DNA from: Xiphias gladius
Taxonomy: Eukaryota; Chordata; Actinopteri; Istiophoriformes; Xiphiidae
Length of the DNA stretch: 64,000 bases
Assembly (NCBI RefSeq): GCF_016859285.1
Contig: NC_053422.1
Span: 21,989,501 to 22,053,500 of the forward strand
Direction of reading: 5' to 3'
This document shows, one piece after another, positions 1 through 64,000 of the stretch. A program made the translations under genes and the position numbers. Numbering within the stretch: position 1 is the first letter of the stretch; the number at the start of each line of letters is the position of its first letter. A model generated the notes under the pieces. It did not search any database. It had not been told where the DNA came from and saw nothing but the letters and a program-made list of their open reading frames with translations.

Positions 1-673
1 CCTCTAACCTGAACGGTTTGCATTTATTTGTAAAATAACAGCGCCAATATGTCCCAGTTCAGGCCTCATTGTCTAACACCACACCAGTGCCAAAGAGAGT
101 GCTCCAACGGTAGTTTCAGGATTAATATAACTGGCCCAGTTATATAGAGCACAGGTGGCCTCTGAGATTTAAATAGGCCACAAGCACTACCACTGTTAGC
201 TGACTGAAAAGACATTTGCAATATTTCCTGTATTCTCCCGTAATCACTCATATCCTAAGGGATGAATGTCAAAACATTAAATACTGCTTCACGTCACTTC
301 CCTTGAGAGTTACAACCTCAGTTGGCTTATTTTCATTGCCAGTTTGATAGAAGATTAATGTATCTATCACCACTGACTCCCCGTCCATGTGATAGCTTGC
401 CAAAAATATCACTCACCACTGACACCTTTAACAGATCAATTGGAAAAGAAAAAAGGGCAACTTAAAGCATTTTCTGATTATTTTATAATAATAAAAATAA
501 TAAAATGTACATTAGCTGTGACAGTATAATAGAAAACATTTTCTTTTTATACTTTATAAATTAGATGTACACTTTTGTCTGGAACAAACCCTCTTATCTA
601 GTTGGCCAGAGAGGAAAGCCTTTAATAAAAGTATTTCTGAGAGATGTGTGTGGGGCGGAAGAGGTGCCCCATG

Positions 674-708
674 TGAGTGTACGGGGGGGTACGGGGGTGT
701 ACGGGGGT
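674..708. repeat. Short G-rich minisatellite (GTACGGGGG units)
   Basis: About three tandem copies of a 9-10 base unit, tacggggg(g)g t, can be read directly. The units differ only in G-run length and one inserted GT. The G-runs of five or more could form a G-quadruplex, which is inference. Confidence 0.7.
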
Positions 709-3649
709 TAGCACAACAGCTCAGACCTCCTGCACTCTTTCATCTGGCTGTTTCAACATCCCTCTGTCCCCTCCACCCCTTCCACTGCACTCTCTTAAAC
801 AAATCCTCTTGGTTCTGACAACCTACTAACTCTTAAATAAATCCTGCCCAATGTGAGATCCCGGCCATTCCCTCCTGACCCAGACAATACCCCTCCAAAT
901 ACATACACACACACACAAACATACACACAGAGTGCTCCAGGTCAGAACTGTGACCTATCCAGACTTTGACCTGCGCGGGTGAAATAGTCAAAGTCCTTGT
1001 GGACTCAAATGTCCTCTTGGCTTCTAAAACCGCAGTCTCTCCTTTACTTTCTTTTCTCCTCTTCTCTTTCTCGCTCGCTCTCCTTTCCCTCGAGCCCCTC
1101 TGGAGACTCAGTGATAACCAGGGTAGACGGGAGGAGGAAGGGAGCGGAGGAAAGAGGGATGGAGGGAGGGGGAGGAGAGTGGTGAGAGGGAGTTGTGATG
1201 TCCCGACTCAGGGATATTTAATCCTCTCTGTGAGGGGCGAGCGTCTCTCTCCCTCTGTTTGGCTTTTGGAGATCAAAGAGGCCGTTCAGATCCTGGCAAG
1301 ATCCCTCGCTCTCTCCTCCTGAGTGGACCAGAGACTCACACAGACACACACATACGCTTAAGTAGCCTACTTGCGGTGACTGGCGAGGATGTTGGTGGTG
1401 GCGGTAATGAGGCAGTGATTGATGGGACTTTATGCTGCTTTACCCCACTGTCTTAAACCACCAGTATATGAGTCTCTGACTCCAAATAAAATCAAATCTG
1501 TGTGCAGAAGAAAAATGAGAAGAGAAAAAGCCCCACATTTGGGTTGAACTTTAGCTTTATCTCCATGGATTTACACTATTTAAAAGATAACTTCTTGCTC
1601 CTCACCGTGACTCCCTATCTTCTTCAGGTGGCAGTCAGTATAGTCGTAGTATAGTCATTCATCTGCAGTCTGAGAAAGCACCAAATGCAATTTTGTTTCG
1701 AAGTGTACTGTTGGCTTCAGGCCATGACCATAATGCTAATGTGGATACATTTGAAAAACCATCCTTTTTTTTTTTTTTCTGGCTTGGCCCTCCACCCACA
1801 CTAAATTGATAATTCATTCCCAGGAAACAGATTATTTAAAAAATGCTCTCTAAAATGAAGACATTTGAGAGCTCTCGTCTCACATTATGTTCTTTAAGGG
1901 GAAAGTGGAGTTTTTTGAGAACACTGAGGTACAGCTGTCATAAGAATTCAGGCATGTTATTGTCACATAATCGACTTGTAGCATGTAATCACGACATCAC
2001 CGGTCACAACAACATCAACGCAATCTTGGCTGGTGACCTCTGTTGCATGACTTGCCCTCTTCCGAATGTTTCTTGGCTGCGCCTACTGTCAAAAAATGGT
2101 GAAATGCTTCCCAAAGAATAACAAAATGGCACAAAGCTGCTTGACCCCACAGGCCTGATAGACCTTTTGATTGTCATTTCAGCGTGGATGATGAGACTTT
2201 AGGAAACAGTCTGAAAATTCTGTCGAAGTCCAAGTAATTCCTAGGGATTCAAGGCTAATCAGTGTTAGACATAAGGTGTAGGCGTTGGTCTATAACATCA
2301 GATGCTGTCCCTGGAAATTCCTACAGACTTGGCTCAGAGTTAAACATGTTAAACAACTCTGCGAATGTACTCATCATAGGCAGAGCGCCTTATTGTTGGA
2401 TGCAATAATGTTTTTCTCATCTAATGCCGAAAATGAGTTTCACACCCATTGCAGCAGAACTCTTGCCAAGTGTTTATAATATTACTTAAAAGATATTCTG
2501 TGAGTCATGAAGTGAGTACATTTCAGCGCTTTCTGTTTCATCACCCTGGAGGAGTTTGTTAACAGTGGGAGCTGTAAACCGAATAGCTGGCGATAACAAA
2601 AGTGATGATTCCAATGTTTCCTTTCATTTGTATTTTAATTTTATACCAATCCCCTGAAACACACACACACACATTTATGCACTTACACACACAAATGTAA
2701 ACCCACGGCTCCCCTGCCACTCGGCTTCTGAGGTTTGCAGGTCTCTGATAGGAAGCCTCTGAAATGGAAAAGAGATAAGAGTAAATAAACAAATAAATAC
2801 AATAAAAACGAATTTGTGCTGGTTCAGTGCACACAGAGGGAAAGGGGGAGAGGGAAACGGAGGGAGTGCACTCTGCAAGGCCTGACGACAAACCCCACAA
2901 AGATGCATTCTCAATAAAGCAAAGCAAGGTAAATAGCTAAGTGAATTCATGCAAGTTCCATTTATTCAGTGAAATCTGTTGAGACTTTGCACTGATAGAG
3001 AGAGACACCATTTGGCTCTCTGACAATGGAGCTATCAGTTACTGTCTTTGTGTTCCCTCGATATGATCTCTGTCCATTTTATGCAACTGAATTGCTCCAA
3101 AAAAAGCATTTCATTTCCATCACAATAAAGTTATATGGTGTTGTCAGCTAATTCTCAATGGCATAACAAGCTTTCTTTCAGCCTTTGTCAATACCTTTGC
3201 GGAGGAACCATGCTTAACCAAATGTTCTGCATAGCCAATCTGCCTTTAAAGCAGTACTTTGATGTGCACCCACACCAACGTGCCACTCCAGCAGCCTTTC
3301 TTCTCAGATGTTGCTTAATTACACTATCATAGTCTGTTAATTACCTTATCAGTGCTGCATAATCCCATGGTCAGTGTCTGAACGCCATGTATCAAAGCAA
3401 AGCAAGTCTCTTTCATGTGCTTTTTTTGGTTCTGATTAGTGGATTCAGTGGTTTAGGATTGCAGATGAAGTTAGCTATTTTTACAAACAAATAATGTCTT
3501 TAGAAGAAAATAGAAATAGGTGTTTGTTTTATTTTGTTTATTTAGTGTAGTAGTGCTCTGCTAATTCTAATTGTTGCCCCAGAGAATTAATCTTGTTTCA
3601 CAAGAGTAAGGAAAACGAAGCAAAGTGCTGGCCTGGCTCATAGATGTGA

Positions 3650-4275
3650 TGTGTGAAAGAAACAGCTCAACATTTTTGGAAATACGCTTATTCGCTTTCT
3701 TTCTTAGAATGACAAGATTGATACCACTGTCATGTCTGTACTTTAAATACGGGGGTGGAGCTGTGAGGTGATTAGCCTAGCTTAGCATAAAGACTGGAAG
3801 TATGGAGAAACAGCTAGCCTGGCTTTGTCCAAAGTTTCAAAAATGTGGTTACAACAGCCCCAAAACTTAACATGTCGTACCTTGGTTTTTTGTAATCCAT
3901 ACATCAAAAGAAATTGCAAAAACAATTGCAATTTTTCGAGCAACAGTTTTGCGCTCAGTACTTCAGTGCTGTACCTCTGGTTATAGTGTTGGTTGCCAAA
4001 TGCTGTGTGGTTTATCAGCACAGTCTTTGGTTCTGGTCTCTTTTTAGGCACGACTGTACCAAATCTGGATCCTCACTCAAGAGAAAGAAGCTGTGCACAG
4101 TCACTGCACCGACTGGTGTTAGCAAAGACATAACTTCTTGTAACAACAAATGGTTATTTTTACATTTCTTTTTCTGTATGGGTAAAACGAATGAGATTCA
4201 GTGCGCTGCTTACTGAGCTTTAGAGCTGCTCCCAGTTTTTAATGCTAATCTAGCTAACACTTCCTTAAAGTAGCT
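3650..4275 (+). repeat. Interspersed MITE-like repeat, copy 1
   Basis: The block starts near a segment reading ggaaatacgcttattcgc and continues through agcttagcataaagactgg and gaaacagctagcctggct. From memory this is a widespread percomorph repeat consensus. A second, more diverged copy in the same orientation lies at about 29.64-30.16 kb. It has no coding capacity. The boundaries are approximate because I could not align copies, and the superfamily is not certain. Confidence 0.6.
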
Positions 4276-6218
4276 CTGCACTTGACGCACAGACATGAGA
4301 TTTATGTGCTGCGAGTTTCCCTGTTGATTAGCAAAACTAAACAGTGTGCCCATGAAAGTGGTCATTGTAGGTGTGTACATCTGTATTGAGACGTTAAGCT
4401 CATCTCCATGGCATCTCTACATGTGTTTTTTTGTGGCTGCAGAGAAGCACAGAAAATATATAATCAAAAATAATGTCAGTCTTCTCATAAAACATAATCT
4501 TCTGTGTTGGAGTCATGGGGTGACTGAAAGCATGTCTTGACTGGCATCTATATGTCTACCTTGAGTGCATCTGATGTGCTGCATATGTGTCGATTCTATC
4601 TACACACAGCTCTGTTTTGAAATGGAGATGGTAATTGAGAAATAATTGGCGGGGCTAGTGAAACGTTTCTCGAGCGTGGAAGATGCATGCCTTAATGCTA
4701 ATTCCACTCAGAATATGTTAACGTATGCACAGATGTTAATGTAGACTCCACGTTGGGCTCTTGTGTTGTGCACCTCAGTGCTCTCCCAGTGCGCATGTCT
4801 TCTTCCCCCTCAGCTCAGCCAGCAGGCTACTGGATCTGTCAACTTGGGGAAAATTTCCATTTTGGAGCTAACTCTGCAGCCTTTTGATGGATACATCTTG
4901 CCGACTTTTATCTCTCAGAGCGTCTGCAAACTAATTAATTTTTTTTTTTCTCACTCTCTCTCTCTCTCCCCTTCAGGCAAATATTTGTTTCCTCAGAAGT
5001 GAGCGTGGGCAAACCTTCCTCACAGCTCCATATGCTGCCAGCTGCCAATCAAGCGGGCTGGAACCCTGAAACTAATCGCAACCCCCTCCTCCCCTCTCCT
5101 CTGTCCCCTCTTCCTCTCCTTCAGCAGAAATGAAAGAAGTTCGTGAGGGGACTAGTGTGTGTATAGGGGGATGTTTAAAGGAAAATAAAGACATACTGTT
5201 GAGAAGAAGAAAAGAGATGGTTAAGACACAAGCCCAAAGCAGTGTCTCTTCTGCTCTGCCTGTCCACGCAGAGCTCTTCATGCTCGTCTTTATACTAAGC
5301 TCTTCGTTTCTATTTTACTTTATTGTATTTATGTATTTTTTGTTCAGTTGGATTGTGCTGTATCTGTACTGGATTTGGTTTGTTTGCCAGACAGCTCCAA
5401 CAGTGATCAGTACCTGTACATAGTGATTTGTGTGTATCTGTGTGCTTTGAGTGTTTCCTAGGTAGTGGTGTGTGCCAGGTCCAAACACAAACACACAGAT
5501 TGAGCCAAAACAGCTTTACATCCCCCTGTACATCGGCAGCAAGTGAATGAAGAAGGTAGCAGCAGCAAAAACTTACTGGAGGGGTTTCACTCAGAGTTTG
5601 TTTGGGACATTTTAATGGACATTTAGTTCCCGGATGCATAACCCTAACTTAGCTGATACATGGATAGTTTTACATAATGTTTGCACTGTGCCAGGTTTTG
5701 CTGAGCCCACTGTCAATGGTGGGCCCACGCTGTGCTCTGTTGCTCAATAGATTGGTGTTTTTGATAAATATAGCACTGGGGTGGAGAAAATTGGGATTGG
5801 GGGTATATTTATATTGGGGATAATTTTTGCCATTATTAAATAGGGACAACAAGACAGGAAATGAAGACAGAGAAAGACATATTGGACAACGTGCAACAAA
5901 GGTCAACAGCCAGACTCTAACTGTTGACTCATCGACACTGTTGTCACCATCCTAAATGGCAGACCCACCAGGATGTCCCAGCAAATCACTTTTGAGGAAC
6001 GCTTATACATAGGTAAGTTTTTCCATCATTAGCATGTTGCATGTGTTTCTTATCAAAATTGGCAACAGAGATCGTAAGAGCAGAAGGAGGCAGAATTCAG
6101 TAGTTAACCAATGGGAAGACTTGTCTCAGTTCACCACATCACATGGAGCTGGACTAATATAGGGCTAACTGTAAAGGGTGGTTATGCTTCAAATGAACTA
6201 GTTTGTACAACGTGGGAC

Positions 6219-6828
6219 TAGGGCTGGATCAAAAAACAGATTTTCTGATTAATCGGGATTTTTATTTGACTGATTCAATATCGATTCTTAAAATCCCAAG
6301 ATCAATCTTTGCATTTGCATCTTTCCTCAGTAAACATACATCTGTGCTAAATGTGTATGAAGTGTTTAAATGTTGTGAGTGATTCAGTTATTACAAAAAT
6401 GCTATTTGAAGTTAAAAAGTAATGTAGATTATAGCTGTTATTTGAGGCGTCCTGAGTTACGACGGTCTTGTTAACTGTGATATGAATAGTTACGCTTTAT
6501 GCTGACCCGCCACAGTTTATGGGACTGTTGTGACTCAGGACGGTTAGCAGACTCTGGCTATCACGTAGCAAATCTAGAGATCGCATCCATTCGAGGGCGT
6601 AGACTGAAAAAGACTCTACACACTGATCAGAGCTCTGAATGTAGGAGATATTTAAGTTCATTGGATATATTCTGAGAAGTGCTTCACGCAACATTGATCA
6701 ATTGATGTAATGGAATCATCAAGAATCTAATCAAATCAAATCGAATTTAATAGAAAATGAATCATCTCTGGACTTTCTGGAATCTAAATCGAATCAAACT
6801 GGGAGATCAGTGCAGATATTCAGCCCTA
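6219..6828. mobile_element. Non-autonomous hAT-like DNA element
   Basis: The block begins tagggctgg and ends cagcccta, giving inverted termini TAGGGCTG/CAGCCCTA of the hAT style. The flanking octamers are cgtgggac (left) and catgcgac (right), matching at 6 of 8 positions, as expected for an aged 8-bp hAT target duplication. The interior is AT-rich, with multiple gattaatc / gattcgat-like repeats near both ends, and has no transposase. Confidence 0.65.
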
Positions 6829-7593
6829 CATGCGACCAACCACATCCAAAAGCAAAAGTGTTTATACGACATACATAGAGAGCTGGAGCAATAAACCCGC
6901 CATCTGCATTACACTGGCCCCCTCACCACTCTTTGAGAAGTCTGTCTTTTGGGTCTTTTTTTTAGTCCTGATGCAGAGAACCGCACAGATTGGAATCACA
7001 GTCCTTCACTTTTGGACAATAGCTCCATTTAGCCGTTCATGGAATTGCATTCATTGGTGCACATAACAAGTGACAGAAACAGTTATTTAAACCAAAACAA
7101 AAAAGAGCTTGAGAGCGAAGTTCATATCCTCCGCACACCTGGCCAATCACCTGGCCAAAGCGGGCGTTCTTGTTTGATTGATTGAAGGCCTTCAACTCTA
7201 AGTAAGACAGAAACCAGCTTTGTGCCACCAAGCCAGGGACACCGGTTTTGTCCCCCTTTCACACAAAGTATCTCCAATCACCCACATTAGTCCCCAAATT
7301 TGGTTTAATTATGCACACGTGTATCGTACAGTCTTTTTTAATATATAAACAAAGATAAAAGCAAAATAATATGCTGGTTTCTATCACTCTGTCCATAAAC
7401 ATGCAACGAGAAGTAGCAGCACTTCCTCTAACTGTGGTGAATGCCAATCAATTCAAAAATTAGAGCAGCACCTTGCCAGTACTTTAGCCTTTTTTTCTTT
7501 TGGCATTCCTGCTACCCGCACCTCACCTCACCAGTCTATAGAATTACTCTGCCAAATATAAAAACAAGCTGTTTCCATTTGCTATACATCCAG

Positions 7594-7775
7594 TATTTAT
7601 CGTGGGCGATTCAGGCAGTAGAGCGGATTTTGTCCACTGATCGCAGGGTTGGCGGTTTGATCCCGTGCTCCCCCAGTCCGAATGCCAAAGTGTCCTTGGG
7701 CAAGACGTTGAATCCTAAGTTGCCTCTCTTGTAAATCACTTTGGCTAAAAGCACTTGCCAAATGAGTAAATGTAA
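7594..7775 (+). mobile_element. tRNA-derived SINE
   Basis: A tRNA-like head is visible. An A-box-like stretch (gcagtagagcgga) is followed by a B-box-like stretch (ggttggcggtttgatccc, compare GGTTCGAATCC). The body reads gtgtccttgggcaagac and the tail tttggctaaaagcacttgcc, which resembles a common fish tRNA-SINE (counterpart consensus: cactttgagtgg...aaagcgctatataaat). The copy is diverged and probably inactive. It transcribes in the plus direction. Confidence 0.7.
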
Positions 7776-8361
7776 ATTTTCTCGAGACTATACACTACAG
7801 TTCCCCCCCGCTTTAAATTTTTAATTTCTTTACTGTTTTCAGCAGCAAAAACAACATCTGGTGAATTTGCTGTAACATTTGAAAACACATTATATTCAGT
7901 ATTTTGAACATGTTGGGTGCAACACAGGAATGTTTACACATTCTCTCAGAAGAAAGAACATACGATATAATGTCCTTCCCTCATAAGTCAGCTATTGTAT
8001 CATGCCTTGCTAGTAGATCCTGTCTGTTGTATACATTGCAGCCAGTCACACACTCACTCTTCGCTGTCTCCCTCCTGTTATCATCATCAGAGTATGTGTG
8101 TGTAAGTGATCCTGTCTTTGTGAGGTTAATTGAAGGCAGGAGCTCTGACTGTCTGAGACATAATCTGTCTGCATGAACAGTGTGTATGTGTGTGGGTGTG
8201 TGTGTGTGGGGAGAGGGTTGGTGTTTGAGGGGAGGGATGTCTTTAATAAGACCACACTAGTTATTTATACAAAAACTGAAAAAGAAACACACTGCAACTA
8301 TTCTTTATCCCTCCACCTGCTCCCTCTCTACCTCGACTATACTACTCCCCAGTACAGATTA

Positions 8362-8364
<3 letters not shown>

Positions 8365-8436
<72 letters not shown>
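8365..8436. repeat. (GT)n microsatellite
   Basis: About 35 uninterrupted GT units. A shorter CA tract with interruptions follows at about 8635-8675. Confidence 0.95.
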
Positions 8437-8437
<1 letters not shown>

Positions 8438-9621
8438 GTTCGGGGTGGTGGGGCTGTTCCTGGGGATTTGGGTTGTACAAAAGAAACAAAAAAAAGCAAG
8501 AGTGATGCCATAAGGCTTTCTATTCTCTCATATCAGCTCTTATCAGGGCAGTCATTTTTGACAGGAGAAAAGCCTTTATCTGGGAGAAACTGTGTCCGTC
8601 TGGCCCTGCACACAACATACACACATATGCACAAACACACACTCACACTCACACAAACACACACACACACACACAAAAGAGCCACGCTCAGGGCCTGGCG
8701 GGCTGGAGCTCACACACACGGAGCAGGTAATCGGCTCACTAGTAGAGTTAGGGGGTTAGAGAAAGGACAGAAAGAGCTCTCACCAAGTGTATCCCCCTCT
8801 TTGACTGGATTAGAGCCCACCAGTATTCTGTCCAGGTGCTCTGGAGGACGGAGGGGTGAGGCATTCGCATAGGGTTAATTTACCCTACCTACTGTGAGAC
8901 CACATCCTGCTGTTTGGCGTTTGACACATCGCATACATGGGGCTTTTAGCAAATACTGGGATATTATCAGCTTACAATGCTGCCGCACCTGAAAATATCC
9001 AGATCCATGCATATGTGTCCACACATACATATACATATAATTCACACTCATTACCCCTAATCAACAAGACGTATGCTCTTTGGGTTCCTCGGGTCTGCTG
9101 GGGTTAATTTGCAAAGCATTTATTACTTTATTATCATGTCATGTCTTTATTCACGTGATGCTCACTTTGCCATATGCATAATATTATAATGCCATTATTG
9201 CTGACACTTCAAGTGCAAGATTATTTCTTCCTTAAATGAAGTGATAGTGTTTCCATTGTTGTGGATGACAGGGGAGGAGACATAAGAGTTAATTAACTAT
9301 GATTAGGAAGAGCTACAGTCATTGAACAAGCCAGCGTTCTAGCTCAATACTCTGCTCCGTAATTGCTTCCTTTCCTTTCCTTCACTTTCCTTTCCTTTTT
9401 CCATCCCACTGACTGCTCTCTCATATTTCTACCCTCTGTCTGTCCATGCATGGGAGGTTCTCCTTTTGAAGAGGAGAGCTGGAGAGCCCTCTGCTGGCTG
9501 ATGGTAGTAATTCAAGTGAACACGATGCCAACTATTAATTAGTCTTGTGTGACAAGTGAAGGTTTGGGGGGGGGGTCGTTTGCATGACCTCAAAACGTTG
9601 GGCGTCTTTCAACCCTCACAC

Positions 9622-9623
<2 letters not shown>

Positions 9624-9708
<85 letters not shown>
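9624..9708. repeat. (CA)n microsatellite with AT tail
   Basis: About 41 CA units pass directly into an alternating at-rich stretch (atatatattt). The apparent poly-His/Thr open frames across it are artefacts of the repeat. Confidence 0.95.
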
Positions 9709-9716
<8 letters not shown>

Positions 9717-11891
9717 TTGTATATATTATATGTATATATTTTTAACTGTGTGATGCTGCAAAGTGTGTCTTCTTGTGTCTTGGCTTATCCATGATTGTTG
9801 ACTTCTCACCCCAAAAGAGGCGAGGCAAAAGGATGCTGATGTTTCTGTTAAATTTGCTGTGGATAGTCAAGGCCCCAAATTATGATTCAAAATGGTTTTG
9901 GTGACCCTCCTGACCTTTCCGCCAAAATTTGCAGTGGTAAAAAAAAAAAATAAATAGAAAAGAATTAAATAAAATAAATTCTAAAGTCTAAACTCAGTGA
10001 GCAGAGTTTCTCGGTATTTGTCCCTTCAAGGATTAGTAGTTTTGATTTTACTGACCCCATGACTTTTCATCCACCCTCAGGATAAACATTACATTTCTGG
10101 TGCTACTGGTAAGGAGCTTACAATAGCTAAATCATAATTGTAACTACAGTTGTTGGTAGTTCCCGAAGCCAAGTTCAGTTGTAGTGAGTGTTTCATAAGG
10201 CAGCTGTGACCATTCCAGCTTGGTGAACCACAATAAAGTGAAGAAGAATTCAGACAAGCGCAGATAGATATAGAAAGGAGAAAATGATGGTTTATTGGAA
10301 GTGTTTTGAAACAACATGTTTTGCTTTTACGAGAGAAAATTCTCAATGGATGGGAAATGTTTGGCAAATGTACATTGGGAGAACATCCACTTTCCCTTCT
10401 CACTACTCCTATTGAGTGACTATGAATACTAGTGAGAAGCACACCACTGAATATTCTGTATATCATATAATCACACATACATTTACCAATAACAATCATG
10501 TAAAAGACCACAGGTTCAACGTACCAAAATTCGAGGGTATCCTCTGACAGACACAGGCAGCACAGTAAACTGAGCGGATCTATAGCATTTGATGGCTATG
10601 GTCCTATATTACAGCAGTACTCTCAACATGCATTACATCAGTCAGAACTAGGATCAGCTCTGTATGCGGAGGAAAAGCCCAGTATGTTTCAATAATTAAC
10701 ATTGGTGTGTTGTGGACAGTTTGATCACAGCATGTGTGAGTGTGTGAGTGCATGAACGTGTGTGTTTGATCAGTGAGGTCCCCACCCCTCAAACACCAGC
10801 TCCTTCTCCACAGTACAGTAGATGAAAGCTGATATGCGTGACCTAGAGTCCACTTGCCTGCTTCCACATGCTGCCCATTCAGACCAATGAAAAAGGAGGA
10901 TGATCTAATATTGTAGCAGTTATGATACAATCGCAAGTCTGTCTTTGCCCTTTGGAAAACACTGAGGAAAGGAAAGAATGCCCAGAGGGGTGTGAGTGCA
11001 ACGGATGTGTGTCAACAGAATATCTATTAGTGGCAGGGGTTTTCTGAATGTAACGTTTACAAGTAGGGTAGGATAGAGAAACATAATAGTATGAGGCAGA
11101 AAAGAGAAAGCATAACGATTAGAATGAGGGAGTGAAATATGATTGGGGTGAAGGAGGCAGGTGGCCGGCCCTCTGTACACCAACCAAACCCACAAACAGC
11201 TGTTCATTTCTCAAAGCCCCCTTGTGCCCCCCCTGCACGCATCAATTCTTTCTCTATCCCCCCTATACCCACATCCATCCCACTCCTGCCCCACCCCCAC
11301 CCTCTATCCAAACTTACCATTTCTGTTTAAAGTCCATCCAGCCATTCCTCCCTCCCACCTCGCTCTGCTCTAGCTAGCCTACTCTGATCGTGTGCCAAAT
11401 CCAGGACAGGGGACACAGCTGGTTCACCCATGCGTTTTCTCACCGTCCGCTCTATGGATTCATCATTTGCAGCATTAATACAAGCTGCAATTGGTAGAAT
11501 GACAGTAGGATGCAACTGGGTGGAAGAAATATTTATATTCACAGGGTTTTGCCAAGACAAAAATCTCTCAGATTAGATGTCTTAACACATCTTGTACCGT
11601 ATTATATCCATTCCAATTCATGCTAATCATATAAACTCTACCACTGACCTATTGTGGTATTGATATTCTTGTGTAATTGGTGATTTTTATGGAACTCAAG
11701 CAAAGCTAGCGATCAACAACTGCTGCACCGAACCAGTGTCTCTGACTGCATGCAACATCCAAAGGGTGGTGCTGTAATATTGGTCATATCTTTCCAGCCG
11801 GTATTTACACATCCCACAAGTGTGCCGCTGAGTCCCAGTGTAGGGCGTAAAAAGGTCGGTCCACTCTTCTCGTATGGGCCAGATGGGGAGC

Positions 11892-14800
11892 TCACTTGCT
11901 GGCACGCAGCGCCCGGCCCACCATCATGAAGACCAACCCAGAGACGAGCTCCAGAGGCACGCCAGCCACCGCCACCATGAACGACAGGCCGTAGAGCACT
12001 GAAACCTTGGCATCTGGACATGCCTCTCCTCTCTCCTGCAGGACGTAGCGCTTCACATCCACCACCTCCATCCACAGTACGTAGAGCAGAAGCGTGAACA
12101 GGAACAAGCAGGCTGTGGTGGGACATGGAGAGTGTCAGGAAGACACGGAGGCTATCACTGTAACACCAGAGGAATGTAGCTCCTAATCATCTCTGCTGTT
12201 ACCACGGTAGCAGTGTTTATGTTATTATAGTGACAGTGCTGCAGAGTGGCATCTGCTGCTCTGGTGTTGGGTGTGTATTTGTCATGTGACAGGTATGAAA
12301 TACTTATAGCAGCAATGGCTGCAGCACGTGTTTGTGTCTGTACATTCACCTATTCCCCCACCGGCAGTATATATTTCACACCACAGATGCTATGGTTATG
12401 AACTCCCCACATGTACATGCAGTTGTTTATATTTCACCAGCAGTGACGAGGAAGGCTCCACCCAGCTTGTAGAGTTGGTGGCTGATGAAGGGGACACCAC
12501 AGACCAAGAGGAAGCCTCCAGTCAGAGCTGAGACAAGCCCGACGATTATCAGCAAGGTCCAGAAACCCCGAAACACTGCACGAAACACAACAAGGCCGCC
12601 GTCAGAGCAGTGCACCTAGAGTATACTGGGCCATAGCTAACACTGAGGAGGTCATGTCCTCAATATTTCTTTCAACTTACACATGCTGGGTGTTTTATAG
12701 CCAGATACCACTGTTTCTACACTTATGCCAATGAATAAATAAAAGATGCAGTATTTTGCCACTAGAAAGGTATTACTGGCAGTGTGGAGATGACTTTGAC
12801 ACAGCATTTAGATCTTCATGTTGGAAAATGAAATAGTAAGAAAATATTGAACAATGAACCACAAAAATAAATATTAAAAATCCAACTCATTAAAAAAATG
12901 TGGGTGTGAGGATTTATATTGTTGGACTTTGACCAATGACTTCACTGTTCCTAAAAATCTCCCTTCGACCCTGCTTTGCATGTGAAATGAAGAGGATATA
13001 TGGATGCCATCTTTTTATTTCTTCTATTATTTTCCCGGTCATGACGCCTCACACGTTCATTCAATCCCACCCCTGAAATTTTAGCTATACTGTCAGGTAC
13101 AGTATGATGCAAATGGCCAAATGTAAATTTTGCATATGTGTATGTGCGTGCAAAAATACTTGCATGCATGTATGTGTGACTTGGCGAATTACCTGCTGTA
13201 GCATCGTAACTTGGATTAGGCACCTGTCCAAGAGCAACAGGCAGAGGGAAGAGGTAGCCATGGATACACACCTTGGACTCTGGCTGGTTTGCTACAGTTA
13301 AAAGAAATTGGGATCGTTAAAAAATAAAAGAAAATAACCTTCAAAGCCTAAAAAATTAATGCGCTTCAAAAAATGACTGGATGTGGTTGGGTACAGGGAA
13401 AAATAAGAAACACCACAGGAGTGCAAAGATTAGAGAAAAGCCAAAAACACCCCATAAACTGAAATAAATGCCAACACAATTCTTCTTACTTTCCTCCTGT
13501 ATATTTTCTGTCAAATATCCAAATTATGAGACATTTTTCTTTCCTGCACTTGTTCGCATGTCAAGCAGACCCAAGCATGAGACATGCAACCACACTGGAC
13601 AGGCCCCCACAAAAACGTTTTGCTGCCGTAGAGGAAAGTTTTCTACATACTGAAGAGAGTGGCCAGGACTGCATGCGCTGTGGGCTCCACCTGAAACACA
13701 CAGCGCCAGAAGAAACCCTCATGGTGGAGGGTGAGAGACGGATGAGAATCAGTGACTGCTTCCACTTCCAACTGGATCTAAGGAAGAGACAGAGATTGCG
13801 GACAAACACAGATAGACACTCAAATACCTAAAGATGGATGAACCTTTATTTCTCTCAGCTTTGTCAACACGTCTGTGCTCGCTGCTCTGTGTGAGTCTGT
13901 ACTTCCGTGGCGCCACGGCGTCAAACGTGTTTCTGATTATGGCCTGCTGGTCTGTGAGGTTTTCAAGGGGAACTTATGGAACACGCATGAGTGATACTCA
14001 CCACTTGCTTGTCAAATATATGATTGATGGCATGGAATAACACACAGCAACTTTAATCATCCTGTTCAATTTGAAAAGAAAGACTTTGTTGTGCTGTGAT
14101 GTTAGGGAGGAGTTCACAGGGGGATCAGCTTTTATAAATATATCCCTTACTTTGCATTTTGTGAACTCTCTCACAAATGCGGCATGGAAGAAATAAACTG
14201 GAAAATCAAAGGGGCAATACTGGGGTTTTTTTTTTTTTTTATGTGAAGATCAGTTGACTGTTCAGGGGGATTCCTACTCAGCTTTCGAAAAACAGTTGTA
14301 TCATGGCTCTGGAGGAGTCTGAGAAAATAACCCTGATGATGTCATCAGGGTTATTTTGGCTTGGGAGACTACTACTAAAAGTTAACATGCTAACATGCCA
14401 AACTAATATAGTGAACATGGTAGACATTATACCTACTTTACATCAGCATGTTAGAATGTTAGCACATTGATGCTAACATTTAGCTCAAAGCACCGCTGTG
14501 TCAAAGTACAGCCTCACAGAGCCGCTAGCATGGCTGTAGACTCTTGATCTGGTTAACAGAAAGCCTGTGCTGCAAACCGGGGGCATGGCATTTGACACAC
14601 ATGGGGGTGTTAGATGTCAGGGAGGGTCTGAAGAAACAATGCTATTGACTGCATAATGGGAGTGTAAGATCCAGTGTTTTCAGAGGTAGACACATACTAA
14701 AAGTCGCCAAAGTCAGACCAAAAGTCAAAATGTGTCTGTCTCTGCTGTATTGATTTTGTCTCTTCTTCGTCTAATCTGTCTATACTTTGGAAGTGCAATA

Positions 14801-15240
14801 CTAAATCACTTCACTACATCTTTAAATATCCTGTAGTGGTATAGCATGCACCCACTGTCTACCAGTCTCAGGTTCCAGACTGGTCTGTTTGTGGTTATCA
14901 CATGTGATGTTTCACTGATAAAAATAATACAGTAGAGTGACTATTATTATTTGCATTTGTTTAGCTTTAGAGATCACCAACCAATTCTAACAGCCAGCAG
15001 CAAGGTTTGCATTCAGTGTATGTATTTGTTTATGGATGATTTTGGGCACACATGTATCTGTCCTACCTCAGTCCCATTGGCATCTTTTCCCCCTGTCAGG
15101 GTTGTTTGCGTCGGCCATGTATATGGTCCACAGTTGTCACTGGCCACCAGCCAGTAGTCTGTACCAAAGGCCAGGAGTAAACACAGGGTCCCTACTGCCC
15201 CAAAAATCCCACCAGCCAAGGCTGCGGCTAACACCTTCAT
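11892..15240 (-). CDS. tmem182: Transmembrane protein 182 (TMEM182), 5 coding exons, 252 aa
   Basis: A four-pass membrane protein of the claudin/PMP22-like fold. In mammals TMEM182 is muscle-enriched and linked to myoblast differentiation and fusion. Coding exons on the minus strand are 15240-15067, 13777-13651, 13291-13193, 12575-12438 and 12112-11892. Every junction has GT/AG and the phases agree (174, 127, 99, 138 and 221 nt). The start is the ATG before KVLAAALAGGIFGAVGT, giving a first membrane segment at about residues 5-27 followed by FGTDYW, as in the family. The LHHEGFFWRC motif (about residues 75-84) is the claudin-like extracellular signature. A later exon gives FRGFWTLL and a second membrane segment, then YKLGGAFLVTAG. 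The last exon carries two more membrane segments (YVLWMEVVD; VLYGLSFMVAVAG). A potential N-glycosylation site is NGT at about 55. The protein is about 20 residues longer than human TMEM182 (229 aa), mainly between exons 1 and 2. Paralogue assignment (a or b copy) is not resolved. Confidence 0.9.
14270..14375. repeat. Perfect 16-bp-arm palindrome in a repeat-like block
   Basis: Bases 14324-14339 (aaaataaccctgatga) and 14342-14357 are exact reverse complements separated by two bases. This would form a stable hairpin or cruciform. It lies in tmem182 intron 1 just upstream of an interspersed repeat and looks like the core of a palindromic MITE. Confidence 0.7.
14375..14560 (+). repeat. GCTAACATGCTAACA-type interspersed repeat, partial copy
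   Basis: It reads gttaacatgctaacatgcc ... tagctcaaagcaccgctgtg ... ctagcatggctgtagactct. The same words recur at 20.40-20.60 kb (reverse orientation) and 34.16-34.31 kb. This is a well-known abundant fish repeat. It lies in tmem182 intron 1, is non-coding, and its boundaries are approximate. Confidence 0.7.
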
Positions 15241-15550
15241 GACTCCAGCCTAAAACCTCCTTCACTGTGCCCTTTCTCCTTAGCTTTCAGTCCTCAGGTC
15301 AGTGACTCCTCAGCTCCTCACTGGTGTCCACTGTGCAGCCCTCGGCCCAGCCCCAGTCCTAAAGAAAACAGTCTGTCTCTCCCAGCCACTCCCTGGCATG
15401 CTGGGAGCTGCAGGGTAAAGAGGCTACAGCAACTGAGGAGGTCAACTGAGGAGGGAGGGGGGGGGTTATTTTAGGAAGGCTGTCCGCATCAAATTACCAG
15501 TGGGTGTGCTGTGCATTTATAAAGACAACAAGGAGAGGCAGGATTGGTTT

Positions 15551-15671
<121 letters not shown>

Positions 15672-16050
15672 GTGGGAAACAAGTATCAGCATTTATGACT
15701 GCAAGGTATTTCTAAGGTACGTGTAACTCTTGGAGAGCCACTTTGAAAATGAATTAGACTGGAGATGTAAAAGACCCTCAAACCTCCACCAGGGCTGTTC
15801 AAGAGGTGAAGCATGGAGCTGAGGCAAGCTTTATTGTAGCTGGCAAACACTCAAAATGATAAAACTGGAAGGTGAATTATTTAACCCATTTTAAAAATTT
15901 TAATTGGAGGATGTCCATGAAATTGCTAAAAAACCTTTCATCAACCCAGTCCTGCATCCCACAAATAGTAACTTATGACTTTATGGAGCCATTTTTAAAT
16001 TCATTGCTTCAGATTTCTTTTCCCCCCTTTTTCTTTCTCACAGTCGGTCC

Positions 16051-19000
16051 TCATTGCTGCTTCTCGTTCTCCAAAACAAAGATGAGCTGTTTTTTAGGGG
16101 CTCTCCCCCCAGGTACTTGATGTTGTGGAGAGATCTGGTCCTCTCTGGCAGCTGAGGATTTTGGATCCACTGGTTCAGTCTGAGCCAAGGCTGCTGGGAC
16201 TGATGAATCCTGCAGAATTGGCCTCGGGCTTATGGAGCACACTGGCGAGAGAGGAGAGGCTAAAGTGGTCTCAAGAGCCACAAAGTCAGAGGAGTTACAG
16301 CATGGTTGTCAGGGTCAAAGGCGGGGAGGAGGAACGAGACAAGGGACAATCTGATGATATGTCTCTATACTCTGTGTTATTTTATAGCACAGGCGTGGAG
16401 AAACAAAACTAAAATTGTGTATGGATAAAACAGTTATTTCTTGAAACATAATTTGAGTACAAGCAGTCTTTCTTTCCTTTGGACCTTAGTCCGGGGTAGA
16501 GGTTGGAAACATGAAGGAGATCCTGCATTTAATATGTGGTTTTTGTACATGCATACAGCATGTTTTGCACTTTACCTGTGTGAGACCTGCTGAGTCCTGC
16601 TCTCACTCTGCGTGATCCATCGAACACTCTATCCTCCCGCTGTCACAATGGAAACACAGCGAAAAAATGTTTTGGGTTTTTTTTTTTATCCTAAGCTCAT
16701 TTCTTCAAAAATAGCTAGTGGACATAATGTCTCTGTTCCCACAAAAAATAATGAATGTTTTCCTTAATTAAAGCTGTCTCTTCTTTAGAAAAATATTGAT
16801 CTACTATACTGTATTTAGTTTTATTCAAAACAGGACAAAATACAATTAATCATTTATATTTTCAAGTACTGCCTGATAAACTTCATGTGGCCTTCCCTTT
16901 CTGCAGAATGGATGAGGAATGTAGCATTCAAATTCTACACGTGGAATTATGATATCATTTGCTGAATATTTTCTTGCTTTAAAAAAAAAAAAGGATCTAC
17001 AGAAATAAGGCTTATTGTTAAGGTGGATACCTGTAAATGCATACCTGTGTGGTTACATGCCTACAGTACCTGTGACCACTGTGTGATTGTATTATAATTG
17101 TATCTCTCTCCCAGACTCTGGTGTCTTTGAAGGGGTCTCCTTGTTTTGTCCATGGTGGCGTCCTGGTGCAGAGTGTGTCTGCTGTAAGCCGGCGTCTGCT
17201 AGAGAGAGACCACACACATGAACCCAGAAATGAACAGATGAATAGTACATGCCTGTAGTAAGCATGCTCTATTTTCATAACACTAAAAAAAAAAATGTTC
17301 TTTTGATATCAAAATTGGTGGTTAGGGAAAAACAGGTTTCCCAAAAGAAATAAGAGACATATCAACTAGAGTTTTGAATTTACCTTATTGTTAACGTTTT
17401 GAAGGTTTCTGGAGAGGATACGCCTGATGCTGTCAATCTCCTCTGGTAAGAGAGGACGGCTGTGGGAGCGAGGATCCACTCTAAAGCGAGGTGTGAATAT
17501 TCACAACCATTTAGCCAAAAACTGTGTTGTGAAGATCAGTTTGAGTGGCGTAATTGTGGCTGTAAGTAGGAAAAACCCTGAGAATTGACAGGGTAAGTGT
17601 CGATATTCTGCTACTTTTGACTTTCAGGGTTGAACAAGGCTTCACCATTGAGGAACATTAATTTTTTAAAGATCTGAAGTAACACAGATAACCATGACGG
17701 TCATGAAACTTTTCTTACTGTCATCAGAATCCTTATGGGACTCCTTCTGTGAAGACATTGAGATCCTTTCTGTGCACGATGCTGACATAGAGTTAAAAAA
17801 CAAAAGAAAATTCTCACAGTGGTGGTGCCACCTTGTCTCCTCTCAGCTCCCTTCTCTCCAGCTCCTGGTAAACTCGGAGGATGCTGGAGCGAGCTTGGTG
17901 GTCCTCCCGGATCAGGAAACGACGGAGGTACTTTTTGTTGAACTGCTCAAACCTCACACACACATAGGTACACACACAACATCCATTAGTTTCCAGTCGA
18001 CTGTGGAAAAATGATCAGAAACCTATTTGCTGCCATCTACTGGGGATTTCAGGTCCTATTGTTATGGACATGCTCCACCACATATTTTAGAGGAAACCCA
18101 AAGAGAAGGTAAAATAAAAGTACAATAAGTGAAACTAACTTGTCTTTCCAGAAGTGCTGTCCCCAGTAACCAACCACATCCTCTATTCCGGCCAGCAGGT
18201 GATCAATGAGCTAGGAAGAGACGTGATATCAACACATTATTCATATATATATATTTTGATTCTAAGTACATTTTTCCATATGCTGTGTGTGATGATTTGA
18301 TTTCCAAATGCGATGAGATTCTGTGCCATGCACCCACAACTCCATCCCTACATGTCCAGTTTCTACACTCAAAGTAATTCAGAAATGTGTTCTTACTATT
18401 ATTTTCCCTTTCACTAAAATATATATATATATATATGCCTCTGCTAGATCATTTGATTCAGTGCACCATGCGTACACTTAATTCTACTCTGTGTACACTG
18501 CATGATAGAAAATTAGAAAAACTAAACTAAGAAAATTGAAATATGGGGAAGCTCTGAAGCTAAATGATATAAAAATTTTGAATAAAGCTACAGCATGTGA
18601 TCTTGTTGGTTAATTCCAAAGTTAATACTAGCTATATTGAGGCGCTGAATTAATTAAACACTACAAAATAAAATCACCGTTCACAGTAATACTGGTGTTC
18701 CAAATGACAGACCCTCCACTTTGCTGTCACTTCACTTCTCACCCTGCTGTGGATCTCCTCACTGACAGTAGGCATAGCTCTCTTCTTCCTCTTCACATCC
18801 AGTAGCTCCACCAGAGGCCTTATGGTCATCCCCTGGTAACCAGACAAAGCCAAACCAAAAACAAATACAACCAAAAAAGCAATCCATGAAACCAAACATA
18901 CAGAAAGCAAATAAATAATCAAATACAGGAACTGGTTTTCATACAAATTCACATGTGACATTGTTCTCCCACCTGTACAAAGACAGTGAAGAGAATGACC

Positions 19001-21979
19001 ACAATGGTTGTTGTGATGAAGAGTCTTTTCTTTGGGAAGTCATCAATGAGAAAGACGAGGGAGAAACAGATCGCCCCTCTCAGGCCACCGTAGGCAATGA
19101 TGAACTGATCTCTAAAGGTCACGGCATTCCTCCGGAGCTTGTTCACCACAGCAGTCAGCAACAGAACACCTCGAGAAGGAAGGGAAATATGTTGAACCCT
19201 CCATTTTGACAACTTTTTATCAAGCTTCTTGCCAGAGAATCATTGGTACAATGGCAGACAGGAAAGATTTTTAAAGTTACCTGTGGCCCTCCATACGAGG
19301 CAGAGCAGCAGTGTGGAGCAGACAAAGGGCCAGCTCCACATATGGACGTCCTGTATCGTGGACACCCCCAGGAAGATGAAGATTAAGGTTTCACTCACGC
19401 TGCTCCACATCTTCAGGAAGTACTGGATGCTGGTCTTGCTGCGCTCTGACACATTAGCCTCCACATACTGTTTCATGGTGACGGCGCAGGTCACAATGCT
19501 ACAGGAAGGGGAAGAAACAAAACCTATAAGACAAAAAAACATATTTTACCAAATAAAACATTTACAAAAGGAGGTGTTTGAGTTTACGTTAATCCTCAGC
19601 AGCACTCACGCCATGATACCAGAGAGGTGAAGCATCTCTGAGGTCAGGTAGGACAAGTAGGAGTAGAGGAAGACAAAGAGCGGGGCGATGACCTGGGCTC
19701 TGGAGGTGAACCGTGAGGTGAGGGCCGCCACCAGGCCAAAGAAGAGCCCTACACACAGGCCACCGAGGCCCACCATCACCACCCTGCACCCACCCAGCAA
19801 CACATCCAGTCCTGACACTGATGGTAGGCGGAGGAAGGACTCAAACAGCTTGTAGAGAACCTTAGGGGAAGTAAAGTGCATTACGTACGGTAGAAAATAT
19901 TTGATTTCACACACACACACACACACACATACACATATACACCACCTCTCCCCTCACCACAGTAACAGCGTCATTGAGCAGCGACTCTCCAAACACCAAG
20001 ATGTGCAGTTGTTCGTTAACATGCATCTCCTGGAAGACAGAGAGCACGGCCACGGGGTCGACGGCAGCGATCAGAGAGCCAAACAGCAGGCAGTGAAGCA
20101 GAGAGACGTCTCCCAGAGAGCTCTGGGCCAGCACACACACACCGTACAGAGACAGGCCGATGCCCAGCACGTTCCATAAGGTTCCCAGCACTGCATACCT
20201 GGAAACATGTCGCCAATATAACTCTTAAATTTTCCTTTGAATCTGCCTCACTTGGCCACAGCGCAACAACCTGTAAACACGACACTGACATATCATCCCC
20301 TTATAGAGCTGATGCGGAGAACCAGCTGTTGGCAAACAGTTGTAACGGTGCTGGCCATAAAACCAAAACAATGAGCTGCAAGAAGTCAAAACTGAGGGAA
20401 GTCAGCAGGCCAGGCGGTAGGTAAACACAACAGTGCTTTTAACTAGATGCTAATGTCAGCATGCTGCTATGTTCATAACGACAATGTTAAGCAAGAATAA
20501 TATTTACCATGTTCACCCTTTTAGTTTAGTGTGTTAAGATGCTAACATTTGCTAATTAGGACTAAACACAGCTGATGGTGATGGGAATATCATTTTGTTC
20601 TTTTAACTTCTTGTTTCAGGGCTTAAATTATGCCAAATAAATTGAATGGAAAATGAGAGATGGGTTGTGCATTTAAAATACAATTTATATATATTTCCCT
20701 TTAATATAGACATATTTGGCACATTTTAAAACTTGATAATCCAAACTGGAGAATTGGATTTTCTATTTAAAACAAAACTCTGTCTTATAATATGTGTTTA
20801 AAAGATTAAAGAAAAGTGTCTTTCCAAAACCAGAGTGTATTCAACAGTGTTTGCACACAGAAGATTAAAACAAACAAAAAAGTTAAACACTGAAAGTGTA
20901 CTAACCAGAGGATGGTACCGAGATTTTCAAAGAACAGCCTCCCTGGCAGGAAGTATCCCGCATCCAAGACGATTGGCGGGAGCAGAAAGAGGAAGAAGGC
21001 ATCAGCGCTGAGAGTCGGGGGAGCGGAGTGACGAACACCATATATCACACCTCCCACCAGGAGCCCCACCATGATGAGGAGACAGCTCTCTGGGACGACT
21101 GCAGGAAGTCGACCAGACCAGTGGAAACCTGAGGGGTTGAGACGGAGAGAAGAAAAAGATAAAAGGACATCCCAATAGTGACTTAACAGTGTTAAAAGTA
21201 GAACTCCATCAACAGAGCGCTACTCTCATACACATCACACACATGCAAATTCTTAAAATGAATGCTTGTGTTGGTTTTACAGTGTCCAAAAACAAAAAAG
21301 ATCTCAAAAATATTTGGGAACAATTACAGAGAGAGAAAGTGAAAGTCAGAAATTCAGAAAACCACTGATGGTGGTATATGCTCCACTTCTCTTTAAAATC
21401 TGGAACACAGAAATTCTCTTCTATTGTTTATTTGATATGAACAAACTGGATTTTAATATGTACTTTCCCTCATGCCTTTATATTTCATATATGTACAGAA
21501 GTAACCAGAAAGTAACTGAAATTTATGTCACTTAGTTTGGTCAATAACTTGAATTATATTATGATAAAGTAGTCAATAAAGTAACTTTTATTAACATTCC
21601 TGACACTGAATGTATGTCACCTTCTGCAACTCTGAGCCCCATATTTCCAGTTTCATTTCAAACCTATAATAACATCTAACCACAAGTTACATCCAGTCAA
21701 AAGCTGGCTTCTCGTGTATGAGTAAAAGTAAAGCTCAGGCTTACCCAGTTTGGCCAGTGAGGCCAGCATGATCCACAGCACGATCTCAAAGGGTGCCTGC
21801 ACATGGTTGTAGTCCACGCTGAAAACCCTCAGAGGCACGGGCAGATCCACAGACAGGCCGCCATCGCTGCTGTTGAAGCCCAGTGAGGGGAGGTGGTTGT
21901 AAGGCTGAGGGAGCTCGGCAGGGGGGGTCAGGCCCAAACATCCCAACAGACAGGCAGAGAGCAGCAGAGAGAGAGCCAT
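16051..21979 (-). CDS. slc9a2: Sodium/hydrogen exchanger 2-type (SLC9A2/NHE2), 13 coding exons, 713 aa
   Basis: An electroneutral Na+/H+ antiporter of the plasma-membrane NHE group; in fish, NHE2 acts in apical ion and acid transport. Coding exons, minus strand: 21979-21745, 21128-20906, 20198-19958, 19860-19610, 19498-19281, 19169-18973, 18832-18743, 18210-18140, 17952-17818, 17480-17384, 17198-17070, 16639-16576 and 16241-16051. All have GT/AG, and the phases add up to 714 codons with the stop. The start ATG precedes a hydrophobic segment ([16 protein letters not shown]), a likely cleaved signal. Conserved parts in order: [19 protein letters not shown] (about 59-77); [26 protein letters not shown]; the ion-site segment FGESLLND (222-229); [25 protein letters not shown] (416-422); [17 protein letters not shown]; then the cytosolic regulatory part with GIEDVVG and [13 protein letters not shown]. 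The last three exons (Ser/Arg-rich [24 protein letters not shown]; tail ending in VLENEKQQ) are less conserved and rest mainly on phase and splice signals. Residues mix NHE1- and NHE2-like features. Linkage to tmem182 matches human 2q12 (SLC9A4-SLC9A2-MFSD9-TMEM182), so SLC9A2/4 orthology is likely but unproven. Confidence 0.9.
20400..20620 (-). repeat. GCTAACATGCTAACA-type interspersed repeat, second copy
   Basis: It lies in slc9a2 intron 2 and is reversed relative to the 14.4 kb copy. Words shared on the opposite strand include taccatgttcac, aagatgctaacatttgct and gctgatggtgatgggaat. Boundaries are approximate. Confidence 0.6.
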
Positions 21980-22057
21980 GCTGGGACAACAGGAGAGAGA
22001 GAGAGAGAGACAGAGAGAGAGAATAGGACAGGGGTTATGGAGGTGGGGGAGGGCAAG

Positions 22058-22060
<3 letters not shown>

Positions 22061-22110
<50 letters not shown>
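22061..22110. repeat. (CA)n microsatellite next to slc9a2 5' end
   Basis: About 24 CA units sit 80 bases upstream of the slc9a2 start codon, preceded by a (GA)n tract at about 21992-22021. They lie in the presumed 5' UTR or promoter. Confidence 0.9.
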
Positions 22111-22113
<3 letters not shown>

Positions 22114-22179
22114 CAACCTGACCGCGACTCATGCAGCCACTAATGTGCACAGGAATCCCTGAGCTAGCAATGATATCCA

Positions 22180-24638
22180 TCCAGCAGTACAGAGCTCAAC
22201 ACACACACACACAAATACACACACATATCAGTTGCATAATTTGAAATAAATAGTGACATATTTTGTTTTTATGAAAAAGCCTCTTGGAGTTGGCTCAACA
22301 ACATTTTCAACAGCTACACTTATATTGTGATGGCAGTGATGTTTATTTTCTTGAAAGCTGTGTGCCGTTGTGACTTATTCGATTTCTAATATCCAGCTCT
22401 GTGCACATATAACTGGTGAGATGAAATCAACAGATAACAGATTTCACATATTTCAAACAAACAAACAAAGAGACAGGTTACTGTGTAATATGGCCTATTA
22501 TGATTATTGAAATGATTTAGAATAGTACATCATATAGAGTTCAGGAGATTCTTCTTCTGAAATGAACAAATATCTTCTCTTGTGGCAAGCAAAAGATTTT
22601 CATTTGCAGCCAAGACAATATCTTTCCCTTCCAGTGTCTTATTATTAATTTCACGGCTTATCAGTTTTCTATGTTTTTCTCATTTCATTTCAATATGCTT
22701 GCAGTCTAGTCAATTTCATGGCCAGCATAAGGACTGCTATCAGAATAAAGCTTTTACTGTATAATTACCCAACATAATGGGCTCAGTGAATTTAGTTGAC
22801 CAGGTCATTTACACAACAAATTTGCTCTTAATACTAAAAACATGTTTTGTGATTACCAAAACTTCAAAGAAATGGTTTGTCGTTTGAGATTGGGATAGTT
22901 TAAGTTTGAAATTAAATGAGAATAATAAAACTAAGGCTCAAAAAAGAGACTTTCTAATGACGCATTTTCTTAAAGGTTTTTTTTGTTGGTGTATCTAAGG
23001 GCTTTCTTAAATAAGTTGTTTATAAATGACTTATTTATGAGTAATAAGCCAATAATAACAACAACTTTTAGGATGCCAGCCTTCGAAAAGTTTTCTTGTT
23101 CTAGCATTACTTGCTTTGATTGTTTCTTCAGAGGAGAATGTAACCACTTATAAACCCTTTACAAAATATGCTTTATTAGAAAGTGGTATCTTCTTGTGTG
23201 ATAAAACAGACTTTGAGGCTAGGTTAAGATTTTTTTCATCTCCTTGCAAGCCGATCAACAAATAAAAGTAGCGCCTGTTGGCTCCCGGTGATAACGCACC
23301 TTTTTGGTAGACAGCACTCACTGTGTAACTATGTAATCGTGCCCATGTACTTACAGTCAAAACCTAATACAATTCTCGGACATGTATAGACGGTAATGTA
23401 TGATAACGTGCTGATAACAGGTTTACACCGCACTTCTAAACATTTGAATTTGAAGTCGTGGAGCCTCTGGAACTCAAGGTTTTGTCTCGATTTCCCCTTA
23501 GAGGTCTGGACAGTTAAGTTCACACTGAATGTGGCTTCGGCTCCAGCTCTGAAGCCCTCTGCAAAGCTGACATTCAGTTTAGCTTGGCTCTCTGGCCTCA
23601 GTGAACCATTAGCACTGCAGACATATTGACTTGTCACCGTAGGAAAGGCAGGTTCGTCTCCAGGATCCTGGATCTAGCTCACCTAAATAGAATGCACTCG
23701 TTATTTTGTATGTAACAAAGTCTGATGAGACACCGTCACCTCAAATCTGTTAATTACGGGAAAAAATCTCTGTGAATCTCTATTTTCCATCTCTTTGCAC
23801 GGATGAGTGAATTGCCTTAGGTTTCCAAAAAGCCACGTGTGTCAGTACATGGTAATGGATCACCATCACCCTCATTGTGGGAGCTCTGAGTGGCCCAGAT
23901 GTGAGGATCTGTGCTTCACAGGTTCCAAATCAACCTTAAGTAAGCAGATGCATCAGAAATCTTCAGGCTGTTCCTCTGTCAGGTCACACTGGACCCCTAC
24001 GTGATCTGCATGTGCCTGTAAAAGACCTTCATGTATACTTCACAGTAAAGTCAAACTACATAATACACACAGACAACTGTCTCCCTAATTTAAAAATCAG
24101 AATATCAAGATTCATTTATGGTATCATCAGGTCGGCTGCAGTTGGTCCATTGAAATTACAATTGTAAATGTTATGGAAGATTTTAACGAAACCTTTAACT
24201 GCATAAGAAAAGATTCAGAACTTTCGGACATGTCAAGATGATTTCATGACTCTTTTATTTTAGTTTATTTACACCACAGGGGTTATATTACAGAAGAACA
24301 CATGCTTATTTAGAGGGCCTTTCCAGTGTGCAGTGTGAATATACACTGGATTACAGTTTGCGCTATTATATTACCTTAATAACACACGCCCACTTACAAT
24401 GTCAGTAAAATAAATTCTCATGAATACCAGGTAAAGTCGGCGTGGTGTAGTACAACGATCTAACAGCAGATGGCACATGAGAGCAGGTAAATCTCAGGCA
24501 TCATTTCATTAAGCAATTAAACAAAGACATTAGGTAAACAGAGCTAAACAAAAATAATTCACATTTCAGTGTGTAAACTTGGGAGTGAAGTACAGAAGCA
24601 AAAATATAATACTTTTGCAGGATTTATTCATTCAGCTT
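22180..24638. other. Intergenic between slc9a2 and the TASL-like gene
   Basis: AT-rich and mostly featureless. It presumably holds the slc9a2 promoter (near 22.1-22.3 kb) and the 3' UTR of the TASL-like gene (downstream of 24639 on the minus strand). The only coding-like signal is the orphan open frame at 23329-23676, listed separately. Confidence 0.5.
23329..23676 (-). other. Orphan open frame, possible isolated exon
   Basis: A minus-strand frame opens after an AG at the sequence gctag and reads about 115 codons, including EPAFPTVTSQYVCSANGSL and SFAEGFRAGAEATFSVNLTV. The first two thirds look protein-like: balanced composition, two N-x-S/T sequons (NVS and NLT) and no repeats. There is no initiator ATG and no recognised family, and GT donors after FKFKC are not decisive. 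It could be an exon of an unrecognised gene, a gene relic or chance. Confidence 0.25.
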
Positions 24639-25743
24639 TCAACATAGATGAGTATTGTCAGTCTCTGAAATCCTCAGAACAGGGGAGCTAAAGTTGGATG
24701 AGCAGGGAACTATGTTCTGGGCGCTCAGGTAACTAATCTTCTTGTCAGTTTCCCGTCCTGGTCCGTCCCCCAAACTGGCGTCCAGTGAGTCTAGCCCCTG
24801 CGGCTGGCTGATGGGCTGCGGCGGTGGCACCAGGCCGTGCAGGAGGCTGTTCCCCAGATGGGAGTTGCATCGAGCCAAGTTGTCAGTCAGGTGCTGCATG
24901 TACACCTCTTCCAGCTGTTTCTCCAGCAGCCCGTTCAGCAACGAGTTTGACATGGGCTCCAACCCTGATCCGGGCAGATCCAGGCTGATGTTCACGCTGG
25001 CCCCCATAACCAGATATCCCTGGTCTGGTATGGATGAAACAGGGCCCCCTTCTGGCTCCTGCTGGGCTGCCAATTCTGGATGACGGGGAACCTCAGAGAC
25101 AGGAGTGTTCAAACCGTGCTGGGCGAGGGTGGTTCTCGGTGGGTTGTATGAGATGCGGCCCGAGTCAGCAACCTGTAGGTCTGGATACTGTTCCAGGAGG
25201 CTGCAGTTGTCTATGCAAACCGTACAGTCAGGGTCCAGGGTGAGGGCAGGTGAACACCCGGGAATTGAGAGGCCTACGGGACCTTGACGCACCACTCTCA
25301 GTCCCTGAGCCTGGGTGGATTCTAACTCTTCCTGGTTTGGACCTGATTACAGAACGTAAACTAGTAATTTAGATTATTTCAGTTTAATTTAGTTTGGTTT
25401 GACATTTTTGCTATGTGCTATGAACTCATTAGTAAGAAGGAAGAACTTTTTATAGTAAAAGGGAAGCAAGGGTACCAGACCATGTAAAATGAGTACGTGA
25501 AACCAATGCAGTACATTAGACTTTCCATTACATCAGGCAGTTTATATGCTACAACATTTAATAAGGCTGTTTACCTGCTTCAGCTGAATCCGTCGGGTTT
25601 TCTGTAGAGCTGGAGTCGGAGTGAATATAGTTGAACGGGCCCGTACAATGAGTGCGTCTCTGCGTTTTGTGTTGGTTGGAAGCAGAGGCAAACTTTCTCT
25701 CCCCCCTGTAAAGCAGCACTCTGAGAAAACCTTCAGCCAGCAT
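24639..25743 (-). CDS. TASL-family adaptor (TLR adaptor interacting with SLC15A4), 2 exons, 290 aa
   Basis: TASL (CXorf21) sits on endolysosomes bound to the transporter SLC15A4 and recruits IRF5 downstream of TLR7/8/9. Exon 1 is 25743-25575 and exon 2 is 25342-24639; the junction is phase 1 with GT/AG, totalling 873 nt. The start was chosen because it gives an N-terminus of MLAEGFLRVLLY, close to human MLSEGYLSGLEY, the segment known to insert into SLC15A4. A competing frame starting 5 bases upstream lacks this. The middle contains NCSLLEQYPDLQVADSG, comparable to the human CKNYNDLQIAGG part, and LLNGLLEKQLEEVYMQHLTD, comparable to VLNEYLEQKVVELYKQYIMD. The C-terminus has SSPVLRISETDN, comparable to human TPSLHISQYSN: the IRF-recruiting pLxIS motif, with LRIS at residues 279-282. 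Here the p position is Val rather than a hydrophilic residue. Length (290 vs 301 aa) fits. Whether this is the TASL orthologue or the TASL2-type paralogue cannot be decided from the window, so I give no symbol. Confidence 0.8.
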
Positions 25744-27740
25744 GGCACAGGTGGACTGTCCTCTTCTTCGATTTCCCTCTTTTGCTTCTTCTGGTTGTCT
25801 GTCTTAAGTGCTCATGGCACAGGGCAATAGTGTGTGTAATTGCAAAGTTCTTCTGGCCTGTTTCACTTCTGCAACTGAGAACTGGCCCCTCCTCCCCCAC
25901 TGCATACTTCCTTTATTAGTCTGTAACCGAAAATCACTGTTACAGACAAGCTGAAAACACTTAATAAGATAAGCTAAGGGGCGGAAGTGTTCAGTTCCTT
26001 TACTTAAGCAAAACACAATACAACTACCAAAAAATACTCCATTATTAGTTACAGTAAGTTAAGTTACAGTACAGCGATATCAGCAAAAAGTACTTAAAGT
26101 ATAAAAGCAGTCATTCAGTCCCCTGTGACTGATATATAATGATATATTACATTGTTATATTGTTTATATCGCATCACTGTGTAAGTAGCATTTTACTGTT
26201 GTGAGTAGGTGAAAACTGGAGGTGGTTTTACTACTTTATACGCAGTTATTCAGTTTAGTGGCTCTAAACCTGGGGGTAGGACCCTATCTGAGGAGTCGTG
26301 AGATGATTCTTGGGTTAGGGAAAAAAGGAAAAAACGTTCTGCTACACAAATTTGTGTTCATGTTTTTGGTGTTTTCTCTCATTTCTGCTTTAACTGTGAA
26401 ATATTGGAGAGTTTAATCTATTTGGGTCTCAAACAGTTATTGAGAAACCATGTTAGAAGTGTCGAAACATATCTCTTAAGTGGAAATGCTAAAAACTCAT
26501 AGACACCTGACGAGGGCCCAACCGGACACTGTTTTTTTTTTAGAAAGTCTCAAGTAAAAAAAAAAACCTGAGAACCACTAGTTTAATCTTTAATAAATCA
26601 GAGTAGTAATGTGTGCATCTATAAAACCTCAGCTGAATATAGGTGCTGGATAAATAAAAATAAATAAAGTTGCAATGCAGGTAATATCTGCACACTGGTA
26701 TCTCACTGATTTTAGTAGCAACATTCTGACCAACTGCAGGTCTTCCTCGGGCAGTATTATATGGGAGTAATCATTCTCACTATATTCAAATATATTCTTG
26801 TTTAAAGTAGATTTGGCATTGTCCGTATTAGTGTCAGTAGTGAGGAGGTAAGAGGAGGGGAGAAGGAGAGGAAGGCTAACATGAAAACATCTGGGAATAA
26901 GCTAAGAGTAGTCGGGTGCAGATCCACACAACCTCAGTGGGATCGTTTCTGGGTTGAAATGTCGCTAATAAAATTAAAAGGAGTTATAGTTCGAGTGTGC
27001 AGGTACTCCTTGTATTGCAATTCTATTAATCAATAATGCACTGTATTTTATAAGCTCATCATATGTTATTTTATGTAAAGTCTTAATCTGAAAAGCAAGT
27101 AGTTACTACAGCTGTCGCAAAAATTTAGTGAAGTTAAAAGTCAGCATTTCCATCTGAAATGTAGTGACGTATAAATATAAAATAGCGTAACATGGATATA
27201 CTCAAGAAAAGTACAAATACCTAAAAAATGTACATGAGTATTTACTTTCCACCACCACGAAAGGGCTCTTTAAGTGGTTGGAACTTTCTGGGGAATATCT
27301 GTAGAGTATTACAAGTCAGAAATATCATGAACTCTATGAAACTAGGGGTGATGGCTTCTCTAAAACATACCTGTCTCTTTCAGTTTTTATATGTTAATGC
27401 TAATAAAATCACATATGCCATAATATCAATGAAGCACAGCATGTTGAGTTAATATATGTTCAGTGAGAGAACAGTCACATTCTGTAAAGATATAATCATT
27501 CATTGTACATAAACAGTTTGTTATGAGGAGGAAGGATTTATTTCAAACGTAGCTGACTGTATCATTATTAAGAGTTATTTCATGAGTATTACCAACGGGA
27601 AGGAGTATCGAGAGTCATGCTCGCAGTCTTATTTCTATTTTATTTTACGCAAGATATCAACTTATGTAAGACAGGGATTTACAATGTGAAACAGGATGCC
27701 ACCAGCAAAATGAAACATCATTCCCACTCCCCCAAAAGAC

Positions 27741-27776
<36 letters not shown>

Positions 27777-28491
27777 AAGTCAGTTTCACATCCCTATATG
27801 TTTGCAGACGTGTACATTTTGGCATGTATTATCAGTTTCAAACACATATCATCTCGTAGAAAAAGGTTTGCTATTAAAACAGCATTAAGACAATATAAAG
27901 TAAATAAAAACACAGAGAATGGGGTGTAATTGATAACTCTTACAGAAGGTGCTAAAGTTTTGGCGACGACACGACTGGCAGGAGCACAACATTTGGTTCA
28001 ATGTTTCCAGAATTCAACAGATAAGACTTGTACTGATTAAACCTGTTGAGTTACATAAATGATTATAATGTTTTATGATCTAATGTGAACATGGATGACT
28101 TTCTGTTGGCCAAACAATATCTGTGTTGCATTTTTCAAGGTGTGCACATTTTCTTGTGTCTCAATCAGGAAGCTACAGATTCATGCTAATTGTTGATTGA
28201 CATGTCATTAGGCCAATAGGCTTAGCAGGCTGAAGCTAATGGAGGGAGCAGAGCTGTTTTCAGATACCCATAATGCTCTGCTTTAGTACCTCCTTTCACT
28301 ACAGCTGACAAGGCACAGCTGAACACAGAGTAATAAAAAAAACATACTGAAAAATCAAAACCATCCACATATTTATAAGCTAAGTGAAGTGTTGCTTCTT
28401 TTTTTTTCCTGGATCTTTTCCAGGTCAATCTAGGTCCAGCTCTGGGTCTAGGTCTAAGCCTGAGGTCTCAGGTAGAAACGGTGAAAAGCTG
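25744..28491. other. Intergenic between the TASL-like gene and sh3bgrl
   Basis: The stretch holds the promoter of the TASL-like gene (5' end near 25.8 kb), one hAT-like element, a (A)n tract at about 27757-27777 and otherwise AT-rich sequence without coding signal. The right end should contain the sh3bgrl 3' UTR (minus strand, downstream of 28492). Confidence 0.5.
26256..26580. mobile_element. Charlie-like non-autonomous hAT element
   Basis: The left end reads tagtggctctaaacctgggg and the right end cctgagaaccacta, whose reverse complement is tagtggttctcagg. These are imperfect inverted termini of the CAGTGGTTCTCAACC hAT type. The interior (ggtaggaccc, gaggagtcgtgagatgatt) resembles the same family. 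There is no transposase. Confidence 0.6.
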
Positions 28492-38295
<9,804 letters not shown>

Positions 38296-38540
38296 GTTAA
38301 ATCCCTGACGCTGACACGAGTCCGGCTACGCAGCGGTTGGTCGCCCTGCTCCTCGCAGACACTTTGCGGGCGGATTGCTCGGCAGTGAGACAAAAACCAA
38401 CAACAACAAACTTCCCAGGCCGAGAGGCGGTGTGTCTGTTGCAGGCAGCGCAGACTATCTGCGCAAATGCTCCGGTTCTCAGCACTGGATGGAGCTTGGC
38501 ATTCCTCCTCCGCCTCTGCTCTGCCTCCCCGCCCCCTTCT

Positions 38541-38542
38541 AG

Positions 38543-38587
<45 letters not shown>
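38541..38587. repeat. (CT)n tract in the sh3bgrl 5' region
   Basis: An uninterrupted run of about 23 CT units, GA on the sh3bgrl coding strand. Such tracts in promoters or 5' UTRs often bind GAGA-like factors, which is inference. The apparent Arg/Glu repeat open frames over it are artefacts. Confidence 0.9.
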
Positions 38588-38590
<3 letters not shown>

Positions 38591-39623
38591 GAGCAGCACA
38601 CACTCGGAGACACGTACGCGCACGCACCGAGAGCCGATAGGCCTATCATGACGGCTCCACAGTTGAGGTTACATTGTCTGAATTTCAGCGGCGACCCCAT
38701 TGTCTGTAAGCCAGACATTGACTATTGTTTTTTTTTTTTTTTTTTAAACGTTGCACATGTGCACCGTTGCAGGTGTTTCAGTACACGCAGGCACGGTTGC
38801 GTTCCGGGGAGGGGGGACAAGGTCTAAAAATCCGCTCTGGTGTGGAACACTTCTGAGCGCTTTTGTGTAACAGCACAGCCTGTGGAAGCGCCGTCTTGAG
38901 CAGCCACATTCATTAGACGGGCACTGTGGGCCCCCTGCAGGCGTCTGGGGCAAGCGACGCAGGGTTTCTCCCTGAAACGAATTTAGGAAAGCCGACTGAC
39001 AAACACAAAAAAAAAAAAAAAAAAAAAAAAAATGTGTCGGAGAGGAGTGGGCGCCATATTGGACTCAAACACGAAGTGAATCTGTGGAGAAATGTCTCCT
39101 AGGTGGCTGCTGCAGATGTGAGCGCTGGCTTTTAGACGGGCCAGCGTGGAGACACGGCTTTACACCGGGGCATGTTACCCGCCGCCGGGGCCTGTGTAAC
39201 GTTGCGTACAGGTTAGCCTCGCGGCCTCTCTGTCTCTCTTCCCTCTCTCTCTGTCTCTCTCTCTCACACACAGTGAACGAACACACTTGTATGAAGGCAA
39301 CATGTCCTCGGATGCGATCCGTTCGTTCTCGCAGGCTTCCTCCCATCTCTCCCTGCAAGAAGCCATTCGCGCAGACCCCAGAACATCACCGGCTCCAAAA
39401 TTCCAAGTGTTCTGCAGCCCCGAATGGCGTCACCTGATTGGCCGAGAGCCTATCAATCATGCCTTTAGCCGCACCCCTCCCCCCATTCAACCACTCGCCT
39501 CTCTGTTCCAGTGTGTTTACTACACTGCCGAGCATAAGGGAGACACTCGTCTTCACATGCACTGAACCCACTAAGAAAAACAGTTTTTAGTTGTATTCTT
39601 AAGAAAACCTCCAAGAGATCAGC

Positions 39624-42036
39624 ATGCCCAAGAGAAAGGTACGTATCCTCGAAATAATAAAAATTGTTTGAGGGGGATATGAGCTATTAATGCAATGCAA
39701 ACGATTGTGAAGACATCCCTCTGAGACATTACTTAATTATAACGCCATGTATAACCGTTATTTCTCGCCGTGGATTTTTGCCTATTTTCTAGATATAATG
39801 TACATTTTTTGTGTGTTAGAATGAATATTTTCCTGCGCGGACAGGGCCTTTAAAACGCGTTTTCGTGTGAGAGCCGCTGTCCTTTGGGGAGTCAGAAGTC
39901 TCTTTCGGTCTCCATGCAGTTAAAGCACAAGCAGCAGCCATGCTTTGCAGCTCTTGTCCACCTTCGTCGCCGACCTACCGAGAACAAACGCTTCACTTAT
40001 CGCCGCTTCGCCGCCAAACCGGCCGAAAGTGCCGCCAGAAAATGCTTTAGTGCCTTTACTTTGCATTTTGACCGCAAAAACAAACATTCGCCGTCGCGTT
40101 TGGATAAAATTATATATTTTCTCTCTTTGTTCATAGTCCCAAATGGCTGCGATGGCGTGGCTCTGCCGCACGGTGGCGCGCGCGAGCCTTAGCAGGTCCC
40201 TCCCCCTTCTCCAAGACTCCCGCGCCAGCTTTCAAAACTGAGCCTCATGCATTGAATGAGAGAAAGAGATGGGGGAGTGAAAGGGAAAAGCAGGGCCTGG
40301 GCCCTCAAAATATGGCTCCAGAGGCCCGCATGGCTGAGCTCTCACAGCCTATTGCTGAAACCGTGCATTACCCCAACATCCCCGGACTCCAATCCATGAA
40401 ATCTAGCTGTATCTGACATAAATTTTTGTTTTCGCGTGAAACTCAAAAGTTTTTTCAGCAGGCCTGTAATTATCCGTATTATGTGCCCGAAGCATTTAGC
40501 AGCCGTTTCCTCTTAATATAAACACCGGTTCAACTCCTGCTAATGCTGTATTTTAATTTTTTTTCTGTTTTAACCTGTTATATTTGTGTTTTTCCGGCAC
40601 AGGGAACAGAAGGAGGAGAAAAGGAGGAGGTAAGAGGGGGACAGCGTGAGCAACACCTCATACACGTGATAAAAACTCAATTTTTATCAGTATGTGGGAA
40701 ATGTATGGGCATTGTCTAGAAAAAAGTACTTCGGGATTGAATTCAAATGTCTGTTTTCCTGAATACAGTCTCAGTCAAAATAAAAGCCCCCTGATAACAG
40801 TCTTTGTTCTGTTTCAGCCCCAGAGGAGATCAGCTCGGTTATCAGCGGTAAGAAGACACACACACACACACACAATGTCACTAAGTTCATTAACATCAAC
40901 AGATGCTGCTGTTTAACGTCTACAGGAGAGTAGAATTCTTAAAAGCGGTTACACACTCGTAACTAATTAGACCAAGCCAAGCATTGCTTTTAGAGAAGCA
41001 AAAACCACGTTTAGAAACATTTCTTTTCATGAACACTTGAGTTTGATTCCTCACAATAAAAAAATATAAAACTTGTTATTTTCACATTAACAAGCTTAAG
41101 AATCACCAAAGAATACTTATGTAGTGCAATAGATAGTAATAAAGTTAGCGGAAATAACCTCAGAGATGATAAAATAAATTATTCCACAATTAAAACTTGA
41201 TTTATAAATGTTACAAAAAGTAAAAACAGCAGGACTGGTCACTGAAAACACTTGCACATGTATGTATTTGTAATATTAACTAAATACCAATAGCTGGCAC
41301 AATAGAAGCTCTCAGAATCATTACTTTTGGTATTTTAATATTGTCTGAATTCTTTAATTTTGGCCGATTTAAAGGACTGTCGTATTAATGTTATTAAGCC
41401 TCTTACAATGTCTTAATTAAAAGCGGTTTTCTTTTAGGGAACATTTTAGACTTTAGTTCCTCTTCACCCATTTAAAAAAAAAAAGTGTCTTATTGGAGCC
41501 AAAGTCCTCTGGTTCTCTTTAGAATAATAAGGAAAGTGGTAACTTGGCAAAGAAAATACTTTAGTGTGTAAGTTTAGCTATTCTTTTCCCTTTCTCTTCG
41601 TAGAAACCGATCCAACCCAAGCCGGAGCCAAAGGTCAAGAAGGCAGCAAAGGTAGGTGATACTAGCCCTGATTCTGAATTAACCGTCACTGGAAAACCAA
41701 TACAAGACGCGGGTAGTGTGTGAATATTCAGCCTGCTAACAGCTTGTTCTGTTGCCACTGCAGAAAGAAAAGGCTGTGAATGATAAGAAAGAGGACAAGA
41801 AGACCAAGAAGGCAAAGGAGAACGCCGAGGCAGAGGCAAACGAGGAAAACCACTCTGAGAACGGAGAGGCCAAGACCAACGAGGTGAGTGGACGAAAGAG
41901 TTCTCAGCCGCAGGAGAAGCAGGGTGTTATAGACTTAAGATGCACAGTATCAAAAGTTTTGACCTTGGACTGTCTTCTTGTCCCACAGGTGGAGGCAGCC
42001 CCTGAGGAGGCCAAGGAGGAGGCCAAGTCCGAGTAG
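39624..42036 (+). CDS. hmgn: High mobility group nucleosome-binding protein (HMGN), 6 exons, 95 aa
   Basis: A nuclear protein that binds nucleosome cores and loosens chromatin. Exons: 39624-39638 (MPKRK), 40603-40629 (GTEGGEKEE), 40818-40847 (PQRRSARLSA), 41604-41651 (KPIQPKPEPKVKKAAK), 41764-41883 and 41989-42036 (VEAAPEEAKEEAKSE, stop). All are phase 0, GT/AG, 288 nt. The invariant HMGN nucleosome-binding core RRSARLSA is at 17-24, carried alone on a 30-nt exon as in the family. The bipartite basic N-terminus (PKRK) and the Lys/Glu-rich tail ending in acidic residues, the chromatin-unfolding part, are present. Length fits HMGN1/2/3. Position beside sh3bgrl matches human HMGN5-SH3BGRL (Xq21.1) and the paralogous HMGN3-SH3BGRL2 pair (6q14), but the long acidic tail of mammalian HMGN5 is absent. 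The exact paralogue name is therefore left open. Confidence 0.95.
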
Positions 42037-42890
42037 CACCACTGCCCAAGCTTCCTCCTCCTCTACAATCCCCCCCCACCCTCCTCCGAACCCCCCAGCC
42101 AGCCAGCCAGCCCCCCCAAGTCTCTCACATGGTTTCCCTCCAAGGCGTATTGTTAACAGAGGAATATTTTTATCAATGATTTTATAAGTATCCGTACAGA
42201 TTTTTAGCACAAAAAGCAAAGCTGATTATGGAGCGCCTTGCAGATTTGCAGTGGTCATATCAAGTGTCTGCAAGCAAGATGAACACACTAAAATCTTTTT
42301 TAAATGGCATTTCATGATTGTTGAAGGCTTGTTTGGTGTAGAAAGTGCGTCCCTGCCGGATTGGCTATGTTGTGAGTTGTGTACTCCTGTGTTTTTCCGC
42401 CCTTCCCTGATCTTCCCCCTCCTCTCCCGCCACAGATTAGACCTTCCTCCCCCTACAGTTCAGCCTTTATCCATGTTTTATTAACGGTTCAGCCATGTTA
42501 ATGTGGGTGATTCTTTTAGACCTCTAAATGTGCAGTGAGTTCCCTTTGCTTCTGTCTCATGGTCTTGTTTTTTTTTTTTTTTTTTTTTTTCATTGAAATC
42601 GTGTTTTAAAAAAAAAAAAAAAAAAGCGTGTTGAAGAGTGTTGTCCATAAGAAAGAGGAAGACGAACATGTGAAACATTCCGGGAACAGCGATTGCCTCC
42701 GACCCGTCTCCTAGACGACCCTGCGTGTAAAACAGCTCCTGCTCCATCCACGCTGTCATGTCAGCTTTTCTAAACACTCTGGTTTTTTTAAAACGATTGA
42801 ATTTGGAAACCTTCTCTGACAAATGCAGGTGTCTGGTCCCTCTCTTATGTTCTGAAATTCTCTTAATAAAAAGAAGTCCTGGGAATTTTC
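42037..42890 (+). other. HMGN 3' UTR with poly(A) signal
   Basis: This follows the HMGN stop directly. It contains a C-rich stretch (42065-42125), a T22 tract (42568-42590) followed by an A20 tract (42608-42625) that could pair as a hairpin, and a canonical aataaa at 42865-42870. HMGN mRNAs characteristically have 3' UTRs much longer than their coding part, which fits. Confidence 0.7.
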
Positions 42891-45800
42891 CTCGAATCAG
42901 TGACTCAAGTTTGTTTTCTTCAACAGATTTTGTATTGCATTGATAGAAGTTGAAGCTTCTACGTTATTACCAAATAGTCAAATTATAAACTCTGTAAACA
43001 TGTATCTACAAACACATTCAACTTCAGTGGTACCTCGGAGAGTGCAGCTTAAAACTCCAGCACTCACTCTGTAAATAAATGCAACAATGTGCCATCTTGA
43101 AATTAAAATGGAAAGATACATTGTGGCCCGCGAAGGTGTGCTCAGCCAGGTTCATATTAAGTCTCCATTAACCACATGAGAGCTTTTCAGTGTTTATCTG
43201 TATAAGGAGATGTATACTCAGACATTCAATGCACGTAATAGCATTCATTTTAACAGAAGTGGATTCAGACTGATGCTGTGACCTCTGACTAAATAAAACA
43301 CATCTGTAATGTAATTTCACCGTAGACAAATTCAACATTTCCTCTGAGAGTGCTGCTGAAGGGTAAAGATTCTTAATGGAGGCGACCCATCCTACGTATT
43401 TGCTTTGCCTGATTTAAGTCAGTATTTGTTAGCTGAGGATTTGGATCTGGATTGTTAGGTCCTCTGTAATCTTCAAAGCAGCACGATTTATTCCACAGAT
43501 CCATAGGAAGGTCAGGCCAGCCAAAGGTCACTAGCTGGGACACTAGTCCAAGATTACCTGATAAGGAGTGTGTGACCTCCTGGGAGACATTCTCTTTCAT
43601 TCATCATCTTTAAAGAATGATTTATCCTTGTTGTGAATCACTAAAATGGTCAAGTAAAGGACATTAGACTCAACAACTGAATGAAGGCCTCCAGTGAAGC
43701 CTATGTCTTTTATGCTCCTGTCTTGTAGCGTCAAAATACTGAGGGAAGTAATAGTGCTCTGTGAATCCCTTCCAATGGAGGCCGAAACCAACTTAAAGAG
43801 CAGACAGTGTCTATCCACCCAAGATCTTCCTTCCCTTTTGGACCTCACGCACTCATATTTAACTCTCCATGAACTCAGGCGAGAGCGCTGTGACGCATAT
43901 CAACCTCAAAGCTCAAACAAAATATCGCCGGTTTATTTAGCAACATCATTCAAAGACAGCTCCACATTTTGTTTTTGCATTCAAAGCTGCATGCATCAGT
44001 TCCTGGTAGAGGCCTGGCAGGAGCAGGCATGAGAACATGCATGTAGCCTATTAGGCAAACAGAACGAATAGGCTTTCGCTGAGCTCTGTGTGTGTGCATT
44101 CGCCTCCAGCAGTCACAGTGTGTAAACGTGTATGTCTATGCAATCTTTCAAGCCCAAACCTCCCTTTGCTTAGCAATAAAATATGCAATGAGGCATTCTT
44201 AAAATTATATAGTGAAAACGATTCATAATCCCCTCTATAAAAACATCATTTTAAGGATTTGATGAGCTGCAACTGTCTGGTCAGGTCCTCTGCTTTACCC
44301 CCTGCATCAGCTGTTACTGTTAGTTTAACTATGATTCACTGCCTCCATTTTCCACAGAACATGACGCTGTCCTCGTTTTCGACTTTTCTTCCGCTATTTT
44401 GTGCAGCAGTTGCAGCTCCTCTGACCTGCATTGTCATGGCCGAGCACCGGGCTCCATTTTGTCGATATTGTGTTGTGTGCAGAGCGTTATTGCGGCGCAT
44501 CACCACTAGATGGCAGCCTCGTCTCATCTTAAATCCTGCAAGCACGGAGGAACAATGCTCATGGTACCCTGTGGAGCTTTGATTAACCTTACAATGCATT
44601 AGCTGATATATTAAAAGTGTTATTATTCCTGAGGCATATTACCAGGATACATTGAATAACAGGAGGCAGATCATAAATTTCATCTTGAAAAAGCACTTTA
44701 AAACACCAAAAAGTGGATCCCTGCAGGCTTTCATCTCTTCATTCTTTCTTTTAATCCTTTGTCAACATCATCCATTTGATACATTTACTTTCCTATTTTA
44801 CCTGTTTTCAACCAGACAGTTCAATTAAGAGCAAATTCTCAGGCCCAGGCTATGAATGCAGCATCCTCTGTGTGAGATCTACTGACAAAGTGCAGTGATC
44901 TAAAGGAAACTACAGGTAATACGGTATTGCCCCGACAGAAAGTTTCTGATCTCGGCCACAGTGGTCTCCCTTTTCCACGCCACCTTCTTTCATCTGTGCA
45001 GTCCTTGTGATTTTCCTCAGCTCTTACACCTTCACTGATGCGTCTATTCAACCTGTCACCTGTGATCAGCCTTCCGACTCGTCAAGGGCTTGGATACTGA
45101 GATGCAGACAAACACACGCGCGAGCAGACATACAGCCCCCTCCTAAGGCACTCTGACATCGATGAGCTAATTACTCCAATATTATTCTATGTTTTGTCTG
45201 TGCCTACTTGCTGCCTGGTGTGCCTGGACTGAATGCTTGTCTGCATGCTTAACTGTCTGTCTGACCATCTGCCAGTCTCCCTGTTTGTCTGCTGTTCATC
45301 CTCTTCTGTCTCCTTTCACTGTCTAGCCTGAGTAATCACAAGGGAGTTGTGCCCCAGCTGTGCACAAACCCCCAGTGTGCGCCGTCATCTCTCTGATGGG
45401 GTATGATATGTTGATAAAATAGCCAATTTTCCCTTTTTAACCATGTGCATATTCTATTCTGTCATCCCACACATTTCCAGGCCCTGTCTTCTCCCTGCAC
45501 GCATCCATTCAACGTTCACAGCGTTCTGGTCAAAGTCTTGAACGAAGGACGGGTGAATTACTGTTTGTGTGTGAGGGACCGTGCGTGTTTGCACACACCC
45601 ACACCTTCCCGTGTGCGTTGGTGTGTGTAGTATGGGGGGGGGTGTCTTGCTGTAAAGGATGAGAATGACCTTTTGCGGGGAAATGATTTAAATGATGTCC
45701 TGTCGTCACCAGGGATACTAGTGTGTAAATGTGGATGAGCATTTGTTGTGGAAAGAACGTCACACTTTGTACATGCTCTCACACATACACAATAGTAAGA

Positions 45801-46506
45801 GGACCATACACACACAAGCTGCCAACAGGCACAGGTTCACATTTTGTTTAAAAAAGCCTGAGTCAAATGTCCTCCCTCTAGACTGGACCTTAGTGATGCT
45901 TGAAATGAACAGATGTTTAGTGGCAAGGTTCTCTAGTATGCTACTCTGAGAGGATGTTGCTCTCTGGCTGTGTTCGACGGTTTTATTTATCTGCTGGGCC
46001 CACTGCACTCTATGGGGGTGGGATGTACAGGAGGCAGTGAATGGGAAGAGGCAGGGTGAGAAGGAGAGGAAGAGAAAGTACCGGGAGGTGAGGACGGGGG
46101 GGGGATGCAAAGAGGAGAGGAAGTGTGCAGGGGAGATGAGCTGGATGCAGATGGGGATCTATTCTCTCCATGCACGCAGACAAGATGGAAATGAGTGGGC
46201 GTCTGTGACGTCAATCAGTGTAGACACAAACACACACACACACACACACACACACAGTCGTGTCTCCATGACTTCAGAGGACATCACATGGACTTACATT
46301 CATTTCCTGGAGACTTACTCTAACCTTAACCATAGCTACTAATTGCCTAGCCCTAACCTTTACCCTAATCTTAAATCATGTCTTCACCTTAAAAGTTAAT
46401 GATTTACCTTATGGGGACTTGCTTTTTGTCCCCATAAGGAGGATAAGTCCCCATAATGTCACTGTGTTAACAGATTTAGGTCCCCACAACATGAGTAATA
46501 CCTGGA

Positions 46507-46507
<1 letters not shown>

Positions 46508-46588
<81 letters not shown>
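46508..46588. repeat. (CA)n microsatellite
   Basis: About 40 CA units. A shorter tract lies at 46228-46256. Confidence 0.95.
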
Positions 46589-46589
<1 letters not shown>

Positions 46590-46884
46590 GAGACACTCCC
46601 CTCCTCTTCCATTCCCATGCTAATACATGCTTCACTGCAAACAGAAGCAGTGCTACAGATCACAGGCATAAACATCAGCACGCAGAAAGAGACCCCCCCC
46701 CCAACAAATACAAACATGAGCATACGCACATTCAGACATGCAGATCTGAGTTTCAACCTTTGACAAAGCTGATGATTTCAGGCTATAATTTCTGTAAGTC
46801 ATTCAGTACCTAGATCCTTTTGTTAAGTAAAAGAATCGTTATACCATTGTAAAAATACGCCAGTAAAAGTCCTGCATTCAAAAA

Positions 46885-48062
46885 CATAGTCAATTCTGAA
46901 AGTATTCAGACCCTTTCCCTCTTATACTTTATTTTGTTGTACGTTTAATTGTAAATGGATAAATTTGCCATTTTGTCCATCAATCTACACTCAATAATCC
47001 CAAATCACAAAGTGAGACTGTGTTTTTAGAAATTTTTGCAAATTTAATCAAAATCAAAAACTGAAATTGCTCATTTGCAAAAGCATTCAGTTCCTTAATT
47101 CAGTACTTTGTAGAAGCCCCTTTGGCAGCGGTTACAGCTTTGATTTTCTTGGCTAAGTCTCTACAAGCTTTGAACACCTAGATTTGGGCAGTTCATCCCA
47201 CTCTTCCTGGCAGATCCTCTCAAACTCTGTCAGATTGGATGGGAAACGTCTGTGAACTGTCATCTCCAGGTCTCTCCACAGATATTCTGTGGGGTTCAAG
47301 TCTGGGCTTTGGCTGGGCCACTCAAAGACCATCAGAGACTTGTCCTAAAGCCTTTCTCATAGGACCTTTCTGTATTCGGCGGCATTCAGCCTTCCATCAG
47401 TTCTGACCAGTCTCCCTGTCCCTGCTGCTGAGAAGCCCCCATAGCATGATGCTGCCACCACCATGGTTCACTGTAGGGATGGTATTAGCCAGATGAGGAG
47501 CGGAGCCTGGTGTTTGGAGACACAGTGCTTGGAGTTCTGCCCAGAAGGTTCAATTTTTGTCACATGGCTCACGTGGCTCCCGTCTACACACACTACCATA
47601 AAGGCCTGATTGATGCAGTGCTCCTGAGATGGTCATCTTTCTGGCTGGTTCTCCCATCTCTGCAGAGGAGTTCCGAAGCCCTGTTAGAGTGACCGTTGGG
47701 TTCTTGGTCACCTCACTGACCAAGGCCCTTCATGCCTCAGTTTGGCTGGACGGCAAACTCTAGGAAGAGTCCCGATGGTTCCAAACTTCTCCCATTTCAC
47801 TATCATTGAGGCCACCGTGCTCCTGGGAACACTCAAAGCTTTAGACATGGTTTTATACCCTTGCCCTGATCTATGCCTCGCCACAATTTTATCACAGAGG
47901 TCTACAGAGTTCCTTGGTCTTCATGGCTTTGTTTTTGTCCTGACATGCAGTGTGAATTGTGGGACCCTAAATGTACAGGTGTGTGTCTTTCTAAACTATG
48001 TCAAATAAATTCAGTTTGCCACAGGTGGACAACCATCTCAAGAAAAATGACCTCTAAATTTT
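46885..48062 (-). mobile_element. Decayed Tc1/mariner-family transposon
   Basis: The left end reads gaaagtattcagacccttt, the classic fish Tc1-like terminus. The transposase lies on the minus strand and is broken by stops and frame changes. A readable segment near 47.75-47.92 kb is KIVARHRSGQGYKTMSKAL followed by VPRSTVASMIVKWEKFG, matching the Tc1 helix-turn-helix DNA-binding region (compare DKIVELHKSGKGYKTISKAL). The segment near 47.40 kb matches the later catalytic part. The right terminal inverted repeat is not evident, so the element looks truncated at that end as well as inactive. Confidence 0.85.
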
Positions 48063-48763
48063 AAGGCAAATAATATAGAAATAGAAATATATATTAACAA
48101 TTACATAGTTGCACATGTGCTGCTGTGTGAAGTTAGATAATTTGTAAACCTGTACACCATCCAGCTGCATGTACAGCTGTGCTGCCTTTCTTACGAAATT
48201 GTACCCCTCATTCTGTTGTAAATCTGCCTTTCTGTCTGCTTGATTGATCGCCTGTTATGTAAGCTTGTGTCTTTGTCACATGGCTAACATTATGATCCAT
48301 TATGCAGCATTTAGTTTGCATAATTAACAAAGTAAGGTCTCAGTGACCCACAGGTTCCTAAAGGGATTTGATATTTAACAGATAGATAGTACAGACACCA
48401 TACAGAAAACGTAATTGTCTCAAACTACATTCTGCATCAGTGCATAATTTGTATTGATGTGAGAGGAGTTTAAGTAATTATTGTACAATCTGAGCCTGAA
48501 AATCACACAGATGGGTTGAAGAAGTAGAAGTAGAAAAAAACAAAGGGGTAAGGGTTTTCTAATTCAGGCTCCATGTATGGCGTGTTTTTGACAAGTTCGC
48601 CTTTAAGAAATCATCCATCCATGTCACAGAGTTCTGACGACACAGACTTCTATCTAGAGAAATGAAAAACTATTTTTGAAACACTCCTCACTTCCTTCCC
48701 AATTTTGCTTTTAAGGATGAATTAGTGGATAAAGTAAGATTGCATCCATTTCTATGTGGGGAC

Positions 48764-48764
<1 letters not shown>

Positions 48765-48834
<70 letters not shown>

Positions 48835-48858
48835 TTTTGATGAGGGAGGACTGGAGAT

Positions 48859-48926
<68 letters not shown>
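48765..48926. repeat. Paired (GT)n microsatellites
   Basis: Two tracts, 48765-48833 and 48862-48925, are separated by a short unique stretch (atttttgatgagggagg...). Confidence 0.95.
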
Positions 48927-48927
<1 letters not shown>

Positions 48928-50719
48928 TTTGTGTGTGTGTGTTTGGTGGGTGGCATTAGCACTAAAGATGCAGCAGCCACTTGCCTTGCCAACTGTTCAT
49001 TTTCTTTGAGTAAAATGGTTTTCTTGGCTGTTTTTCATCAAGGTTTTTATCCTCTTGTACCCTCAGCTGGAAGAGGACTGAGTCATAGCTGTCAAGGAAG
49101 CAGGTAGGTGGGAGGCACACAGTGGGTAGGGGGGTGAGGACGAAGGTAGAGAATGTAGGTGGTAGAGGGGAGGGGAGTGGAGGGGGAGATTGTAGTGAAT
49201 GAAAAAAAATTATGAATGGTGCATACTACGCATCCATTTTATTACCTGGTTCTTCTTCAGTCACAGAAACAGAAATTCTGTCTGCAAAGGAGCATAAATC
49301 CCTCAAAAATGATTTCGGCTTCTATTAATTATTTGTCAGTATGTGTTTTGTAATCACAGGTTTATTCAATGTTGACTATGGAATTTTATAATGGTATTCA
49401 TAAACAAAAATCACACATGACACTTTAAAGGGGCTAGTAATCGGCAGAAAGTTACAGAGGCATTAATTTGGATGATAAGATGAATGGATTCAAATAAACT
49501 GGCTGGCAGCCATAATTATCTCAATTCACACTTTAGAAAGAACAACATGTTTCATCCCTTAAGCTTCTACTAACCCCAACTTGATGCTTTTGTTTGCATT
49601 TATACTGCAGAGGCTGCATGTGCCCGCAAGCTATTCCTGTTTAAACTCTGAGTTATGAAAAGATTTGGAAATCTGAGCAAATTAAAAGCTTGATGGATAA
49701 GCCTGTAAAAACCTGTATGTGGATTCAAATGGTACTGAGATGAAAGTCAGATCAAATGTATTGGCCAGAGCGTGTGACAGAACAGAAAGAGAGAAAGACA
49801 GATGTGTGGGTGATGTTTTCTTTTTGTTTTAGTGAGTTTGAAAATGTTTGTTGAGGGTGGACGGGTGGGTAGAACATTAGGAAAATGAATGTGCATTCAG
49901 GCGTCTGTATGTGCACACTTATACATACGTATGTGTGTGTATGCCCCTGCTCTGACATCACTGCTGCCGTCACAGCAGCCACTTCCCTGTGACTCCCTTG
50001 TGACTGAAGGCCTGACAGCCTCCCACGCTCTCCCCATCAACTCCCCTGCTCCTGCTCCTCTCGCCCTGCTTTATCTATAACCCCCCCCACACACACACAC
50101 ACACACTCACTCTCTGTCCTTTGCTTTCGGTCTCCCCCTCAACTCTATTTTTGCATCCATCCATCTCTCTGTCCACTATCTTTCTCTTTTCATTTCACCC
50201 ACCTCCTTTTTCTTTTTGTTTTCATCTCTCTCCCCCTCATTTGGTGTGTGGGTCTCCCCTGTCTTCCGTCATGTTCTCTGCGCCCACAGTGTTGCCTGTC
50301 TCTGTCTCTATGGAAACCCCCAGTGGACAAGAGTGGCTTATAGGTCTGTGAGACACTGATAAAGATCCTATTAGATCACACGCTCTCTTTCTCGCTCAGA
50401 GAGCCTCATGCTTGAAACCTTGCGCATAAAAGTGCAAGCCTATACTGTGTGTAAATTGATGGTGTGTGACCATGTCACTACCTGCCTTCACAACCCCCCC
50501 ATACAATACCACCACCACCCATAGAAAGAGACATTCCATCCCACTATGTGCCCATGACTTATCTGTGGTGTGAAAAAAGAAGGAAAGGATGGAGGCAATG
50601 AGGGAGTAAGGAGGGAGCCCTATTGTTTCATTATACTGTAGGTCTCTTCAATTACTAGGTGGAGAGGGGGACCACCTGATACCGCCTCTGCACATATATT
50701 CCCATCTGAAGCATGCACG

Positions 50720-50829
<110 letters not shown>

Positions 50830-51289
50830 ACACACACTCTCTGGCCCCCCCCTCTCCTGTCTCCCCTTTCAGTCTCACACCTCAGGAACCATATTCTCCT
50901 CACATTTACACATTGTTGAGCCTTCTGTGTTGCGTAGACCGTGCGTCATTCGGGTCCAAACACATCTGAAGGACAGGTGATTTATGATAAGAGGCCTCAC
51001 ATAGACAGAATTTCACAGCTTTGGGTCGCTCTCCTGGTCATCATCATGATTAGACGGTCACGCATAAGTGGATCATTGCAGAGAGTAATCATGGGGAGGA
51101 TACATAAGCTGTACACCATGTCTTTTTGGGGAAAACTAGAAGGGGGTGAATGAAAATGGAGCAAAAAGACAAAAAAAAAGAAAAAAAGAAAAAGAAAAAA
51201 GTGATGCTGGAGTTCTTTTTACTCTTTAAAGTCAAGGCTTAGCTGCTTTGAAAGAATTCAATTTCTCTCGCATCTGAAGGTTTTTTTTA

Positions 51290-51720
51290 GTATCCCCTTT
51301 ATTTTATCAAAATGTACATGAACAAACTACAACAAAGGACTACATTAAAGAAGACATCAAAACGGGCAGCAATAACAGGGGTCAACAACTGAACACACAC
51401 CCAACCCAGCCCCAAGCCCACCCCATTAACACCCCCAGTGCACTGAGATAAAGACATGCCAATGATGTCTCACATTTAGGCACTTGATTTCCCTACCAAA
51501 CCATCTTTGGTCATAGTTGCTGTTGCACGGCTTTAAACTTAGATTCAAACAGGTTTGAGGTGAATTCGAACTTGCTGATTCTGACTGAGTGAATCAGAGA
51601 ATGCTGATTCATGCTGAGAAGAATCGTAAATAATTCCTTCGATTTAGACAGATCTTTATCTGCCATGTTTAGAGATGACCCAAAGATGGTTGTAACCTGA
51701 CCACCTCAATAGAGTAAACT
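51290..51720 (-). other. Possible retrocopy or small gene with 51-codon frame
   Basis: On the minus strand an ATG in good context (aaacATGg) at 51666 opens a 51-codon frame to a stop at 51511. It begins MADKDLSKSKELF and includes SVRISKFEFTSNLFESKFK. About 200 bases downstream is AATAAA (about 51301-51306 on the minus strand), followed within 8 bases by a run of eight A. This could be a short real gene, a processed retrocopy with a short tail, or chance. I do not recognise the protein. Confidence 0.25.
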
Positions 51721-52135
51721 TTAGCATTAAATAAATCAACACTAGATGGTACAGTACTTCACATGATTACAGAAAAGACTCCACAAGGAAAAGAAATCAA
51801 GCACTACATCTTAACACAATTTACCTGAAAACAATGCAATGTATTCGCACACAATATGCTGTAATCAATATGCTGTACAGTCTATTGCAAAGGCATTGTT
51901 GTTGGCATTTTTCTGTAGGAACTTACCAGTCTGTTTACCACTGAGTATTATCTTGGAAAGTCTTGCAAAAATAGATGAATTTTTATTAAATTAAAAGCCT
52001 TTGCTTTGACTTTGGGATGTGATCTATATATTTAGCTACTCATGCATTGTCTAGATTTGTGTGCATACAGTATACTGTTAGTTTGTGTGTGTGTGTGTAT
52101 GTATATACGTGTATTTGTGTGTATGTTCTGTGCAT

Positions 52136-52239
<104 letters not shown>

Positions 52240-52868
52240 CAATTAAAGTACTGTACACACTGGTAGACTTGTCCCTCAGTATTTTTTCAGAATACACCCC
52301 CTTCAGTAAAGGAATAACAAAGTTACATTAAACTGTTTAAGAAGCATAGTAGTCACACAGTATTTGGCAGTGAGAGAACAGTCCTAACTTATCCATGCAC
52401 GATATCAACCACAGGCAAGGTCCACACTCTGAACAAACCCATTAAGAACAACACAGTAAGAACATGAAAAGAGTGTACAAGAATTCAAAAACCTGGAAAT
52501 GTGTTTGTGTGTCCGTGCATGTTTGTGTGTGTCCGTGCATGTGTGTTAATGTCAACAGCACAGTTGGTTTCCCAGGGAGACCAAAGGGCTATGACTCATG
52601 CAGTGCATACAGCATTTTCTGGAATTTTAGCAACATTGGAAGAATTATTATTTTCCCACAAAGCCCAGATAATTACATATAATCATGTTAGAACCTTACA
52701 GAGTACTCTGGGAGTTCACTGTAAAAACCCACTCAATCCCACCCCCATAGGTCTATTATAGACCAAACAGTTTATCCCTGGATTATATTTCCATTCTCCA
52801 GCTCATTCTTCATGGCAAGTACCTTCCCCTTGCTCGATTCTGCGTTATTTTGTAAATAAGTGTGTGTT

Positions 52869-55800
52869 TTAGACTAGTCCAGTCTGTGTGTGCAGGTGTA
52901 AGGGGTAAGGTTGGTAAAGCAGAGTTGATCCCCCTTGGGGTATATAGTAGCTGCAGTAGCTGGGTTCTGCTAGATAGGGGGCACTGTGCTCGGCAAGGTA
53001 GGGGGCAGGCTGGTAGAAGCATGTCACATGATCTGTGTTGGGGATAATGTTCTGCTCTCCTAGAACCTTCAGTGCCAGTACTGTTATCATATTCAGCGTC
53101 TGACGCCTCTCATGTCCCATCAGACACACTGTGCTGTCATCTACCACACGACGCAATGTCATCAGGTACTGGTACTTGCTTCTTTCCTCGCCGATGAAGT
53201 GGTTCTTCAAGTAGGACAGGATCTTCCTCTGCTGCTCCTGCACATCAGGGAAATCGATGAAAAAGCGCGAGCACATATAGCGCTCCAGTGTCTTTATCTG
53301 AGTCTCGCTGGCTGGTCGGTAGTCCCTAACCAACAGGTTGCTGTATTTCAACAAGCCACCACCTCGAATCTCCTCGGGGTTCCTGGTAGCAATTAGGCGG
53401 TAGCGCAAGTGGTCCATGGCTGCCTCAAAGTCACCATACATGCTCTCTGCCAGGACCTCGACGACAGGGACCGAGCCAGATGACCAAGGAACACTGCTCT
53501 GTTCAGGCATGTCTGGGGTTACCTTAGGGGTGTCTTCGTTTTCAGGCAAGGAGCTGGATACCTGATCAGCTTTTGGAGGGGCAGATTCCCCTGGGGCTCC
53601 AGACTGAGAGCGAGGCAGCACATGTGAGGTGGAGCTTGGGATTGTGATTGGAAAAGTGACAGGCTCTGCAATCCGAGGCAACGGTGAGATATAATCTTGT
53701 TCCTTTTTATCCTCCAACTGTAGGAGGGGAACTCGTGGCGGAGGGGAGGACTCTTTAATCTGTTCCTCGCCGTCTGTGTTCAGTATCATAGGCTCCATGT
53801 CTGAAGATACCTGAGGTACTAGGTCCTCTGACTCCACCGGTGGAGTGAGGCAGAGGAGGGGAGGGCTGAGGCAAGGGGACGGTGGAGTAAGACAGAGTGG
53901 AGGAGGGCTAAGGCTGAGCATAGGAGGAGTGAGGTAAGGAGGTGAGCTGAGGCAGGATGAGGTAGGGCTGAAACTCAGAGTTGGAGAGCTATAGCTAGCG
54001 AGGCTGACTGTGCTCGGCAGCGGAGATGAGAGACAATGAGAGGGAGGGGTCAGACATTCAGGGGGGCTGAGGCTGGGGGGTGAGGGATTGAAGCAGGGAG
54101 GGGAGAGACTAAGTACTGGAGGGGTGAGACAGGAAACAGGAGGGCTTACACAGTGGGAAGAGGAGGGTGAATTGAGTGTGGTTTCTTGTAGGCTGCTGTT
54201 TGGCTGATTCAAGTCAATCTTTTTGGTCTGTTGTTCTTTGTTTTCATCCTCATGACTGAGCTCAACTTCTGAGGCATGTACAGGTTCTAAGGTGTTTGAG
54301 CTGGATGTATCAGTCTGTGAAACTAACGTGTCAACTGAGTCTAGAGGCTCTGATTTTTTGGGTGTAGAGACAGTTTCTCTAGGCAAGGACTGGCTTTGCT
54401 CATCAATACCCACATCTGTAGATGGGGTCTCTTTTAGGCTCTGAATACCTGTTTCACATGAACCCTCTTTGATTAGCTCAGAGAATGATGGCTCTTGAGG
54501 TAAACACATGGGATCCACGGCAGAAGTGAATGCTATATCATGGGCTTGATCAGGAGCTGAGGTAAGGTCTAGGTTTGAAGCTAAGTTACTGGAAGGGTTG
54601 GGTTTGGGCCCAGGGTTTGTTTTAGTAGAGATACTGGTTGTTGTGCTAGTTGCAGGGTCTGAACTGGGAGCTGTTGTCTTTGAGTTAAAGGCTATCTCAG
54701 GTTCAGGGCTGGGGCAGGGGTTTGGATCTAGACAGGGCACTATGACAGGTTCACTTTCAGAGACTGGACTGGGGTAAGGACCGGGGGTGACCTTCCTACA
54801 CATCCTCCGAGGGGGTTTGGGAGAGGAGTGTTTGAGCACCACCATGTGGGATAGTCTATCTGAGGCCTTACAAGAGGGAGAAGAGGAGGTCCTTTTGTCA
54901 GAAACAAGGCTGGGTGGTGCAGGTAAAATATCCTGAGTATCTGGAGGGCTGACGGTATCAAGTATGTTAGGTGATTTTTCTGAGTTATCTGTGTGTACTG
55001 TGCTGTGACCCTCCAGTGTATCCTGTGTGCCAGTAAGCTGTGTGTTGTGAAATGTAAGAGATATGGAAGAGGTCGACAGGGAACAATCAATACCCTGTGT
55101 GTTTTCTATGTTTTTTGCTTCTGATGCTAAAATCTCTTCTGTCATTTCACATGTTTCTGAGTCATTTTCCCTCTCTGCTTGTATCTGCTCCCCTGTCTCT
55201 GTCTCTACTTTTCTTTCATCTGCCAATCGTGACTCTATCTTAGCATGTGGAGATGTGATAGTGTCTGGAGCAGACACATGTTGTGTTTTATCTTTCTCAT
55301 TGCTTCTTTGATCCTCATTGAAACCCTTAGAGAAGTCTGTTTTATCAGAGTGCTCGGTAGTGTGTGATTCTTCTGCCAGGTTTAAAGACTCTGTCTTGGT
55401 TTTTTCTGAGGTTTTTGGCCACTCTCCCATCTGGTCTGTGAGATCTTTCCGTTCATCAGGGGGTTTTCCATTGTTAGGCGGTTCTTTCTGGACAGAGAGT
55501 TCCTTGTGATTTGAATGTGCTGGTTGTTGGCCATCACAGGGTTGGGTCTGCTCTAACTGTTCTACCTTCGTTGAGTATTTGGTCTTGTCTGAGAGCTCTG
55601 GCTCATGTCTGAGTTCAATCTGAGTTGGTGTTTCAGTTTTCTCAAAGGTTTGTTTCCTTTCTGACAAACAATTTAGAGATGTCTGATCAGAGAAGTCTGC
55701 CTCTTTTAAGCTTTCTCTGTGTTCTGACACTTCTTTCAGCTCTTGAGTTGTTTTCTCTTCATTGTCTTTTTCCACTTTGGAGTGCTTTGTCTGATTTGAA

Positions 55801-57000
55801 TGTTCAGTTTGTTGTGAAACGTCTGTCTGCGACTCCTTTTCATGCACCTCATCTCTCCGCATCTGGCTGATCTGAGCCCCTTCTTTACTGGATGAGTCTC
55901 TACCAGTGAACCTCTCTGTTTCTGGAGCAGTGGCCTGTTTGAGCAGAGAGGGAGAATCTTTATTCTGATTCTCTGCAGGCTGATCCTTAAGATCAACGGT
56001 ATTATCTATGTTCTGTGACTCCTGCTGAATGTAGGACTGCAGGAGACGATCAAGAATGATCTGGAAGGAGTCGACACTGAACTCAAACTGCCTCCTCAAT
56101 GCGCTCACAAATTTGAGCTCCAGATTTTTTCCACTGTTGTTTGAGAGGGAGATGAGGCTCCAGCGGTCATGTTCATTGAAGACCTTGACCATTTTCTGGA
56201 CGTATGCCTCCTTCATTGTTGCGCTGCTGATCCGCTCCCTGTTGACCCCGGCAGGTAGGCAGTCCAGCAAGCAGCCCAGCACTGACTCTTTGATTACCTG
56301 AGAGAAGAAGACGTCAGCAACATGACAGCTAAAACTAATGACTGCAAGTTAAGTGCAATTTTGCCTTTATTATTGAATTGAATATTGTGATGCTCCTGTG
56401 GTTTAGTTTTCTGTCTAATGCAGTTAAGAATATTAAAATCAGTACTATTGATTCAGCCTTATGGTAAAATGTTCTACAATTAAATTATTGTTAGGATTAC
56501 AATAACATCATTATCAATATAGCTCCACAAAAATCAATACTGCAACACCCCAGAGATGGTAGATATTTAGTCCGATGCTTAAGGATAATACAGGAGAATG
56601 AATGCTGGTTAACGCATGGGATTGAACCCCAATGCTCACCTCTTATTACACTGACCTGCTTCCTTTTTTTAACTAAGCAGTACACTAATCGTACCTGGAA
56701 CTCCTCCTGACTGGGCAGCTCCACTCCAAAGATGATGTCCAGGTCCTTGTAGCTTGTTCCATTGTCTCGGACAAGGACATGGCTGGCCGTGGAGCCGTTC
56801 AGACGAACATCTCTTACAGTGATTCCCTGCTTCTGCAGCCTGGCCCGCACAGCTATGATGATGTCTCGAGGACGCAGCTCCAACGTGGGAAAGTTCCCGC
56901 GTCCGTGGATTGGAACCACCTCCGACAGAACCTGATGGAGAACCTCCACCTGCTCAGCATTCAGGCTGTGGAACCGCTGGCTGGATCTGGTTTCAGACAT
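52869..57000 (-). CDS. tent5d: TENT5/FAM46 non-canonical poly(A) polymerase with giant internal insertion, about 1,244 aa
   Basis: TENT5 enzymes add poly(A) to selected mRNAs, many encoding secreted proteins. Two coding exons: 57000-56695 (102 codons, from [10 protein letters not shown], just after an acceptor ttcag) and 56297-52869 (1,143 codons with stop), joined at phase 0 with GT/AG. A 5' UTR exon probably ends at the donor near 59551. Core motifs: GS at 69-70, DLD (86-88, catalytic acids in YKDLDIIF), [31 protein letters not shown] (third acid, D178); later [14 protein letters not shown] (from about 1053), [48 protein letters not shown] and the terminal [13 protein letters not shown]. 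Between about residues 192 and 1045 lies roughly 855 aa of low-complexity sequence, where family members have about 20. The family is normally about 390 aa. The insertion is in frame, in one exon, with no stop. The choice of D over A/B/C rests on linkage with sh3bgrl, hmgn and chmp1b (human Xq21.1). Core residues read equally like TENT5C. Confidence 0.9.
53160..55740 (-). other. Low-complexity insertion inside the TENT5 catalytic domain
   Basis: This segment of the large exon encodes two kinds of disordered sequence; the insertion proper is about 53.47-56.03 kb. The N-terminal part (about residues 195-560) is charged and hydrophilic, with irregular repeats of an xSDKTxxS or HSNxTKHS type. The C-terminal part (about residues 800-925, bases 53830-54190) is rich in Pro, Ser, Leu and Cys, with recurrent LTPPxLSLSPP and CLTPP/CLSPP words. 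Between them is an S/T/P-rich stretch ([19 protein letters not shown]). No domain is recognised. The frame stays open for more than 2.5 kb despite biased composition, which argues that it is translated. Confidence 0.75.
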
Positions 57001-59097
57001 GCTGCTGCCCTGAATGGAGGGAAGGAAGGAGGACACTGATGAGAGTTTATTACAACTCCTCAACAAAATGTGCTATGTGTTTAACTCTCTTGCTCTTTCT
57101 GTCACTCACACAAACACACACACGTAGCAATCGCTCACACTCATATGCACACTCCTTGCCAGTGTGCTGTCTGTAAGTCACAGTTTGGCTGACAGCTTTT
57201 CTACAATGCTAATGTAACTGCTGTGTTGACAAGCTGAAACATGGAGTGAACCATGTAGACGTGCTGTGCATAAATATTCTTCTGCTGCTCAACAAGATCA
57301 AAACAAACTATTAATAAATTTCACTGGAATCACATAATCTGGAACACATAACAGTATTTACAAGCCAAGACATAGCCAAAAAATAGTTATTTTATTTATA
57401 CTCATCACACGCTCCATCTCAGTCAGATACAATATCTGAATCAGGGTCCGGTCCAGCTCTTTAGCATTATAAAGAACAATAAAAATATACTTAGAAATAA
57501 TTATTGTGTAAGATAATAATAATAATAATAATAATAATACCAATGACATGTAAAGCCAGAGTAAATTTTTGTTTATTGATTGTTTCCACCAGAAGAGCAA
57601 GGGTTAAGCTGAATGAGTCATCCCCAGCAGACTGCATTAATCACAGCAACGTCACTAATTAAAGACACACATCTGTTTTTGTGTCTGTGTGTGCAGCACA
57701 TGATGTGTATAGATTACAAACACCAATTCCCACACACATTCATGTGAGTGCACACAAGCTTTTATATAACACCTTTTGTAAATTGTAATACAAATCGGAA
57801 CAAAGTGGGATTTAATATCAGCCAATTATTTTTGTTTGGCTTTCACAAGCGTAATCCTCCTGGCAGTTTCACACGTAGCCTCTGCATCCAGACTCCATCA
57901 TTCAATCTCTATAAAAACTACACTAATTTCTTTAATAAACCAAACAACATTTTCTTAATTAAGTCAGTAGAAGAAGGGATGGTAATCAAAGAAGAATTAC
58001 TGTTATGTGACTGCGTGTGTGTTTGTGGGCGCATGTCAAAGTGTTTCAGGGAATGAGTGCTTATGTTTGAGTGTGCAACTGTGGTTCATAGCAGCCCATT
58101 ATGATCTATTGTTTGCTTAAATCAATAGTTGTCACTCAGCGTGAGCCGAATGCTGCTGATTGCTATGATTTTTCAATACTAGCAGGCTAAACACTGGGAT
58201 ACTAATGAGTAGTAATGGGATGCTTTCTGGTAGCAGTTTGTCAGACATCAGGGGGCTATATTCTGTCACAACCACAAACAATCCATTATAGGGAGTTTTA
58301 ATAAAATTTTCAAATCCATGTTGCACACACTTCAGCAAAGAGCACTTTACTACGTAGCACATATAAAGCTACAAAAGGCAACCTCTGTGCTCATTCAAAA
58401 AGAATGAAGTATCCTTACCAGACTACAAAGAAGTTGGGTCTGAACACACAAAGCTCCTAATCAACTGTTGTGGATGAGACATCTGTCTGTACCCCACTGT
58501 AACAAGGTGAACTTCAATAGTAATCATACATCCAGAGGTGATAAATACAGTTCCAGATGTTGACACTGGTCATATAAACAATGAAACGATGTGCAAAGGA
58601 CCCAAAGAGGCACTGCAGGACTGTTTTCCAGCTGGCCCCTGTGTCTCCCCCTCCCCTTTCGCACTCTTCTGCAAACTTGCAGCCTGAGTGACTCATCCAG
58701 GCATATCGGCTCAGCTCGCACATAATCTATTGCCGCTGAAAACACAACAAATCCGTGGGTCTTGTAGACACTGGACTTAATCGAAAAACAAACACAAACA
58801 ATAATGCTCTGTAAACGTAGGTTCCTGTCGCAGATATTAATTCTGTAAAGTAGCACACAGAAAACCAAACAATTCTGCCCTGTGGTTTTTTTTTTAACAT
58901 ATAGGACAGAGTGGGAAGAGGAATATTCTGTCCTATGTGTAGAAAGCAGTAGATATTGCCAGAGTAGCCCTATGTGTAAGGTAACAACTCAATATTTGTT
59001 GTGGACCCCCGTAAAATATCATTTCAATGTGTACTGACCACATATTTTGTAAAAAAAAAAAAAAAAAACATATATATATATATGTGTGTGTGTATAT

Positions 59098-59128
<31 letters not shown>

Positions 59129-59600
59129 TGTGTGTATGTAAATATAAAACATATATAGGATCTTTAAAATGCTACTTCTAAGCCCTGACAATACTTTTCT
59201 GAAAAGAATGGGAGTTGTTTCCCCATGAAATAACCACTAGCTCGAGGCTATAATTCACCTCTTGTACAGTTTCACACTCCATCACTACCTAAGATTTACT
59301 GGAAGTGATCCATGGCCCTGCTGAGTTTGACTCTGCCCTGCTGGGCTTTACTCTAAGCACCTAATCACGCACTTACTTACACCTGAGATGCCAGTTGGTG
59401 GCAATTAACCGAAGTTAAGCACCAGGCAGGATAAAGGGCAGTAGCACTTCTGAGTACCAGGATTGAAGCACATCGGATACCGGTATATATGCTCCATGCA
59501 GCGCAACAAAAGTGATTTATTTAACTTCACAGAGAGTCGAAGGTTCTTACCTGTTGCATTTGAGGGAGCGACTGGCTCCTGGCTTGACGACGGAATAAAG
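57001..59600 (-). other. TENT5 5' UTR intron and exon region
   Basis: An acceptor (ttcag) 9 bases before the TENT5 ATG pairs with a donor gtaaga at about 59545-59550 following gcaacag, so a non-coding first exon probably spans about 59551-59880. The 2.5 kb intron is AT-rich. It holds an (AAT)n run at 57518-57538, an (A)n tract at 59051-59068, an AT/GT alternating tract at 59070-59135, and a diverged 5S-rRNA-like stretch (separate entry). Confidence 0.55.
59370..59510 (+). repeat. Diverged 5S rRNA-like sequence
   Basis: The words ccgaagttaagcacc, gagtaccaggattgaag and gcacatcggataccggtat follow the order and spacing of the 5S rRNA segments cggaagctaagcagg, tagtacttggatgggag and ccgcctgggaataccgggt. 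The 5' third is poorly matched. It is not a functional 5S gene; more likely a 5S pseudogene or the head of a 5S-derived SINE. Confidence 0.45.
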
Positions 59601-59879
59601 TCGTAAGTATCCAGTGAGCTTCAGATCCGAAGAGTTTGTGTCTCTCGTACGTGGGACTGTTTTTCTTTTGAAGACCCTACCCACTCCGGTTAGACTCAGT
59701 GCTGATGCAGCTCCGTCCCTTACGAGGCATAAGAGGCTAGAGTCTGTGCGCGAGTTCATTCGGGCGCTGTCCAGGAAGCGCGTGGTGCTGAAATGAGGAC
59801 CGAAATGAGTCCTCGCGCTCTTGTTTTCTCCTCCGACCGCCCGGAGCGTAACGCAGTTTCCATAGCGACCTGCCGTCAT

Positions 59880-61436
59880 TCAGTTATGACTGGGGAGTGA
59901 GTGTGTGTGTGTGTGTGTGTGGGTGTGTGTGTACAGCGGTCTACGTTAACAACAATGATGGTGGGGGTGTGTGTTGTGGTGGTGGCGCGGGGCGCGTTAA
60001 CAGGTGTCAGGGTTAATTTGAGTATGTGTGGCCGCTCCTTGTTTGTCCCTCCTAAAAAAAAAAAAAATTGAAAATACGAGCTAAATTCAGAACCGAGAGA
60101 GGGGAACCTGTAGCCAAAGCCTGTGCATCGTAAAGCCCGAATGAACGAGTGAGTGTACGGACTCTCGGGGTTACCATAGCCCAAGCAAGCCGGCTGAATG
60201 GCAAGGCTCTTCATTGCGTGCCTCCTCTGGTGTGCTTGTTGTCTAAATGGACGTAAATCACAGGGTGACCTCACTGGTTACCCCATGGCCGTGCCGGGGC
60301 TGAGACCAGGACTCCTGTGTTTGGGTTAAGGAGACACCCCTCGGGGGACCCTGCTATTCAGCAGCCGGCCGAACTTGTGATCTAGTTGTGGGGGAGCATC
60401 TCCGAAACACCGCTCATTCATTCATTCACTCCTTCACTCAGAAGCGCATCGTTATATCGAGTGCTGTGACCATACAGACTCTCAGCAGATAGGCTACAGT
60501 ATGAGTCATCCATGCTCCCTCCCCCTGACCCAGCCGTTAACCCCCCCCCCCCTCCTTCGGCTGGCCGTTGCACGCAGATACCGGAACCCTTTCTCTCTGG
60601 ACAACCGAGGATCCTTTTCCCTTCCCTCTTGCTGCAATTTCTCGCCGCCTTTCCCACCACTTCAACACAAACTAGCCTAAATCCCTCTGTGTTCCCGTTT
60701 GTACTGCGGTCAGCTCACGCACCGGTCCTGACCACCATTCTACCCATGCAATAAAAAACGGCGACAGATGTTACATACTCGTGAATGCATCAGAAATGAA
60801 GTGTGTGTGTGTGTGTGGGGGGGGGGTAATTGAAAGCGTTAATGCAAACAGCGAGTGTCTCTGTGGAAAAGGTCAATTTACTCCTTCACAAAAAACAAAA
60901 AAAAAACACAAATGACGTCATTAGACGTGTGTACCATAACCTACCGATACCCGGTACAAACTATTTTTAGCCTTGATGGAACTTGTCTGCTTTGGACACG
61001 CGCGCCCGTCCGCTTCTCAAACGGTCGTGACGTAGGCGGCGCGAGCACGCCGTGCAAAGTCGTGACCATGTGACGACGGGGAAAAAGTAGCCAGAAGTAT
61101 CAGCGTCTGTATCCGAAGATGCAGATAAAGCAAGACGGTTCACACACCGTTTTCCAAACGCAGTCTGCCGGTTCAGCCATAATCCAGCAGGGGACGAGAA
61201 ATCATATCACACACGGACCCATCTGTCTAACTTTAGGTCATGAATTAATAATAAGACAAAGAGCTCGGTATATGATGTAAAATCAGCTAAAAATATGAAA
61301 AAAAATTAATGATCAGTCGGTATTACTTCAACATCGCTTTTCTGCGCATGCGTTATATAGGGGACGCCTGATTTCCAACAGGCGGTTTAAAATGTCTTTT
61401 TCTTACCTGAATAAGTGACAAAAGGTCCCGCGAAGT

Positions 61437-61470
<34 letters not shown>

Positions 61471-61728
61471 AGGAATTACGAGACAGTCGTTTTGCAAGCC
61501 GACTGCGAAGCTTCCACTCTGCCTGACTGAATTTAAGCAATTGCGGAAGAACGCACAAGTGAAATCTCGCCTCGGTACAGTGGCAAACGTAGCCTGCAAA
61601 ATCAAAACAAACAACTCTCGGAAATAAGCGAGTGGCTGAATGCTATTTTGTATCTGTAACTACATAACCAGACTGTTTTTTGGGGGGTTTTTTTTGGTTT
61701 TTTTTTGTCTCAGAAAGAGACCTTCATC
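59880..61728. promoter_or_regulatory. Divergent promoter region tent5 / chmp1b
   Basis: The spacer between the TENT5 first exon (minus strand) and chmp1b (plus strand). It contains a (GT)n run (59899-59932), a CpG-richer block around 60100-60720, a C-rich run (60540-60555), a second CpG-rich block at 60990-61080 with repeated cgtgac words, and an A27 tract (61441-61467). chmp1b transcription probably starts in the last few hundred bases. No coding sequence is supported here. Confidence 0.5.
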
Positions 61729-63920
61729 ATGTCGAACATGGAGAGTATCCTTTTCTGTTTGGTTTAACGTGCATAACGGCAGATACGGTTACCCAGCAGT
61801 AGCGGTGGCTAGCCAGATCTCCGCTGGGTTTTGGTAGCTAACCCTGTCATGCAGTAGCTTGTAACTTCTGCCCAGTCATTCGCCGATGAAGGAAAATAAG
61901 GACCGGTTAGCTAGCTCGCCTAATAAGTTTGACAACTTTTTGGTTTAATTGGAAATTGTTTAGGAAAAACAGTTCGTCTTGTCTGCACTGAGTTGGGTTG
62001 AATTAGCTGAACGTCTTAAGGTGCTTCAGTATATATTCAGCGAATATTATTATTATACTGCTAATTTATACAATTACTAACATAAATCATCCCTTGACTA
62101 GTCGTACAGAACACTTGTTCAACCTCAAGTTTGCTGCCAAAGAGCTACAGCGCAACTCAAAGAAATGTGACAAAGAGGAAAAGGCAGAAAAAGCTAAAGT
62201 GAAGCAGGTTGGCTTGTAAAATCGTGGAGACCAGGATCAAGGGACGAGCTTGGCTACAGTATAGCTACCCTCTGTATTATACGTGTATGTACTCCTCTTT
62301 TCTTTGTCTCTCAGGCTATCCAGAAGGGTAATGTGGAAGCAGCCAGAATCCATGCAGAGAATGCTATCCGTCAGAAGCATCAGTCCCTTAACTTATTGAG
62401 GATGAGTGCCCGTGTGGATGCTGTGGCTTCCAGGGTCCAGACGGCGGTCACTATGAACCAGGTCAGGATTGCAGGTTCATGGTCTGAAGAGGAGTTTCTG
62501 GTGTTACATAAAGCATGTAAATGAGAGCCAGTGAAAAACGTACCAAACCCCTTAACTGCAGTCACACATCAATTTTTCAAGATTACGATAATTCCATCAA
62601 GTCTCCTACAGTAAAGTGGTTGTATTGTACACTTAATTTCACTGGCATGGTCAAGATTTTAACTTCTTTTTTTAATCATGATGTTTTGGGGCATTTTCTG
62701 CCTTTGTTAGATTGTGATAGTAGGACGAGATGAATCAAGATGAGGTGGAGAGATCAACAAAGGTCCCTAGCTAGATTCAAAGCGGGGCATTGCAGCTCAT
62801 GGTCGAGGTCTTACAATGTAATTTCTGCAAAAGAGCAGACCCAGTAGCCATACACTTTATTAACCCAACCGCCTCCTGCCTCCTTGGTCAACATCTTAAG
62901 AATGGCCCCCTGTATTTACTGACAGATGGGTATGTTTATTTACCAGATATGTCACTGTGCACTCAGTTTATCAAAGTGTATATTTTGAAAACTAGATCTT
63001 AATTCAGAAGGTGAAGAGCTACAGAGTGTATCCATTTGAGGGCAAAAAGTCTTTCACTCTGTTAAAAGTCCTATACAAGAGAGACAGAGAGATTGAGAGT
63101 GATCAAAAAGCCTGGCAGATCTGCAAACAAAAAGACACCAATTACATAATGTCATTAGATGTGCTTCAGATTTAATGCTATTAGATTCCCGCTTTTAATA
63201 ATAACTTAATAGTGTCTACGGAAATTGAAGCACAGCATGAGATGGTACAGTGGAAAAACGCTTTTTAGAACCTATCTGTGATGTTGTAATACTGCTGCCT
63301 GTCTCCCAAAACATTAACACAATAGCATTAATAATAAACCCCTTTACCATAACTTTGTCAGCTCTTGGTAGATTGGTTTCGAAAAGATTGATTCTTAATC
63401 AGCATAATCTTCAAAATATAAGGGACACTTTTAGGATGAGAGGCGGTCCTGACAAAGTATCTGGTTAAAAAGCTAAAAGTGACACCTAGTGGAAATATAA
63501 GGATACAGCAGTTTAAGCTTTGCCTTGTCAACAGCCATCTCATAGTCTGACTTCAAATACCCTGATCATGTTTTGAAAACGTAAATCAGAACAGTTAAAA
63601 CAGAAGACTACAGAGGAGTCAACCCCTTATTTTATGTGTTTTTTCCACAGGTATCTAAATCCGTGTCTGGGGTGGTCAAGAGTATGGATGCTACACTGAA
63701 AAGCATGAATCTGGAAAAGGTAAAAAGTTAACCCATACACAAAGAAAGTGAAAGAAAATATGCTTACTAAGATTTTTGGAACTTTGTTTTCTGCATCCAT
63801 TTCCCTCTCCAGATCTCTGCATTAATGGACAAGTTTGAAAACCAATTTGAAACTCTTGACGTGCAGACAGCTCAGATGGAAGACACAATGGGCAACACCA
63901 CGACTCTGACAACACCTCAG
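61729..63920 (+). CDS. chmp1b: Charged multivesicular body protein 1B (CHMP1B), 5 of its exons, truncated by window edge
   Basis: An ESCRT-III subunit that polymerises on endosomal and midbody membranes and recruits VPS4 and spastin through its C-terminal MIM helix (outside the window). Exons: 61729-61744, 62110-62207, 62315-62461, 63651-63719 and 63813-63920, with consistent phase (16+98 nt closes a codon; the rest phase 0). This gives 145 residues of about 199. The first exon gives MSNME with a split Lys codon, then [12 protein letters not shown] and a basic first helix typical of [66 protein letters not shown]; and [25 protein letters not shown] distinguishes it from CHMP1A (MDDTLFQLK). 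After base 63920 a good donor (gtaaca) shows the gene continues to the right. Confidence 0.95.
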
Positions 63921-64000
63921 GTAACAAGCAGCCTTTTATCACAACAGAGAAATCCTCTTTGCACCTGCTGCTGCTTATGAGGACACTCTAACCCCAGACA

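Follow-up and report, generated by a model that had tools for sequence, protein, structure and literature searches.

Human TENT5 proteins have two conserved core domains, and their differences in size lie in the N- and C-terminal regions, according to the available text of PMC13291444. The catalytic residues of FAM46A include Gly122, Ser123, Asp139, Asp141 and Glu215 (PMC10075960, available part). A disordered insert is known from another terminal nucleotidyltransferase, TUT1, the palm of which contains a proline-rich region of 70 residues (residues 235-304); following its removal, 96% of kcat/Km is left (PMC5467268, available part). The same region can reportedly be phosphorylated by CKI, which affects activity (PMC6232586, available part). 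A teleost Fam46d transcript has been reported in the stickleback brain, in a paper whose available text is silent on an insert (PMC4569571).

The window analyzed here, a stretch of 64,000 nucleotides of the Xiphias gladius genome, contains a TENT5 gene in which an insert that outsizes the rest of the enzyme separates its two folded halves (Table 1). What is new is that the genome possesses seven TENT5 genes, two of which have an insert at one and the same position, 858 residues long in the window gene and 395 in a paralog. In the open-licence literature no description of an insert in fish TENT5D was found. The first-pass annotation of the locus had called a size change of this kind undescribed, which holds for TENT5 among the open-licence papers searched but not for inserts of this type at large, since the palm insert of TUT1 is known (PMC5467268, available part).

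Table 1. Features of the TENT5D gene and its neighbor, in positions of the window
Feature	Position	Strand	Remarks
Coding exon 1, TENT5D	56695..57000	(-)	MSETRSS...EEFQ; carries G69 and S70 (G-S motif) as well as D86 and D88 (D-x-D motif)
Intron, 397 bp, phase 0	56298..56694	(-)	GT..AG borders
Coding exon 2, 1,142 codons + stop	52869..56297	(-)	Open frame
End of NTase lobe, including catalytic base E162 (LELKF)	56031..56297	(-)	Matches to TENT5 structures in the PDB; alignment of nine TENT5 sequences
Insert, 858 aa, residues 192-1049	53457..56030	(-)	Between two conserved TENT5 parts
Basic patch, candidate motif shared with PSPKLQRKMSRK of the paralog insert	54792..54827	(-)	Comparison of the most basic 12-mers
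Heptad-like repeats of the form [ST]PPxx[CS]L at residues 820-922	53838..54146	(-)	S/T/P-rich part of the insert
Helical domain and D-type C-terminal tail	52872..53456	(-)	PF07984 positions 192-321
CHMP1B gene (partial)	62007..63977	(+)	Head-to-head neighbor of the TENT5D gene

Gene structure and active site

The joined coding sequence of the two exons specifies 1,244 amino acids and contains a single stop, at its end. The donor of exon 1 (TTCCAG/GTACGA) and the acceptor of exon 2 (CTCTCAG/GTAATC) are plain in the sequence, and the intron between them matches nothing in the genome besides itself. The long minus-strand exon had been noticed before, and its 1,142 stop-free codons were recovered from 56297 to 52869, followed by the stop. 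Both exons match PF07984 (NTP_transf_7) above its curated cut-off of 27 bits: the frame of exon 1 at positions 1-91 of the profile (E=1.2e-34, 120.5 bits) and exon 2 in two stretches (E=6.7e-111 overall, 371 bits). Solved TENT5 structures match the same two stretches on either side of the insert, and the C-terminal part of the protein (194 residues) is 76% identical in tblastn to that of a paralog on contig 17. Judged by these matches, the gene is a member of the TENT5 (FAM46) family of non-canonical poly(A) polymerases, in agreement with the identity proposed in the first-pass annotation.

In an alignment of nine TENT5 sequences, the window gene has equivalents of all five FAM46A residues named above: G69, S70, D86, D88 and E162. 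The insert had been placed right after the third catalytic acid. The published third residue is a glutamate (FAM46A Glu215; PMC10075960, available part), which corresponds here to E162 of LELKF, some 30 residues ahead of the insert, and not to the Asp of FSVD. The limits of the insert are boundaries that we set ourselves, the earlier estimate having been about 855 residues. In human TENT5D we take D210 to be the D of YGDF, such that a cut at 209/210 falls about nine residues past the linker. Constructs of human TENT5D divide the NTase from the helical domain at residue 209/210 (PMC13291444, available text), and the arm would thus leave and re-enter the fold near the domain junction. According to this comparison the insert is located at the junction of the NTase and helical domains and not deep in the catalytic fold, which replaces its earlier description as lying inside the catalytic domain.

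Coding status of the insert

The frame of the insert is free of stops, whereas its two alternative frames on the same strand contain 31 and 69 and the three frames of the opposite strand 57, 26 and 53. Dinucleotide shuffling, repeated 500 times for a total of 1,500 frames, gave a mean of 37 stops and a minimum of 21; no frame was stop-free, and the longest open run was 255 codons. Three-base periodicity, measured as base composition by codon position, reached p<0.05 in seven of the nine insert blocks and in three of the four blocks of the paralog insert, but in one of nine non-coding control blocks. This is strong sequence evidence that the insert is coding, as had been claimed. The first-pass annotation had also named stops or broken frames in relatives as evidence that would speak against its proposal; in the sole available relative, the paralog, the insert is stop-free.

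No second copy of the insert was found in the genome among the best-scoring candidates, neither with its DNA (53470-56020) nor with its protein, which was searched as an initial piece of 381 residues and a second piece of 358; the final stretch of about 120 residues was covered by the DNA-level search only. Pfam, searched at E up to 10, listed no domain in exon 2 besides NTP_transf_7; no tandem repeat was reported inside the insert, and no relatives were found in viral contigs. An origin from a transposon or a copied gene fragment was considered and rejected, in that DNA and protein match only themselves among the best-scoring candidates and no foreign Pfam domain is listed at E up to 10. An assembly artefact is unlikely because an independent locus has the same kind of insert.

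Composition and motifs

Four residues, Ser, Pro, Glu and Thr, account for 47% of the insert. It begins with a charged, E/K/Q/T-rich zone and ends in a S/T/P-rich one, with a short basic patch close to the middle. Its composition resembles that of disordered proteins, as had been suggested earlier: order-promoting residues account for 24%, compared with 40% in the core. By the charge-hydropathy rule, seven of the 11 blocks of 75 residues that lie wholly within residues 226-1050 are classified as disordered; blocks 601-675, 826-900, 901-975 and 976-1050, the last three of which are consecutive, are classified as ordered. Disorder of the first part of the insert is fairly supported by these measures, and for its end we infer it from composition.

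The eight heptads of the S/T/P-rich part have a pooled pairwise dN of 0.375 and a dS of 1.41, values that are biased in that the repeats were picked by eye on the protein pattern. The window insert contains 33 [ST]P sites, compared with a mean of 25.8 and a maximum of 37 in 1,000 shuffles, which suggests a modest enrichment. The paralog insert contains three, versus 6.4 expected, and [ST]P phosphorylation is therefore not a feature shared by the two. Searches of both inserts with patterns for PPxY, nuclear localisation, FFAT-like, LIR and LxxLL motifs yielded none. CK2-like patterns, counted without a shuffled control, occur 26 times in the window insert and 10 times in the paralog insert, and SH3-like and 14-3-3-like patterns, likewise counted without such a control, occur singly in the inserts.

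The TENT5 genes of the genome and the paralog on contig 17

Searched with PF07984, the genome yielded matches to 14 exons, which belong to seven genes; two of these matches run over one stop. Five of the seven genes have an ordinary short linker; inserts are present only in the window gene and in the paralog on contig 17. Based on family features, the gene on contig 16 appears to be TENT5C-like, and that at 13.6 Mb on contig 22 and that on contig 24, of which the second exon only was compared, TENT5B-like; the genes at 7.4 Mb on contig 22 and on contig 4 appear to be TENT5A-like, a label that rests on the hand-entered human sequence in the tree. The TENT5A-like and the TENT5B-like genes likewise come in twos.

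The paralog, at 18,733,236-18,735,557 on the plus strand of contig 17, consists of one uninterrupted reading frame, which encodes 785 residues, or 773 if translation starts at the latter of two neighboring Met codons. Its 395 extra residues are at the same point as in the window gene and contain no in-frame stop, while the two alternative frames of the strand have 21 and 35. Maximum-likelihood analysis of nine rows pairs the window gene with the paralog (94/92), and human TENT5D joins this pair (99/98); the human rows are A and D, both entered by hand, with no row for human B or C. Within the limits of this tree, the window gene groups with TENT5D and not with TENT5A, TENT5B or TENT5C. Its tail, PLHxHxQTGLV, resembles what we take to be the tail of human TENT5D.

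The cores of the two fish genes are 75.6% identical across aligned columns, and their synonymous sites are saturated (pS 0.75, pN 0.146). Exons matching CHMP1B adjoin both genes head-to-head. In the window the best match is CHMP1B (E=2.8e-20), that to CHMP1A being weaker, and Pfam gave no match on two short frames of the gene. The shared neighbor and the saturated synonymous sites point to an old duplication, and the two genes look like copies left by the genome duplication of teleosts. Beyond CHMP1B no shared synteny was detected when the 1,687 frames of the window were tested against 189.5 kb around the paralog; neither the Na+/H+ exchanger nor the TASL-like frame of the window had a match there, and besides TENT5 and CHMP1B only transposase and short unnamed frames matched.

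Two of the five catalytic residues of the paralog are changed, Ser to Ala (NGA for NGS) and Glu to Gly (LGLRF for LELKF, codon GGG), although the rest of the core is well conserved. The paralog is probably a pseudoenzyme, a dead enzyme.

Splicing, origin and possible function of the insert

An insert that is stop-free and divisible by three in length could, in part or as a whole, be an exitron: exonic sequence that many transcripts lose by splicing without a change of frame, such that a shorter enzyme results. Splice sites were scored with matrices that were not trained on this genome. The real intron of the window gene has a donor of 7.67 and an acceptor of 12.63, the sums of the four real TENT5 introns of the genome extend from about 10.8 to 20.3, and the weakest real sites among them are a donor of 3.86 and an acceptor of 3.18. 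Within 90 nt of the insert ends, the highest-scoring donor (3.87) is 78 nt upstream and the highest-scoring acceptor (5.11) is 74 nt downstream; each alone, they are no worse than these weakest sites. Both are inside the conserved core, their sum of 9.0 is below that of the lowest real intron, and their use would remove 2,726 nt and break the frame, such that splicing would not plausibly restore an ordinary linker; usable in-frame sites at both borders were not found. An internal in-frame pair (positions 1039 and 2886 of the coding sequence; 1,848 nt) scores 4.48 + 9.44 = 13.9, within the range of real TENT5 introns, and may be used, since the sums of real introns in three TENT5 paralogs are 10.8-16.4. 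Arguing against the exitron is that this pair would excise 616 residues and still leave 242 extra, and that in the paralog the best in-frame pair scores lower (9.3) and lies elsewhere, while a nearly bracketing in-frame pair there scores 5.4. Splicing of every transcript, which the first-pass annotation had set as the counter-case, is unlikely on these scores, and the exitron as a whole is regarded as improbable.

The two inserts might instead have arisen independently after the duplication, at a site of TENT5D that tolerates insertions. Their general similarity is not significant except in BLAST without composition correction (4e-07, a value distrusted here): with a score of 48, the best match without gaps is close to the mean of the shuffles, k-mer identity does not exceed chance, and phmmer with bias correction gives E=1. 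A long insert is, moreover, absent from the human TENT5D sequence used and from the five other fish TENT5 genes. Against independent origins stand the same site in exactly two sister genes and in none of the five others, the like order of zones in both inserts, and the basic patch common to them. In a post hoc comparison that allowed an offset of up to 6, the patch is identical to PSPKLQRKMSRK at seven of 12 positions, reached in 4 of 3000 shuffles, and at lengths of 14 and 16 the match was reached in 18 and 34 of 3000. The charge of the patches alone is unremarkable at length 12 (165 and 153 of 1000), and in unrestricted similarity tests the patch is not significant. The sequences are almost silent, and it is the shared site in sister genes which suggests that the insert probably predates the duplication; a single origin before the tent5d copies split is likely, and independent origins are correspondingly unlikely. 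A further possibility, doubtful in our view, is that the arm is functionless filler, accumulated through slippage and minor insertions where the length of a loop does not matter. Its GC3, 0.43 in both gene copies, is near the local non-coding GC, whereas that of the core is 0.60-0.75; the two copies have hardly any sequence in common, and the repeats are of the S/T/P type. Filler would not readily explain why frames of 858 and 395 codons were both kept open since a duplication with saturated synonymous sites, why dS exceeds dN in the heptads (subject to the bias in their choice), or why the most basic patch is shared, as far as the post hoc shuffles go.

The reading that we consider moderately probable is that of a fish TENT5D in which the short linker between NTase and helical domain grew into a largely disordered arm, a tether on a working enzyme. 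The arm would have arisen once, before the split of tent5d. Its later divergence would reflect the weak constraint usual in disordered regions, with the composition and possibly one basic SPKxxRxMxRK patch retained. Both of its ends would exit at the hinge between the lobes, such that the core could still fold and add adenosines. The charged start and the S/T/P-rich end with its [ST]P sites may serve as a phosphorylation-controlled landing place that sets the partners of the enzyme, its half-life or its residence in granules. The first-pass annotation had proposed an arm that might recruit RNA, membranes or partners. The C-terminal region of human TENT5D binds FNDC3 and the ER (PMC13291444, available text); the D-type tail of the window gene makes an ER location plausible, and the tail may still send the enzyme there through FNDC3, as in mammals. 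More tentatively, teleost tent5d may be an enzyme built around a disordered arm, the copies of which divided the work after the genome duplication between an active enzyme with the 858-residue arm and a scaffold or competitor that lost catalytic residues, retained its fold and bears the 395-residue arm, with partners shared. If this were true, selection would have kept the arm and not catalysis alone.

A poly(A) polymerase in which the arm between the two domains is larger than the enzyme itself provides a natural test of how much insertion the core tolerates, and of whether an arm at the hinge, rather than the tails, can steer poly(A) tailing. The apparently dead sister with the same kind of arm would allow catalysis and arm function to be separated by knock-outs.

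Comparison with known systems

Exitrons are likewise stop-free, a multiple of three in length and located within a coding exon; the insert differs from them in having no convincing border splice sites. The nearest precedent encountered is TUT1 (TENT1, Star-PAP), in which a disordered insert likewise occurs in the catalytic region of a terminal nucleotidyltransferase (PMC5467268, available part). The TUT1 insert differs in its 70 residues, in its position in the palm between beta6 and alpha6 and in belonging to another TENT family. No palm of the TUT1 family was found around the window insert, PF07984 being the sole Pfam family listed for the window gene; the comparison concerns how the two inserts may work. 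The closest relatives are the TENT5 proteins themselves. The structures of TENT5C, TENT5A and TENT5B (6w36, 6w3i, 8exe, 6jyj) and of the complex with BCCIP-alpha match both halves of exon 2, and the active site of the window gene agrees with the one described in PMC10075960 (available part). Mammalian TENT5D (FAM46D), with 389 aa, shares with the window gene the NTase and helical domains, the active-site residues and the D-type tail. The difference is in what joins the two domains: in 6w3i and 6w36, 13 and 14 residues lie between the two matching parts, and the linker of human TENT5D, in the sequence used, has about 14-20 residues, whereas the paralog has 395 and the window gene 858.

The TENT5D sister gene and its insert

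The second TENT5D copy of this genome, on contig 17, is judged from its sequence to be a probable pseudoenzyme. Its core is conserved; the Gly-Ser motif reads NGA, so that Ser is gone, and the catalytic Glu is also gone (LGLRF, codon GGG). GC3 is 0.43 in its insert as well as in that of the window gene (53457..56030) whereas it is 0.60-0.75 in the flanking core. The synonymous sites of the arm, as we call the insert, appear closer in composition to the surrounding non-coding DNA.

Intron positions, tail and gene neighborhood

Coding introns are located at differing places among the TENT5 genes of this one genome, as seen in the window gene and the paralog loci L017, L018, L020, L021 and L022. 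The intron of the window gene, which occurs only once in a genome search, is located at EEFQ/VIKE, that of the A-like pair at [LV]TLK/EAYV and that of the B-like gene of C22 at IVQ/VVRA; the contig-17 sister and the TENT5C-like gene C16 are devoid of coding introns. In the TENT5 alignment, the C-terminal tail duplication of the window gene is missing in the contig-17 sister and in all other rows.

Copies related to the transposase remnants of the window adjoin the contig-17 TENT5D gene. CHMP1B is arranged head-to-head with both TENT5D copies.

Features of the window and of contig 17
Feature	Position	Strand	Remarks
Na+/H+ exchanger exon	20806-21219	-	PF00999, E=2.6e-12; strand shared with TENT5D
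TASL-like frame	24639-25346	-	PF15133, E=2.9e-07; strand shared with TENT5D
Transposase remnants	47156-47920	-	DDE_3 match under family cut-off
Short tail duplication (16 residues)	52962-53009	-	C-terminal tail of window TENT5D
TENT5D intron	56298..56694	-	
CHMP1B gene	62007-63977	+	Gap to TENT5D about 5 kb
TENT5D paralog	contig 17, 18,733,236-18,735,557 (L017 3737-6058)		395-residue insert
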